Of a DNA stretch of 56,501 nucleotides, positions 1 through 56,501 are shown one piece after another; position 1 is the first letter of the stretch, and each line of letters opens with the position of its first letter. The stretch is from NCBI GenBank assembly GCA_902569105.1, contig CACFTE010000007.1, positions 1 through 56,501 on the forward strand, read 5' to 3'. Under the pieces are notes generated by a model. The model saw only the letters and a program-made list of their open reading frames with translations, ran no database searches and was not told where the DNA came from. The position numbers were made by a program, and so were the translations under genes. This stretch comes from an uncultured Pelagibacteraceae bacterium (lineage in GTDB: Bacteria > Pseudomonadota > Alphaproteobacteria > Pelagibacterales > Pelagibacteraceae).

Positions 1-332
1 TGTAAGATTCCACATACTTTTTTATTATTAATCAATAAGTCGTTTGGTTTTTTTATTATTATTTTTACTTTCATTAGTTTTAATATAGATTTTTGGATGA
101 TTTTACATGATATAGAAGTTAACTTTTTTAAACCAATTTCTGAATTTATTTTAAAAAAGACTGACATGAATAAATTCTTTTTTAAAGAAATCCATCTATT
201 ACCATACCTTCCTCTTCCTTTTGTCTGTTTCTTTGCAATAATTATTCCAGATAAAAATCCTTGTTTAACTTTTTTAATTGCAATATCGTTTGTACTAGAA
301 ACAGACTTAAAGATATATTTTTTGAGTTTCAT
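1..332 (-). CDS. birA: Biotin--[acetyl-CoA-carboxylase] ligase BirA, N-terminal part (cut by window edge)
   Basis: About 110 residues of the N-terminus are visible; the rest lies beyond base 1. The catalytic-domain motifs of biotin protein ligase appear in order: SSTNDIA near residue 12, the biotinyl-AMP loop QTKGRGRYGNRW near residues 38-49, then KPNDLLINNKKVCGIL near the window edge. The enzyme forms biotinyl-AMP and transfers biotin to the carboxyl carrier protein. No helix-turn-helix precedes the catalytic motifs, so this looks like a ligase-only BirA and not the repressor form. The ATG overlaps the nuoN stop codon (TAATG), so it is probably co-transcribed as a tail gene of the nuo operon. 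Presence of the C-terminal domain cannot be judged here. Confidence 0.9.
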   Translation of the reverse strand, partial: MKLKKYIFKSVSSTNDIAIKKVKQGFLSGIIIAKKQTKGRGRYGNRWISLKKNLFMSVFFKINSEIGLKKLTSISCKIIQKSILKLMKVKIIIKKPNDLLINNKKVCGIL

Positions 333-1747
333 TAAATTATTGATATTTTAGAAATTACTTCATTAAGTAATCCAGGATACAGAAAATATAATACTAAAAT
401 TCCTGTAGAGATAGCTAAAGTAAATTTTAAACCTACAGTATGATCTGTTTCAAACTTTTCTTTTGGTTTATCAAAATAAATTATTTTAATTAATCTTAAA
501 TAATAAAATGCAGCAATAACTGTTGATAACAAACCTATTATTGCTAAAAAATACATTGACTGCTCTATTACAGCTGTGAAAATATAAAATTTCGCAAAAA
601 ATCCAGCTAATGGCGGAATTCCCGCTAGAGAAAATAAAACTACCAACATTGCGATAGAAAGTATTGGATGATTTGTTGATAGACCTGATAAATCTTCAAT
701 TTTTTCATAAAAAACTTCTTTTTTCTTCAACATAAATAGACATGAAAAAAAAGCTAACGTCATAACTATATATATAGATATATATGTTACAGAGCTTTGA
801 ATTCCTTGATTAGTTCCCGAAGCAAGCCCAGCAAGAGCATAGCCCATGTGACCAATTGAACTGTAAGCAATAAGTCTTTTTAAATTTGATTGTCCGATAG
901 CAGCAACTGCTCCGAAAACCATTGAAGCTATTGATATGAAAACAAGAATAGTTTGCCATTGATCAATTAAATTTATAAACGGTGTATATAAAAATCTAAT
1001 AAATACAGTTAATGCAGCAACTTTAGGTAATGCTGCAAAAAACAAAGTAACTGAAGTTGGTGATCCTTGATAAACATCAGGAGCCCACATGTGAAAAGGC
1101 ACTGCAGATATTTTAAAGGCTAGACCTACTATAATAAAAACAAGCCCAAAAATAACTCCATATTCAATGCTTGATGACGTATTAGCAATGTATGTGAAGT
1201 TTGTAGAACCTGAAAATCCATATATAAGAGAACAACCATAGAGTAATAAACCTGAAGATAATGCGCTCAAAACAAAATATTTAAGTCCTGACTCTGAAGA
1301 CAGAACATTATCTCTATTAAATGCTGCAAGAACATATAAGGCTAATGATTGAAGTTCTAATCCTAAATAAAATACAATTAAATCATTGGAGCTTATCATA
1401 ATCATCATTCCAAGAACTGAGCTTAAAATCAATATTGGATACTCAATCTTTAAAATGTTTAAAGATTTAAGATAAGGAAATGATGAAATCATAACAAAAA
1501 CTGCTGATACAATTATTAAAGATTTCATAAATGAAGAAAGAGGATCTATTTTGTAACTTTCATTAAAAATCATTTTTTCCTCAATAGAAAATAAGTTTAA
1601 GACTAAAGCTAACAATATAATGAATAAAATTGTGGATAAGTTATAAACTAATCTTTCGCTGTTCTTTTTAAACACTCCGACCATCAATAAAAACAAAATG
1701 GCTAATGATAAAAAAATCTCAGGAAAAATTAAATCTAAGTTAATCAT
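332..1747 (-). CDS. nuoN: NADH-quinone oxidoreductase subunit N
   Basis: This is an antiporter-like membrane subunit of respiratory complex I, 471 aa, almost wholly hydrophobic with about 14 transmembrane helices. Family landmarks are the KISAVPFHMWAPDVYQGSPT segment in the middle (lysine and proline-broken helix of the proton channel) and the following FFAALPKVAALTVFIRF. It is the last nuo gene. Its start overlaps the end of nuoM by 4 bases (ATGA type), and its stop overlaps the birA start. Length is usual for alphaproteobacterial NuoN. Confidence 0.97.
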   Translation of the reverse strand: MINLDLIFPEIFLSLAILFLLMVGVFKKNSERLVYNLSTILFIILLALVLNLFSIEEKMIFNESYKIDPLSSFMKSLIIVSAVFVMISSFPYLKSLNILKIEYPILILSSVLGMMIMISSNDLIVFYLGLELQSLALYVLAAFNRDNVLSSESGLKYFVLSALSSGLLLYGCSLIYGFSGSTNFTYIANTSSSIEYGVIFGLVFIIVGLAFKISAVPFHMWAPDVYQGSPTSVTLFFAALPKVAALTVFIRFLYTPFINLIDQWQTILVFISIASMVFGAVAAIGQSNLKRLIAYSSIGHMGYALAGLASGTNQGIQSSVTYISIYIVMTLAFFSCLFMLKKKEVFYEKIEDLSGLSTNHPILSIAMLVVLFSLAGIPPLAGFFAKFYIFTAVIEQSMYFLAIIGLLSTVIAAFYYLRLIKIIYFDKPKEKFETDHTVGLKFTLAISTGILVLYFLYPGLLNEVISKISII

Positions 1748-3237
1748 AAATTACTAGCTGCATAAATTTTTAAATTAGAATTAAATAAATCAATTAAACT
1801 TTCAACAGAAGCTGAAGTTGAACTAAGTAAAGGATCTGGATAAAAACCAAAAAAAATTGATACAAAAGCCAATATAGATAGAATAATCATTTCAGAATTG
1901 TTTAAATCTACTAACTTATTTACCTCCATATTTTTAATTTCCCCAAAAACTACTCTTCTATAGAGCCATAACATATAAGCCGCTCCTAGAATAACTCCTA
2001 AACTTGCAATTGTTGCAACTAGAAAGTTAACCTTAAAAGTTCCAATTAAAATTAAAAATTCTCCTATAAATCCAGTTGTACCAGGCAATCCTAAAGATCC
2101 TAATGTAAAAATCATTAAGACAACTGCATATCTTGGCATTACTGATACGATCCCACCATATTTACTAATTTCTCTTGTGTGCATTCTTTCGTAAATAACA
2201 CCAACACATAAAAAAAGTGCAGCGGAAATTATTCCATGACTTATCATTTGGAATATACTTCCTTCTATTCCTTGTGGTGTCATTGTGAAAATCCCCATTG
2301 TAACAAAACCCATGTGCGCAACAGAAGAGTATGCAATTAGTTTTTTCATATCTTCCTGCATTAAGGCTACTAGAGATGTATAAATTATCGCTACTAGACT
2401 TAGTGTAAAAACAAGAGGCACAAAATATTCTGAAGCTACAGGGAATAAACCTACTGAAAATCTAATAAATCCATAACCCGCCATTTTTAGAAGTATAGCA
2501 GCTAACAAAACTGAACCAGCAGTTGGTGCTTCTACATGGGCATCTGGTAGCCATGTGTGAACTGGCCACATTGGAGTTTTTACAGCAAAAGAACTAAAAA
2601 AAGCTAACCAAAGTAAATTTTGATATTTAGTATTGATGCCAATTTCATATAACTCAATTACATCAGTTGTTCCTGTCATCCAGTATATAGAAATTATTGC
2701 GACCAACATAAGCACAGTGCCCAATAAAGTGTATAAGAAAAATTTAAAAGCTGAATAAACTCTTCTCTCCCCACCCCAAATTCCTATTATTAAAAACATA
2801 GGTATCAGCCCTGCTTCAAAAAATAAGTAAAAAATTACTAAATCAAGTGAACAAAAAACTCCAATCATCATTGTTTCCATAATCAGAATTGCTACAAGAA
2901 AATCTTTTAGTCTAGTTTTGATTGTAGAATTTACCGAGATAACACAGAGTGAAGTTATAAATGTAGTTAAAATAATAAATAGTATAGAAATCCCATCTAT
3001 TCCAACTTTATAATTTATAAAATTTACAATCCATTCTCTCTCTTCAACAAATTGGAAATCAGAACTATTTTTATCAAATGCAAACCATAGGTATAGTGAT
3101 AATATGAAATTAGCTAAAGAAACAAATAATGAGATATATTTAGCAGAATTATAATTTGAAGAAGATCTTCCAAACAAAATAAACATTGCTCCTATTGTAG
3201 GTAGTACAATAAGTGATGATAAAATTGGAAAGCTCAT
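1744..3237 (-). CDS. nuoM: NADH-quinone oxidoreductase subunit M
   Basis: This 497 aa antiporter-like membrane subunit of complex I contributes one proton-translocating half channel. The diagnostic HTWLPDAHVEAPTAGSVLLA motif lies near residues 225-245 and is followed by LLKMAGYGFIRF with the channel lysine. A conserved glutamate sits in the LFFEAGLIPMFLIIGIWGG segment near residue 140. The stop overlaps the nuoN start by 4 bases, and the start shares one base with the nuoL stop, giving translational coupling along the operon. Confidence 0.97.
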   Translation of the reverse strand: MSFPILSSLIVLPTIGAMFILFGRSSSNYNSAKYISLFVSLANFILSLYLWFAFDKNSSDFQFVEEREWIVNFINYKVGIDGISILFIILTTFITSLCVISVNSTIKTRLKDFLVAILIMETMMIGVFCSLDLVIFYLFFEAGLIPMFLIIGIWGGERRVYSAFKFFLYTLLGTVLMLVAIISIYWMTGTTDVIELYEIGINTKYQNLLWLAFFSSFAVKTPMWPVHTWLPDAHVEAPTAGSVLLAAILLKMAGYGFIRFSVGLFPVASEYFVPLVFTLSLVAIIYTSLVALMQEDMKKLIAYSSVAHMGFVTMGIFTMTPQGIEGSIFQMISHGIISAALFLCVGVIYERMHTREISKYGGIVSVMPRYAVVLMIFTLGSLGLPGTTGFIGEFLILIGTFKVNFLVATIASLGVILGAAYMLWLYRRVVFGEIKNMEVNKLVDLNNSEMIILSILAFVSIFFGFYPDPLLSSTSASVESLIDLFNSNLKIYAASNL

Positions 3238-5150
3238 TAATTAATTATAATAATTGTTAATATTAGTGAAAAACCAATTAACATTACAAATGCATATTGG
3301 TAAATAAATCCAGATTGAAATTTTACTGCTTTTATTGAAAAATATTTAAATAAGTTTGATAAACCATCTGGTCCAAATCTGTCGATTACTAAACCATCTA
3401 TTTTTTTCCAAAAATATTTACCTAAAAACTTTGAAGATTTAACAAATAAAACTTCGTATAATTCGTCGAAATACCATTTATTTTTTAAAAAAAGATATAT
3501 TGGTTTGTTAGATTTAACCAATCCCTCAATAATAGATTTGTTTTTTAAAAATAAATAATAACTAAGAGGAATAGAAATAGTAACAAGTATTGGAGTTAAG
3601 TACAATATGTATCCAGGAGGATGTTCAAGGGGCAGGGGTTTTAAAAAGAAAATTGAACCTTCCCAAAAATCGTTGAAAGAGTTATGACCCATAAATAAGT
3701 CTTTAAAAATAAATCCTGCTAATATTGAGCCGATAGCTAAAACAATAAGAGGAGCTAACATCACAATTGGTGATTCATGCATAGTAGATATTTTTTGAGT
3801 ATTATTATTATATTCACCATGAAATGTTTTAAATATTAACCTCCATGAGTAAATTGAAGTAAGTACAGCTGTAAATATTCCTATTCCACAAGCATAGTAA
3901 CCAACAACATTACCCTTAAGATAAGCAAATTCAATAATCAAATCTTTTGAATAAAAACCAGACAAAAAAGGGAAACCAGTTAAAGCTAATGTTCCAATCA
4001 TCATTAAAGAATACGTGTAAGGCAACTGCTTATAAATACCTCCCATTTTATTTATGTCCTGTTCGTTATTTAATGAATGGATTACAGATCCTGCTCCTAA
4101 AAATAATAGTGCTTTGAAAAATGCATGAGTAAAAAGATGAAACATTGCAACATTATAAGCGCCTACACCTGTCGCAAAAAACATATATCCTAATTGACTG
4201 CATGTAGAGTATGCTATTATTTTTTTTATATCGTTTTGAACTAGGGCGACTGATGCAGCAAATAACGCAGTGGTCATTCCAATAACTGTTATAAAATTTA
4301 ATATTATTGGAGAGTATTCATAGATCGGAGAACATCTAACAACTAAAAATACTCCTGCAGTTACCATTGTAGCAGCATGTATTAATGCTGAAACGGGAGT
4401 TGGTCCTTCCATAGCGTCTGGTAACCAAGTGTGTAAAAATATCTGAGCTGATTTACCCATAGCACCAATGAATAATAAAAAACAAATTAAATTTATTACA
4501 TTAAGCTCTAATCCAAGAAAATTTAAATTGTTTTCTTTATAAAAAGGAACCTGTCTAAACACCTCTTCGTAATTAACTGTGCCAAATACATAAAAAATCA
4601 AAAAAATACCTAATGCAAAACCAAAATCACCTACTCTATTTACTATAAATGCTTTGATAGCAGCAGCATTTGCTGTAGGTTTTTTAAACCAAAAACCAAT
4701 TAAAAAATATGAGCAAAGACCAACACCTTCCCAGCCAAAAAATAATTGTATAAAATTATCCGAAGTAACCAGCACAAGCATCGCAAAGGTAAACAAAGAT
4801 AAATAAGACATGAATCTTGGTTGGTGAGGATCATGAGACATATATCCTATTGAGTAAACATGAACTATTGCAGAGACCAATGTCACAACAACAAGCATAA
4901 TTGATGACAATTGATCTATCTTAATTGACCAATTAACATCAAGAAGTCCAGAAGAAATCCATTTAGCAATGATAATATTATCTGAATAGGCATTATTAAT
5001 TACATTATAAAAAACATAAATCGATAACAGTGCAGATAATGAAACAAATAAACTTGTGATTATTTGGGATGCTTTATTACCAATTAATTTACCAAAAAAA
5101 CCTGAAATAATTGATGCAAATAAAGGTAAAAAAATAATAAGTTTTTCCAT
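3237..5150 (-). CDS. nuoL: NADH-quinone oxidoreductase subunit L
   Basis: This is the largest antiporter-like subunit of complex I (637 aa), expected at the distal end of the membrane arm with the long lateral helix. Motifs seen are LFFGWEGVGLCSYFLIGFWF near residue 140, HTWLPDAMEGPTPVSALIHA near residue 245, and ATMVTAGVFLVVR after it. The C-terminal 100 residues hold the predicted lateral helix and a final hydrophobic anchor. Only one base separates its start from the nuoK stop. Confidence 0.97.
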   Translation of the reverse strand: MEKLIIFLPLFASIISGFFGKLIGNKASQIITSLFVSLSALLSIYVFYNVINNAYSDNIIIAKWISSGLLDVNWSIKIDQLSSIMLVVVTLVSAIVHVYSIGYMSHDPHQPRFMSYLSLFTFAMLVLVTSDNFIQLFFGWEGVGLCSYFLIGFWFKKPTANAAAIKAFIVNRVGDFGFALGIFLIFYVFGTVNYEEVFRQVPFYKENNLNFLGLELNVINLICFLLFIGAMGKSAQIFLHTWLPDAMEGPTPVSALIHAATMVTAGVFLVVRCSPIYEYSPIILNFITVIGMTTALFAASVALVQNDIKKIIAYSTCSQLGYMFFATGVGAYNVAMFHLFTHAFFKALLFLGAGSVIHSLNNEQDINKMGGIYKQLPYTYSLMMIGTLALTGFPFLSGFYSKDLIIEFAYLKGNVVGYYACGIGIFTAVLTSIYSWRLIFKTFHGEYNNNTQKISTMHESPIVMLAPLIVLAIGSILAGFIFKDLFMGHNSFNDFWEGSIFFLKPLPLEHPPGYILYLTPILVTISIPLSYYLFLKNKSIIEGLVKSNKPIYLFLKNKWYFDELYEVLFVKSSKFLGKYFWKKIDGLVIDRFGPDGLSNLFKYFSIKAVKFQSGFIYQYAFVMLIGFSLILTIIIIN

Positions 5151-5151
5151 A

Positions 5152-5463
5152 TTAGCCTTTTAACTTTTCAATTTCCTCAACTCTAATCGTCCCTGCATTT
5201 CTGAAATAAACTACTATAATTGCCAAACCAATTGCAGCTTCAGCCGCTGCAACTGTTAAGATAAATAAAGTGAATATTTGGCCACTTAAATCATTTATGA
5301 ATATTGAAAAAGATACAAGATTAATATTAACAGCCAGTAATATTAGCTCAATACTCATTAAAAGTACTATTACATTTTTTCTATTTAAAAAGATTCCGAT
5401 TAAGCCAATTGTAAATATTATGGCTCCTAGTGTCAGATAATGTCCTAGGCCTATACTAAACAT
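5152..5463 (-). CDS. nuoK: NADH-quinone oxidoreductase subunit K
   Basis: This is a small three-helix membrane subunit of complex I (103 aa, normal length). The two conserved intramembrane glutamates are visible, one in [15 protein letters not shown] near residue 38 and one in [15 protein letters not shown] near residue 74. The reading frame overlaps the 3' end of nuoJ by 8 bases. Confidence 0.97.
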
Positions 5464-6088
5464 CTATTTTTACACCTTTATTTTTTGGAACATTAACAAC
5501 TTCAACTCCATCTGCTCTTTCTCTAGAAATTTGCTTTATATAACTTTGTTTTTTTAATCCAGCTCTCTGTCTAAATGTTAATACTATAGCACCTATCATA
5601 GCTACTAATAGGATCATTCCAGAGATCTGAAATAAATGTATATAATCTGTATACAAAACATTTCCTAAAGAATGTGTGTTAGTGGTAGTGTTAGAGATTA
5701 GAATAGTAGATGAGTTTAATAAATCTGGTTTATACTTCCAGCCACCTATAACTATAATTAACTCAAAAAAAATAATTAAACTTACTAATAACCCAGCGGG
5801 TATATGAGAACTGCTTTTTGAAGATGCAAACCACTGATTTTTTTGCTGGGCTACATTTAACATCATAACTACAAATAAAAATAGGACTGCTACAGCTCCC
5901 ACATAAACAATTAACATAATCATTCCTAGAAATTCTGCACCAATCATAATGAATAGACAAGAGATGCTAATAAAATCAAGAATTAAAAAAAAAACTGAGT
6001 GAACGGTGTTTCTTGCGGCTGTTACCATAATTGCAGATACTATTGCAATGAATGCAAACAAATAAAAGAATACAGCGTGAGCTATCAT
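5456..6088 (-). CDS. nuoJ: NADH-quinone oxidoreductase subunit J
   Basis: This is a five-helix membrane subunit of complex I (210 aa). The conserved [20 protein letters not shown] segment (pi-bulge helix 3) is present near residues 56-75. The hydrophilic C-terminus carries basic residues typical of alphaproteobacterial NuoJ. It lies between nuoI and nuoK as in other nuo operons and overlaps nuoK by 8 bases. Confidence 0.97.
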
Positions 6089-6094
6089 TAGTTA

Positions 6095-6580
6095 TTACCT
6101 ATATGGGTTATCAGCTTTTATGTTAGCAGCGAGTATATTTTCCCACCTGTCTCCATTTTCTAAAAGTTTTTCTTTACTGTAATAAAGTTCTTCTCTTGTT
6201 TCTGTTGCAAATTCAAAGTTAGGTCCTTGAACAATTGCATCTACAGGACACGATTCTTCACAAAGACCACAATAAATACATTTTAACATATCAATGTCAT
6301 ATCTTGTAGTCTTTCTACTACCATCTTCTCTTTCTGAAGACTCAATTGTAATTGCTTGAGCAGGACAAACAGCTTCACATAATTTACAAGCAATACATCT
6401 TTCTTCTCCATTAGGATATCTTCTTAAAGCATGTTCACCCCTAGCTCTTGGACTAACCTGGCCTTTTTCAAATGGATAATTTATAGTTTTTTTTGATTTA
6501 AAAACTTCTTTAATTGCAATTAGTAGACCTTTAACAAAATCTAACATAAATATTGTTTTTAATAGTCTTCCTAATTTCAT
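6095..6580 (-). CDS. nuoI: NADH-quinone oxidoreductase subunit I (2x[4Fe-4S] ferredoxin-type)
   Basis: This peripheral-arm subunit carries clusters N6a and N6b that feed electrons toward N2 and quinone. Two canonical CxxCxxCxxxCP motifs are present, [16 protein letters not shown] near residue 61 and [16 protein letters not shown] near residue 100. At 161 aa it matches the alphaproteobacterial/mitochondrial type, including the conserved C-terminal ENGDRWE segment. It overlaps the nuoH stop by 4 bases. Confidence 0.97.
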
Positions 6581-7578
6581 AATTGAACCGGTAATAAGTT
6601 AAAATAAAGTAAATATCCTGCAGTTATTACAACCCAAATTATTGATAAAGGTAAAAATATCTTCCATCCAAGTTTCATTAATTGGTCATATCTATATCGT
6701 GGGACAATAGCTTTTACTAAAGCAAAAAGTATAAATAAAAATAATATTTTAAATATTAACCAAAATGGAGCTGGAATAAATGACAGAACTTCGATTTCTA
6801 ATGGTGCAAGCCATCCACCCAAAAATAATATAGAACCCATTGCACACATTAACAAAATATTTGCATACTCTCCTAACCAAAACATTGCATACATCATTCC
6901 TGAATATTCAGTTTGGTATCCAGCAACTAATTCAGCTTCAGCCTCTGGTAAATCAAAAGGAGGTCTATTTGTTTCAGCTAAAGCAGAAATAAAAAAAATT
7001 ACAAACATGGGAAATAGTGGCACTACAAACCACATATTTTTTTGTGCTAAAACAATATCGTTTAAATTTAAAGATCCTACACATAACAATACATTAATAA
7101 TAATAACTCCAATTGAAACCTCGTATGATACCATTTGAGCTGCTGATCTTATTGCTCCTAAAAATGGATATTTTGAGTTTGAAGCCCACCCGCCCATTAT
7201 TATTCCATAAACACCTAGTGAAGAAACGGCAAACAAATAAAGTATACCAACATTAATATCAGCTAATACAAGATTTTCACCAAATGGTATTACAGCCCAA
7301 GCTATAAGAGCCAAAGTCATTGTTGTTATTGGAGCTAGAATGAAAATTACTTTGTTTGAACTGGCTGGAATAATTATTTCTTTAAAAATATATTTTAATG
7401 CATCTGCTAAAGATTGAAGTAAACCAAACGGTCCAACAACATTGGGGCCTCTTCTTTTTTGTACAAAAGCCCAAACCCTTCTATCTAACCAAACTATCAT
7501 GGCAACAGTAACTAAAACTGGGATTAAAAGAAATAATATCTTGTATACCTCGTTGAATAAAATAGAAAAACTATTCAT
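6577..7578 (-). CDS. nuoH: NADH-quinone oxidoreductase subunit H
   Basis: This 333 aa membrane subunit with about eight helices forms the quinone-binding chamber at the junction of the two arms. Landmarks are [20 protein letters not shown] near residue 30 and [20 protein letters not shown] near residue 205 with the acidic loop, followed by [15 protein letters not shown]. It is separated from the nuoG stop by two bases and overlaps nuoI by four. Confidence 0.97.
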
Positions 7579-7580
7579 AA

Positions 7581-9608
7581 CTACCCATCTGTACCTGTAT
7601 TTTGTAATTCAGAACGTAAAGATCTACATTCAGACATTGTTTTTGAATTTTTTGCAATTACATTGGAGAAATAATAATCTATCTCTTCAATAATTATTTT
7701 TTCATTTTCAAAACTATACTCGGTTTTAATAAATTCCTCTTTTCTATTTTGATTCAAATAATTAAACATATTATCGAGAAGTTCATCTTTATCTTTATAT
7801 AGAAATTTTCCTCTTGATATATTAGCTATTTCATTTACTATTTCCCAATCTTCTTTGGCAAGTTCCGTTGGGTATGAAGCTTTATAAGCTTTTTGTATTT
7901 TTCCCTCTAAATTTGTATAATAACCATCTTGTTCAGTAAAAGCACAACCAGGAAGAATTAAATCTGAATTCTTCGCTCCCTCATCACCATGAGAACCAAT
8001 ATAAACAACAAATGCACCAGTTCTATTAATTTTTAATTTATCTTGTCCTAATAAAAAAAGTAAATCTATTGAATTTGAATTCAATTTTTCTAATAAAAGG
8101 TTTCTGCCATTGTTAGCACTGAAAGAAGTCAAATCATAAGATCCAACTGTAGAAGCATCTTTCGAGAGGATATTAAATGAATTCCAATCAGGGTTAATTT
8201 TATTATTTTTATTTAAAAAATTTTTTAATTCTTCAAATATATATTTTCCTGATTTTAGTCTTAAAACAGACTGACCTATAATAATAATTGGTTTTGTTGA
8301 GCTAATTATTTTTTCCGATAACTTATTTTTACCGTCAACTATATCTTTAATTAAAGCTGTTGTGTTATTTAATATTTTATAAGGGTAAGTTTGGTCACCA
8401 ATATCATTAGTTGAGTAAATTGGTAATTTCGACTTTAAATATGATTTTCTTATTCTACTATTTAATATAGTAGCCTCATATCTAGGATTGCATCCGATCA
8501 TTAGTATAAGATCTGCTTCTTCGATACCTAAAATGTTACTATTAAATCTATAGTTTTGTTTTTCAGAAAAATTTACATAATAATTTTCTGATCTAGAGTC
8601 TATTAGGCTAGATTTAAACACTTTATTAAAAAGTTCTTTAGCAGCAAAAGTTGTTTCCATGTTCGTTAGGTCTCCAGTAAAACATCCTATTTTATCTGAA
8701 TGTGTGTTTTCTAACTTTGATTTTAAAACATCATATGCTTCATTCCATGAAATTTTATTAAATTTGTTTCCTTCTTTTATAAATGGTGTATCTAGTCTTT
8801 GGTTTTTTAATCCATCACAAGCATATCTAGTTTTATCGGAAATCCACTCTTCATTGATATCCTCATTTATTCTTGGAAGAATTCTTTTAACTTCCCATCC
8901 ATAAGTATCAACTCTTATATTGGAACCAATTGCATCCATAACGTCAATTGACTCAGTTTTTTTTAATTCCCACGGTCTAGCTTCGAAAACATAAGGTTTT
9001 GATGTTAATGCTCCAACTGGGCAAAGATCTATTACGTTAGCAGACAATTCAGATTCCATCGCCTTTTCAAGATACGTTGTGATTTCCATATTTTCACCTC
9101 TTCCTATAGCTCCTAATTCAGGAACACCCGCAACTTCAGTTGCAAATCTTATACATCTTGTACAATGAATACATCTTGTCATCTGTGTTTTTATTAAAGG
9201 TCCCATATATTTTTCTGGTACCTGTCTTTTATTTTCCTTAAATCTCGATTTATCTACACCGTAAAACATCGATTGGTCTTGAAGATCACACTCTCCTCCT
9301 TGATCACAAACTGGACAGTCTAAGGGATGATTAACTAATAAAAATTCCATTACTCCTTTTCTTGCCTTTTCTACCATGCTTGAATTTGTTTTTATGTTCA
9401 TTCCTTGTGCTGCGGGCATAGCACAAGATGCCACTGGTTTAGGTGATTTTTCAATTTCAACTAAACACATTCTACAATTTCCAGCTATGGACAATTTTTC
9501 GTGATAACAAAATCTTGGAATTTCGTATCCAGCTTGTTCACAAGCTTGAAGAACTGTAAGTCCTTCTTCTACTTCGATGTCTTTGTCATTAACTTTTACT
9601 TTAAGCAT
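7581..9608 (-). CDS. nuoG: NADH-quinone oxidoreductase subunit G
   Basis: This 675 aa peripheral-arm iron-sulfur protein has an N-terminal [2Fe-2S] ferredoxin domain ([15 protein letters not shown] near residue 34) and a His/Cys [4Fe-4S] site ([17 protein letters not shown] near residue 95). A further [4Fe-4S] motif, [10 protein letters not shown], lies near residue 147. The rest is a molybdopterin-oxidoreductase-like domain without an obvious cofactor role, as usual in complex I. The C-terminal half is more divergent and lysine/asparagine rich than the N-terminal half. It overlaps nuoF by 8 bases. Confidence 0.96.
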
Positions 9609-10932
9609 TTTCTTTTTCCAACAAATGTTGATCTACTAAATAAGGATTTTTTTGTCCTGTATTTATTAATGGGTTGAAATTATTTCTTTCCTCAATTTCT
9701 TTTTTAAAATGTCTTAACAAACCTTGAACTGGCCACGATGATCCTTCTCCAAATGCACAAATTGTGTGACCTTCAATTTGTTTAGTAACATCCATTAGCA
9801 TATCAACTTCTTCTCTTGATGCTTCACCTTTGGCCATTCTTTCTAACATTCTCCACATCCATCCAGATCCTTCTCTGCAAGGTGTACATTGACCACAACT
9901 TTCATGTTTATAAAATCGAGCAATTCTCGCCATACATTTAATAATATCTTGATCATTATTAATTACGACTATTCCAGCAGTTCCTAGTCCTGTTTTGTTT
10001 TCTACACAAGCATCAAAATCCATTTTTATTGTATCGCAAATATTTTTTGGTAGTAACGGCATTGAAGAACCTCCAGGTATAACTGCTTTAAGGTTATCCC
10101 AGCCACCAACAACTCCACCTGCATGTTTTTCTATTAAATCCTTTAATGGAACTCCCATTTCCTCTTCAACATTACATGGATTATTTACATTTCCAGAAAT
10201 GCAATAGATTTTAGTCCCAGTATTTTTCTCTCTACCTAGTGAAGAAAACCATTTTGCACCTCGTCTTAAAATCGATGGAATCACAGAAATTGTTTCAACA
10301 TTGTTGATTATTGTGGGGCATCCATATAATCCTATTATAGCTGGAAACGGTGGTTTAAGTCTTGGTTGACCCTTTTTTCCCTCTAGACTTTCTAATAACG
10401 CTGTTTCTTCTCCACAAATATATGCACCAGCTCCGTAGTGAATATAAATGTCTAAATCCCAACCTGTACCAGCTGAGTTATTTCCTATTAATCCTGAGTC
10501 GTAAGCTTCATCAATTGCTTTTTGAAGTTTTGCACCTTCACTAATATATTCGCCTCTTATATAAATATAACAAACATGTGCATTTACGGCAAAAGATGAA
10601 ATTAAACATCCTTCAATTAATTTATGTGGCTCAAATCTTAAAATATCACGATCTTTACATGTTCCGGGTTCTGACTCATCAGCGTTAATAACTAAATAAT
10701 GTGGTCGAGCTCCTACTTCTTTAGGTGCAAACGACCATTTTAATCCAGTTGGAAATCCTGCACCACCTCTGCCTCTTAGTTGAGAATCTTTAATTTCATT
10801 AATTATCCAATCTCTACCTTTTTGACAAATATCTTTTGTATTAGCCCAATCACCTCTTTCCTTCGCAGATTTAAGATCTGAACCAAAATCATTGTAAAGA
10901 TTTACAAAAATTCTATCTTTATCCTCAAGCAT
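9601..10932 (-). CDS. nuoF: NADH-quinone oxidoreductase subunit F (NADH/FMN-binding)
   Basis: This 443 aa subunit oxidises NADH via FMN and passes electrons to cluster N3. Visible motifs are [15 protein letters not shown] near residue 55 (NADH/FMN), the glycine-rich [15 protein letters not shown] near residue 172, and the N3 ligands [15 protein letters not shown] near residue 347 with [16 protein letters not shown] near residue 390. It overlaps both neighbours by 8 bases. Confidence 0.97.
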
Positions 10933-11533
10933 TTTTTATATCCATTAATGTAATTCTGTTATTTTCAGGCTCAGAGCTTTTTCTTCCTTTATAAGAGCCT
11001 GGTTCGATTTTTTTATTTTGTCTAATATTTTCGATTATTGTTTCTAGTTTTTTCTCATCTAAATCTTCAAAGTAATCATCATTAATTTGCATCATTGGTG
11101 AATTAACACATGCACCAAGGCATTCGACCTCCATCCATGATATTTTTCCATCACTTGATATTTCACTTTCATTTTGAGAAATTTTATTTTTACAAACTTC
11201 GATAAGTTTATACGCTCCTCTAATCATACATGGTGTTGTGGTACAAACTTGAAAGAAATGCTCTCCTACAGGTGCAAGATTATACATTGTATAAAAAGTT
11301 GCAACTTCATAAACTTTTATATATGGCATATCTAAAAACTTAGCTATATATTTCATTGCTGATAAAGGTATCCAGTTATTATTCTGTCGTTGAGCAATAT
11401 ATAAAAGTGCCATCACTGCGCTTTGCTGTTTTCCCTTGGGATAATTTGAAATAATTTTTTTAGCTTTTTCTAAACTTTTTTCATTAAATTCAAAATTTGC
11501 TGGCTGATCTTTTGAAACTTTTTTTAAACTCAT
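10925..11533 (-). CDS. nuoE: NADH-quinone oxidoreductase subunit E ([2Fe-2S] thioredoxin-like)
   Basis: This is the 24 kDa-type subunit holding cluster N1a, 202 aa. The four cysteine ligands are in [11 protein letters not shown] near residue 98 and [16 protein letters not shown] near residue 138, in the family spacing. The N-terminal helical bundle contains [16 protein letters not shown]. The gene overlaps nuoD by 4 bases and nuoF by 8. Confidence 0.97.
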
Positions 11534-12705
11534 CGATCAACCTCACCAAAAACAATATCCATTGATCCCAATACAGCTGGAACATCTGCTAACATATGTC
11601 CCTTAATTAAATAATCCATCGCTTGCAAATGCGAAAATCCAGGTGCTCTGATTTTGCATTTATAGGGCTTATTAGACCCATCTGAAATTAAGTATACACC
11701 AAATTCACCCTTAGGTGCTTCTACAGCAGTATAAATTTGGTCCTTCTCAACTCTATATCCTTCTGTGAATAATTTAAAATGGTGTATCAAAGCCTCCATA
11801 GAGTTTTTTAGTTCCTTTTTTGGTGGTGGTGTGACTTTTGCATCTTGTGTTTTAACAGGACCCTTTGGTAATTTTACCAAACACTGGTTAATTATATTTA
11901 TACTTTCTCTCATTTCTTCTATTCTACACAAGTATCTATCGTAACAGTCACCATTTTTTCCAATGGGTATTTTAAATTCTAATTGCTCATAACAATCATA
12001 AGGTTGTGACTTTCTCAGATCCCAAGCTACACCTGATCCTCTTAACATTACTCCTGAAAAAGAATAATCTAGTGCATCTTGTTTAGATACAATGCCTATA
12101 TCAACATTTCTTTGTTTAAAAATTCTGTTATCTGTTAGTAGTGTTTCAAGATCATCAATAATTTTTGGAAAATCTTCACAAAATTTTACTATATCTTCAG
12201 TCAGACCTCTTGGTAAATCTTGATGAACACCACCAGGTCTAAAATAATTTGCATGTAATCTTGACCCAGAAACTCTTTCATAAAAACCCATCAATTTTTC
12301 TCTTTCTTCAAATCCCCATAAAGTTGGTGTTAATGCTCCAACGTCCATTGCTTGAGTTGTCACATTTAGTATGTGACTAAGAATTCTTCCAATTTCACAA
12401 AAAATTACTCTAATAAATTGCCCCCTTATTGGCACTTCTAATTTTAAAATTTTTTCTACCGCTAAAGCAAAGGCATGTTCTTGATTCATCGGAGCTACAT
12501 AATCTAGTCTATCAAAATAAGGTACTGCCTGTGCATAAGTTTTATGTTCAATTAATTTTTCAGTTCCTCTATGCAGCAAGCCGATGTGTGGATCGGCTTT
12601 CTCTACTACTTCTCCATCTAATTCTAATATCAGTCTAAGTACTCCATGTGCAGCAGGGTGCTGTGGACCAAAATTTAAATTTAATGTTTTTTTTTCTTTA
12701 CTCAT
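11530..12705 (-). CDS. nuoD: NADH-quinone oxidoreductase subunit D
   Basis: This 49 kDa-type subunit lines the quinone site next to cluster N2 (391 aa). Landmarks are [15 protein letters not shown] near residue 12 with the quinone-site histidine, [11 protein letters not shown] near residue 43, and a conserved C-terminus ending DIVFGEVDR. NuoC and NuoD are separate genes here, not fused as in enterobacteria, which fits alphaproteobacteria. It overlaps nuoC by 8 bases. Confidence 0.97.
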
Positions 12706-13294
12706 TTAATTTTTCTATATCTTTGATATACCTTGTTCCTTCCCAAGGACTCTCATAATCAAAATCTCTGTAATTTTGTTCAAGTTTTACAGGTTCATAA
12801 ATCACTTTTTTTTCATTTTCACTGTATCTAACTTCATTATGACCAGTTAAAGGAAAATCTTTTCTAAGAGGAAAACCTTCAAAACTATAGTCTGTTAATA
12901 TTCTTCTTAAGTCTGGGTGGTCTTTAAATTTAATTCCATACATATCAAAAACTTCTCTTTCCATCCAATTTGCAGATGGAAAAATTTCAGTAACTGATGG
13001 GATTACTTCATTTTCATTAATTGAACAACTTAAAACAATTCTACTATTGAACTCATGACTAAGCAGCAGGTAAACTAATTTAAATCTTTTTTTTTCTTCT
13101 GGAAAATCTACAGCAGTAATATCGATTAGCTGTCTAAATTTTGTTGATGGATTATTTTTTAAAAAGACTAATACTTCTATAATATCTTCGCTATCTATAT
13201 TTAAATATAATTGATTATGTTTTATATTGCTTAATTTAATTTTAGTCGCAAGTTCAGAATTAATTTTTTTTTCTAAGTCAAAAAGGTCGCTCAT
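12698..13294 (-). CDS. nuoC: NADH-quinone oxidoreductase subunit C
   Basis: This 30 kDa-type peripheral subunit of complex I (198 aa) is structural and without cofactor. The family signature [19 protein letters not shown] is present near residues 110-130, followed by the [20 protein letters not shown] segment. It lies 4 bases downstream of nuoB and overlaps nuoD by 8 bases. Confidence 0.97.
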
Positions 13295-13298
13295 GTGA

Positions 13299-13820
13299 TT
13301 ATCTTTCTATTGAACCTTTGTTTCTTATTTTTTTTTGCAATTGCATTATTCCATATAGCAAAGCTTCAGCAGATGGAGGGCATCCTGGGACATATACATC
13401 AACAGGTACAATTCTATCACAACCTCTAACAACAGAATATGAATAATGGTAATAACCACCACCATTTGCGCAACTACCCATAGAAATTACATATCTCGGC
13501 TCAGGCATTTGGTCATACACTTTTCTTAATGCAGGTGCCATCTTGTTGGTAAGTGTTCCTGCTACTATCATTACGTCAGATTGACGTGGCGAAGCTCTAG
13601 GTGCTGCTCCAAATCTTTCTAAGTCATATCTAGGCATAGAAGTCTGCATCATTTCTACTGCACAACAAGCTAAACCAAAAGTCATCCAATGAAGAGAACC
13701 TGTTCTAGCCCAGTTCACTAAGTTATCAAAGGATGTAGTGATAAAACCTTTTTCACCAAAATCTTTTGCTAATTCTTTAAATTCGTCTGGAATTTTTTTT
13801 TGTTTTTCCGCAAAGTTCAT
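13299..13820 (-). CDS. nuoB: NADH-quinone oxidoreductase subunit B (cluster N2)
   Basis: This PSST-type subunit carries the terminal [4Fe-4S] cluster N2 (173 aa). The adjacent-cysteine motif [11 protein letters not shown] is seen near residues 48-58, [20 protein letters not shown] near residue 115, and [16 protein letters not shown] near residue 145, giving the four ligands. It lies 3 bases downstream of nuoA. Confidence 0.98.
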
Positions 13821-13823
13821 TTT

Positions 13824-14201
13824 TTATTCCCAATCTAATGCCCCTTTTTTCCATTCGTATATAAATCCAACTGTTAATATAAATAAAAAAATCATCATTG
13901 ATATAAAACCAAATAATCCAATGTTCCCTAATGATATTGCCCATGGAAAAAGGAAAGCTATTTCAAGATCGAATATAATAAATAGTATAGCAACTAAATA
14001 AAACCTAACATCGAACTCCATTCGAGAGTCATCAAAAGCCTCAAAACCACATTCGTATGTAGATAATTTTTCTGGATCTGGGTTTTTTGGAGAAAATATA
14101 AAATTTACAAAAATAAACCCAATACTTAATATTAAAGCAATTACCAAAAATATTATTATCGACAAGTATTCATTTAAAAAGTCAAATAACATGTGGTTCA
14201 T
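13824..14201 (-). CDS. nuoA: NADH-quinone oxidoreductase subunit A
   Basis: This is the first gene of the nuo operon, a three-helix membrane subunit of 125 aa. The signature [20 protein letters not shown] is present near residues 49-68, followed by [20 protein letters not shown] with the intramembrane acidic residues. A 56-base spacer separates its start from the 3' end of tRNA-Asp, and no strong promoter is obvious there. The operon may be read from the tRNA promoter or from a weak local one. Confidence 0.97.
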
Positions 14202-14257
14202 ATATATCAGTTTTGAGATAATAAAAGAAGAAGATAGGTCACAGAACGAGACAAAAA

Positions 14258-14334
14258 TGGCGGGAGTGACGGGACTCGAACCCGCGGCCTCCTGCGTGAC
14301 AGGCAGGCGCTCTAACCAACTGAGCTACACCCCC
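14258..14334 (-). tRNA. tRNA-Asp(GTC)
   Basis: The 77-nt cloverleaf begins GGGGGTGTAGCTCAGTTGG and has an anticodon loop CTGTCAC with anticodon GTC. The T arm is GGTTCGAGTCC, and the acceptor pairs GGGGGTG with CACTCCC (one G-U). The discriminator is G, as expected for Asp, and CCA is encoded. It lies between nuoA and tRNA-Val on the same strand; only 5 bases separate the two tRNAs. Confidence 0.97.
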
Positions 14335-14339
14335 ATTTT

Positions 14340-14415
14340 TGGTGGGCAGTAAAGGACTCGAACCTTTGACCCCCTCGGTGTAAACGAGATGCTCTACCAA
14401 CTGAGCTAACCGCCC
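14340..14415 (-). tRNA. tRNA-Val(TAC)
   Basis: The 76-nt cloverleaf begins GGGCGGTTAGCTCAGTTGG. The anticodon stem-loop CTCG-TTTACAC-CGAG gives anticodon TAC (valine). The T arm is AGGTTCGAGTCCT, the acceptor pairs with ACTGCCC, the discriminator is A and CCA is encoded. It sits 56 bases downstream of the lon stop codon and just upstream of tRNA-Asp, so the pair probably forms one precursor. Confidence 0.97.
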
Positions 14416-14471
14416 CAAAAAACTAAAGTTTTTTACACTAAGCTTGTAACAATGTAAATTATTATAAATAA

Positions 14472-16862
14472 TTAATTTGTTAAAATTTCCTTCGAAAGAT
14501 CGTCTTTTTTTGAATCACCCATATCTTGTACTTCGACCCACTCGACTCTTTTTAACTCTTTGGTGAGAGAAATCTTCAATACCTCATCAACATGTTTTAC
14601 AGGTGAAATTTTAATATCTTTTTTTACTTTTTCTGGAATGTCTGTTAAATCTTTCTCATTGTCTTTTGGTATTAGCACATGTTTTATTCCTGCTCTATGC
14701 GCTGCAAGTAATTTTTCTTTGAGACCTCCGATTGGAAGTACTTGACCAGTGATAGTAACCTCACCTGTCATTGCAATTTCTCTATTAACAGGATTATTTG
14801 TTATTGAAGATACTATTGAAGTAACCATTGCTACTCCAGCAGATGGACCATCTTTAGGTGTTGCACCTTCTGGTACATGAATATGAAAATCCTTTTTTTC
14901 AAATAATGGAGGTAAAATTCCGTACTCTAAACTTTTTGATCTCACAAATGATTTAGCAGCCTTTACCGACTCCTGCATTACATCTCCGAGTTTTCCTGTA
15001 ATTTGCATTCTTCCTTTTCCTGGCATATTTACTGTTTCAATTTTTAATATCTCTCCACCGAATTCCGTCCAAGCCAAGCCTGTCACAATGCCAACTTTAT
15101 TTTCATTTTCAACTTCACCATATTTAAACTTTTTGATTCCTAAAAAATCATTTATGTTTGTAGGGTTTACTGTTACTTGTGACTCTTCGCTATTTACAAC
15201 TTTTTTAACAACTTTTCGTGTAATTTTTGAAATTTCTCTTTCTAAATTTCTTACTCCTGACTCTCTTGTATATGATCTAATGATTTCCCTGATTGTTCCA
15301 TCTTTAAGATCTAATTCATTTTCTTTTACTCCGTTTTCCTTAATTTGTTTTGGTAAAAGATATTTGTTTGCGATACTAATTTTTTCATCTTCTGTGTAAC
15401 CAGGAATTCTAATTACCTCCATTCTATCAAGTAGTGGCGGAAGAATATTCAAGGTGTTTGCAGTAGTTACAAACATAACATCGGATAAATCATAATCTAC
15501 CTCCAGATAATGATCATTAAATGTAGTATTTTGTTCAGGATCTAAAGCCTCTAATAGTGCTGATGAAGGATCTCCCCTGTAATCATTTCCAACTTTATCT
15601 ATTTCATCTAAAAGAATTAAAGGATTTTTTGTTCCAGCTTTTTTCATCATTTGAATTATTTTGCCAGGCAAAGATCCAATATAAGTTCTTCTATGTCCAC
15701 GTATCTCAGCTTCGTCTCTAACACCTCCCAAAGACATTCTTACAAACTGTCTATTAGTAGCTCTTGCGATAGATTTTCCTAAAGATGTTTTACCAACACC
15801 TGGCGGACCAACTAAACAGAGAATTGGTCCTTTTATTTTTTCCATCCTTTTTTGTACTGCTAAAAATTCAATTATTCGTTCTTTAACTTTTTCTAATCCG
15901 AAATGATCTTCATCGAGTGTTTTAATTGCAGTATTAAGATTAATATCAACTTTATCTTTTTTAAACCACGGTAGATCTACCATCCAATCAAGATAATTTC
16001 TCACTACAGTTGCCTCAGCTGACATTGGACTCATATTCTTTAACTTTTTTAATTCTGACATACATTTTTTTTCAACTTCTTTCGGCATTTTTGCTTTTAG
16101 GATTGATTTTTTTAAATTTGTACTTTCGTCCTTGCCATCTTCAATTTCTCCAAGTTCTTTTTGAATAGCTTTTAACTGTTCGTTTAAATAGTACTCTCTT
16201 TGAGTTTTTTCCATTTGAGTTTTAACTCTTCCTCTAATTCTTTTCTCAACACCTATAATACTTGTTTCGTTTTCCATTACTTTAATAACTGAATCTAGTC
16301 TTTTTTTAACATTAAAAGTTTCAAAAATTTGCTGTTTCTCAGAAATTGTCATATTAAGGTGAGAAGCTATATGGTCAGCGATTGAAGATGGGTCTTTAAG
16401 GTCTTTTATATTATTTAATGTTTCAGATGTTATTTTTTTATTAATTGATGTTAATTTTTCTAATCTTCTTACAGCAACTGAAGATAAAGACAAAAGATCT
16501 TCTTCATTATTAATTTCATCTTTTTGAATTTCATAATCACATTTAATAAATTTTTCACTTTCTATAAAATCTAAAATTTTTACTCTTTTTACTCCTTCTA
16601 CCAAAACTTTTACTGTTCCATCAGGTAATTTTAATAATTGTAAAATTCTACTCTCACAGCCATAATTAAATACTTCATTTCTTTTGGGATCATCAGTTTC
16701 TGAGTTTTTTTGAGTAACCAGTAAGATTTTTTTTTCTGATGTCATTACATCATTGAGGGCATTAATAGATTTGTCTCTACCTACAAATAATGGAATAACC
16801 ATACTTGGAAATACAACAATATCTCTCAAAGGAAGTAGCGGAAGATTCATTTTAACGTTCAT
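14472..16862 (-). CDS. lon: ATP-dependent protease La (Lon)
   Basis: This is a cytoplasmic AAA+ serine protease degrading misfolded and regulatory proteins (796 aa, usual length). The N-terminal LAN substrate domain starts [13 protein letters not shown] (residues 7-19). Walker A GPPGVGKT is at residues 352-359 and Walker [10 protein letters not shown] at about 415-423. The protease Ser-Lys dyad is S674 in DGPSAGVAM and K717 in [14 protein letters not shown]. It lies 60 bases downstream of clpX. That spacer holds a minus-strand TATAAT at 16880-16885 but no convincing -35, so an own promoter is possible but unproven. Confidence 0.97.
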
Positions 16863-16922
16863 AGACTTTAAATATGGATATTATATAAAATTTTGCAATA
16901 GTTAATTGAAATTTATTAAGTT

Positions 16923-18182
16923 TTAAGCTGCAGTTGTCTTGTCTGATTTTGCTTTGTTTTTTGAATGGACAACAATTGGTTCAGAAACTCCTTTAATAGC
17001 ACCTGTGTCAATAATAACCTCTTCTATGTCATTTTGACCAGGTAGATCGAACATAATTTTTAACAATGAGTTTTCTAAAATTGATCTAAGACCTCTAGCT
17101 CCTGTTTTTTTTGACATAGCTTTATTTGCAATTTCTTTTACAGACTCATCTTTAAATGTAAGTTTTACACCCTCAAGTTTAAACAATTCTTGATATTGCT
17201 TTATTAAAGAATTTTTTGGTTCCATCAAAATTTGTATCAAAGCTCTTTCATCTAAATCTTCAAGAGTTGCAATTATTGGAAGTCTGCCAACAAATTCTGG
17301 AATAAGTCCGTATTTTAATAAGTCCTCAGGCTCTAAACCTTTCATCCATTCACCAACTTTTTTTTCTTCAATTGATTTTACTTTTGCCCCAAATCCTATT
17401 GAAGATCCTTTATCCCTTTGAGATATAATTTTATCTAGACCAGCAAAAGCACCACCACATATAAATAATATGTTAGTCGTATCAACTTGTAAAAACTCTT
17501 GTTGTGGATGTTTTCTTCCACCTTGAGGTGGAACGCTAGCAATAGTTCCTTCCATAATTTTTAGTAAAGCTTGTTGTACCCCTTCTCCAGATACATCTCT
17601 AGTTATAGATGGATTTTCAGTTTTTCTACTTATTTTATCTACCTCATCTATGTAAACAATACCTCTTTGTGCTTTTTCTACGTTATAATCAGCTGCTTGT
17701 AACAACTTAAGAATTATATTTTCAACATCTTCTCCAACATAACCTGCTTCTGTAAGAGTAGTTGCATCTGCCATAGTAAATGGCACATCTAAAATTCTTG
17801 CTAAAGTTTGAGCTAACAAGGTTTTTCCACAACCAGTTGGTCCAACTAACAAAATATTTGATTTAGATAATTCAACATTTTTAGAAGTTTTGTTTTCATA
17901 ATTTAGTCTTTTATAGTGATTGTGAACGGCAACTGATAAAACTTTTTTTGCATGACTCTGGCCTATAACATAATCATCTAGAACTTTACAAATTTCTTTT
18001 GGTGAAGGAAGTCCATCTTGATGTTTGACAAGATTTTCTTTTCCCTCTTCTTTTATAATATCCATGCAAAGTTCAACACACTCATCGCAAATAAAAACTG
18101 TTGGACCAGCAATTAATTTTCTTACTTCATGCTGGCTTTTGCCGCAAAAAGAACAGTAAAGTATATTTTTGTTAGTGCTCAT
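16923..18182 (-). CDS. clpX: ATP-dependent Clp protease ATP-binding subunit ClpX
   Basis: This is an AAA+ unfoldase that feeds substrates to ClpP (419 aa). The N-terminal zinc-binding domain has C10, C13, C32 and C35. Walker A GPTGCGKT is at residues 114-121 and Walker B IDEVDK near residues 178-183. The sensor-2 region [10 protein letters not shown] and the ClpP-docking IGF-type loop (GSSIGFGAK) are present. It is 89 bases downstream of clpP on the same strand. That gap contains CTTGAT followed by AT-rich sequence, which could be a weak heat-shock type promoter, but I am not sure. Confidence 0.97.
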
Positions 18183-18271
18183 ATTTTTAAACGAATCAAT
18201 AATGCTACTTTATTACATATTTATATATCTTATCAAGTGGAGGTTGTTTATTAACTATATATAGATATCAA

Positions 18272-18877
18272 TTATCTCTTGGATACTACTTTATCTATTA
18301 GGCCAAATTCTTTTGCCGCATCTGGAGTCATAAAATTATCTCTCTCTAAAGCAGTTTTGATTTGTTCAACGGATTTGCCAGTATGATTGGAATAAATTTC
18401 ATTTAATCTTTTTTTTAGAGACAGCACCTCGTTTGCATGAATTTCTATATCTGTTGCTTGGCCTTGGTAACCTGCAGAAGGTTGATGAACCATAATTCTA
18501 GAATTGGGCAAAGAAAATCTTTTACCTTTTGTGCCTGCAGCTAATAAAAATGATCCCATGCTAGCTGCTTGACCAATACATAAAGTTGATACGTCTGGCT
18601 TTATAAATTGCATGGTATCATATATCCCTAAACCTGAAGTAACTAAACCACCTGGACTATTAATATATAGAAAGATATCTTTTTTTGGGTCTTCAGATTC
18701 TAAAAACAATAATTGTGCTGTAACTAGTGATGCAACATGATCATTTATTGGTCCAACTACAAAAACAATTCTCTCTTTTAACAGTCTTGAATAAATATCA
18801 AATGCTCTTTCACCTCTGCTAGTTTGTTCAACTACCATTGGTATTAATGCATTCATTTGTTCAAATATTTTTGTCAT
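18272..18877 (-). CDS. clpP: ATP-dependent Clp protease proteolytic subunit ClpP
   Basis: This is a serine peptidase forming the tetradecameric Clp core (201 aa). The catalytic triad is visible: S106 in [10 protein letters not shown]131 in MVHQPSAG and D180 in the LERDNFMTP segment. The N-terminal axial-loop segment [20 protein letters not shown] is typical. It lies 36 bases downstream of tig and is followed by clpX and lon, the standard proteostasis order. Confidence 0.98.
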
Positions 18878-18913
18878 GTTTAAGCGAATCGATAACTTTT
18901 ATACAACTAACAA

Positions 18914-20335
18914 TTACTTTTTGCTAACTTTTTTTGTTTTTTTAGTGGTTGTTTTTTTAACTGATGTTGTTTTTTTACTTTTTGAAGGGGGTTTTGTATC
19001 TTTCGGTATTGATGTTGTTTTATTGGATGAAGCAATCAATGATTTTTCATTTTCTGCTTTTAGTAATTTTTCAGCTTCTTCTTTTGTAATTTCTTTTAAA
19101 TTTGCCTTACCTTGTTTCTTAATTTCTTTAATTATTTTTTCTTCATAAAGAGAACCTCTTAAACTTGCTATAGCACTTGGGTTTTTTTCATAATATTCTT
19201 TTACAATTTTTTCTTGTCCAGGCATCATCTGAAATTGTTTTTGTATTTCTAAGTTTAATTCTTGTTCAGTGACTTTGACATTATTTTTTTGTCCAAATTC
19301 ATTTAAAATTAAACCAGTTTTAATTCTTTTTTTTGCTTTTGCTTCTAACTCTTTTTTATTTTTTTTGATCTCTTCTTCTTTCATGCCATGAGAAATGACA
19401 CTCAATTCTTGATCCACAAGTTCCTGTGGAACTTCGTCAATTTTAATTTTATCTATTTGATCAAGGATCTGAGATTTTGTTAAGACGTCGAGTGAATTTT
19501 TGTATTCATCGTTTATTTGTTTAGAGATTAACTCCTTTAAACCAATTAAATCTTTTGCACCTAAGTTTTTTGCAAAATCATCATTTACTTCGACAGGATG
19601 ATTTATTTTAATACTTTTAATGACACATTCAAAAATTGCTTTTTTATTAGCAATATCTTTTTCTGGAAAATTTTCAGGAAGGATAACTTCAACTTTTTTA
19701 TTATCATTTTTCTTTAATCCAATAAGCTGATCATCAAAACCTTTTATAAATAAATCTTTTCCTAAAATTAACTGAGTATCCTTGCCTTCACTTCCCTTAA
19801 ACTCTTTGCCGTTTGATGTAGCTTTATAATCAAACACAACTAAATCATTTTTATTTGATTTGTGATTATCCTTAGCATCTTTAAAATTATTTTGTGATTT
19901 GGCAATTTGATTTATTCTTTCCTCAGTAAATTTTTTATCAATTTTTACTTTATAATCATCAAACTTAATTTCTTGAAGTTTTTTTGTATCAATTTTAGGA
20001 AGCTCTGTAACTGACATTACATATTCAAGGTCCTTACCCTCTCCATATTTCTTTAAATCGATTTTTGGCTGTGTCGCGGGTCTTATTTTATTTTCTTCTA
20101 ATGCTTTAGTTGAGGTATCTTTCAAAACTTTATCAAGGACTTCTCCCATTATAGCATCCCCAAATTGTCTCTTTAAAATTTCTTTGGGAGCTTTTCCAGG
20201 TCTGAAACCTTTGAGGGTATAATTTTTTCTTATTTCCTCATATCTTTCTTCTAAATAATTATCCATTGTCTTTTTGTCGACAATCACTTTTATATCTTTT
20301 CCAAGACCTTTTTTATTTTCTATTGTAACTTTCAT
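18914..20335 (-). CDS. tig: Trigger factor
   Basis: This is a ribosome-associated chaperone and peptidyl-prolyl isomerase (473 aa). The N-terminal ribosome-binding domain carries a GFRPGKAPKEILKRQFG signature near residues 45-61. A central FKBP-type domain follows, with DLVVFDYKATSNGKEFKG and GLKKNDNKKVEVILPENF, and then a long helical C-terminal domain. The C-terminal 40 residues are an unusually Lys/Thr/Ser-rich tail (KTTSVKKTTTKKTKKVSKK). I chose the ATG at 20335; the same frame stays open upstream, but that extension reads through tRNA-Leu. Only 8 bases separate the tRNA CCA end from this ATG and no Shine-Dalgarno sequence fits there. Confidence 0.95.
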   Translation of the reverse strand: MKVTIENKKGLGKDIKVIVDKKTMDNYLEERYEEIRKNYTLKGFRPGKAPKEILKRQFGDAIMGEVLDKVLKDTSTKALEENKIRPATQPKIDLKKYGEGKDLEYVMSVTELPKIDTKKLQEIKFDDYKVKIDKKFTEERINQIAKSQNNFKDAKDNHKSNKNDLVVFDYKATSNGKEFKGSEGKDTQLILGKDLFIKGFDDQLIGLKKNDNKKVEVILPENFPEKDIANKKAIFECVIKSIKINHPVEVNDDFAKNLGAKDLIGLKELISKQINDEYKNSLDVLTKSQILDQIDKIKIDEVPQELVDQELSVISHGMKEEEIKKNKKELEAKAKKRIKTGLILNEFGQKNNVKVTEQELNLEIQKQFQMMPGQEKIVKEYYEKNPSAIASLRGSLYEEKIIKEIKKQGKANLKEITKEEAEKLLKAENEKSLIASSNKTTSIPKDTKPPSKSKKTTSVKKTTTKKTKKVSKK

Positions 20336-20343
20336 ATTCTGTT

Positions 20344-20428
20344 TGGTAGGGCGAAAAGGACTCGAACCTTCACCGATTGCTCGACTGGTTCCTAAGACCA
20401 GCGCGTCTACCAATTCCGCCATCGCCCC
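20344..20428 (-). tRNA. tRNA-Leu(TAG)
   Basis: This is an 85-nt class II tRNA with a long variable arm. It begins GGGGCGATGGCGGAATTGG. The anticodon stem-loop CTGGT-CTTAGGA-ACCAG gives anticodon TAG (leucine, CUN codons). The T arm GGTTCGAGTCC is present, the acceptor pairs GGGGCGA with TCGCCCT, the discriminator is A and CCA is encoded. It is followed after 8 bases by the trigger factor ATG, so tRNA and tig must share a transcript. Confidence 0.97.
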
Positions 20429-20444
20429 AGTTTTAATAAGCTGT

Positions 20445-20473
20445 CTTATATATTATTGAAGTTATTTGTCCAA
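20445..20473 (-). promoter_or_regulatory. Sigma-70-type promoter for tRNA-Leu and tig
   Basis: On the minus strand TTGGAC (20473-20468) and TATAAG (20450-20445) are separated by exactly 17 bases. Initiation would fall about 6-10 bases downstream, close to the tRNA 5' end at 20428. It is the best-spaced promoter I found in the window and probably drives tRNA-Leu and tig, possibly clpP as well. Confidence 0.6.
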
Positions 20474-20512
20474 TTAGAATAATAGTGTAAATATAGTATA
20501 AAAATTAAAAAA

Positions 20513-20761
20513 ATGACAGTTTCACCTTGCATTAGTATTTGTAGAACAGATCCGATTACTGGTTATTGTTATGGCTGTGGAAGAAGTAGTGAAGATAAGA
20601 TTAAATGGAAAGATCCAAATACATCTGACGAGTGGAAGATGAGTAATCTTAAAACTATAAGATCTAGAATGACAGGTTGGCAGTTAGAAAGTTTTAATGA
20701 GTCTTACGAACATAAATTAAATAATGGAACTTCATTATTTAAAAAGGCAAATCAGAAATAA
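20513..20761 (+). CDS. DUF1289-family small cysteine-rich protein
   Basis: An 82 aa protein with the DUF1289 pattern SPCISICRTD followed by GYCYGCGRSSEDKIKW (residues 4-33), four cysteines in a CxxxC...CxxC array that probably bind a metal. The family is common in proteobacteria and its function is not established. The gene is divergent from tRNA-Leu across an 82-base gap and is followed one base after its stop by a small membrane protein gene. The second half is basic and probably helical. Confidence 0.85.
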   Translation: MTVSPCISICRTDPITGYCYGCGRSSEDKIKWKDPNTSDEWKMSNLKTIRSRMTGWQLESFNESYEHKLNNGTSLFKKANQK

Positions 20762-20762
20762 T

Positions 20763-20930
20763 ATGAGTAAAACAACTATAGCAATTATTATTTATGTTTT
20801 AGGCTTAATTTTTGGAGCCTTAGTATTGGATTTATGGAGCGCTGAAACAAGTCCCAAGGCCCTTCTTGGAATGATTTGGACAGCTTTATTTCTTATAGCT
20901 CTATATTTTGTAGAATTCAAAAACGAATAG
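20763..20930 (+). CDS. Small two-helix membrane protein, function unknown
   Basis: A 55 aa protein starting MSKTTIAIIIYVLG, with hydrophobic segments at about residues 4-22 and 31-48 joined by a short polar loop (WSAETSPKAL). I do not recognise a family. The frame is open further upstream inside the DUF1289 gene, but the ATG at 20763, one base after the previous stop, is the natural coupled start. Its close spacing suggests co-transcription with the DUF1289 gene. Confidence 0.65.
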   Translation: MSKTTIAIIIYVLGLIFGALVLDLWSAETSPKALLGMIWTALFLIALYFVEFKNE

Positions 20931-21013
20931 CTAATAAATTAAAGCAGTATAACTTTAAAATTTTCAAATTTATCAGTTGAATAATAATAAATTCGATTAT
21001 AGTTTGCGAACTC

Positions 21014-22048
21014 GTGAGAATTGAAGAAGAACTTAAACTGGATTATTCTGACGTATTATTTAGGCCTAAAAGAAGTACTTTATCGAGCCGAAAAGACGTA
21101 GATCTTAATAGAACCTATAAATTCAAATATAGCAGAAATGAATGGTCAGGAATACCGATTATGGCTGCAAATATGGATGGAGTTGGAGAGTTAGGCATAG
21201 CTGACTCATTATCTGCAAATGAGATGATTACATGTTTAACAAAACAACATGATGTTAAAAAGTTATCAAAATACAAAAATTTAAAAAAAAATTATAAAAA
21301 TATTGCATTAAGTATTGGTATAAAAAAAGAGGATTTTGATAATTTAGATAAGATTTTAAAAGAGTATAGTTTTTTTAAATTTATTTGTATTGATGTTGCT
21401 AACGGATACTCAGAGCACTTTAGTAGTTTTCTAAAAAAAGTTAGGGATAAATATCCAACAAAAACGCTTATAGCAGGAAATGTTGTTACAGCTGATATGA
21501 CACAAGAATTAATACTAAGTGGTGCTGACATTGTTAAAGTTGGTATTGGACCTGGAAGTGTTTGTACTACAAGAATTCAAACAGGGGTTGGTTATCCACA
21601 ATTAAGCGCTGTCATAGAGTGTGCTGATGCTGCTCACGGTTTAGGTGCACATATTATTGCTGATGGAGGTTGCACATGTCCTGGTGATGTTGCAAAAGCT
21701 TTTGGTGGAGGTGCAGATTTTGTGATGTTGGGAGGAATGTTTGCTGGACATGACGAGGGAAGTGGAAAGGTAGTTAAATCAAATGGATCAAAATATATTG
21801 AATTTTATGGTTCAAGTTCTGATACAGCAAATAAAAAACATTATGGTGGCTTATCAAGTTACAGAAGTAGCGAGGGTAGAACTGTGAGAGTTAAATACAG
21901 AGGAAAAATTAAAGACACAATATTAAATATTCTTGGAGGATTAAGAAGCAGCTGTACATATGTTGGAGCGCCCTCTCTTAAACAATTAAGCAAATGTACA
22001 ACATTTGTAAGAGTTACAAAACAATTTAACGATACTTTTGTTAAATAA
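21014..22048 (+). CDS. guaC: GMP reductase
   Basis: This enzyme converts GMP to IMP with NADPH, allowing guanine nucleotides to be recycled to adenine nucleotides. The 344 aa sequence follows the enterobacterial GuaC pattern throughout. It opens MRIEEELKLDYSDVLFRPKR, has the catalytic cysteine loop GIGPGSVCTTRIQTGVGYPQ near residue 180, GGADFVMLGGMFAGH near residue 230, and DILGG-type C-terminal LGGLRSSCTYVGA. There is no CBS domain, which separates it from IMP dehydrogenase. The start is GTG. The stop codon ends one base before the convergent gene's stop, leaving no terminator space. Confidence 0.95.
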   Translation: MRIEEELKLDYSDVLFRPKRSTLSSRKDVDLNRTYKFKYSRNEWSGIPIMAANMDGVGELGIADSLSANEMITCLTKQHDVKKLSKYKNLKKNYKNIALSIGIKKEDFDNLDKILKEYSFFKFICIDVANGYSEHFSSFLKKVRDKYPTKTLIAGNVVTADMTQELILSGADIVKVGIGPGSVCTTRIQTGVGYPQLSAVIECADAAHGLGAHIIADGGCTCPGDVAKAFGGGADFVMLGGMFAGHDEGSGKVVKSNGSKYIEFYGSSSDTANKKHYGGLSSYRSSEGRTVRVKYRGKIKDTILNILGGLRSSCTYVGAPSLKQLSKCTTFVRVTKQFNDTFVK

Positions 22049-24487
22049 TTAATTCAGTTTAATTTTAGGATCTTTTAAAGGCTTTAATAATAAAGACGCA
22101 TCATATTTTACTTTTTCAATTTCAACCTGAATTTTTTTTTTTAACAATTGCTCTACTTTTAAATCGGTTGAAACATAACCAAAAAGCAAATTCTTATTAT
22201 AATTAAATGAGTAATTTGCTGATGTTGTATTGCCACAAATTTTTCCATCTATATAAATTGGTTCAAAATGTAATGCTAAAGGTTCACCAGGTTTAGTATT
22301 ATTAAGAGTAAGCATTATAAATTTCTTTTTGACTTTATTTTTATCAATTTTTAACAATGCTTGTTTGCCAACAAAATCATAATTTTTTTTAAAACTTATT
22401 GCAAAATTTAATCCAGCTTCTAGTTGATTTTCCTCTGGAGAAATATCGTGGCCCCAATGCAAAAATCCACTTTCCATCCTTAAAGTATCCATTGCATGAG
22501 CTCCACATAACGACAGATTAAATTTTTTTCCTATATTAATGATTTTATTAAAAATTAATTTTGCTTCAGAGTTATTTATATAGAGTTCATATCCAACTTC
22601 TCCAACATATGATAATCTTTGAACCCAAACATCACTATTTTCAATTTTAAGATTTTTGGAGTGTCCAAAACTAAAATTATCATTAGAAAAATCTTCACCT
22701 GAAATATCTTTCATTAATTCCCTTGATTTTGGACCAAAAATACCAAGACAAACATAATCATCCGTTACATCTGTTAATTCAATATTTTGATTTATGTGTT
22801 TTTTAATATGGAATTTATCTCGCTCTCTAGTTGCGGCAGCTCCAATAACTCTGTAATGTTTTTCTGAAATGCATATCACTGTCAAATCTGTTTCTATTCC
22901 TCCATCTGAATTTAACATTTGAGTGTATGTACATCTTCCAGTCTCATTTTTAACATTTGCAGTGCAAATTTTTTGTAATTCCTCATAAACGTTTTCTCCT
23001 TTTAATTCAAATTTTGAAAACGGAGTTAATTCATAAAGACCTACATTAGTAACAGTATTTTTTGTTTCAAATTCTGCTGAAGGATACCAATTTTGAAAGT
23101 TGTAACTATAATCATAATCAGCTTTTCCATTTCTAGAAAACCACATTGGTCTCTCATAACCACCTGCAACTCCAAAACATGCACCAGCTTGTTTTAATTC
23201 TTCATGGTATGGAAGTAATTTAATATTTCTTGAAGTCTTGTGTTGTTTGTAAGGCCAATGCATTCCATATAAATCTCCCAAAGTTTCAGTTATTCTTTGA
23301 GTTATAAAGTTTATATCTGAGTGAAAATTTTGAAATCTTTTAATATCATAAATAAACAAGTCTTCATTAATATGACCATTCATTAACCACTCTGCTGTAA
23401 CTTTTCCAACACCTCCTCCACTACCTATCCCAATACTATTTAACCCTGCACATACAAATAAATTTTTAAAATCAGGAACCTCACCCAATAAAGTATTTGT
23501 ATCAGGTGTAAAAGACTCTGGCCCTGAGAAAAATTTTCTTAAACCAACTTCGCCAAGTACGGGCATTCTTTTCATCGCTGCTTCCAAGTAGGGTTGAAAA
23601 TGATCAAAGTTTTCTGGAAATTCACCGTAGGAAAAATTTTCAGGAACTTTATTATTGTTCTGAAAAGCGGGTATTGACTTAGTTTCAAATATTCCAATTA
23701 ATATTTTCCCAGCATCTTCTTTTAAATAAAGACAATCATCAAAATCTCTTAAAGTTGGTAAAATATTTGGAAGATCCTTAATTGGCTCAGTCAAAACATA
23801 AAAATGTTCAGCTGGATATAAGGGTATACTAATCCCGTGTTTTTCACCAATTTGACGAGACCACATACCAGTGGCTAAAACAATATATTCACATTCAATT
23901 GTTTGTCCGTTTACAATAACCCCCGAAACTCTACCGTTTTTTTTTAAAATTTTTTCTACGGGACTTTTTTCGAAAATTTTTACACCTTCTTTTCTCGCGG
24001 CTTTGGCTAGTAAATTAGTAACACCAACAGGATCTGCTTGACCGTCGCCTGGCATGAAAATCCCACCTTCTAAATCACTGTTATTTATTCCTGGATATTT
24101 ATCTTTAACTTCTGAGGGATTTAAAATTTCAACATTTACATCATATAGCTGGGCTGTAGTAGCTTGTCTTTTTAATTCTTGCCATCTATGTTTAGTTTGA
24201 GCTATTGATAAAGCTCCTCCTAGTTTCATTCCTGAGGAAAAATCTAATTCTTTTTCAAGTTTTTTATATAGATCTAGAGTATATTTTCTAATTTTTGTAA
24301 TACCAGCAGATGGACCTAATTGGCTAACTAATCCAGCTGCGTGCCAAGTTGTACCAGATGTTAATTGATCTCGCTCGAGTAAGATTGTGTCTTTCCAACC
24401 AAACTTAGCAATATGATAGGCGCATGAAGTTCCTGTAACACCTCCTCCTATAACTACAACCTTGCAGCTATTTGGTATAGCAGACAT
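22049..24487 (-). CDS. FAD-dependent N-methyl amine dehydrogenase fused to GcvT domain (dimethylglycine/sarcosine dehydrogenase family)
   Basis: An 812 aa two-part protein. The N-terminal half is a DAO-type flavoprotein with the dinucleotide motif VVVIGGGVTGTSCAYHIAKF (residues 10-29) and SGTTWHAAGLVSQ, whose histidine is the usual covalent FAD site. The C-terminal half (from about residue 430) is a GcvT-like tetrahydrofolate domain with GEVGYELYI and HAMDTLRMESGFLHWGHD. Known relatives oxidatively demethylate dimethylglycine or sarcosine and trap the methyl carbon as methylene-THF. The gene starts 2 bases after the xsc stop, so they form one operon. The true substrate is uncertain; an N-methylated taurine is possible from context. 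Confidence 0.85.
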   Translation of the reverse strand: MSAIPNSCKVVVIGGGVTGTSCAYHIAKFGWKDTILLERDQLTSGTTWHAAGLVSQLGPSAGITKIRKYTLDLYKKLEKELDFSSGMKLGGALSIAQTKHRWQELKRQATTAQLYDVNVEILNPSEVKDKYPGINNSDLEGGIFMPGDGQADPVGVTNLLAKAARKEGVKIFEKSPVEKILKKNGRVSGVIVNGQTIECEYIVLATGMWSRQIGEKHGISIPLYPAEHFYVLTEPIKDLPNILPTLRDFDDCLYLKEDAGKILIGIFETKSIPAFQNNNKVPENFSYGEFPENFDHFQPYLEAAMKRMPVLGEVGLRKFFSGPESFTPDTNTLLGEVPDFKNLFVCAGLNSIGIGSGGGVGKVTAEWLMNGHINEDLFIYDIKRFQNFHSDINFITQRITETLGDLYGMHWPYKQHKTSRNIKLLPYHEELKQAGACFGVAGGYERPMWFSRNGKADYDYSYNFQNWYPSAEFETKNTVTNVGLYELTPFSKFELKGENVYEELQKICTANVKNETGRCTYTQMLNSDGGIETDLTVICISEKHYRVIGAAATRERDKFHIKKHINQNIELTDVTDDYVCLGIFGPKSRELMKDISGEDFSNDNFSFGHSKNLKIENSDVWVQRLSYVGEVGYELYINNSEAKLIFNKIINIGKKFNLSLCGAHAMDTLRMESGFLHWGHDISPEENQLEAGLNFAISFKKNYDFVGKQALLKIDKNKVKKKFIMLTLNNTKPGEPLALHFEPIYIDGKICGNTTSANYSFNYNKNLLFGYVSTDLKVEQLLKKKIQVEIEKVKYDASLLLKPLKDPKIKLN

Positions 24488-24489
24488 TG

Positions 24490-26271
24490 TTATGCTAATG
24501 ATTTTTGTGGCTTCATATCAGATTTATTAATACCAGCAACTTGAACTGGTTTTTTCATAGCATCTCTTCTGAAAGGCTCACCTAATTCTTGGTTCAAAAT
24601 TACCTCAACAAAAGTTGTAATACCTTTTTTCTGATTTTCGCATCCTTCTTTAATGGCTTTAGTAGTTTCCTCCATGGTTCTTGCTGTAATACCCTTTAAA
24701 CCACAAGCATCAGCTACCTTCGCATAACTTAATTCTGGATCTAATTCTGTTCCAACAAAATTATCATCAAACCACAATATTGAATTTCTCTTTTCAGCAC
24801 CCCATTGATAGTTTCTAAATATAACCATGGTTATTGCAGGCCATTCTTCTCTTGCACATGAACTCATCTCATTCATACTAATTCCAAATGCTCCATCACC
24901 TGCAAAACCAACTACTGGAGTCTCTGGGCAACCAATTTTTGCTCCAAGAATTGCAGGAAATCCATAGCCACATGGTCCAAATAATCCTGGCGCTAAATAT
25001 TTTCTACCTTTTTCGAAAGTAGGATAAGCATTCCCAATTGCACAATTGTTCCCAATGTCACTAGATATAATTACATCCTCTGGTAAAGCAGCTTGAATTG
25101 CTCGCCATGCTTGTCTTGGGGACATTCTATCTTTATCTCTGTCTCTTGCCTCTTTGTTCCATACAGTTCCAGGATCATCATCCTCATGATCTAAACTAGT
25201 TAAAGTTTGTAACCATGCTGATTTTGTTTGATGAATAATATTTTTTCTTTCTTCTCTATTAGTGTCACCAGCGTTTGAAGTTAATTTTTCAAGTAATTGT
25301 GCAGCAACCATTTTAGCATCTCCACTAATTCCAACTGATACTTTCTTAGTAAGTCCAATTCTATCTGGATTCATGTCAACTTGAATGATTTTTGCATTTT
25401 TTGGCCAGTAATCTATTCCATAACCTGGTAAAGTCGAAAACGGATTTAATCTAGTTCCTAAAGCTAAAACTACATCTGCTTTAGAAATTAATTCCATGGC
25501 TGCTTTAGATCCATTATAACCTAAGGGCCCGACTGCTAAAGGATGACTGCCTGGAAAACTATCATTATGCTGATAACCACTACATACAGGTGAATCTAAT
25601 TTTTCAGCAAGTTTTTTTGTTTCTTCTATTGCATCACCAATTACAACACCAGCTCCAGATAATATTACTGGAAATTTTGCATCTGATAAATATTTTGCGG
25701 CTCTATCAATTGCCTCTTTACCACCACCTTGTCTTTCAAATCTTACGATAGGTGGTAATTCTATATCAATTACTTGTGTCCAAAAATCTCTTGGAACATT
25801 TATTTGTGCAGGAGCTGAACCCCTGTGAGCTTTTTCTATCACTCTATTTAATACTTCGGCCATTCTAGATGGATCTCTTACTTCCTCTTGGTAACAAACC
25901 ATATCTTTAAATAGATTCATTTGTTCAACTTCTTGAAAACCACCTTGCCCCATAGTTTTATTTGCTGCTTGAGGTGTAACTAAAAGAAGCGGTGTATGAT
26001 TCCAATATGCAGTTTTAATTGGTGTTACTAATCCTGTTATACCTGGACCATTTTGTGCTATGACCATTGACATTTTTCCAGTTGCTCTTGTGTAACCATC
26101 TGCAATTAATCCGCCATTAGTTTCATGGGCCACATCCCAAAATGTTATTCCTGCTTTGGGGAATAAATCTGAGATTGGCATAAATGCTGATCCGATAATT
26201 CCAAATGCGTGTTCTATTCCATGGAATTGAAGAACTTTTATGAAAGCTTCCTCTGTAGTCATTTTAGTCAT
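24490..26271 (-). CDS. xsc: Sulfoacetaldehyde acetyltransferase
   Basis: This is a thiamine-diphosphate enzyme that converts sulfoacetaldehyde and phosphate to acetyl phosphate and sulfite. The 593 aa sequence has the ThDP glutamate region DVAHETNGGLIADGYTRATG (about residues 46-65) and AQNGPGITGLVTPIKTAYWN with the Xsc-type histidine segment NHTPLLLVTP. The ThDP/Mg motif GDGAFGISMNEMSS lies near residue 455, followed after 18 residues by NYQWG. I chose 26271 over 26262 because AAAGGA lies 6 bases upstream of it. It is divergent from suyAB across a 69-base gap that must hold both promoters, and coupled to the downstream flavoprotein gene. Confidence 0.93.
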   Translation of the reverse strand: MTKMTTEEAFIKVLQFHGIEHAFGIIGSAFMPISDLFPKAGITFWDVAHETNGGLIADGYTRATGKMSMVIAQNGPGITGLVTPIKTAYWNHTPLLLVTPQAANKTMGQGGFQEVEQMNLFKDMVCYQEEVRDPSRMAEVLNRVIEKAHRGSAPAQINVPRDFWTQVIDIELPPIVRFERQGGGKEAIDRAAKYLSDAKFPVILSGAGVVIGDAIEETKKLAEKLDSPVCSGYQHNDSFPGSHPLAVGPLGYNGSKAAMELISKADVVLALGTRLNPFSTLPGYGIDYWPKNAKIIQVDMNPDRIGLTKKVSVGISGDAKMVAAQLLEKLTSNAGDTNREERKNIIHQTKSAWLQTLTSLDHEDDDPGTVWNKEARDRDKDRMSPRQAWRAIQAALPEDVIISSDIGNNCAIGNAYPTFEKGRKYLAPGLFGPCGYGFPAILGAKIGCPETPVVGFAGDGAFGISMNEMSSCAREEWPAITMVIFRNYQWGAEKRNSILWFDDNFVGTELDPELSYAKVADACGLKGITARTMEETTKAIKEGCENQKKGITTFVEVILNQELGEPFRRDAMKKPVQVAGINKSDMKPQKSLA

Positions 26272-26340
26272 AAATTTTCCTTTAAATATTTTTCTTGCAA
26301 TTATTGTACAAATGCTATTTTTCTATATTTAATTTCAAAA

Positions 26341-26628
26341 ATGGCAAGCACAGATATTATTATACATGATAAAAAAGACAACGTTGGTGTAGTTGTAATT
26401 GAAAAAGTCGCACCAAATCAAACATGCAACTGTTGGATTATGGAAGGCGATGGTTCAGCGACTGTAGAGGCAAAAAATGAAGTTGCTTTAGGACATAAGG
26501 TTGCTTTAGCGGATCTTAATGTAGGAGACACTATAATTAAGTACGGTCATGATATTGGAAAGGTAGTAAAAGCAATTAAAAAAGGTGAGCATGTACATGT
26601 TCATAATGTAAAAACAAAGAAGTGGTAG
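26341..26628 (+). CDS. suyA: Sulfolactate sulfo-lyase small subunit (UxaA N-terminal/SAF family)
   Basis: A 95 aa single SAF domain (starts MASTDIIIHDKKDNVGVVVI, ends near KKGEHVHVHNVKTKKW). It is the small subunit of UxaA/GarD-type lyases when split in two genes. With the following gene it should form SuyAB, cleaving 3-sulfolactate to pyruvate and sulfite. Altronate or galactarate dehydratase is the alternative reading, but the xsc and tauE neighbours favour the sulfonate role. The frame is open upstream, but the first sensible ATG is at 26341, just after the divergent promoter; no clear Shine-Dalgarno sequence precedes it. Confidence 0.85.
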   Translation: MASTDIIIHDKKDNVGVVVIEKVAPNQTCNCWIMEGDGSATVEAKNEVALGHKVALADLNVGDTIIKYGHDIGKVVKAIKKGEHVHVHNVKTKKW

Positions 26629-26633
26629 CTTAG

Positions 26634-27800
26634 ATGGAAATACCAAAAAGTTTTTTAGGTTATAAAAGAGAAAACGGAAGAGTTGGAACTAGAAACCATG
26701 TGATAATTCTTCCAGTCGATGATATTTCAAATGCTTGCGCTGAAGCTGTATCAAATAATATTAAAGGAACAATTGCTCTACCTCATTCTTATGGAAGACT
26801 ACAATTTGGAGCGGATTTAGAATTACATTTTAGGACAATGATTGGTACTGCAAAAAACCCAAATGTTGCAGCGGCGATTATCATTGGAATTGAACCAAAA
26901 TGGACAAAAAGAATTGTAGATGAAGTTGCTAAAACTGGAAAACCAGTTGAAGGTTTTAGTATTGAAGGTGCTGGTGACATTGAGACTATAATGAAAGCTT
27001 CAAAAAAAGCACAAGAATTTTCAATATGGGCTTCAGAAAAACAAAGAGAAGAGTGTCCAATAAGCGATCTTTGGATTTCTGTTAAGTGTGGAGAGTCTGA
27101 TACGACATCAGGACTTGCGTCCAACCCAACAGTTGGCAACTTAATGGATAAATTAGAGCCACTAGGAGTTCATTTATGTTTTGGAGAAACTTCAGAACTA
27201 ACTGGTGCAGAAAGCGTATGTGCTAAAAGAGGTAAAACAAAAGAAGCTCAAGATAAGTTTATGAAAACATGGAGTGACTATAACGACTTTATATTAAAAG
27301 AGGCAACAGATGACCTTTCTGAAAGCCAACCAACAGCTGGAAATATAGCTGGTGGACTAACAACAATTGAGGAAAAAGCTTTTGGTAATTTTCAAAAAAT
27401 TGGATCAAGACAATTTGTTGATGTTTTAACACCCGCAGAGGAACCATCAAAAGGTCCAGGCCTTTATTTTATGGACACATCTTCGGCTGCAGCAGAATGT
27501 GTAACTCTTCAAGCTGCTGGAGGTTTTAATATTCATCTATTTCCAACAGGACAAGGTAATATTATTGGAAACCCTATTGAGCCAGTTATTAAATTAACTG
27601 CAAATCCTTTAACAGCAGTTAAAATGAAAGAACATATTGATGTTGATGTATCAAAAATTTTATCTAGAGAAATGAATTTAGATCAAGCTGGTGATGAATT
27701 AATTAAAGCAACTATGAGAGTTGCAAATGGAAGATTTACTTGTGCCGAAGCATTAGGTCATAAAGAATTTGTTATGACTAAACTTTATAGAAGCGCTTAA
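26634..27800 (+). CDS. suyB: Sulfolactate sulfo-lyase large subunit (UxaA C-terminal family)
   Basis: This is the 388 aa catalytic subunit of the altronate dehydratase/sulfo-lyase family. It starts 5 bases after suyA. Family motifs are [20 protein letters not shown] near residue 9, [20 protein letters not shown] near residue 145, and [19 protein letters not shown] near residue 281, with cysteine and acidic residues that coordinate the metal in relatives. Context (xsc, tauE, apr genes) makes (R)-3-sulfolactate the likely substrate; a sugar-acid dehydratase cannot be excluded by sequence alone. The stop lies one base from the convergent tauE stop. Confidence 0.85.
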
Positions 27801-27801
27801 T

Positions 27802-28893
27802 TTATTTTTCAGTTTGAAGTCTAACTAATCTTTTTTTATTCCAATCGGATATTAATTTTCTAACACCTGCAGCTCCTACTCCTAAAACAATTGCAAGTAC
27901 AACTGATGTTAATCCATAAAATACTGGTAGATCTTTTGAGTACTCTAAAATAAATTTAGCGAAAACTCCAAGATTTTGAACCCCATTATTTACAGCAACA
28001 ATGATTGTATCTTCTCTAATAAATGTATCGTATGCAATTGCAATACCAATACATAAAATTAATATAGCTAAAATAGTCTTAAACTGAGAACTATCAATTT
28101 TCTCACCCATCTTTTGCCCTACCTGAACACCTACAATTGAGCCCAGAATTAATATGGTTACCAACACCAAGTCTATTGTTCCATAATTAAAAGCGTGCAA
28201 AACAGTTACAATTGCACTTACAAATATTGTTACAAATAAAGATGTGCCTGGTATTAATTTTGTAGGCATTCCAATAATATAAATCATTGCAGGAACTAAT
28301 ATAAAGGCGCCCCCAACACCCATAATTGCAGCAATATATCCAACGATCATTCCAATAATTATTGGAGTAAAAATACTTTCATAAACTTTTGATTTTTTAA
28401 ATCTCATTCTAAAAGGGAGTCCATGAATCCAGTAATGATGGTGTAATTTTTTTTTAACTACAATTTTTTTTCTCGCTTTATCAATTTCAGAAACGCCTTG
28501 TATCAACATAAATGTTCCAAGAATTGCTAGAACATACATATATGCTAAAGAAATTACTTCGTTAATCTTTCCAATATCTTTAAGATATGAGAATGTAAGT
28601 ATACCAAGCAATGTTCCAAAAGTGCCACCTATCACGATCATAAACCCCATTTTGTAATCTAATGTGCCCTTTAAATAGTGAGTTGTTGATCCTGAAACTG
28701 ATGTACCTAAAATATTACTAGCTTCGTTTGGAACAGCATAAGCAGGTGGAATTCCAAGAAAAATTAGAAATGGAGTCATTAAAAATCCTCCACCAACTCC
28801 AAATAACCCAGAGAGAACTCCAACAAATAAACTCAATATAAATATGAATGCTATGTTTATTTCAACTTGTGCAATTGGAAGAAAATATTCCAT
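27802..28893 (-). CDS. tauE: TauE/SafE-family sulfite (anion) exporter
   Basis: A 363 aa membrane protein with about eight transmembrane helices in two TauE repeats. The first repeat motif LSGLFGVGGGFLMTPFLIFL is near residue 28 and the second, AAIMGVGGAFILVPAMIYI, near residue 188. A basic loop of about 25 residues near 145-170 joins the repeats, making it longer than the shortest family members. The family exports sulfite, sulfoacetate or related anions. Here two sulfite-releasing enzymes and APS reductase flank it, so sulfite efflux is the natural guess. It appears to be the last gene of the apr operon. Confidence 0.85.
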   Translation of the reverse strand: MEYFLPIAQVEINIAFIFILSLFVGVLSGLFGVGGGFLMTPFLIFLGIPPAYAVPNEASNILGTSVSGSTTHYLKGTLDYKMGFMIVIGGTFGTLLGILTFSYLKDIGKINEVISLAYMYVLAILGTFMLIQGVSEIDKARKKIVVKKKLHHHYWIHGLPFRMRFKKSKVYESIFTPIIIGMIVGYIAAIMGVGGAFILVPAMIYIIGMPTKLIPGTSLFVTIFVSAIVTVLHAFNYGTIDLVLVTILILGSIVGVQVGQKMGEKIDSSQFKTILAILILCIGIAIAYDTFIREDTIIVAVNNGVQNLGVFAKFILEYSKDLPVFYGLTSVVLAIVLGVGAAGVRKLISDWNKKRLVRLQTEK

Positions 28894-28944
28894 AAGACCT
28901 ATTAACTACTTCGTACTCCTATGGTCAATAATTGTCAAATATTA

Positions 28945-29091
28945 TTATATATTTAAGAAGGTGCTAAACAAAATTACAGCCCAATAAATTCCAAGTCCAA
29001 AAAAAAGAATTTCTTTGATATGATTATTAAAAAAAGTGGTTGGTATTGATTTTGATAATTTTTTTGAATTTTTTAAAATAAACTGAACCAC
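28945..29091 (-). CDS. Putative 48 aa single-helix membrane peptide in the apr operon
   Basis: From a GTG at 29091 the frame reads 48 residues. The first half is basic and polar (MVQFILKNSKKLSKS). A single hydrophobic segment follows, IKEILFFGLGIYWAVILFST at about residues 25-44. It fills most of the 250-base gap between the 116 aa gene and tauE, on the same strand as both. No ATG start exists in frame, and an overlapping ATG at 29093 in another frame stops after six codons. It is plausible as a real small membrane protein of the operon, perhaps working with TauE or AprM, but is supported only by position and hydrophobicity. Confidence 0.4.
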   Translation of the reverse strand: MVQFILKNSKKLSKSIPTTFFNNHIKEILFFGLGIYWAVILFSTFLNI

Positions 29092-29143
29092 ATTTCCGAA
29101 TTAACAAAATCTTACACTTTTGCAAGCGTTATTTTTAAATTTG

Positions 29144-29494
29144 CTAAAAAATTGTTGCTCCAAAAATTTTTACTTCGCCGTCCTCTTCTCCAAGCACCAA
29201 ACGACCCAAATAGTCTCCCTTCATGGTGTTGCTCTTTTGTTTAAACAGAACCGTAACGTATAAATCTCTTCTTAGACATCCCAAAGCCTCTCTATCATCT
29301 GAGAGGTTTGTTAAAAGCTTGTTGCTTGCCCATTGTTTTCCAATTTCAACTTCATTAGCGCCGTAAAGCATTTGCGCAGAAAAATTTTTAGTAAAGCCAC
29401 TATAATCCCTCATATTTGATGCTTTAACTAATTCATCCCACAAAGGAGTGGCTATCTCAATGATTTCCTCGTCTGTTTTCTTAATGAGGCTCAT
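29144..29494 (-). CDS. Conserved-looking 116 aa protein of the apr operon, function unknown
   Basis: A soluble 116 aa protein with an acidic N-terminal helix (TDEEIIEIATPLWDELVKAS) and strand-like segments such as LYVTVLFKQKSN and YLGRLVLGEEDGEVKIFGA. The pattern of a helical start followed by a curved sheet is reminiscent of NTF2/SnoaL-like folds, but I cannot confirm that. It starts 15 bases downstream of aprA on the same strand, so its role is probably tied to APS reductase or sulfite handling. No cofactor motif or signal peptide is seen; the only cysteine is in GCLRRD. Confidence 0.75.
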   Translation of the reverse strand: MSLIKKTDEEIIEIATPLWDELVKASNMRDYSGFTKNFSAQMLYGANEVEIGKQWASNKLLTNLSDDREALGCLRRDLYVTVLFKQKSNTMKGDYLGRLVLGEEDGEVKIFGATIF

Positions 29495-29509
29495 ATTTAT
29501 TTTGTTTTT

Positions 29510-31366
29510 CTAAGCGGTTTTTTTCTTTTCTTCTTCTACTATATGATAAACAGGCTTCTTCTCCATAGTAAATTTGCCTGTTTCTGGGTCTCTTTGAGAA
29601 ACTGTTAAACAATGCCAATTTTCATCATCAAGTTTCATATGATCTCCCCTATAATAATACCCTGGCCATCTTGTTTCTTTTCTGAATAAAGTATGCTCTG
29701 TAACACATTGAGATGTTAGTGCCCTATGCTTAAGTTCCCACGCTCTCATTAATTGATGGTAGTCCTCTGCACCTACATGCTCTAAATCCTCTTGCAACAT
29801 TCCTAATTGTTCAAGACCTTTATTTAATAGGTTTTCATTTGTCATATAATTATTTGTTAAACCTCCACAATATTCATCCATAATTTTTTGCAGTCTTTGT
29901 AAACCCTGAATTGGAGATAAATAGCTAGGCGATACTGTACCTGCAGTAATTTCATTTCTTCCAACTTGATAGTTTTCTAGAGGTTTATAAATAGTTTCTC
30001 TTAAATTTTCATATTGGGTATCTGAAACCTTTATATCATTAGCTTTCTTGTCCATTATATACTTAACAGCTGCTTTTGCCGCTAATCTGCCTTCTGTAAA
30101 TGACCCAGATGAAAATTTATGTGCACTACCACCTACTGTGTCTCCAGCACCAAATAAACCATCAATTGTAGTCATTCTATTATAACCCCAATAATAATCG
30201 TCTGGGGCAATATCTTCAGGTCCACTTACCCAAGCACCTGAACATGTAGCATGGGATCCCATTACATAAGGTTCTGAAGTTGTTAACTCAGGATTTGTAT
30301 ATTTTGGATCAATATTTTGTGAAGCCCAAACAACTGCTTGACCTACAGTCATTCCTAAAAAGTTTTCCCAACCGACTGTCTCTAAATGGGGGTCTTGGAA
30401 AGCCTCTTTTGTTACCATGTGAATTGGTCCACCGCCTGCAGCGACTTCTTGAATAAATGCATGATTTCTTAAACAAGTTGGAGTTGGATGATGATCAATA
30501 TATTCACCAACCATTTTTTTGGTATGTTCGTACCATTTTTTCTCATAATTTTCACCATTTGCATTTTGGGTATAGGTTTTTAAATGCAAAAAATAAGCAC
30601 CGACTGGTCCATATCCATCCTTAAATCTGCAAAGTACAATTCTATTTTCCATTTGAGTCATCTTTGCTCCCGCAGCAATTGGTAGCGCGTATGCTGAACC
30701 ATTGCTCCATGGTGCATACCAAGTTCTTCCCATGCCCTCACCTACTGCTCTTGGCTTAAATATATGAGAAGCTCCTCCAGCAGCAACTATAACTGCTTTA
30801 GCTTTAAAAACATGATAGTCACCTGTTCTCATATTAAATCCAACTGCACCAGCAATTCTATTTGGATTACTCTCATCTTTTAAAAGATGAGTAATCATAA
30901 TTCTGTTGTATATTTTATTTGCAGATTTTTTTGCTGCTTCAGCTACGATTGGTTTATAGCTTTCACCATGGATCATGATCTGCCATTTTCCTTCTCTTTG
31001 ATATCTTCCTGTTTCTTTGTTTCTCATCATCGGCAATCCCCATTCATCAAACATATGAACTGTAGAGTCGACATGTCTTGCCATATCATATCCTAGGTCT
31101 TCCCTTACAAGACCCATTAAATCATTTCTTGCATATCTAACATGGTCTTCGGGCATATTTTCTCCCCACTGCATTCCCATGTAACAGTTAATTGCGTATA
31201 AGCCTTGAGCAACAGCACCACTTCTATCTATGTTAGCTTTTTCAACACATATTATTTTAAGATCTCTACCCCAGTATCTTGACTCAAATGTTGCGCCAGT
31301 ACCGGCCATACCACCACCAACAACTAGAATATCGCAATCTTCAAATACTGTTTTATTTTTTGGCAT
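29510..31366 (-). CDS. aprA: Adenylylsulfate reductase subunit alpha
   Basis: This FAD-containing subunit of dissimilatory APS reductase (618 aa) interconverts APS with AMP and sulfite. The dinucleotide motif ILVVGGGMAGTGATFESRYW lies at about residues 9-28. Family segments include NCYMGMQWGENMPEDHVRYA near residue 59 and MGSHATCSGAWVSGPEDIAP near residue 372, and the C-terminal region ends PVYHIVEEEKKKTA. Its start overlaps the aprB stop (TAATG). No dsrAB or sat gene is in the window. In organisms with AprM the enzyme is thought to run in the sulfite-oxidising direction, which fits the sulfite-releasing neighbours. Confidence 0.95.
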   Translation of the reverse strand: MPKNKTVFEDCDILVVGGGMAGTGATFESRYWGRDLKIICVEKANIDRSGAVAQGLYAINCYMGMQWGENMPEDHVRYARNDLMGLVREDLGYDMARHVDSTVHMFDEWGLPMMRNKETGRYQREGKWQIMIHGESYKPIVAEAAKKSANKIYNRIMITHLLKDESNPNRIAGAVGFNMRTGDYHVFKAKAVIVAAGGASHIFKPRAVGEGMGRTWYAPWSNGSAYALPIAAGAKMTQMENRIVLCRFKDGYGPVGAYFLHLKTYTQNANGENYEKKWYEHTKKMVGEYIDHHPTPTCLRNHAFIQEVAAGGGPIHMVTKEAFQDPHLETVGWENFLGMTVGQAVVWASQNIDPKYTNPELTTSEPYVMGSHATCSGAWVSGPEDIAPDDYYWGYNRMTTIDGLFGAGDTVGGSAHKFSSGSFTEGRLAAKAAVKYIMDKKANDIKVSDTQYENLRETIYKPLENYQVGRNEITAGTVSPSYLSPIQGLQRLQKIMDEYCGGLTNNYMTNENLLNKGLEQLGMLQEDLEHVGAEDYHQLMRAWELKHRALTSQCVTEHTLFRKETRWPGYYYRGDHMKLDDENWHCLTVSQRDPETGKFTMEKKPVYHIVEEEKKKTA

Positions 31367-31836
31367 TAATAATAAACACCTTTTTTAAATGAACTTTTGT
31401 TAATTGCAGGCAAATCTTTTTCAGTATTTAAACCGTGTGGTTCATTATATAAAATTTGTGACTGCATATCACCTTGGTTTGGACTATCAGCTTCAGCTAA
31501 TTTTGGAATATGTTTACCCCAAGGTTTTGTAGTAATTGGTGATACAAAATCTTTTACAGTTCCATTTCTAAATTTAATCTTCCAAGAAATGGTTCCTTTT
31601 TTTTCTTCTCTTAAAACTCTTACTTTGTGTCCCATAGGAGCAAAGTCTGCATAACCTCTTACATCAATTGCCTGCTGAGGGCACGCTTTAACACATGAAT
31701 AACACTCCCAACAAAAATTAGGTTCAATATTAACTGCTCTTCGAATAGTTTTATCGATATGCATGATATCAGAAGGACATATGTCAACACAGTGACCACA
31801 TCCATCACATCTTGTCATATATACAAATGTAGACAT
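31366..31836 (-). CDS. aprB: Adenylylsulfate reductase subunit beta
   Basis: This is the electron-transfer partner of AprA (156 aa) with two [4Fe-4S] clusters. The N-terminal motifs are CDGCGHCVDICPSDIM (residues 10-25) and CWECYSCVKACPQQAI near residue 42. A beta-rich middle section and a C-terminal tail that wraps AprA in known structures follow. The gene starts 14 bases after aprM and is translationally coupled to aprA. Confidence 0.95.
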   Translation of the reverse strand: MSTFVYMTRCDGCGHCVDICPSDIMHIDKTIRRAVNIEPNFCWECYSCVKACPQQAIDVRGYADFAPMGHKVRVLREEKKGTISWKIKFRNGTVKDFVSPITTKPWGKHIPKLAEADSPNQGDMQSQILYNEPHGLNTEKDLPAINKSSFKKGVYY

Positions 31837-31850
31837 AATTATTTTCCTTT

Positions 31851-32645
31851 CTAATAGTGTTTAGGTTTTTCTCTTGAAATTCCTAAACCAAAATCCTCTG
31901 GTGCATCTGCAGGCATAGGCAAATCATCATTTGACCCATCTGCTTTTGCTAAATTTTTTTGTATTGCTGCTCCTGGTTTATAAAACATATGAGCGAATTT
32001 AGACCAATAAACTCCACCAAACAAAATTATATTTGCCACAGCAAATAAAACTAAAAACATCATATCCCAACCATTAATTCCTGAAGTTTGTAAAAAAGAC
32101 CAAATTAATCCCATAGCTGAAGCTGCAACAAGAGCTAAAACAAATAAATCAGCTAAAACGATTCTGAACACTGAATTTGCTTCTGCTGATACATCAACTC
32201 TTAAAAATAACCAAAACCAACCGCCACCTACAACTGTCATAATAGCTCCTACATGCCAGATTATCGGCCAGATTGATGGAGTTGAAATTCCTGGTGTTGA
32301 ATATTTAAATATCATTACAGCGGATCCAATCCAAAACAATATTGTTCCATACATACCCATTACATGAGCTATTCTTCTTTGAGTAGCACCTAATTCTGCA
32401 GTCGTTAAAATGTCATGAGCAATAGTTTTTGTTACAACAGAAATTTTTTCACTACTGCTTAAATTTTTTGTTGCAGATAGCTTTGCTTTTTTTGCATTGT
32501 TGAAAAAATATTTAACATTCTTTTTATGAATTATATCTAGTATTGTTCCACCGCCTGCTAAAGCAACCATTGCTAAAGCAAAGATTTGCATGCCTATCGA
32601 AGGTACTGTTTCTGCTAATATTGCGAATGGATTTGTTGATATCAT
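31851..32645 (-). CDS. aprM: Membrane subunit associated with APS reductase (AprM-like)
   Basis: A 264 aa membrane protein with about five hydrophobic segments. The N-terminal helix covers residues 13-35, followed by IAHVMGMYGTILFWIGSAVM near residue 90, WPIIWHVGAIMTVVGGGWFW near residue 127, and two more by residue 215. Histidines near helix ends could be haem or quinone-site residues. Its position just before aprBA matches AprM, the proposed membrane anchor that links APS reductase to the quinone pool in SAR11 and some sulfur oxidisers. An AAAGGGG Shine-Dalgarno-like sequence precedes the start. It is the first gene of the operon. Confidence 0.78.
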   Translation of the reverse strand: MISTNPFAILAETVPSIGMQIFALAMVALAGGGTILDIIHKKNVKYFFNNAKKAKLSATKNLSSSEKISVVTKTIAHDILTTAELGATQRRIAHVMGMYGTILFWIGSAVMIFKYSTPGISTPSIWPIIWHVGAIMTVVGGGWFWLFLRVDVSAEANSVFRIVLADLFVLALVAASAMGLIWSFLQTSGINGWDMMFLVLFAVANIILFGGVYWSKFAHMFYKPGAAIQKNLAKADGSNDDLPMPADAPEDFGLGISREKPKHY

Positions 32646-32733
32646 TTTCCCCTTTCAGAGCTTCTAGTACAGTTAAAATAAATAATCAATAAGGTAAATT
32701 AGGTATAATTCGTACCATCTAATGGAATTTATT

Positions 32734-33138
32734 TTATTTTTTTCTAATATAATGTTGTTTTAAGGGTATCACTGATCTAACTCCTCCTTGTGGATTATCA
32801 ACATCACCCTCTCGTCTAGGAATCAAATGAATATGGCAATGCATTATTGATTGACCAGCAGTTTTTCCAGAATTGGTGCCAATATTAAAACCTTTTACTG
32901 TTATATCTTCTTTTAAAATCTTCTCTTTAGTTTTTAGAATTAGTTCATGACAAGCCTGAACTTCTTCAGCGCTTAATTCAAAATAATCCCGAACATGTCT
33001 TTTGGGTACTATAAGACTATGAAATTTTGAGACAGGATAACTATCAGTTGATGAATAAGCTAACTGATTTTCAAATTGAAGTTCTTCTTTTCTAACTTTG
33101 CAAAAAATACAAGGATTGTTTGGATCTCTCATGTTCAA
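32734..33138 (-). CDS. HIT-family (HINT-like) nucleotide hydrolase
   Basis: A 134 aa protein with the histidine-triad motif GQSIMHCHIHLIPRREGD near residues 94-111 (HxHxHxx). The N-terminal CIFCKVRKEE pattern (CxxC near residues 10-13) is typical of zinc-containing HINT proteins. Relatives hydrolyse AMP-NH2-type or dinucleotide substrates; the physiological substrate here is unknown. The start overlaps the pabC stop by 4 bases (ATGA), so it is read with the folate cluster. Confidence 0.9.
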   Translation of the reverse strand: MNMRDPNNPCIFCKVRKEELQFENQLAYSSTDSYPVSKFHSLIVPKRHVRDYFELSAEEVQACHELILKTKEKILKEDITVKGFNIGTNSGKTAGQSIMHCHIHLIPRREGDVDNPQGGVRSVIPLKQHYIRKK

Positions 33139-33878
33139 ATAATAGAATTATATATTTTATTTAATTTACTATAACAAACTGTTTTTTTTCTCTTCCAGTT
33201 TACTTCATCTATTTTTGAAACAGAGGTAATACCCTTTCCAGAACCTATCAGTATAATTTCTTCAAAATCATCAATTTTATTAATTGAGATATCTTTTCTT
33301 AGAATTTTAATTTTTTTATTTATATGTTTAATGGTATTGCCAAAATAACAATTTTTTTTAGGACAGTAAATTTTTCCATTTTTAACAAAAACGAGATTAG
33401 ATGTGCCTGTCTCTAAGATTTTATTATTTGAAACTAGCGCAATATCAAATTTGGTTGGATCAAGTGTACTGAGCTTTGAAATTATTTTCTTATAATATAA
33501 ATTTTTATAATTTGGGTCTATCCGTTTATATTTAAACAATAAAAGACTAAAATTATTTTTAGGTATGGGCCTTTTTCTGATAGATACAGAGATTAGTTTT
33601 TTATTTAAAGCAATTCTAAATAAATTATCAGAACCTTTGTATAAAGTATTTTTTTTTATCAAATCCATAAGAATATTTTTTAAATTTTTTTTTGTTATTC
33701 CATAATTTTTTGTAGATTTAATTAAATTTTCTAAATGAGGTTTTAATAGTATTAACTTTGGAGGTCTTCCAACCATTCTCATAGTAGTAAATACACCTCT
33801 CGATCCCCAAAGATCTTTGAAGGGAACCTTTTTAAGATTGCTAAGCTGATAAGATTTTTTTAATAAGAATGTCGCCAT
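33135..33878 (-). CDS. pabC: Class IV aminotransferase, probable aminodeoxychorismate lyase
   Basis: A 247 aa PLP-dependent fold-type IV protein. Recognisable parts are GSRGVFTTMRMVGRPPKLIL near residue 26 and LVSNNKILETGTSNLVFVKN near residue 150, which is the family's E-x-(S/T)-N-L signature before the glycine-rich phosphate loop. ADC lyase makes p-aminobenzoate from aminodeoxychorismate; directly upstream pabA and pabB supply that substrate. Branched-chain or D-amino-acid aminotransferase is less likely from context. The start overlaps pabA by 38 bases; a shorter internal start is possible. Confidence 0.82.
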   Translation of the reverse strand: MATFLLKKSYQLSNLKKVPFKDLWGSRGVFTTMRMVGRPPKLILLKPHLENLIKSTKNYGITKKNLKNILMDLIKKNTLYKGSDNLFRIALNKKLISVSIRKRPIPKNNFSLLLFKYKRIDPNYKNLYYKKIISKLSTLDPTKFDIALVSNNKILETGTSNLVFVKNGKIYCPKKNCYFGNTIKHINKKIKILRKDISINKIDDFEEIILIGSGKGITSVSKIDEVNWKRKKTVCYSKLNKIYNSII

Positions 33879-34398
33879 TTTCTGTTAAAAAAGATTCTGG
33901 ATGAAATTGAAATCCATATATTTGATTTTTATTATCCTCAAGACCCATTGGTATTTTTGTTTTGCTGCATCTCATGGTTATTTTAATTGAATTTGATTTA
34001 AATGGCTCCATTAATTTTAATGAGTGATATCTGCCTACTTTGAAATACTGATTATTTTTAAATACTTTACTATCTTTATTTGTTTTTATTTTAGATTGAA
34101 ATCCATGGTATATTCTTTTTTGTTGTACTATTTTACCACCCTCATTATGTAAAATCATTTGGTATCCTAAACATATGCCAATTATTTTTTTCTTACCCTT
34201 ATATTTGTTATAAATTTTGGACGAAATTGGATAATCTTTTGGAGAACCAGGTCCTGGAGAAAAAACAATAACATTACTTTTATCAAGCAAATTATTATTT
34301 ATATCATAATAATTACTGCATATAACTTTATCAAATTTTGAAAACTGATGCACAATATTCCATGTAAATGAGTCTTGATGGTCTATGATATAAATCAT
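33841..34398 (-). CDS. pabA: Glutamine amidotransferase component of aminodeoxychorismate (or anthranilate) synthase
   Basis: A 185 aa class I glutaminase that supplies ammonia to the chorismate-aminating subunit. The oxyanion segment VFSPGPGSP is at about residues 45-53. The nucleophile C76 lies in GICLGYQM, and H166 and E168 in FQFHPES complete the triad. Such subunits can serve both PabB and TrpE. It overlaps the pabB stop by 4 bases, so the two are translated together. Confidence 0.9.
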   Translation of the reverse strand: MIYIIDHQDSFTWNIVHQFSKFDKVICSNYYDINNNLLDKSNVIVFSPGPGSPKDYPISSKIYNKYKGKKKIIGICLGYQMILHNEGGKIVQQKRIYHGFQSKIKTNKDSKVFKNNQYFKVGRYHSLKLMEPFKSNSIKITMRCSKTKIPMGLEDNKNQIYGFQFHPESFLTENGDILIKKILSA

Positions 34399-35621
34399 TT
34401 AAATAACTCCAGTAAAGATTTTGCTTTTATAAAATTTTCATTAAATTCTTTTTTTGAAGAACTATCTAAAACAACTCCTGAGGCTGCTGATATTTCTGAC
34501 TGGTTTTTGAAATTTAGAATAGATCTTATAATTATATTAAATTTCATATCTTGATTAAATTTTATATAACCAAAGCTTCCAGTAAAAATATTTCTACTCT
34601 CTTTTTCCTGTTTATTTAATAACTCTAGAGTTCTTATTTTTGGACAACCAATTACAGAGCCTCCAGGCATCATTGCTTTAATAATGTTGATTAACTTTTC
34701 AGTTTTATTTAATTTTCCACCAATGGATGTAACGTAATGATATAGATGTTTATATTCTTCAACATATTTTTTTTTAAGTATTTTGACACTTCCAGGTTTA
34801 CAAATTTTTGATAAATCGCTTCTTTCCATATCAACGATCATATTATGCTCTTTCGTTTCTTTTTCGTTATTTTTAAAATATTTGAGAGCAATGAATTTAT
34901 TTGTAGAGGTATTTTTTTTTAAAGTACCGGCAATTGGTTTTGTGATTATAGTATTTTTTTTCTTATCTATAAGTGTCTCAGGAGAACAACTAACTATTGA
35001 ATAATCTTTATCTTTGATCATGAAAGACTCTGGTGAAGCATTTACCTTCATAAGTTTCCAAAAGAAATTTAAAGGATTAATCAAAGATTTATTCTTATAT
35101 TTGGTACATATTTTTATTTGATAGGTTTCACCCTGTCTTATTTTTTTTGAAAATAAATCAAATATTTTTTTATATTTTTTATAAGAAATATTAATTTTAA
35201 ATGGGCTTAATATCTGAGTTTTATTAAATTGATTGTTAAATTTTTGATTCTTAACATTTGATATTATCTTTATATCTTTCCTAATTTTTATAATTGTCTC
35301 TGGTTTATAAAAAATTCCTTTATAAAAGTTTATTCTTTTTTTATTCTTTATATGTATTCCAATTAAATTACATAAAATTTCGTAACCAAAAAAACCAATA
35401 AATAAATCTGTTTCTTTTTTATACTTTTTTTTTTCAATAGATTGGAAAAAATTTTTAATATTTCTTTTTGTTAAGATAATTTTTTTAGAGAAATCTGTAT
35501 AAATATTATATCCACCCTCAACTTTATAAATAATGACAGGTTTATCTGATTGATAAAGCTTCTCTAAATAAGGGTTAAATCTTAGTTTATGCGGTCTGTA
35601 ATCTTTCAATAGGTTTTTCAT
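34395..35621 (-). CDS. pabB: Chorismate-binding aminodeoxychorismate synthase component I
   Basis: A 408 aa chorismate-utilising enzyme. Motifs in order are IRQGETYQIKICTKY near residue 160, SPETLIDKKKN near residue 213, TKPIAGTLKKN (P229-T233), DMERSDLSKICKPGSV near residue 267, and MMPGGSVIGCPKIRT near residue 318. The motif is PIAGT, with alanine at 231 where E. coli PabB has the catalytic lysine of PIKGT; anthranilate synthases also have alanine. The adjacent pabC argues for p-aminobenzoate synthesis, but a TrpE-like activity is the alternative. The start overlaps the end of the upstream MFS gene by 35 bases. Confidence 0.82.
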   Translation of the reverse strand: MKNLLKDYRPHKLRFNPYLEKLYQSDKPVIIYKVEGGYNIYTDFSKKIILTKRNIKNFFQSIEKKKYKKETDLFIGFFGYEILCNLIGIHIKNKKRINFYKGIFYKPETIIKIRKDIKIISNVKNQKFNNQFNKTQILSPFKINISYKKYKKIFDLFSKKIRQGETYQIKICTKYKNKSLINPLNFFWKLMKVNASPESFMIKDKDYSIVSCSPETLIDKKKNTIITKPIAGTLKKNTSTNKFIALKYFKNNEKETKEHNMIVDMERSDLSKICKPGSVKILKKKYVEEYKHLYHYVTSIGGKLNKTEKLINIIKAMMPGGSVIGCPKIRTLELLNKQEKESRNIFTGSFGYIKFNQDMKFNIIIRSILNFKNQSEISAASGVVLDSSSKKEFNENFIKAKSLLELFK

Positions 35622-36801
35622 TTATAGGTAAATGTATCAATCCTGCAAAAATCGACAAAGCTATAGATCCGTACCATGCGTAGTCAAAATTTCCATTCAT
35701 TTCGTAAAATACTCCACCTAAATAAGCACCTAAAAAAGATCCCACTTGGTGACTTACGAACACAATACCATATAACATTCCCACATATTTAGTACCAAAG
35801 ATATGTGCCACAATGCCATTTGTAGGTGGAACTGTAGATAACCATAAGAACCCAAAAGTAATTCCAAAAATAATCGAATTAATTACACTCGGAGGAAAAA
35901 ATATAAATATCATAATTGAGACCCCTCTTAAAAGATAAATTGAACTTAAAATCTTTTTCTTGCTATACCTAGTTGATAAGTATCCACTTGTTATGGTTCC
36001 AACCATGTTAAATAAGCCTATTAATGATAATACTGCTGTTGCACACCAGTCTGGTAATCCTTTATCCATCATGTCTGTTGGAATATGAGTTGCAACTAAT
36101 GCTATATGCCAACCACAAACAAAAAAGCCTAAAGTTAAATAAATAAAACTTTTGTTTGCAAAAGCTTCTTTCAAAGCCTCTGTTGCAGTCTGATTGTTAT
36201 TTTGATTTTCCCCAATCGAGATTTTTGGAGTACTTACAAATAATGCTACAAGCAATCCAAGTCCTAATAATAAACAAAAATAAAATATTGTATTTTCCCA
36301 TCCTGTCACATCAAGTGAATACTTTACTAGCACTGGTGAAACAAAGTAGCCGAAAGATCCAGCGCATGTAACAATTCCAGTTGCTATCGTTCTTTTTGAG
36401 GTTGGAAAATGTTTTGCAACTACTGAAACTGGTATACCTATAGCGGTAGAACCAAGTCCAACTCCTATTAAAACTCCAATTGTATAAATAAAATATACTC
36501 CAGTATTAAATCCAGAATAAAATAAAAGAACACCAAGTAAAAAAAATAAAAAACCTAAAAATATTGCAATATTTCCACCGTACTTGTCAGTAATAATTCC
36601 AAAAAGTGGACTAAAAGCTCCCCACAAAAATAGTTGAAGTCCCATGGCAAAACCAAATTGAGATATGGTAATATCTAGATCTGTAGAAAAATCGAAATAA
36701 AATAGTCCAAAAGTTTGTCGAATACCCAATGCTATAATTACAACTAAGCAACATGCAATTAAAGTTATGAAAGCGCTTCTGCTTGGAAAGAATTTATCCA
36801 T
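35587..36801 (-). CDS. Major facilitator superfamily transporter
   Basis: A 404 aa protein with twelve predicted helices. The inter-helix 2/3 motif GIITDKYGGN appears near residue 67, and a similar segment, LSTRYSKKK, recurs in the second half near residue 276. The sequence resembles the oxalate/formate and monocarboxylate porter branch (IRQTFGLFYFDFSTDLDI at the first loop), but the substrate cannot be inferred. It lies 4 bases downstream of metC and runs 35 bases into pabB, so it is within the same transcription unit. Confidence 0.87.
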   Translation of the reverse strand: MDKFFPSRSAFITLIACCLVVIIALGIRQTFGLFYFDFSTDLDITISQFGFAMGLQLFLWGAFSPLFGIITDKYGGNIAIFLGFLFFLLGVLLFYSGFNTGVYFIYTIGVLIGVGLGSTAIGIPVSVVAKHFPTSKRTIATGIVTCAGSFGYFVSPVLVKYSLDVTGWENTIFYFCLLLGLGLLVALFVSTPKISIGENQNNNQTATEALKEAFANKSFIYLTLGFFVCGWHIALVATHIPTDMMDKGLPDWCATAVLSLIGLFNMVGTITSGYLSTRYSKKKILSSIYLLRGVSIMIFIFFPPSVINSIIFGITFGFLWLSTVPPTNGIVAHIFGTKYVGMLYGIVFVSHQVGSFLGAYLGGVFYEMNGNFDYAWYGSIALSIFAGLIHLPINEKPIERLQTA

Positions 36802-36805
36802 TTAG

Positions 36806-37984
36806 CTACTTTATTTTTTTAAGAGCTTGCTTCAAGTCATTTATAATGTCTGATGGGTCTTCTAGGCCAATATGTAACCTAATAATATGCTCATCTTTTT
36901 TTAGATTTGTGTAACTTCTAGCACCTAATTGTTTTTGATTTTGGTATAGAGCTAAACTTTCAAACCCACCCCAGCTAAATCCATAACCAAATAATTTTAA
37001 TGAGTTGATGAAGCTTTTAACTGAATTTTTATTTTTTGATTTTATTCTAAGTCCCATAAGTCCAGATGCTCCAGAATAATATTTTTTCCATAGTTTATAT
37101 CTTTCTGAATTTTTTTTATATGGATAACATACTTTGACTACCTTTTTTTGTTTTGATAAGAACTTTGCAACTTTTAAAGCATTTATGTGATGTTTATCCA
37201 TTCTAACATCCAAAGTTCTAATGCCCCTTAAGATAAAATATGCATCATCAGGACTTAATCTCAAACCTGTAACTCTATTTGTTGGTTCTACAAACTTAAA
37301 TACTCTTTTATTTATAGCCAAGCTACCACCCATAACATCTGAATGACCTGAATAATATTTTGTTGCTGATACAATTGACATATCAAATCCTAATTTTATA
37401 GGTTTTATTAAATATGGTGTACCCCAAGTATTATCTATAGCAGTATATATTTTATATTTTTTTGCTATTGAAACTATTTTTTTTAAATCTTGAAACTCAA
37501 ATGTATTACTTCCTGGGTTTTCTACAAATATAAGTTTTGTTTTATTTGAGATTTTATTTTTTAAATCTTCAAAATTTGTTGGATCATAAAATATACTTTT
37601 TATCCTAAATTTTTTTAAATAATTTTGTGTTAATAATCTTGTTGGAGAATATACAGAGTCAGTAATTAAAATTTCATCATCTGGCTCAACTAGACTTAAT
37701 ATAGCTAAAAATACTGCTCCAAATCCAGTTGGTGTTAAATAAACTTTATAACATTCTTCCATTTCTTGAAGAATTCTTTGAAGGGCATGTGTTGTTGAAG
37801 TTCCTTGTCTTCCATAATCAAAATTTCCACTTCTAGGATCTTTTAAATATTTTCTCTGTGTCTTCTCGATTTCTTGAAGATTCTTAAATATAATAGTTGA
37901 CGCTCTTACAACTGGGGGATTGACTGATTGATTGTGAAAATCTTTTGCCGTATGTTTTATAAATGTACGAAGATTAGTTTTCAT
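36806..37984 (-). CDS. metC: Cystathionine beta-lyase-type trans-sulfuration enzyme
   Basis: A 392 aa PLP enzyme of the Cys/Met metabolism family. The PLP-lysine region is VSATKYYSGHSDVMGGSLAI near residue 195 and the conserved aspartate region is TAIDNTWGTPYLIKPI near residue 173. The N-terminus FHNQSVNPPVVRASTIIF is typical of MetC (rather than MetB). It should cleave cystathionine to homocysteine, pyruvate and ammonia. The frame is open to 38080, but that extension would cross the divergent promoter region; the ATG at 37984 matches family starts. Confidence 0.88.
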   Translation of the reverse strand: MKTNLRTFIKHTAKDFHNQSVNPPVVRASTIIFKNLQEIEKTQRKYLKDPRSGNFDYGRQGTSTTHALQRILQEMEECYKVYLTPTGFGAVFLAILSLVEPDDEILITDSVYSPTRLLTQNYLKKFRIKSIFYDPTNFEDLKNKISNKTKLIFVENPGSNTFEFQDLKKIVSIAKKYKIYTAIDNTWGTPYLIKPIKLGFDMSIVSATKYYSGHSDVMGGSLAINKRVFKFVEPTNRVTGLRLSPDDAYFILRGIRTLDVRMDKHHINALKVAKFLSKQKKVVKVCYPYKKNSERYKLWKKYYSGASGLMGLRIKSKNKNSVKSFINSLKLFGYGFSWGGFESLALYQNQKQLGARSYTNLKKDEHIIRLHIGLEDPSDIINDLKQALKKIK

Positions 37985-38059
37985 ATAATATTGATATTTA
38001 AACGACAATGCTATATCCATTCGATAAGTCAATATAATTAAGGAAAAGGATTGAACATT

Positions 38060-38143
38060 ATGGGTTACCCAAAAAAGCATAGAGGTCGAAGAAAAATGGG
38101 CTCAAAGAAAAGAAGAGCAAGAAAAAAAAATAAGAAAAAATAA
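38060..38143 (+). CDS. 27-residue hyperbasic peptide, probably ribosome- or RNA-associated
   Basis: The frame encodes MGYPKKHRGRRKMGS followed by twelve residues that are nearly all Lys or Arg, then TAA. Sixteen or more of 27 residues are basic and none is acidic. AAGGAAAAGGA ends 9 bases before the ATG, an unusually good ribosome site for this genome. It is divergent from metC and 18 bases upstream of a membrane protein gene on the same strand. Size and composition resemble tiny ribosomal proteins such as THX/bS22 or COX24-like basic peptides, but I cannot assign it to a family. Confidence 0.65.
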   Translation: MGYPKKHRGRRKMGSKKRRARKKNKKK

Positions 38144-38161
38144 ATTTTTTTTAAATTTAAA

Positions 38162-39202
38162 ATGAAAAATAGTATTCGAAGACTTCGAATAATAGCATTA
38201 CTTTTATTTATAACGCCTGCTATAGCTCTTGTTGGATCTCTTTTCTTAAACAATTACTTAGCAACATTCAAATTTACTCACGAATTTAATTATAATTTTA
38301 CAAAAAATCTTCCAGGTAATTCAATTAGCATTCACTGTTCAGATGAAAATAAATATTGTTCAGAAATAAATTTTGAAAAATTCACTAGTTTAAATCAGTG
38401 TTATACAAATATTATAATACTCAATTATTCTGATGAAGATGGAAATATCATTGAAATCAACAACAATCAAATTATAAAAAATTTTGAAAAAAAAATATTT
38501 ATAAATTATATATTGTCAGATCAAAAAGATCCTGACTGTATCACAAACTCAAAAAGTATAAGGCTTTACAACATACTTCCAATTTTTTATGAAAGTATTT
38601 ATCAGTTAAAAATAAATGAAAAAACTAGCTTAGGTACCAGCTATCCTGTAAATCCTTTTTTTTATGGGGAAACATCCATTAGTAATATTGTAAAAAGATT
38701 TCCTTTAAATTTTTTCTTTAAACCTCTTTTATATCTGAGTGTGATATTTATGTTATTTTATTGGATTTATTATAATAAAGTTATAAAAAATTTAATTAAT
38801 TCATCAAAAAATTATTATTTCTTCTATTTTGGAATTCTTTCTGCAATATTTTTACTTCTTCATGTGTTTTTTTTAGGATGGAGTTTTGAAAATGAATTTT
38901 TATCAAAATTGAGAAGAACGTTTGTAGTTTTCTTTATTTTATTTGAAGTACTTGCGCAAGCTTTTTTAATAAAGAAAATTTTCTCTATCAAAGATCAGAT
39001 TAGCAATTACTTAAATTCAATTATTGTTTATTCAAAACTGTTATTTGTTTTTATAATTTGTTTTACTACAATTCTGATTTTATTAATTTTAATATTTTAT
39101 AATTTAAGTCCAGAAATCGACTATATTTTAGAATGGAACTATTTTTTAATACTTTTATTTTTTTATTTTTTGTCTTTTTTGATGTGGAGAAAAGTTAATT
39201 AG
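38162..39202 (+). CDS. Integral membrane protein of unknown function
   Basis: A 346 aa protein with an N-terminal hydrophobic anchor (residues 9-30). A polar region of about 150 residues follows, with four cysteines ([23 protein letters not shown]), presumably outside the membrane. Five to six helices fill the C-terminal half (about 180-345). No family is recognised. Codons are extremely AT-rich, and the composition resembles fast-evolving SAR11 hypotheticals. It lies 18 bases after the 27-residue basic peptide gene and its end overlaps the convergent mnmA end by 8 bases. Confidence 0.75.
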
Positions 39203-40310
39203 AAATCCAGCCTCCTCCTAAAAGTCTATCTCCATATTTATCTCTACTATAGAATACGCACGCTTGTCCGGGGGATATACCATATTCGTCTTCTAACAAC
39301 TCTACTTCTGCTTTACTATCTAAAATTTTAACATTTGATTTAATTAATTTACCAGTAGATCTTATTTTTACATATACTTCTTTATTAAAATCTTTTTCAT
39401 AAGTTAATATATTTATATCCCTTAAGTTAATTTTTCTTTTTATTAACTTCTCTTTTGGACCTACGATAATCTCATTTTTACTAGAATTTATTTCAATTAC
39501 ATATAGCGGATCTTTTTCTGAAATTTTAATTCCTTTTCTCTGTCCTATAGTAAAATTAACAATCCCATCATGAACACCTATTACTTTTCCATCTAAATTT
39601 TTAATATTACCTTTTTTAAAAGCTTCTGGTCTAAGCTTTTGAATTACTGAGACGTAATCACCATTAGGGACAAAACATATATCCTGACTGTCTGGTTTGT
39701 TAGCAACATTCAAGTCTAATTCTTTGGCAATTTGCCTTGTTTCATCTTTCAACAAGCTACCTAATGGAAATCTTAGATAGTTAAGTTGCTCGCGTGTAGT
39801 ATTAAATAAAAAATAACTTTGGTCTCTATTTTGATCAATTGCTCTATACATATTAGTTTCATTATTTTGTGTAACACTTTTGACATAATGACCAGTAACT
39901 AGAGCATCAGCCTTTAAATTTTTACTTTCTTCAAATAGATCTTTAAATTTTACAGTTTGATTACACTGAACACAAGGAATTGGGGTTTCTCCAGCTAAAT
40001 AACTTTCTACGAAATTATCAACAACTCCCACTTTAAATTTTGATTGATAATATAAAATTTTATGTTCTATATTCAATTTAGCAGCAACTCTTTTAGCATC
40101 AATTATATCTTGGCCAGCACAGCATTGTTTTGACTTTGATGTTTGTTTAGTATCGTCATATAATTTTAAAGTGATACCAATTACATTATAACCGTCTTTT
40201 TTCATCATCCCCGCTACAGTAGAGGAGTCTACACCTCCAGACATCGCGACTACTACAGTTGTATCTTTGGGGTCTTTTTCTATTCCAATTGAGTTAATTT
40301 TCGTTTTCAT
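39195..40310 (-). CDS. mnmA: tRNA-specific 2-thiouridylase MnmA
   Basis: This 371 aa enzyme adds sulfur to U34 of tRNA-Lys, -Glu and -Gln using ATP and a persulfide relay. The PP-loop [20 protein letters not shown] is at about residues 23-42. The first catalytic cysteine lies in [11 protein letters not shown] near residue 112, and the second in [17 protein letters not shown] near residue 205. The C-terminal beta domain ends with [13 protein letters not shown]. It is a single gene, divergent from the DUF3553 gene. Confidence 0.96.
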
Positions 40311-40352
40311 AAAGTTTGTATTTATACTCTTTTACATTATAAGTGAAATACA

Positions 40353-40541
40353 ATGATATTCGATTTTGAACCAGGGGACAAAGTGATAAACCCCAATAAT
40401 AATGATTGGGGAGTTGGCCAAATACAATCAATTATTAAAGAAAAAATTACAGTCAATTTTGAAAATGTTGGTAAAAAAGTAATAAATGGAAATCTAGTAA
40501 CTTTAGAAAAATTTATAAAAAATGGAAATAAAAAAGATTGA
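40353..40541 (+). CDS. DUF3553-family small protein
   Basis: A 62 aa protein, FEPGDKVINPNNNDWGVGQI with a following KITVNFENVGKKVI, matching the short beta-barrel-like DUF3553 pattern found across alphaproteobacteria. The GDKV...WGVGQIQS arrangement resembles CarD/Tudor-like modules that bind protein partners. No experimental function is known to me. Its end overlaps the cysQ start by 20 bases, implying co-translation. Confidence 0.8.
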   Translation: MIFDFEPGDKVINPNNNDWGVGQIQSIIKEKITVNFENVGKKVINGNLVTLEKFIKNGNKKD

Positions 40542-41289
40542 AGAAGCTATAAGAAGTTTAACTGAGGTATTTTTTTACGCAGGTAAATTATCAATAGATC
40601 TTAGAAAAAAAGGCCTTACTGAACATATCAAAAAAGATAATACACCAGTCACAAATGGAGATATAGAAGTTAATAATATTATATTAAAAAATATAAAAAT
40701 AATAACTCCAAAAATACCAATTATATCAGAAGAAACTATAGATAATAAAAATAAAAAATTAGATACGTTTTGGTTAGTTGATCCTATTGATGGGACTTAC
40801 GATTATATTAATAACAGAGATGAATTTACACTTAATGCAGGATTAATAATTAATAAAAAAGTAATTGCTGGAATTATTTATGCTCCTGCAAAAAATAGAA
40901 TGTTTTATTCATATGGTAATAACGTCAGTTTTGAATACAAAAATAATGAAGAAAAAGTCTTAAATAATAAAGATACAAATTTCAATTATATAAAGGCAGT
41001 TAGTTACTCAAACAAATTAAAACCTGAAATAGAAGAGATGCACAAAAAGTATAAAGTAAACGAATACATTAAAATGAGAAGTTCGTTAAAATTTTGTGTG
41101 GTTGCGACTGGTGAGTATCAAGTTTATTTCGCTGAGCCACGTGCACATGAATGGGACATTGCTGCGGGACATGCAATTTTAAAGAATTCAGGGGGCATGG
41201 TTACAGACTTTCAAGGAAATGAAATTGTGTATGGAAAAGATGGATTTAAAAATACTAGTTTAATCTTAAAATCAACAGATAAATTATAA
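40522..41289 (+). CDS. cysQ: 3'(2'),5'-bisphosphate nucleotidase (inositol monophosphatase superfamily)
   Basis: A 255 aa Mg-dependent phosphatase. Motif 1 includes PIISEET near residue 67, motif 2 is VDPIDGTYDYIN near residue 86 and motif 3 is HEWDIAAGHAIL near residue 208. CysQ removes the 3' phosphate from PAP produced by sulfotransfer reactions. Other superfamily members (SuhB, HisN) are alternatives, but the short length and the WDIAAGHAILKNSGG context fit CysQ. The stop overlaps the start of the next small gene (TAATG). Confidence 0.83.
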   Translation: MEIKKIEEAIRSLTEVFFYAGKLSIDLRKKGLTEHIKKDNTPVTNGDIEVNNIILKNIKIITPKIPIISEETIDNKNKKLDTFWLVDPIDGTYDYINNRDEFTLNAGLIINKKVIAGIIYAPAKNRMFYSYGNNVSFEYKNNEEKVLNNKDTNFNYIKAVSYSNKLKPEIEEMHKKYKVNEYIKMRSSLKFCVVATGEYQVYFAEPRAHEWDIAAGHAILKNSGGMVTDFQGNEIVYGKDGFKNTSLILKSTDKL

Positions 41290-41432
41290 TGGATGAAACA
41301 CTAAGAATAATTCTGATAATAATTGTTTCCGTTTCTATTTTTGGTTTACTTGTTTTTGTTTTTGTAAAAAATTATATCAAAAAAAGACTTGAATACTATT
41401 TGCAAGAAAAAAATAAAAATAAAAAACTATAA
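41289..41432 (+). CDS. 47-residue single-pass membrane peptide
   Basis: The ATG overlaps the cysQ stop codon (TAATG), the coupling used by many true gene pairs in this window. It encodes MDETLRIILIIIVSVSIFG, continuing as one hydrophobic helix to about residue 26, then a very basic tail (KNYIKKRLEYYLQEKNKNKK). The topology would be N-terminus out and basic tail in the cytoplasm. I recognise no family. The end overlaps the convergent recX stop by 6 bases. Confidence 0.6.
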   Translation: MDETLRIILIIIVSVSIFGLLVFVFVKNYIKKRLEYYLQEKNKNKKL

Positions 41433-41990
41433 TAAATTTATTATTTTTAAGTATTCGTCTTTTTCTATATCAAGAACTCTTTTTGATGTATCAAAATCAA
41501 AACCAGATCTTGCTAAAATACCTAAATCCTTTTTCATAAATAAAGGCCTGTTATTTTCATCTCTAGCTGGACCAATTCTTTTTTTTTTACATATTTTTAT
41601 TGCTGAAAAAAAATCCTGATCTTCGTTATTTTCTTTTATATCACTAAGAGTTTCCTTAATATATTTATCTTTCACTCCTTTAGAAAGTAGGTAATTTCTT
41701 ATTTTATTTATTGAACTTCCTCTCTGTATTAAGCTTTTTGCTTTAGAACTAGAATAAAATTTATCATTAATAAATTTAGATTTTTCAAGATCTTCTAATA
41801 CAACATCAATTAAATCCGTTATATTCTTTTTGCTTACATTCGCCGCACCTGATTTTAAATATTTTTTTAATAAATATGTTCTTAGCTGTTGTTTTGAAGG
41901 AGCATATTTTTCAACATATACAAATGCAAAATTTCTCATTTCTTCAACTGTTGCTTCAAGGTTTTTTTTTCTGTTTTTTATAGGAATCAT
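41427..41990 (-). CDS. recX: Regulatory protein RecX family
   Basis: A 187 aa helical protein with repeated three-helix modules. Typical RecX elements are YAPSKQQLRTYLLKKYLKSG near residue 30, DLEKSKFINDKFYSSSKAKS near residue 70 and SINKIRNYLLSKGVKDKYIK near residue 92. RecX binds RecA filaments and modulates recombination. Sequence conservation is modest, so the call rests on the repeated pattern and length. It is not next to recA in this window. Confidence 0.75.
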   Translation of the reverse strand: MIPIKNRKKNLEATVEEMRNFAFVYVEKYAPSKQQLRTYLLKKYLKSGAANVSKKNITDLIDVVLEDLEKSKFINDKFYSSSKAKSLIQRGSSINKIRNYLLSKGVKDKYIKETLSDIKENNEDQDFFSAIKICKKKRIGPARDENNRPLFMKKDLGILARSGFDFDTSKRVLDIEKDEYLKIINLL

Positions 41991-42018
41991 TTTTTAAAGT
42001 TATATAATATATTCTAAT

Positions 42019-42492
42019 ATGCTCGAGCAAATATCAACTTACTTTACAATAGAAATGGTTTATTTGTGGTTGAATATAGGTGTTATACCATTTTGGTTGA
42101 TGCTTATATTTCTACCCTCTTCTAAATTGGGAAGAATTTTTGTAAGTTCAATTTTCCCTATCTTTATATTATGTGCTGCCTATATATTTGTAATTTATAA
42201 ATCTTATTTAGGTTCTTACGACTTTGACAATAATTTTAGTTTATATCTAAGTTTAAAAAATTTAAGTGATTTATTTTCTAACCAAGAGTTTTTAATTATT
42301 TTTTGGATACACTTCTTGGCTATAAATCTATTTTGTGGATCTTGGATATCCAGAGATGGTTCAAGACTATTAATAAATAAATATATTATGTTTTTTCCAC
42401 TGATAATAACTTATTTTGTTGGACCGCTAGGTGTATTTATCTATTGGATTATTAGAATGTTTTATGCAAAAAAAATAAGTCTTTATGACTAA
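42019..42492 (+). CDS. ABA4-like (DUF4281) membrane protein
   Basis: A 157 aa protein with four transmembrane helices. The family signature IHFLAINLFCGSWISRDGSR near residues 98-117 and VGPLGVFIYWIIRMFY near residue 135 are clear. Plant ABA4 is needed for neoxanthin synthesis; bacterial homologues are uncharacterised but are often found near carotenoid or lipid genes. Here no carotenoid gene is adjacent. Its end overlaps the following isomerase-like gene by 8 bases. Confidence 0.8.
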   Translation: MLEQISTYFTIEMVYLWLNIGVIPFWLMLIFLPSSKLGRIFVSSIFPIFILCAAYIFVIYKSYLGSYDFDNNFSLYLSLKNLSDLFSNQEFLIIFWIHFLAINLFCGSWISRDGSRLLINKYIMFFPLIITYFVGPLGVFIYWIIRMFYAKKISLYD

Positions 42493-43069
42493 AAACATTG
42501 AATTCTACTTTGATTTTATAAGTCCTTATACCTACCTTGGTCATAAAAGAATTAAAAATGAAGGTGTGGGAATAAAATTTAATTATAAGCCAATACTGTT
42601 AGGTGGTCTACACAAATTATGGAATATTACACCACAAGCATATATAGAGCCCAAAAAAGAGTTTATGATTATGGATTGTGAAATGGTTTCGAAAAAGTTT
42701 AAAATAGATTTTATTTTTAATTCTAAATTTCCACTTAATACAATTAAGCTAATGAGAGGTTGTTTAATTTTAGAAAATGACCAATTAAAAAAATATATTG
42801 AATTAGTGTTTGATGCCTATTGGAAAAATAACGAAGATGTAACTGATAATAAAGTATTGTCTAAAATTTTAAATCAAATTGATATTAAATTAGAGGAATT
42901 TATAGAAAAAATAGAAAAAAATGACATTAAAGAAAAATTAAAAAAACTAACAAGCGATGCTTTCAAAAAAAAAATCTTTGGTGCCCCTACTTTTGTAATT
43001 AATAATAAAAACTTCTGGGGACAAGATAGATTAGAATATGCTATTGAAGAATTTAATTCTACTTCTTAA
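42485..43069 (+). CDS. 2-hydroxychromene-2-carboxylate isomerase-like (DsbA/kappa-GST fold) protein
   Basis: A 194 aa protein with the N-terminal strand IEFYFDFISPYTYLGHKR, where the serine of DFISPY replaces the CxxC of DsbA and acts as glutathione-binding residue in relatives. A helical insertion (about 60-150) and GAPTFVINNKNFWGQDRLEY near residue 165 follow. NahD-type enzymes use glutathione to isomerise an aromatic degradation intermediate, but no aromatic pathway is visible here. A general glutathione-dependent isomerase or transferase role is more likely. Confidence 0.82.
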   Translation: MTKNIEFYFDFISPYTYLGHKRIKNEGVGIKFNYKPILLGGLHKLWNITPQAYIEPKKEFMIMDCEMVSKKFKIDFIFNSKFPLNTIKLMRGCLILENDQLKKYIELVFDAYWKNNEDVTDNKVLSKILNQIDIKLEEFIEKIEKNDIKEKLKKLTSDAFKKKIFGAPTFVINNKNFWGQDRLEYAIEEFNSTS

Positions 43070-43445
43070 CTTTAAACTTTGAATTTTGTAAAGCTGAAAA
43101 TCCACCTGCTATATGGCAAACTTTTTTATAACCCATTTCTTGTAGAGCTTTAGTTGCTAAAGCAGACCGGCCACCTGCCGCACAGAATAAAACTGTCTCT
43201 TTATTTGGGTCAATTATTCCATTTTGAGTTAATGTACCATTTGGATCTAATTGAAACTCTAATAAGCCCCTAGGAATATTTATCGAATTTTCAATTGCAC
43301 CCGTAATCTCAAGTTCATTCGTATCTCTAATATCTATTAAATTACAATTGTTTTCCTCGAAAATTTTATAAGCTTCTTCTGCAGATATAGTTTTAATTTC
43401 CTGCATTGCTTCAGAAACAAGAGTTTGCGCTGTTTTTATAGACAT
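43059..43445 (-). CDS. Rhodanese-like sulfurtransferase domain protein
   Basis: A 128 aa single-domain rhodanese. The CH2A-type motif CNLIDIRDTNELEITGAIEN is near residues 34-53. The active-site loop FCAAGGRSALATKALQEMGY has its cysteine at about residue 88, and the C-terminal HIAGGFSALQNS is typical. The loop length (CAAGGRS) fits a sulfurtransferase acting on small sulfur species rather than a phosphatase. Its 3' end overlaps the convergent isomerase-like gene by 11 bases. Confidence 0.88.
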   Translation of the reverse strand: MSIKTAQTLVSEAMQEIKTISAEEAYKIFEENNCNLIDIRDTNELEITGAIENSINIPRGLLEFQLDPNGTLTQNGIIDPNKETVLFCAAGGRSALATKALQEMGYKKVCHIAGGFSALQNSKFKVKK

Positions 43446-43464
43446 AGTAAATATAAAGTATCTT

Positions 43465-44451
43465 ATGAAAAAAAATATATTAAAAAAAATATTTGTAAAG
43501 ATAATTAAATCTTTAGGTTTCGAAGTAATTGATCAAAATGAATTTAGATCTCCTACTTTAAATAAAGATCTTAACCAACAGCTTTCTACTCTAAATAAAT
43601 CAATCATCTTACCACTAGGTGAGGTAAATCTAACCCGTAAGATTTCATCACTTCTTATTATTTTTAGAACTAATTCAAATATTGAAATTTGGGACCAAAA
43701 TAAAAAAAGAATTTTCGAAAAAGATAAAATTGAATATGTTAAAAGATCTTTGAATTCTCTTATCAAGGCTGTTAAAAATCTTAAAGAAAATTATAATTCA
43801 ATAAAAATTAATATTAAAATTGTAGATGATAACTCAACAAAAGAAAATCTTGCCGTAATAAAGAATATTTTGGATAAATCTGAAGAAAATTTTGAAATTA
43901 TAAATCATAATCACTCTGAGCATCTAAATGTTATTAAAGAACAAAAGTCGAAAGATACCTTTTCTAATCTATCAAGTTTACTTAAATGCTTTGAAATAGG
44001 TAAAAATGACGGAGATGACATAATATATTTTATTGAAGATGATTATTTGCATTTCAGATCTTCTTTAGAAGAAATGATTGGCACATACGAAAGAATTGCA
44101 TCACAATTAAATAAAGATTTGATCATTTGTCCTTCAGATTATCCTTACTTGTATATGGATAATGAAAAAACAAATCTACTTATTGGTAGTAAACGTCATT
44201 GGAGAACTATAAATAAATCATTGTGTTCATTTATGACTTCAAAAAATATATTAAATAAATATTGGGATAATTTTTACCAAAATTGTTTGGATAGACATGA
44301 TCCATTTGAAAAATATTTAAATTTAATTTATGAAAAAGAAGTCTGTATTTCTCCAGTTAAATCGCTGTCTATTCATATGACAAATATTAATTCTAGTTAT
44401 GGTTTGTCTCCATTTATTAACTATAAATCGCTCTGGGAGGAGAATGAATAA
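43465..44451 (+). CDS. Putative GT-A-type glycosyltransferase-like protein
   Basis: A 328 aa soluble protein. The middle part resembles a family-2-like nucleotide-sugar fold, with KIVDDNSTKENL (V120-L129) after a predicted strand and YFIEDDYLHF with E191-D192-D193 in the place of a DxD metal site. Histidines in WRTINK/HDPFEKY regions follow. The first 45 residues are basic and lysine rich. No acceptor or donor can be proposed, and I would not rule out another Rossmann-like transferase. It shares one base with the bcp start (ATAATG context), so it is co-transcribed with the peroxiredoxin. Confidence 0.6.
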   Translation: MKKNILKKIFVKIIKSLGFEVIDQNEFRSPTLNKDLNQQLSTLNKSIILPLGEVNLTRKISSLLIIFRTNSNIEIWDQNKKRIFEKDKIEYVKRSLNSLIKAVKNLKENYNSIKINIKIVDDNSTKENLAVIKNILDKSEENFEIINHNHSEHLNVIKEQKSKDTFSNLSSLLKCFEIGKNDGDDIIYFIEDDYLHFRSSLEEMIGTYERIASQLNKDLIICPSDYPYLYMDNEKTNLLIGSKRHWRTINKSLCSFMTSKNILNKYWDNFYQNCLDRHDPFEKYLNLIYEKEVCISPVKSLSIHMTNINSSYGLSPFINYKSLWEENE

Positions 44452-44912
44452 TGCCAAATTTGATAGGAAAAAAAGCACCAAACTTTAAATTAAACTCTAC
44501 ATCTGGAAACATTGTAGAATTAAGTAAGATTAAATCAAAATATATCGTTCTATATTTTTACCCAAAAGATGATACGCCTGGTTGTACACTTGAGACTAAG
44601 GATTTTAATTCGTTATTATCTAATTTTAAAAAAGTTAAATGTGAAGTCTTTGGAATATCAAAAGATAGTTTAGAAAGTCATAAAAAATTTAAGGAAAAGT
44701 ATAAAGTAAAATTTGAACTTTTGTCAGATAAGGACAAGAAATCAATTAAAGCTTATAAAACTTGGGGTAAAAAAAAGTTTATGGGCAAGGAATTCATGGG
44801 CCAAATAAGAAGTACATTTTTAATTAAAGATAATAAAATTTTACATGAATGGCGTAACGTTAGAGTAAAGGACCACGCTAAAGAAGTGTTAAATTTTTTA
44901 AAGTCCAAATAA
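44451..44912 (+). CDS. bcp: Thioredoxin-dependent peroxiredoxin (Bcp/PrxQ type)
   Basis: A 153 aa thiol peroxidase. The peroxidatic cysteine is in PKDDTPGCTLETKDF near residue 45. The second cysteine found five residues later in E. coli Bcp is absent (threonine/lysine there). A cysteine in KKVKCEVFGI near residue 64 might serve as resolving residue, or the enzyme works as a 1-Cys type. It reduces hydrogen and organic peroxides in the cytoplasm. It is followed by a strong hairpin terminator. Confidence 0.92.
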   Translation: MPNLIGKKAPNFKLNSTSGNIVELSKIKSKYIVLYFYPKDDTPGCTLETKDFNSLLSNFKKVKCEVFGISKDSLESHKKFKEKYKVKFELLSDKDKKSIKAYKTWGKKKFMGKEFMGQIRSTFLIKDNKILHEWRNVRVKDHAKEVLNFLKSK

Positions 44913-44940
44913 AAAAAGGCCCGTGTTACCGGGCCTTTTT
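44913..44940. terminator. Bidirectional rho-independent terminator between bcp and amtB
   Basis: There is a perfect 11-bp stem AAAAAGGCCCG / CGGGCCTTTTT around a six-base loop. The T run on the plus strand terminates bcp and the A run gives a T run on the minus strand for amtB. It begins directly after the bcp stop codon. It is the clearest intrinsic terminator in this otherwise terminator-poor window. Confidence 0.93.
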
Positions 44941-44969
44941 AATTGTTAACGTAAAAGGGAGAATGTTAA

Positions 44970-46265
44970 CTAATCTCTTATTGCGTAAGCAATCACTCCT
45001 GTTTCAGTAACGTCTGTACCTTTGAGTTCACCTTCTTTACTTAATCTAATACCAAAAGTATTTTTCATAAGAAACCAGATGACAAACGATACAGCAAATA
45101 CAAACACATTGATTGAAACTACCCCAAGTAACTGAGTACCAAATGAAGTATCAGGATTTGTAATTGGAACAGCTAATGTTCCCCAAATACCTGCAAACAA
45201 GTGAGCCGGAATTGCACCCACAACATCATCAATTTTTAATGATAATAGGAATTTAGTTCCATACACTACGATTACTCCACCAACTGCACCAATTAATATT
45301 GCCGCTAAAGGTGATGGCATTAAAGGTTCAGCGGTAATTGCTACTAATCCACCAATACATCCATTTAACATTTGAACAACATCCGTTTTACCAAATGCTA
45401 ACCTTGTTACTACTGCTGCTGCCATTACTCCTCCGGCACCCGCTAAAAATGTATTCATAAATATTGTTGATACTGCTATTGCATCGTCAGCTGTACCCAT
45501 TGCTAGTTGTGAACCACCATTAAATCCAAACCAACCTAACCATAGAATAAATATTCCAATAGTTACTAAAGGTATCGATGATGCTGCGAAAGGTTTAATG
45601 GGAGCTGCCTCACCACTTTTTGTAAATCTTCCTAATCTTGGACCTAGCAACATAACACCCGCTAGAGCTGCTGCTCCACCAGTAGAATGTACTAGAGTTG
45701 ATCCTGCAAAATCAGAGAAGCCAGCTGATGCTAACCATCCACCGCCCCACTGCCATCCCATAACAATTGGGTAAATAATTCCTGATAAAATTGCAGCAAA
45801 CAAAAAGAATGGCCATAGTTTAATTCTTTCAGCCATTGTTCCTGATACGATTGATACGGTTGTTGCACAGAATACCATTTGGAAATACCAATCTGATCCG
45901 TCTGAATAACCAGTATCAACTGAACTTGCATCTGACCATGGTAAGAAATTTCCTATATAGCCACCTTCTGGTATGCCGTATGCCAGGTTGTAACCAAACA
46001 TCCAAAACATTATTCCTGCAATTGAAAATAAACCAATATTTTTAGCACAGATTACGGATACACTTTTTGAAGTAACCATTCCTGCTTCAAGCATAGCGAA
46101 TCCTGCAGCCATAAACATGACTAAAAATCCACAAACTAAAAATAAAAACGTATTAAATATAAATCCTACTTCAGCTGAGACTGTAGTTTCTGCTGCAGCT
46201 GGCATTATAAACCATAATGACAACCCAACTGTAAGTAAGGATAATTTTTTTATAAACTTAAACAT
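44970..46265 (-). CDS. amtB: Ammonium transporter Amt
   Basis: A 431 aa membrane protein with an N-terminal signal peptide (hydrophobic residues 8-24, ending AAAET) and about eleven helices. Family motifs are LVMFMAAGFAMLEAGMVTSK near residue 50, and the pore region around STLVHSTGGAAALAGVMLLG (conserved histidine) near residue 188. A second conserved histidine lies in VGAIPAHLFAGIWGTLAVP near residue 350. It takes up ammonium, a major nitrogen source for oligotrophs. A strong AAGGAG ribosome site precedes it. No glnK gene is adjacent. Confidence 0.96.
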   Translation of the reverse strand: MFKFIKKLSLLTVGLSLWFIMPAAAETTVSAEVGFIFNTFLFLVCGFLVMFMAAGFAMLEAGMVTSKSVSVICAKNIGLFSIAGIMFWMFGYNLAYGIPEGGYIGNFLPWSDASSVDTGYSDGSDWYFQMVFCATTVSIVSGTMAERIKLWPFFLFAAILSGIIYPIVMGWQWGGGWLASAGFSDFAGSTLVHSTGGAAALAGVMLLGPRLGRFTKSGEAAPIKPFAASSIPLVTIGIFILWLGWFGFNGGSQLAMGTADDAIAVSTIFMNTFLAGAGGVMAAAVVTRLAFGKTDVVQMLNGCIGGLVAITAEPLMPSPLAAILIGAVGGVIVVYGTKFLLSLKIDDVVGAIPAHLFAGIWGTLAVPITNPDTSFGTQLLGVVSINVFVFAVSFVIWFLMKNTFGIRLSKEGELKGTDVTETGVIAYAIRD

Positions 46266-46269
46266 ATAT

Positions 46270-46275
46270 CTCCTT
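46270..46275 (-). promoter_or_regulatory. Strong Shine-Dalgarno site of amtB
   Basis: On the minus strand AAGGAG lies four bases before the amtB ATG (46265). Most genes here have weak or no Shine-Dalgarno sequence, so this site suggests unusually high translation of the ammonium transporter. Confidence 0.7.
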
Positions 46276-46341
46276 AAAATTAATTTGAGATTTTTATATT
46301 TAAAAAAATATTTAAAACTATTGATTATGCGGAAAAATAGG

Positions 46342-46358
46342 TATGCAGTTTTTGCATA
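46342..46358. promoter_or_regulatory. Inverted repeat upstream of amtB, candidate operator
   Basis: TATGCA and TGCATA are perfect arms around a five-base GTTTT spacer. The 17-bp site lies 76-93 bases upstream of the amtB start in the 146-base gap shared with the hupB terminator. The spacing resembles dyad operators of dimeric regulators, but the arms do not match the NtrC consensus. Role is inferred from position only. Confidence 0.35.
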
Positions 46359-46361
46359 TAG

Positions 46362-46401
46362 AAACAGCCTTTAATAATTTTATAATTAATAAAGGCTGTT
46401 T
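46362..46401 (-). terminator. Probable terminator of hupB
   Basis: The inverted repeat AAACAGCCTTT (46362-46372) and AAAGGCTGTTT (46391-46401) forms an 11-bp stem with an AT loop. It begins 10 bases after the hupB stop on the minus strand. The downstream T run (GTTTCT) is short, so termination may be partial. Confidence 0.55.
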
Positions 46402-46411
46402 AAAAAAAGAA

Positions 46412-46687
46412 TTATCGATTGAATACTTCTTTAAGTGCTTTAGCTGGTAAAAATTTTACCTTTTGAGAAGCAGCGATTTGGATTTGCTCACCAGTTCTTG
46501 GGTTTCTACCAACTCTAGCTTTTCTTTTAGCTACTTTATAAGTACCAAAACCAGCAATTTTTACTGAATCGTCATTTTTCAATGCGTCCAAAATAGTGTT
46601 GGTAATAGTATCAAAAGTACGCTCTGCATCAGCTTTGCTTTGATTTAGCTTATCTGAGAGTTTTGCTACTAGTTGTTTCTTGTTCAT
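46412..46687 (-). CDS. hupB: HU-family DNA-binding protein
   Basis: This 91 aa nucleoid protein has the standard HU fold. The N-terminal helices MNKKQLVAKLSDKLNQSKAD are followed by the saddle FGTYKVAKRKARVGRNPRTG near residues 46-65, including the RNPRTG DNA-intercalating arm tip. The C-terminal helix (FLPAKALKEVF) closes the fold. IHF is less likely given the arm sequence. It is a lone gene with a 151-base upstream region and its own terminator hairpin. Confidence 0.95.
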   Translation of the reverse strand: MNKKQLVAKLSDKLNQSKADAERTFDTITNTILDALKNDDSVKIAGFGTYKVAKRKARVGRNPRTGEQIQIAASQKVKFLPAKALKEVFNR

Positions 46688-46774
46688 TTTTAGCTCCAGT
46701 GTTAGGTTATTTACACTTTTTTATAAAATCCTTGATTTTTCAAGCTTTTTTTTTGTGTTAATTAATATTTATTA

Positions 46775-46788
46775 CACAATATATTGTG
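46775..46788. promoter_or_regulatory. Perfect 14-bp palindrome upstream of hupB
   Basis: CACAATATATTGTG is a perfect dyad with no spacer, 88-101 bases upstream of the hupB start in the gap after rseP. It could be a repressor or nucleoid-protein site controlling hupB. AT-rich palindromes arise by chance often in such DNA, but the G/C-containing ends make this one less trivial. Confidence 0.3.
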
Positions 46789-46838
46789 CTCTAAAAGTGT
46801 TGATTTTATTGGCTTTTTGTTAAATTGATCAGAAACCT

Positions 46839-47948
46839 TTAAAATAAGCCAATATCTTTAAGATCATTAAAGGTCGCAAAAAACATTAAAGATAACAATA
46901 AAAACATTCCGATTCGAAAGAAACCTTCTTGTGTTTTTTGACTTAAAGGGCGACCTAGAACTTTTTCAAAACCATAAAACATAAGATGGCCTCCATCCAG
47001 CATTGGTATTGGAAATAAGTTAATTAATCCAAGACTTATGGAAATGTAAGCCATCATACTTAAAAAAGGTATTATTCCAAATTCTGCAACTTGGCCTGAT
47101 ATTTTGGCTATTCGAATTGGCCCTCCTAATTGAGAACTATCACCTTTTCCTACTAACATTGATCCTAAATACTTTAATGTAGATGTGGTAACAAAATATA
47201 CTTCACCTACTGACTGTATTAATGCCTGAGCAGGGCCTAATTTTTTATGATTTATCTCATTTTTGTAAGGACTTAACTTAATACCAACCATTCTTTTATT
47301 AATTTTATTACCAAGATTATCTTCAGCGAGCACAACATTTGGTTTAATTTTAAATAAAATTTCTTGATCATATCTTGAAACTTTAAAATCAATATAATCA
47401 GATGTGGACATTGCAATAAGTTTGGATACATCTAATATACTTTCTACTTTGTTGTTATCTATTTCCAAAATAACATCATTTTTCATTAAACCTGCTGTTT
47501 CTGCAGGACTATCTTTTTGCACTTCATCAATTAATGCTGGTGTAAAATCTTTACCAACAAACATATATATAGATAAGAAAATCACAATTGCTAATAAGAA
47601 GTTTGCTAAAGGACCGCCAAATACAATTAAGGATCTTTGATATAATGGTTTTGTTACAAATAATTTTTCTTGGTCTTCTTTTTTATACTTTTTAAGTAAT
47701 TCTTCTTGGTCTGCTTGAGAAAATACATTCCTGTCACCAAAGAATTTTACATACCCTCCTAAAGGTATCCAGCAAATTTTCCATCGAGTTCCTGATTTAT
47801 CATTCCAACCAATTATTTCTTTTCCAAAACCTATTGAAAAATCCGTAACTCCTACACCATATCTTCTTGCAAAATAATAATGTCCGTATTCATGAATGAA
47901 AACAACAACAAGAATTAAAATGATAAATGGAATTATAAAATCAAACAT
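46839..47948 (-). CDS. rseP: Site-2 intramembrane zinc protease RseP
   Basis: A 369 aa membrane protease. The zinc motif HEYGH is at residues 19-23 in the first helix and the third metal ligand is in IPMLDGGHLMFYG near residue 318. A PDZ domain (SPAETAGLMKNDVILEIDNN) lies near residues 145-165; only one PDZ copy is evident, where E. coli has two. Relatives cleave anti-sigma factors and signal peptides within the membrane. It is not linked to dxr, cdsA or bamA here, unlike in many bacteria. Confidence 0.93.
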   Translation of the reverse strand: MFDFIIPFIILILVVVFIHEYGHYYFARRYGVGVTDFSIGFGKEIIGWNDKSGTRWKICWIPLGGYVKFFGDRNVFSQADQEELLKKYKKEDQEKLFVTKPLYQRSLIVFGGPLANFLLAIVIFLSIYMFVGKDFTPALIDEVQKDSPAETAGLMKNDVILEIDNNKVESILDVSKLIAMSTSDYIDFKVSRYDQEILFKIKPNVVLAEDNLGNKINKRMVGIKLSPYKNEINHKKLGPAQALIQSVGEVYFVTTSTLKYLGSMLVGKGDSSQLGGPIRIAKISGQVAEFGIIPFLSMMAYISISLGLINLFPIPMLDGGHLMFYGFEKVLGRPLSQKTQEGFFRIGMFLLLSLMFFATFNDLKDIGLF

Positions 47949-48011
47949 TCAAAATCTTTACAATATTTAAATATCATTAACAATGCGTCATTATTTAATA
48001 AATTTGTCATT

Positions 48012-49184
48012 TTAGAAGAGTTTTCCTTGCATACTATGCTGATACATAATTCTCATATCATCTACTGTTAGTTTTTTTGGATTTCCTTCTGTAGATGGGT
48101 CAGCTAAAGCCATCTTTGATAATCTTTCAATATCAAAATCTTTTTCCTCAATAACCTCTGATAGTTTATGAGGTATATCTAATTCTTTTCTTAAATCTAA
48201 TACCCAGTTTAAAAATCCATCAAATGAATTATCTTTAAAATCTAAATATTCACAAAGTTTAATTATTCTTTGTTCAATTTCTTTCTTATTAAATGATAAG
48301 ACATAAGGCATAAGAATTGCATTTGATAAGCCATGATGAACATTGTTTAATGCATTTATTGGATGACTTAACGAATGAATTGCACCTAATCCTTTTTGAA
48401 ATGCAGTTGACCCCATGCTTGCTGCGGTAAGCATATTCATTCTTGCTTCAATATCTTTTCCATTTTTAACAGCTTTTAAAAGCCACTTATTAATTAATTT
48501 CATTCCTTCTAATGCAATTCCATCAGCCATTGGATGAAATCCAGGGGCACAGTAAGCCTCTAGGCAATGCGCTAACGCATCCATTCCTGTTGCCGCAGTA
48601 ATTTTTGAAGGTAGATCTAAAGTTAAAACAGGATCTAGTATTACAATTGAAGGTAAAAACTTTGGATGAAAAATAATTTTTTTTTCACCAATCTTTTCAT
48701 TTAATATCACTGACGCCCTTCCAGTTTCTGAGCCGGTACCTGCAGTAGTTGGAACTGCTATGATTGGGGCTATTGTATCTGGATTTGCTTTGGACCAGTT
48801 ATCACCAATATCTTCAAATTCCCAAATAGATAAGGTTTGACCAGACATAAAAGCTATTGCTTTTCCGACATCTAAACCACTTCCTCCACCAAAAGCAATT
48901 ACCCCATCACATTTATTTTTGTTATAGAACTCAACACCTTCTTCTACATTTGAGCCTGTAGGGTTACCAATTACATTTGAAAAAACTTCCACAGCTAAAT
49001 TTTCTTTTTTAAGTAACGTAATAGCTTCTTCAATAATTTTACTTTTTGCTAATCCTTTATCAGTAACTAGCAGCGGTTTATTGATGTTTAGTTTATTACA
49101 TGCAGAAACTAAATCTTTGATACGATTTTCTCCAACCCAGATAGTTGTTGGATAGTTCCAATTATAATTTTGCATAATGTACAA
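48012..49184 (-). CDS. Iron-containing alcohol dehydrogenase (group III)
   Basis: A 390 aa NAD(P)-dependent dehydrogenase. The dinucleotide region is GVIAFGGGSGLDVGKAIAFM near residue 95 and IAVPTTAGTGSETG near residue 141. Metal-binding residues lie in TGMDALAHCLEAY near residue 195 and LGAIHSLSHPINALNNVHHG near residue 265. The substrate is unknown; members act on ethanol, butanol, 1,3-propanediol or methanol. The first methionine could be at 49184 or 49175. It starts 12 bases after the thiV-like gene and so may fall under the same TPP riboswitch. Confidence 0.88.
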   Translation of the reverse strand: MYIMQNYNWNYPTTIWVGENRIKDLVSACNKLNINKPLLVTDKGLAKSKIIEEAITLLKKENLAVEVFSNVIGNPTGSNVEEGVEFYNKNKCDGVIAFGGGSGLDVGKAIAFMSGQTLSIWEFEDIGDNWSKANPDTIAPIIAVPTTAGTGSETGRASVILNEKIGEKKIIFHPKFLPSIVILDPVLTLDLPSKITAATGMDALAHCLEAYCAPGFHPMADGIALEGMKLINKWLLKAVKNGKDIEARMNMLTAASMGSTAFQKGLGAIHSLSHPINALNNVHHGLSNAILMPYVLSFNKKEIEQRIIKLCEYLDFKDNSFDGFLNWVLDLRKELDIPHKLSEVIEEKDFDIERLSKMALADPSTEGNPKKLTVDDMRIMYQHSMQGKLF

Positions 49185-49196
49185 TTATTAAGACTA

Positions 49197-50645
49197 TTAA
49201 TTTCTTATACCATAATCTTTAATTTTCCACACGACTAATGGAGCAAAAGTTGCCACTATAAATGATGAAAATAATAAGGATTGTGAAATAAAATCATGAA
49301 ACATATTTGTTGGAAAAATAATCCCTGCTAATATTGATTTTGAAAAATCGGTACTTGGAAATAAAAGTAAACCCATCATTAAACCAAATAAAATAGAAAC
49401 GTAAGCTTTTTTCTCGCTAAAATTTTTATTATAAAATCCATAAAAAACACTCATCACTGCTGCACAACAAAGTAAATCAGCTAATAAAAATAAATACAAA
49501 ATACTTAATCCTTTTGATGCAACAACAAAGGCAATTATTGATAATATAATTATTATTTGTTTAGAAAATTTAAGATAATTTTTTTTACTTTTAAATACTT
49601 TATTTCCATCTACTATAATCAAACTTGAAACTGCATTAATTAAAGTATCTATACTACTTACTGTTAAAGATATGGCTAATATGACTATTATAATTGATAA
49701 TTGAATTCCATTTTCTTTTAATATAAGTGAAAAAAATGCAAGATCTGGAATAACAGTTTCATTTTGTGAAACCGCAATTAGACCTGAAAATCCCATTAAA
49801 AAAACTATTGGAAGAATAATTATAAAAGAAAAAATTAAACTTTTTTTCAATACATCGTTATTTTTTGCAGCATATACTCTTTGCCAATTTCCCTGATGAA
49901 ATAAATTTGTTGCAGCTACTGCTATAAAAAAAGTTAATCCAGCTGTAAAATTAGGTAAGTAATTTGAGCTTAAGAGATGTGGTCTATTTTGATTTATAAA
50001 GTCAAAATTAAAATTTCCTGAATTTAATGAAAACAAATTTGTAAAAACAATTAATAATAATATTAAAAATATAACAAATTGAATATTGTCAGTAAAAAGT
50101 GATGCTCGCAATCCCCCATATAAAGTATAAATTAAAGATGATGTCACAACAATACCGGCTGTGATCCATAAACTTGTTCCTGAAATATATTTAACTAACA
50201 AAGATATTGCAGTGACTTCTGCAATTAAGAAAATTGTCATGTAAAAAATTGATAAAAATAAAATCAATTTGAATAATTTATTTCCGTATCGTGATCTGAT
50301 AACCTCAATTAAAGTTTTTCCTTTTGAATAATTTTTTCTAAATTTTTCTCCTAAATAAATTAATATGAATAAAGGAAATGCAGTTCCTAATGCATAACCT
50401 ATTACAGCACCAATTCCACCCCATGTTGCAGCAGAAGCTGGTCCAAAAAGTATCCATGCTCCTAATGCGGAAGCCACTAAACTTGATGTTAAAGAAAAAA
50501 CTCCAACTGATCTATTTGCTAACAGATAGTTATTAAGACCTTGGTGTTTTTTTGAATAAGATATTCCAATTACAATAAATAATAAGCTAATACCTAATGT
50601 AATTATTATTGAGATTGATTGATTTATTAAATTAAGTTGATCCAT
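49197..50645 (-). CDS. thiV: Sodium:solute symporter under TPP riboswitch control, probable thiamine-pyrimidine (HMP) transporter
   Basis: A 482 aa protein with about 13 helices. SSS-family features are SLTSSLVASALGAWILFGPA near residue 50 (first unwound helix) and VTSSLIYTLYGGLRASLFTD near residue 168. The gene starts directly after a compact TPP riboswitch whose conserved GGGAG is its only ribosome-binding site. In SAR11 a symporter with this arrangement has been named ThiV and proposed to import HMP, the thiamine pyrimidine precursor that these cells need. Specificity for HMP, thiamine or another precursor is inferred from the riboswitch, not from the protein sequence. Confidence 0.85.
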   Translation of the reverse strand: MDQLNLINQSISIIITLGISLLFIVIGISYSKKHQGLNNYLLANRSVGVFSLTSSLVASALGAWILFGPASAATWGGIGAVIGYALGTAFPLFILIYLGEKFRKNYSKGKTLIEVIRSRYGNKLFKLILFLSIFYMTIFLIAEVTAISLLVKYISGTSLWITAGIVVTSSLIYTLYGGLRASLFTDNIQFVIFLILLLIVFTNLFSLNSGNFNFDFINQNRPHLLSSNYLPNFTAGLTFFIAVAATNLFHQGNWQRVYAAKNNDVLKKSLIFSFIIILPIVFLMGFSGLIAVSQNETVIPDLAFFSLILKENGIQLSIIIVILAISLTVSSIDTLINAVSSLIIVDGNKVFKSKKNYLKFSKQIIIILSIIAFVVASKGLSILYLFLLADLLCCAAVMSVFYGFYNKNFSEKKAYVSILFGLMMGLLLFPSTDFSKSILAGIIFPTNMFHDFISQSLLFSSFIVATFAPLVVWKIKDYGIRN

Positions 50646-50648
50646 ATT

Positions 50649-50711
50649 CTCCCTTTCTGAATTACCGGACAGGTTCTAAGGGTATATCTCAGCCTAATGG
50701 CACCCCTTTGT
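50649..50711 (-). promoter_or_regulatory. TPP (THI-box) riboswitch
   Basis: The minus strand reads AAAGGGGTGCC, then a tiny ATTA-loop in place of P3, GGCTGAGATATACCCTTAGA, ACCTGTCCGGTAATTCAG, and AAAGGGAG before AATATG. These are the conserved THI-box blocks in order: GGGGTGCC, GGCTGAGA, ACCC-TT-GAACCTG, GGTAAT and AGGGA. CCCTT can pair with AAGGG. The final GGGAG is also the Shine-Dalgarno sequence of the symporter, so TPP binding should block translation. The element fills the whole 66-base gap after the ABC permease stop. An outer P1 stem is not evident. Confidence 0.93.
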
Positions 50712-51479
50712 TTAACTCTTTATAGTATAACCCTTTTTAAGAACATATGCGACTACTGAAATACAAAGAACTAAAAAGAAAATCATTGAGGCTATACTAA
50801 TCCAAATATTAAAATCTGATGCTCCATAAAAAGAAAATCTTAAACCATTAATCAAATACACCACCGGATTGAAATAAGTTACCATTTGCCAAAAAGGAGG
50901 TAGCATATCCAGAGAATATAAACTGCCGCCTAGAAATACCATTGGAGTAATAACCAATGTAGGAATAATAGACATCTGCTCAAAATTCGAGCTTAACAAT
51001 CCAATTAAAAAACCAAATAACGCGAATGTAAATGCTACAAGCACAAGTAAAAAGACCATTAATAAAGGATGAAGAATTGAAACCTCAACAAAAAAGTTTG
51101 ACGTAGCCAATATTACTGCTCCAATAATTAACGTTTTGGTTGCTCCAGCGCCAACAAAAGCTAATACCATTTCAAAAGTAGATATTGGTGCCGCAAGTAT
51201 TTCATAAAGTGAACCATTGAATTTTGGAAAAAAGATACCAAACGAAGTATTGCTTATTGACTGAGTTAATAATGTTAGCATGATTAAACCAGGCACAATG
51301 TAAGAGCCATAACTAATGCCATCTATATTCTGAACATAGTTTCCAATTACTGAGCCAAAGACAATAAAATAAAGTGAAGTTGATAATACTGGAGATATTA
51401 AAGACTGTAACAATGTTCTTCTAAATCGATCCATTTCGTGAAGATAAATTGCTCTAAATCCGTAATAATTAATTCTCAT
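50712..51479 (-). CDS. ABC-2 type transporter permease (YadH-like)
   Basis: A 255 aa membrane protein with six helices of the ABC-2 permease family. It starts with a cytoplasmic coupling segment [20 protein letters not shown] and has the family's central loop [20 protein letters not shown] near residue 56. It overlaps the upstream ATPase gene by 11 bases, forming a two-component exporter. The substrate is unknown; YadGH-type systems are themselves uncharacterised. Its stop codon directly adjoins the TPP riboswitch. Confidence 0.87.
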
Positions 51480-52404
51480 TATTTTCCTTTACTAAAGTTA
51501 CAAATATTTTTTCAAGTGTACTTTCCTCTGTTTTAAGATCTTTAAGCTTTAATCCTTGATCTCTTATATCTTGTAGAAGATTTGTAATTCCAGTTCTTTG
51601 TTTTTGAGTATCATATGAGTAAGTTAACGAGAGTTTATTACCACTTAATTCAAGATCATATTTACTTAAGCTTTCTGGAATAGTGTCTGTTTTTTCGTGT
51701 AAATCAATTCTAAGTTTTTTTCTTCCCATTTTATTTAAAAGATCTTTTTTCTGATCTACTACAATTATTTCTCCATTATTTATTACTGCAACTCTATCTG
51801 CAATAGCTTCTGCCTCCTCAATATAATGAGTGGTTAAAATTATTGTTACACCACTTTCTCTTAGTGCTTCTACTGATTTCCACATATCTTTTCTTAATTC
51901 TACGTCTACGCCAGCTGTAGGCTCATCCAAGAATAAGATTGAAGGTTTGTGGGATAAAGCTTTTGCAATAAGCACTCTTCTCTTCATTCCACCTGATAAC
52001 TGTCTTAGAATATTATCTTTTTTATCCCAAAGAGATAATTTTTTTAATACACTTTCAATATACTTTGGATCTGGAGCTTTGCCATACAGTCCCCTTGTAA
52101 AAGAAACATTATTAAATACAGTCTCAAAGTTTTCTAAAGTTAATTCTTGAGGGACTAAACCAATCTTAGATCTAGTTTGTCTATAATCATTAATTATATC
52201 AAATCCATCAACATTAACTTTTCCAGATGAAGGTGTAACGATTCCACAAATAATACTTATTAATGTTGTTTTGCCAGCACCGTTTGGTCCAAGCATAGCA
52301 AGTATCTCACCCTTTTTTATATTTAAACTTACGTTATTTAAAGCTTTCAATCCGTTTTTATAAGTTTTTGATAAATTATTTATTGATATTAAATCTTCAG
52401 ACAT
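51469..52404 (-). CDS. ABC-2 type transporter ATP-binding protein (YadG-like)
   Basis: A 311 aa ATPase. Walker A is [11 protein letters not shown] near residue 39, the signature [19 protein letters not shown] near residue 137, Walker [13 protein letters not shown] near residue 157, and the H-loop TTHY near residue 192. A C-terminal extension of about 90 residues follows the ATPase core, as in DrrA/YadG proteins. It pairs with the overlapping permease and is preceded by a 50-base gap that may hold the promoter. Confidence 0.92.
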
Positions 52405-52454
52405 TCCGCATTTATATAGTTTTTTTTATTATTATTACAACATAGGGATTATAG

Positions 52455-53510
52455 CTAATCTTTTGACATTCTCCATATTTCACCATAATCACTTAACATT
52501 AAAATTTTCCCGTTTAGATCTTGTTTTACATCCCTAATTCTTCCAATTGTGTTTTTGAAAAGTATTTCTTCCTCTATAAATTTGTTTTCCTCAAAATTTA
52601 ATCTTCTTAGCGATTGATGTTTTAGAGATGCTATCAATGCTTGACCTTTCCATTCAGGAAATTCATCTCCACTATAAATTAAACATGCTGATGTAGCTAT
52701 TGATGGTACATAATATTTTATTGGTCTGTCATATCCTGGAAGCCATTCTGGACCTCCTGGTAAACCTGAATATTTAGTGCCACCCCAATAAAGTTTATCC
52801 CAACCGTAATTTCCACCCTTATTTACCTTTCCAAACCAATCTCCACCTCTTGCTCCATGATTTGTCATATAAACATTATTATCATAAGAGGATAAACACA
52901 TACCCTGGACATTTCTAATTCCTATTTGATAAATTTCAGGGAGCCAATCTGGTTTGTCTAAAAACTTTGGATTATCTTTTGGTATTGATCCATCTGTTTT
53001 TATCCGAATAATGCTTCCAGGGTGTTTAGAGGGATCTTGAGCTATTATTCCTCCACCTCTTTCTCCTGAAGAAATATAAATATCGTCTTCTTTTATCACT
53101 ATTCTTGATCCAAAATGATATCCGCTTTTAATAGAAGGTGTTGATCTAAATAAATTTGAAAATATTAATTCATTTTCATTAAACTTAGCTTTTGCTAAAG
53201 AAGTTGATGTAAATCCATTAGTTATGTGTTCTGAATAAGTTACATAAACATAATTATTTTCAAAAAAAATATCTAACAATCCACCTTGGCCATCCTCTAA
53301 TACATCTAAATTATGTTTTATAGTCTTAGATGTATTTTTAAATTCATTAAATAGAATTATATTTCCTGGTTTTTCCGTAATTAAATATTTTCCATCATTA
53401 ACAATAGATAATGACCAAGGACTATTAAAACCGTCTTTAATTTTTGTTAAATTAATTTCAGCAAATACATTTGTGCTTAGAAATATAAATAAAATAAAAA
53501 GCTTTTTCAT
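52455..53510 (-). CDS. PQQ-dependent soluble aldose dehydrogenase (GSDH family), exported
   Basis: A 351 aa protein with a signal peptide (KKLFILFIFLSTNVFAE, cleavage near residue 17). A six-bladed beta-propeller of the glucose/sorbosone dehydrogenase family follows. Visible family segments are LDVLEDGQGGLLDIFFENNY near residue 68, GSRIVIKEDDIYISSGERGG near residue 134, and IRNVQGMCLSSYDNNVYMTN near residue 198. YliI-type relatives oxidise aldoses in the periplasm with PQQ. No PQQ synthesis genes are in the window, so cofactor supply is open. The start overlaps the last base of the glaH stop. Confidence 0.87.
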   Translation of the reverse strand: MKKLFILFIFLSTNVFAEINLTKIKDGFNSPWSLSIVNDGKYLITEKPGNIILFNEFKNTSKTIKHNLDVLEDGQGGLLDIFFENNYVYVTYSEHITNGFTSTSLAKAKFNENELIFSNLFRSTPSIKSGYHFGSRIVIKEDDIYISSGERGGGIIAQDPSKHPGSIIRIKTDGSIPKDNPKFLDKPDWLPEIYQIGIRNVQGMCLSSYDNNVYMTNHGARGGDWFGKVNKGGNYGWDKLYWGGTKYSGLPGGPEWLPGYDRPIKYYVPSIATSACLIYSGDEFPEWKGQALIASLKHQSLRRLNFEENKFIEEEILFKNTIGRIRDVKQDLNGKILMLSDYGEIWRMSKD

Positions 53511-54424
53511 TAATTGAAAAAAGCGCCTCTTATTCTTAAAAGTTCTCTACTAAGATTTTTATTTTCTTTAAATGGTTTTCTGCCATGAAGCCAAAAGTAA
53601 TTGTTTGCAATTACACATGACCCTACTGGTAATTTAGTTTCTATTTTATTTTTGCTTCCTTCAAGCCTATCTGACAAACGTTGTAAAAATAATCCCTGTT
53701 CCATATTTTTTGGTTCAGGAAATTGGTCAATATATGATATTTGCGCTAAACCATTTTCATCTTTAGTAAAAACTGGGTGCTCAACTTTATAATCTATGTT
53801 TTTACTCTTCGGAGAACCCCAGATAAAATTTTGATTTCCAACAGGATCATTTAATAATTGCTCTAAGAATTCCCAGTCGTCTAAATGTAATAAAACACTT
53901 TCGCCACCTTCGACGTTTTTTTCCTCAAGCTTTGACATTAGCAACCAATCAGTTTTTTCCTTAACATAAGTTCCATCAGTATGTAGGTCCATATTAGTAT
54001 AAGGTTTTCTCAAATAACTATCTGAGGTGTCAACGTGTTTTACATGAAATCTTGCATAATATTTTCCTGCCATTGAATCATGATTTGGATTTCCAAATAA
54101 ATGGGTAATTGCAGTAGAAAGCTTTACTAAAAAAGTTTGATCAACTATTGCTGAATTATTTTTTGGACTTAATATTATGCATCCTGTTTCTCTATCTTTT
54201 AAAACCTCGGTAATAAATTTACTAAGTTTTTTTGATGTAACTTCGTCTAAGACATTTGCAATAGTAAATCTTGAAAAAGGTTTGTACTCTAAAGTTAAGA
54301 TATCAAATTTTTTAAAATTGAATGCGAGTTTTTCAATTATTGTATCATCAAGTTCTATGTTTATAATTCTTTTTGATTTTTGATGATACTCAATGTTTAA
54401 TCCATCAATACTTATTAATTCCAT
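53510..54424 (-). CDS. glaH: Glutarate 2-hydroxylase (CsiD/GlaH), Fe(II)/2-oxoglutarate dioxygenase
   Basis: A 304 aa dioxygenase aligned by eye along its length with E. coli CsiD. Shared segments include AMAG/SG-KYYARF-VK-VD-SDSYLRKP (residues 117-141), ESVLLHLDDWE near residue 175 and NYFWLHGRKPF near residue 275. Iron ligands are H148 and D150 in LHTDGTYV and H280; arginines near 293-299 (SRELLRIRG) bind 2-oxoglutarate. It should convert glutarate to L-2-hydroxyglutarate plus succinate. The usual partner lhgO is not nearby; the neighbour is the PQQ dehydrogenase gene, overlapped by one base. Confidence 0.92.
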   Translation of the reverse strand: MELISIDGLNIEYHQKSKRIINIELDDTIIEKLAFNFKKFDILTLEYKPFSRFTIANVLDEVTSKKLSKFITEVLKDRETGCIILSPKNNSAIVDQTFLVKLSTAITHLFGNPNHDSMAGKYYARFHVKHVDTSDSYLRKPYTNMDLHTDGTYVKEKTDWLLMSKLEEKNVEGGESVLLHLDDWEFLEQLLNDPVGNQNFIWGSPKSKNIDYKVEHPVFTKDENGLAQISYIDQFPEPKNMEQGLFLQRLSDRLEGSKNKIETKLPVGSCVIANNYFWLHGRKPFKENKNLSRELLRIRGAFFN

Positions 54425-54436
54425 AATATAATTATT

Positions 54437-54688
54437 TTAATTCTCAAGCAATTTTGCTTTAGCTTTATTAAATTCTTCTTCACTTAATGCACCTGATTTA
54501 TATAATTCATTTAATTTTTCTAATTCAGATATCATGCCAGTATTATTTTCTGGTAAATTTTTCAATTCTTCTTCTTCAGTTAATCTTTCACTTTTAGCTT
54601 TCATGCCTCTCATGGTTGATCTAGCACCTAAATAAATTACAAATATCATCGCTGAAATTGCTAATGTAAAAAATATAATTGCTTGCAT
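54437..54688 (-). CDS. Small membrane protein with SHOCT domain
   Basis: An 83 aa protein with one N-terminal helix (residues 3-22), a polar linker, and a C-terminal SHOCT module reading ISELEKLNELYKSGALSEEE followed by FNKAKAKLLEN. SHOCT domains are short oligomerisation modules found on many small membrane proteins; no function is known for this one. It sits 3 bases downstream of the 67 aa membrane protein and 12 bases upstream of glaH. Confidence 0.75.
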   Translation of the reverse strand: MQAIIFFTLAISAMIFVIYLGARSTMRGMKAKSERLTEEEELKNLPENNTGMISELEKLNELYKSGALSEEEFNKAKAKLLEN

Positions 54689-54691
54689 TAA

Positions 54692-54895
54692 TTAATCCTC
54701 ATCATCCTCTCTCCATCCTTTTTGATACAAAAGATATGCTGCAATAGTAACAGAAATTACCCCTACAACCATGCCAATATTTATCCCTATTTCTTTACCA
54801 AAAAAATACCAACCAAGTTGTGTTGAGCCAATTGGAGGAAAACAAAGAATTGCCATTAAAATTGGAATTCTATAATAGTAAGGTGGTCTTTTCAT
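54692..54895 (-). CDS. Small two-helix membrane protein, function unknown
   Basis: A 67 aa protein (MKRPPYYYRIPILMAILCF) with helices at about residues 9-28 and 35-55 and an acidic C-terminal tail (GWREDDED). Tyrosine, proline and arginine crowd the N-terminus. No family is recognised. It is the first gene of the run leading to the SHOCT protein, glaH and the PQQ dehydrogenase, so a shared transcript is likely. Confidence 0.65.
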   Translation of the reverse strand: MKRPPYYYRIPILMAILCFPPIGSTQLGWYFFGKEIGINIGMVVGVISVTIAAYLLYQKGWREDDED

Positions 54896-54959
54896 ATTTG
54901 AACAAAGACCAGAATAGATTAATAAATTTATAATTTAAGATAATTATATGTCACAGTAT

Positions 54960-55931
54960 TTAGCAGTTTTTGAACGAAGCAGACATGTTTTTAATCAGAT
55001 CGAAATATAAATCTTTACCTGAATTTAAAGTTGCTCCTAGAGGGTCAACTACTCCAGTTTTTATATCCATGTCTTTTGCAACTGCTTTAATGATATCTGG
55101 ATTGAACTGTGGTTCTGAAAATACGCAAGCGACTTTATCATGTTCAATTATTTCTCTGATCTCGGCTAATTGTTCTGCACCAGGCATTACATCTGTATTA
55201 ACTGTAAATGCTCCCAAAATATTTACATTAAATCTTTCTTCAAAATATTGGTATGCATCATGAAAAACTATAGAAGCAACACTTTTACTTAATTCAGATT
55301 TTGTATCTTTAATTAACTTATCAATATCCTTAAGAGCTTTTGCTAAGTTTTTTTTATAAGTTGAAGAGTTTTTTTCATCATTTTCAATTAAATGCTCAGC
55401 CATTTCTTTTAAAATAACTTTCGCATTAACAGGGTCTAACCAAATGTGTGGGTCAAACTCACCATGAGCGTGTCCTTCGTGGTCATCATGTCCGTGGTCG
55501 TCATGATCATCTTCTTTTTTACCATGGTCATCGTGTCCGTGGTCGTCATGGTCGTGATCATCAAAAATATTTCTTTCTCTAAATTTTAAAATCTCTAAAC
55601 CTTTGATATCCATTAACTCAATTTTTTCTGCTTTTTTTGCAATTGAACTCAATGGTTTTACTAAAAAATTCTCTAAATCTTCACCTACCCAAAATATAAT
55701 ATCTGCTTCTTGAAGCATTTTTGCATGTGAAGGTTTCATGGCAAAGCCGTGTGGAGATGCATATCCATCTACTATTAAATCTGGTTTTCCAACACCATCC
55801 ATTAAAGAGCTAGCTAAAGAGTGAATAGGTTTAATAGATGCAACAACTTTTACATCTGCATTTAAAGATGTAAAGAATGTCAAAAATGTTATTATTGCAA
55901 GAAAGAAAGGAATTTTTTTTAAATAAGCCAT
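54960..55931 (-). CDS. znuA: Zinc ABC transporter substrate-binding protein ZnuA
   Basis: A 323 aa periplasmic protein with a signal peptide (hydrophobic residues 8-24, ending NADVK). Zinc ligands include H61 in YASPHGFAMKPSHA, the histidine of FDPHIWLDP near residue 162, and VFHDAYQYFEERFNV near residue 223. A 34-residue loop at 124-157 consists almost wholly of His and Asp (HDDHGHDDHG repeats) and should capture or store Zn(II). It delivers zinc to ZnuB/ZnuC. It is divergent from znuC across a Zur-type operator. Confidence 0.94.
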   Translation of the reverse strand: MAYLKKIPFFLAIITFLTFFTSLNADVKVVASIKPIHSLASSLMDGVGKPDLIVDGYASPHGFAMKPSHAKMLQEADIIFWVGEDLENFLVKPLSSIAKKAEKIELMDIKGLEILKFRERNIFDDHDHDDHGHDDHGKKEDDHDDHGHDDHEGHAHGEFDPHIWLDPVNAKVILKEMAEHLIENDEKNSSTYKKNLAKALKDIDKLIKDTKSELSKSVASIVFHDAYQYFEERFNVNILGAFTVNTDVMPGAEQLAEIREIIEHDKVACVFSEPQFNPDIIKAVAKDMDIKTGVVDPLGATLNSGKDLYFDLIKNMSASFKNC

Positions 55932-55943
55932 AAATTAAATATT

Positions 55944-55956
55944 GTTATATTATAAC
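55944..55956. promoter_or_regulatory. Zur-box-like palindrome 1 between znuA and znuC
   Basis: GTTATATTATAAC is a perfect 13-bp dyad (GTTATA-T-TATAAC). It lies 13 bases upstream of the znuA start and matches the GTTATA-n-TATAAC pattern of proteobacterial Zur operators. Its location between divergent zinc-uptake genes supports zinc-dependent repression of both. Confidence 0.8.
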
Positions 55957-55959
55957 GTT

Positions 55960-55976
55960 ATGTAATAATATAACAT
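55960..55976. promoter_or_regulatory. Zur-box-like palindrome 2 between znuA and znuC
   Basis: ATGTAATAATATAACAT is a near-perfect 17-bp dyad (one mismatched pair) of the same type as the first box, centred 18 bases from it. Two adjacent boxes suggest cooperative binding of two Zur dimers over both promoters. It ends 20 bases before the znuC ATG. Confidence 0.75.
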
Positions 55977-55995
55977 TTATAAGTCAAGTATAAAA

Positions 55996-56501
55996 ATGAG
56001 ATCAAATAATAATATATTAGTAAAATTAAAGAGTGCTGGATATCAGCTAAATAATAAGTTTCTTGTTGAGGGGGTTTCTCTTGAAGTTCAAAAAGGAAAA
56101 ATTGTAACACTTATTGGCCCAAACGGATCTGGAAAAAGTACAACTGCTAAAATTGCATTAGGTATATACAAAAATATAGAAGGTGAAGTTGAAAAATATA
56201 CAGATAAAATTGGATATGTACCGCAAAAAATTTCAATTGATTGGACATTACCCATTAGAGTTAATGATTTTATGGTTTTAACAGACAATATAAATAATGA
56301 GCAAATCGACGAGGCGTTATCTTTAACTGGAGTTATACATCTTAAAAATAAAAATTTAGGTAATTTATCTGGAGGTGAGTTTCAAAGAGTTTTGCTTGCA
56401 AGAGCTATTTCAAAAAAACCAGAACTATTAGTGCTTGACGAACCTGTCCAAGGGGTAGATTTTACAGGTGAGATAGCTTTGTATCAATTAATTAAAAAAA
56501 T
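55996..56501 (+). CDS. znuC: Zinc ABC transporter ATP-binding protein ZnuC (cut by window edge)
   Basis: The first 168 residues are visible. Walker A GPNGSGKSTTAK is near residue 40, the Q-loop VPQKISIDWTLPIRVNDF near residue 76 carries the ZnuC-type sequence, the signature LSGGEFQRVLLARA lies near residue 125, and Walker B LLVLDEPVQGVD is near residue 147. It energises zinc uptake with ZnuB and ZnuA; znuB presumably follows outside the window. The ATG at 55996 gives the natural ABC start and sits 20 bases after the second Zur box. Confidence 0.94.
   Translation, partial: MRSNNNILVKLKSAGYQLNNKFLVEGVSLEVQKGKIVTLIGPNGSGKSTTAKIALGIYKNIEGEVEKYTDKIGYVPQKISIDWTLPIRVNDFMVLTDNINNEQIDEALSLTGVIHLKNKNLGNLSGGEFQRVLLARAISKKPELLVLDEPVQGVDFTGEIALYQLIKK

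Follow-up and report, generated by a model that had tools for sequence, protein, structure and literature searches.

The locus raises the question of whether a frame of 27 codons within the window (the whole stretch of SAR11 DNA that was analyzed, 56,501 nucleotides) is a gene at all and, if it is, what so small a product might do. The start codon, the frame, the absence of acidic residues from MGYPKKHRGRRKMGSKKRRARKKNKKK, and the 9-base spacing to the Shine-Dalgarno-like AAGGAAAAGGA (Table 1) are as the initial annotation had described them. The gene is standalone: its 5' neighbor is a minus-strand ORF of 424 amino acids (aa) that in most relatives begins upstream of the peptide gene, and on its 3' side follow a plus-strand 346-aa ORF and a minus-strand ORF read as mnmA. 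Conservation of the 346-aa ORF was poor, at 34-36% in other genera, and several SAR11 lineages lacked it, with mnmA coming directly after the peptide gene. Just 5' of the peptide gene, the 15-bp block GACAATGCTATATCC was invariant in 12 of 12 aligned loci of the same genus, with a TTGATA usually 17 bases (15 in the window) 5' of its TATATC; a consensus scan of the window found no promoter. Block and TTGATA together constitute a putative promoter of the gene's own, from which a short dedicated transcript would give the peptide. The strong ribosome site claimed for the locus held only in part: a Shine-Dalgarno-like word stood at 161 of 200 intact loci, and none was present in the printed copies from two other SAR11 genera (L063 and L068) or from families f25, f32, and f142, so that the word is not among the gene's conserved features.

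Table 1. Coordinates and sequences of the peptide gene, its surroundings, its relatives in other families, and selected phage loci
Feature	Location	Strand	Detail
Peptide gene, 27 codons plus TAA	window 38060..38143	+	ATG at 38060, stop ends at 38143; product MGYPKKHRGRRKMGSKKRRARKKNKKK
Shine-Dalgarno-like word	window 38040..38050	+	AAGGAAAAGGA; 9 bases 5' of the ATG
15-bp block, putative -10 region	window 38004..38018	+	GACAATGCTATATCC
424-aa ORF		-	start at 38080 in the mechanical ORF list
346-aa ORF	window 38162-39202	+	
Peptide, family f32			MGYPKKHRGRRKIGSRKRRAKRRAKKK
Peptide, family f25			MGYPKKHRGRRKRGSTWRRNKRRNKKK
Peptide, family f142			MGYPKKHRGRRKRGSKYRRNKKRQKKK
Phage L236, peptide gene	7039-7125		18 bp 3' of tRNA-Ser, same strand
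Phage L236, GOLLD RNA	9666-10138	-	Rfam RF02032
Phage L268, end of peptide ORF	1930		
Phage L268, stretch with peptide gene and tmRNA	1838-2260		tmRNA permuted, alphaproteobacterial type, directly 3' of the peptide gene; called from 1942 (ARAGORN) or 1927 (Rfam)
Phage L234, GroES gene	5984-6391		reverse-complement coordinates; 5' of the capsid gene

The SAR11 27-residue peptide gene is real and under purifying selection. Across the 200 intact 27-codon loci, 165 distinct DNA alleles encoded only 20 proteins; mean pS was 0.60 and mean pN 0.08 (pN/pS of about 0.13), and codon position 3 varied about fivefold relative to positions 1 and 2. Start, frame, and length were kept throughout these loci, so the conservation of start and frame in close relatives, to which the initial annotation had tied its proposal, extends across the Pelagibacteraceae. 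The intact product had 27 residues in every copy read, from the Pelagibacteraceae and from other alphaproteobacterial families alike, and residues 3-12 (YPKKHRGRRK) did not vary among alphaproteobacterial copies. A very short, A-rich, low-complexity frame is what chance might also produce, yet the pattern of synonymous substitution refutes such an origin and the same residues were written with different codons in high-GC Gemmatimonadota, which leaves a chance ORF with virtually no probability.

Not all bacteria related to the source of the window share the peptide. A protein search of 61 relatives recovered it from 32 of 37 genomes in the genus to which the window belongs and from none of the 24 genomes of f2, a sister family in the same order; an order-wide sample of 297 genomes gave 219 matches. 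Among 13 Pelagibacteraceae genomes without a match that were checked, 12 also lacked mnmA and the 13th had mnmA at a contig end, so that these look like cases of a missing locus and not of gene loss. Where the locus is present in SAR11 the peptide is universal, at one copy per genome. A profile search of 385 alphaproteobacteria extended the clear membership to three more families (f32, f25, and f142; Table 1), and members in Gemmatimonadota, first seen in a scan of genome contigs, were found by profile search in 6 of 298 genomes; a seventh match there (L230) lay within a longer frame and was set aside as chance. A sample of 398 Pseudomonadota genomes yielded matches in two only, both Pelagibacteraceae, and the peptide is thus rare outside a few lineages. 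The genes that flank it differ from lineage to lineage, which bears on the idea that translation of the frame, as a leader peptide or a short regulatory ORF, controls the next gene: shortness and a dedicated upstream region kept within the genus would suit such an element, but the next gene varies by lineage and is sometimes convergent, and selection preserves residues rather than a run of codons or an RNA structure. With synteny lost while the protein is conserved, we rejected this very improbable reading.

What the product does has to be judged largely by likeness to known systems. Searches of Pfam, NCBIfam, PHROGs, and PDB sequences with the peptide returned no match, the motif was not found in print by literature search, and the gene is apparently unnamed. 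A frozen N-terminal motif, a drifting basic C terminus, a standalone gene, and phage copies beside translation RNA genes together fit best with a ribosomal protein that threads into rRNA. We therefore regard the peptide as rather likely to be a small structural rRNA-binding protein of the ribosome, or one very tightly associated with it, in SAR11 and some other bacteria. The N-terminal half, which does not vary (YPKKHRGRRK.GS), would probably be threaded into a pocket of the rRNA; the C-terminal Lys/Arg segment does vary, is probably helical, and would pack along rRNA. We infer both the pocket and the ribosomal subunit to which the peptide would belong; our favored, though somewhat doubtful, candidate for that pocket is one of the bS22/mS38/eL41 kind, lying between h27, h44, and h45. 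Counting against a ribosomal role is the lack of a match to any ribosomal protein model searched, and the patchy spread (absence from f2 and from nearly all other Pseudomonadota and Gemmatimonadota) means that this would not be a core ribosomal protein. The proposal of an unannotated ribosomal-type protein gene in SAR11 therefore stands firmly as to the gene, while its role in translation is one that we infer.

Two families of minute ribosomal proteins invite comparison. Like the peptide, bTHX (Thermus Thx, plastid bTHXc, and plant mitochondrial bTHXm) is 27 aa long and hyperbasic with a Lys-rich end, but the peptide is without the GDxxTxRGK signature. Neither host nor phage forms matched the THX models TIGR04560, NF011339, and PF17070 at E values up to 10, whereas the Thermus Thx control matched both TIGR04560 and PF17070; moreover, three Gemmatimonadota genomes (G705, G722, and G897) encoded the peptide together with a separate THX over the cut-off. 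The THX-like identity first suggested for the locus was rejected on these two grounds. The second family, bS22 of Actinobacteria, Bacteroidetes, and Borrelia, resembles the peptide in being a helix of about 25-33 aa with 55-65% Lys/Arg, encoded by a standalone gene that annotation often misses, and mitochondrial mS38/COX24/AURKAIP1 and eukaryotic eL41 occupy the same pocket (PMC10085706, PMC10618245). In Borrelia, bS22 (61% Lys/Arg) had escaped annotation, and mass spectrometry identified every ribosomal protein except this one (PMC10618245). Unlike the peptide, bS22 does not begin with YPKKHRGRRK. The models PF08213 and NF047430 (bS22/COX24_C/mS38) gave no match, a weak test given that a Bacteroidetes-type bS22 query matches no Pfam or NCBIfam model either. 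In hhalign and profile alignments with shuffles against bS22, COX24, mS38, THX, eL41, bL34, and bL36, scores fell within those of the shuffles, as did most positive controls: the Flavobacterium (Fjo) and actinobacterial bS22, both found in ribosomes, reached a z of only 0.65-1.75 against each other. For a peptide this short, sequence comparison is powerless on bS22/mS38 membership. The Thermus Thx and mycobacterial bS22 queries were exact to PDB chains and the Bacteroidetes bS22 near-identical, the Flavobacterium and Borrelia bS22 sequences were taken from PDB search output, and human mS38 and eL41 and Escherichia coli bL34 and bL36 served as comparison rows only. MAFFT set RRK[MIV]G[S] against the RHKVAT block of bS22, and AlphaFold predicted a single helix for residues 6-32 of a 33-aa Gemmatimonadota relative, a generic form not specific to bS22. 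No bS22-type protein over the cut-off was found in any of 80 genomes, including those with the peptide, which makes mutual exclusivity with bS22 uninformative.

The phage copies are a new observation that the initial annotation did not foresee. Pattern scans of IMG/VR matched 38 contigs, of which 37 carried a free-standing copy of 27-42 codons; the match on the other contig (L304) lay inside a longer frame and was dismissed as chance. At least 12 phage lineages in IMG/VR have the peptide, this being the number into which the 37 contigs fall by sequence grouping. Their forms extend from the MGFPKKRRGRRKIGSKKRKNRKKNKKR of L302, which is exactly 27 aa long, to the MARQNKTHRGRRKVGSKKRRNRRRQRKKRR of L268, and MGYPKKHRGRRKRGSKYRRNKKRQK is common to phages L238, L244, and L246 and host family f142. 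These contigs are bona fide viral genomes, and a host homologue exists: L234, for example, has major capsid and GroES genes and L240 an integrase, and the capsid proteins nearest to that of L234 come from phages that include the pelagiphages HTVC023P and HTVC027P. The peptide was not found in the cultured HTVC023P, a capsid relative of the L234 group, and tblastn and blastn against named phages and plasmids gave no real match, with low-complexity filtering probably masking the query. A GroES gene 5' of the capsid gene is common to the L234 group and the related cultured pelagiphages HTVC023P and HTVC027P (loci L234 and L258-L261).

Several phage copies lie among RNA genes of translation. On the 96.9-kb contig L236 the peptide gene closely follows a tRNA-Ser (Table 1); the surrounding stretch encodes 10 tRNAs, one tmRNA, and a GOLLD RNA, and a predicted RNA ligase is close by. 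In L248, which is related to L236, the peptide is surrounded by 13 tRNAs and a tmRNA; in L265 the peptide lies between tRNA-Ser and tRNA-Met; and on the 328-kb contig L268 it abuts a permuted tmRNA, whose alphaproteobacterial type suggests an alphaproteobacterial host. As a raw count, three independent lineages (L236 with L248, L265, and L268) thus have a tRNA or tmRNA gene no more than about 600 bp from the peptide, with direct abutment in two of the three. The 9.6 kb that contain the L302 copy also include four tRNAs, all at least 4.6 kb from it. Counting against a ribosomal role, 21 of the 37 contigs, which make up the two most numerous phage groups, have the peptide beside head or replication genes, and in the stretches examined the only tRNA in these groups was a distant one in L235. 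The copies among tRNA and tmRNA genes point to a ribosome or translation component that has been missed.

Phages are known to carry ribosomal proteins, and viral bS21 and bL12 enter ribosomes (Mizuno et al., PMC6375957). Virus-encoded ribosomal proteins of this kind (bS21, bL12, and others; PMC6375957) resemble the peptide in that a host-like gene occurs in several unrelated phages, and some phage copies of the peptide likewise lie within translation-gene clusters. Those proteins were found by Pfam ribosomal profiles, whereas the peptide family has no profile, so a survey based on Pfam profiles could not see its phage copies. Such copies, some of them beside tRNA or tmRNA genes, may be swapped into host ribosomes as bS21 and bL12 are. 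On balance we lean, by a little, toward the view that SAR11 ribosomes hold an undescribed 27-residue ribosomal protein, common to a few other bacteria, with which phages customize the host ribosome through versions of their own.

The same phage loci would also accommodate a peptide linked to translation without being a stoichiometric subunit, namely, a rescue, hibernation, or assembly factor (like ArfA, RMF, or an rRNA chaperone) that works together with tmRNA or acts on ribosomes that are stalled or immature; in its favor are the tmRNA genes near the copies of L268, L236, and L248 and a size and charge suited to RNA binding. We consider this unlikely, as the frozen N-terminal motif better fits a fixed rRNA site, no tmRNA was found in the examined stretch of the other phage copies, and the known rescue and hibernation factors are much longer than 27 aa. 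Condensation of nucleic acid, whether protamine-like or in nucleoid or virion DNA packaging common to phages and hosts, is suggested by the hyperbasic composition and by the L234 group, in which the peptide lies between structural genes. That function appears rather improbable because a binder that relies on charge only would not be expected to keep YPKKHRGRRK unchanged across phyla, because SAR11 keeps a single, universal copy wherever the locus is present, and because the peptide accompanies tRNA or tmRNA genes in three phage lineages.

Since SAR11 are among the most abundant bacteria on Earth, a ribosomal subunit of this kind, if true, would mean that the parts list of their ribosome has so far been incomplete and that phages carry a ribosomal protein invisible to profile-based viral surveys. 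Trypsin would be expected to leave essentially only MGYPK detectable, so ordinary proteomics would miss the peptide; it gives cryo-EM and Ribo-seq studies something precise and testable to look for and, in viruses, is a new marker of translation manipulation. A divergent phage subfamily (L270-L275; MAKVGLAKHRGRRKLGRKKRRKRSAKWRNKKTGR) has only the HRGRRK.G core in common with the other forms and could connect the peptide with further families of small basic proteins; by eye, its peptide follows a PAPS-reductase-like gene.
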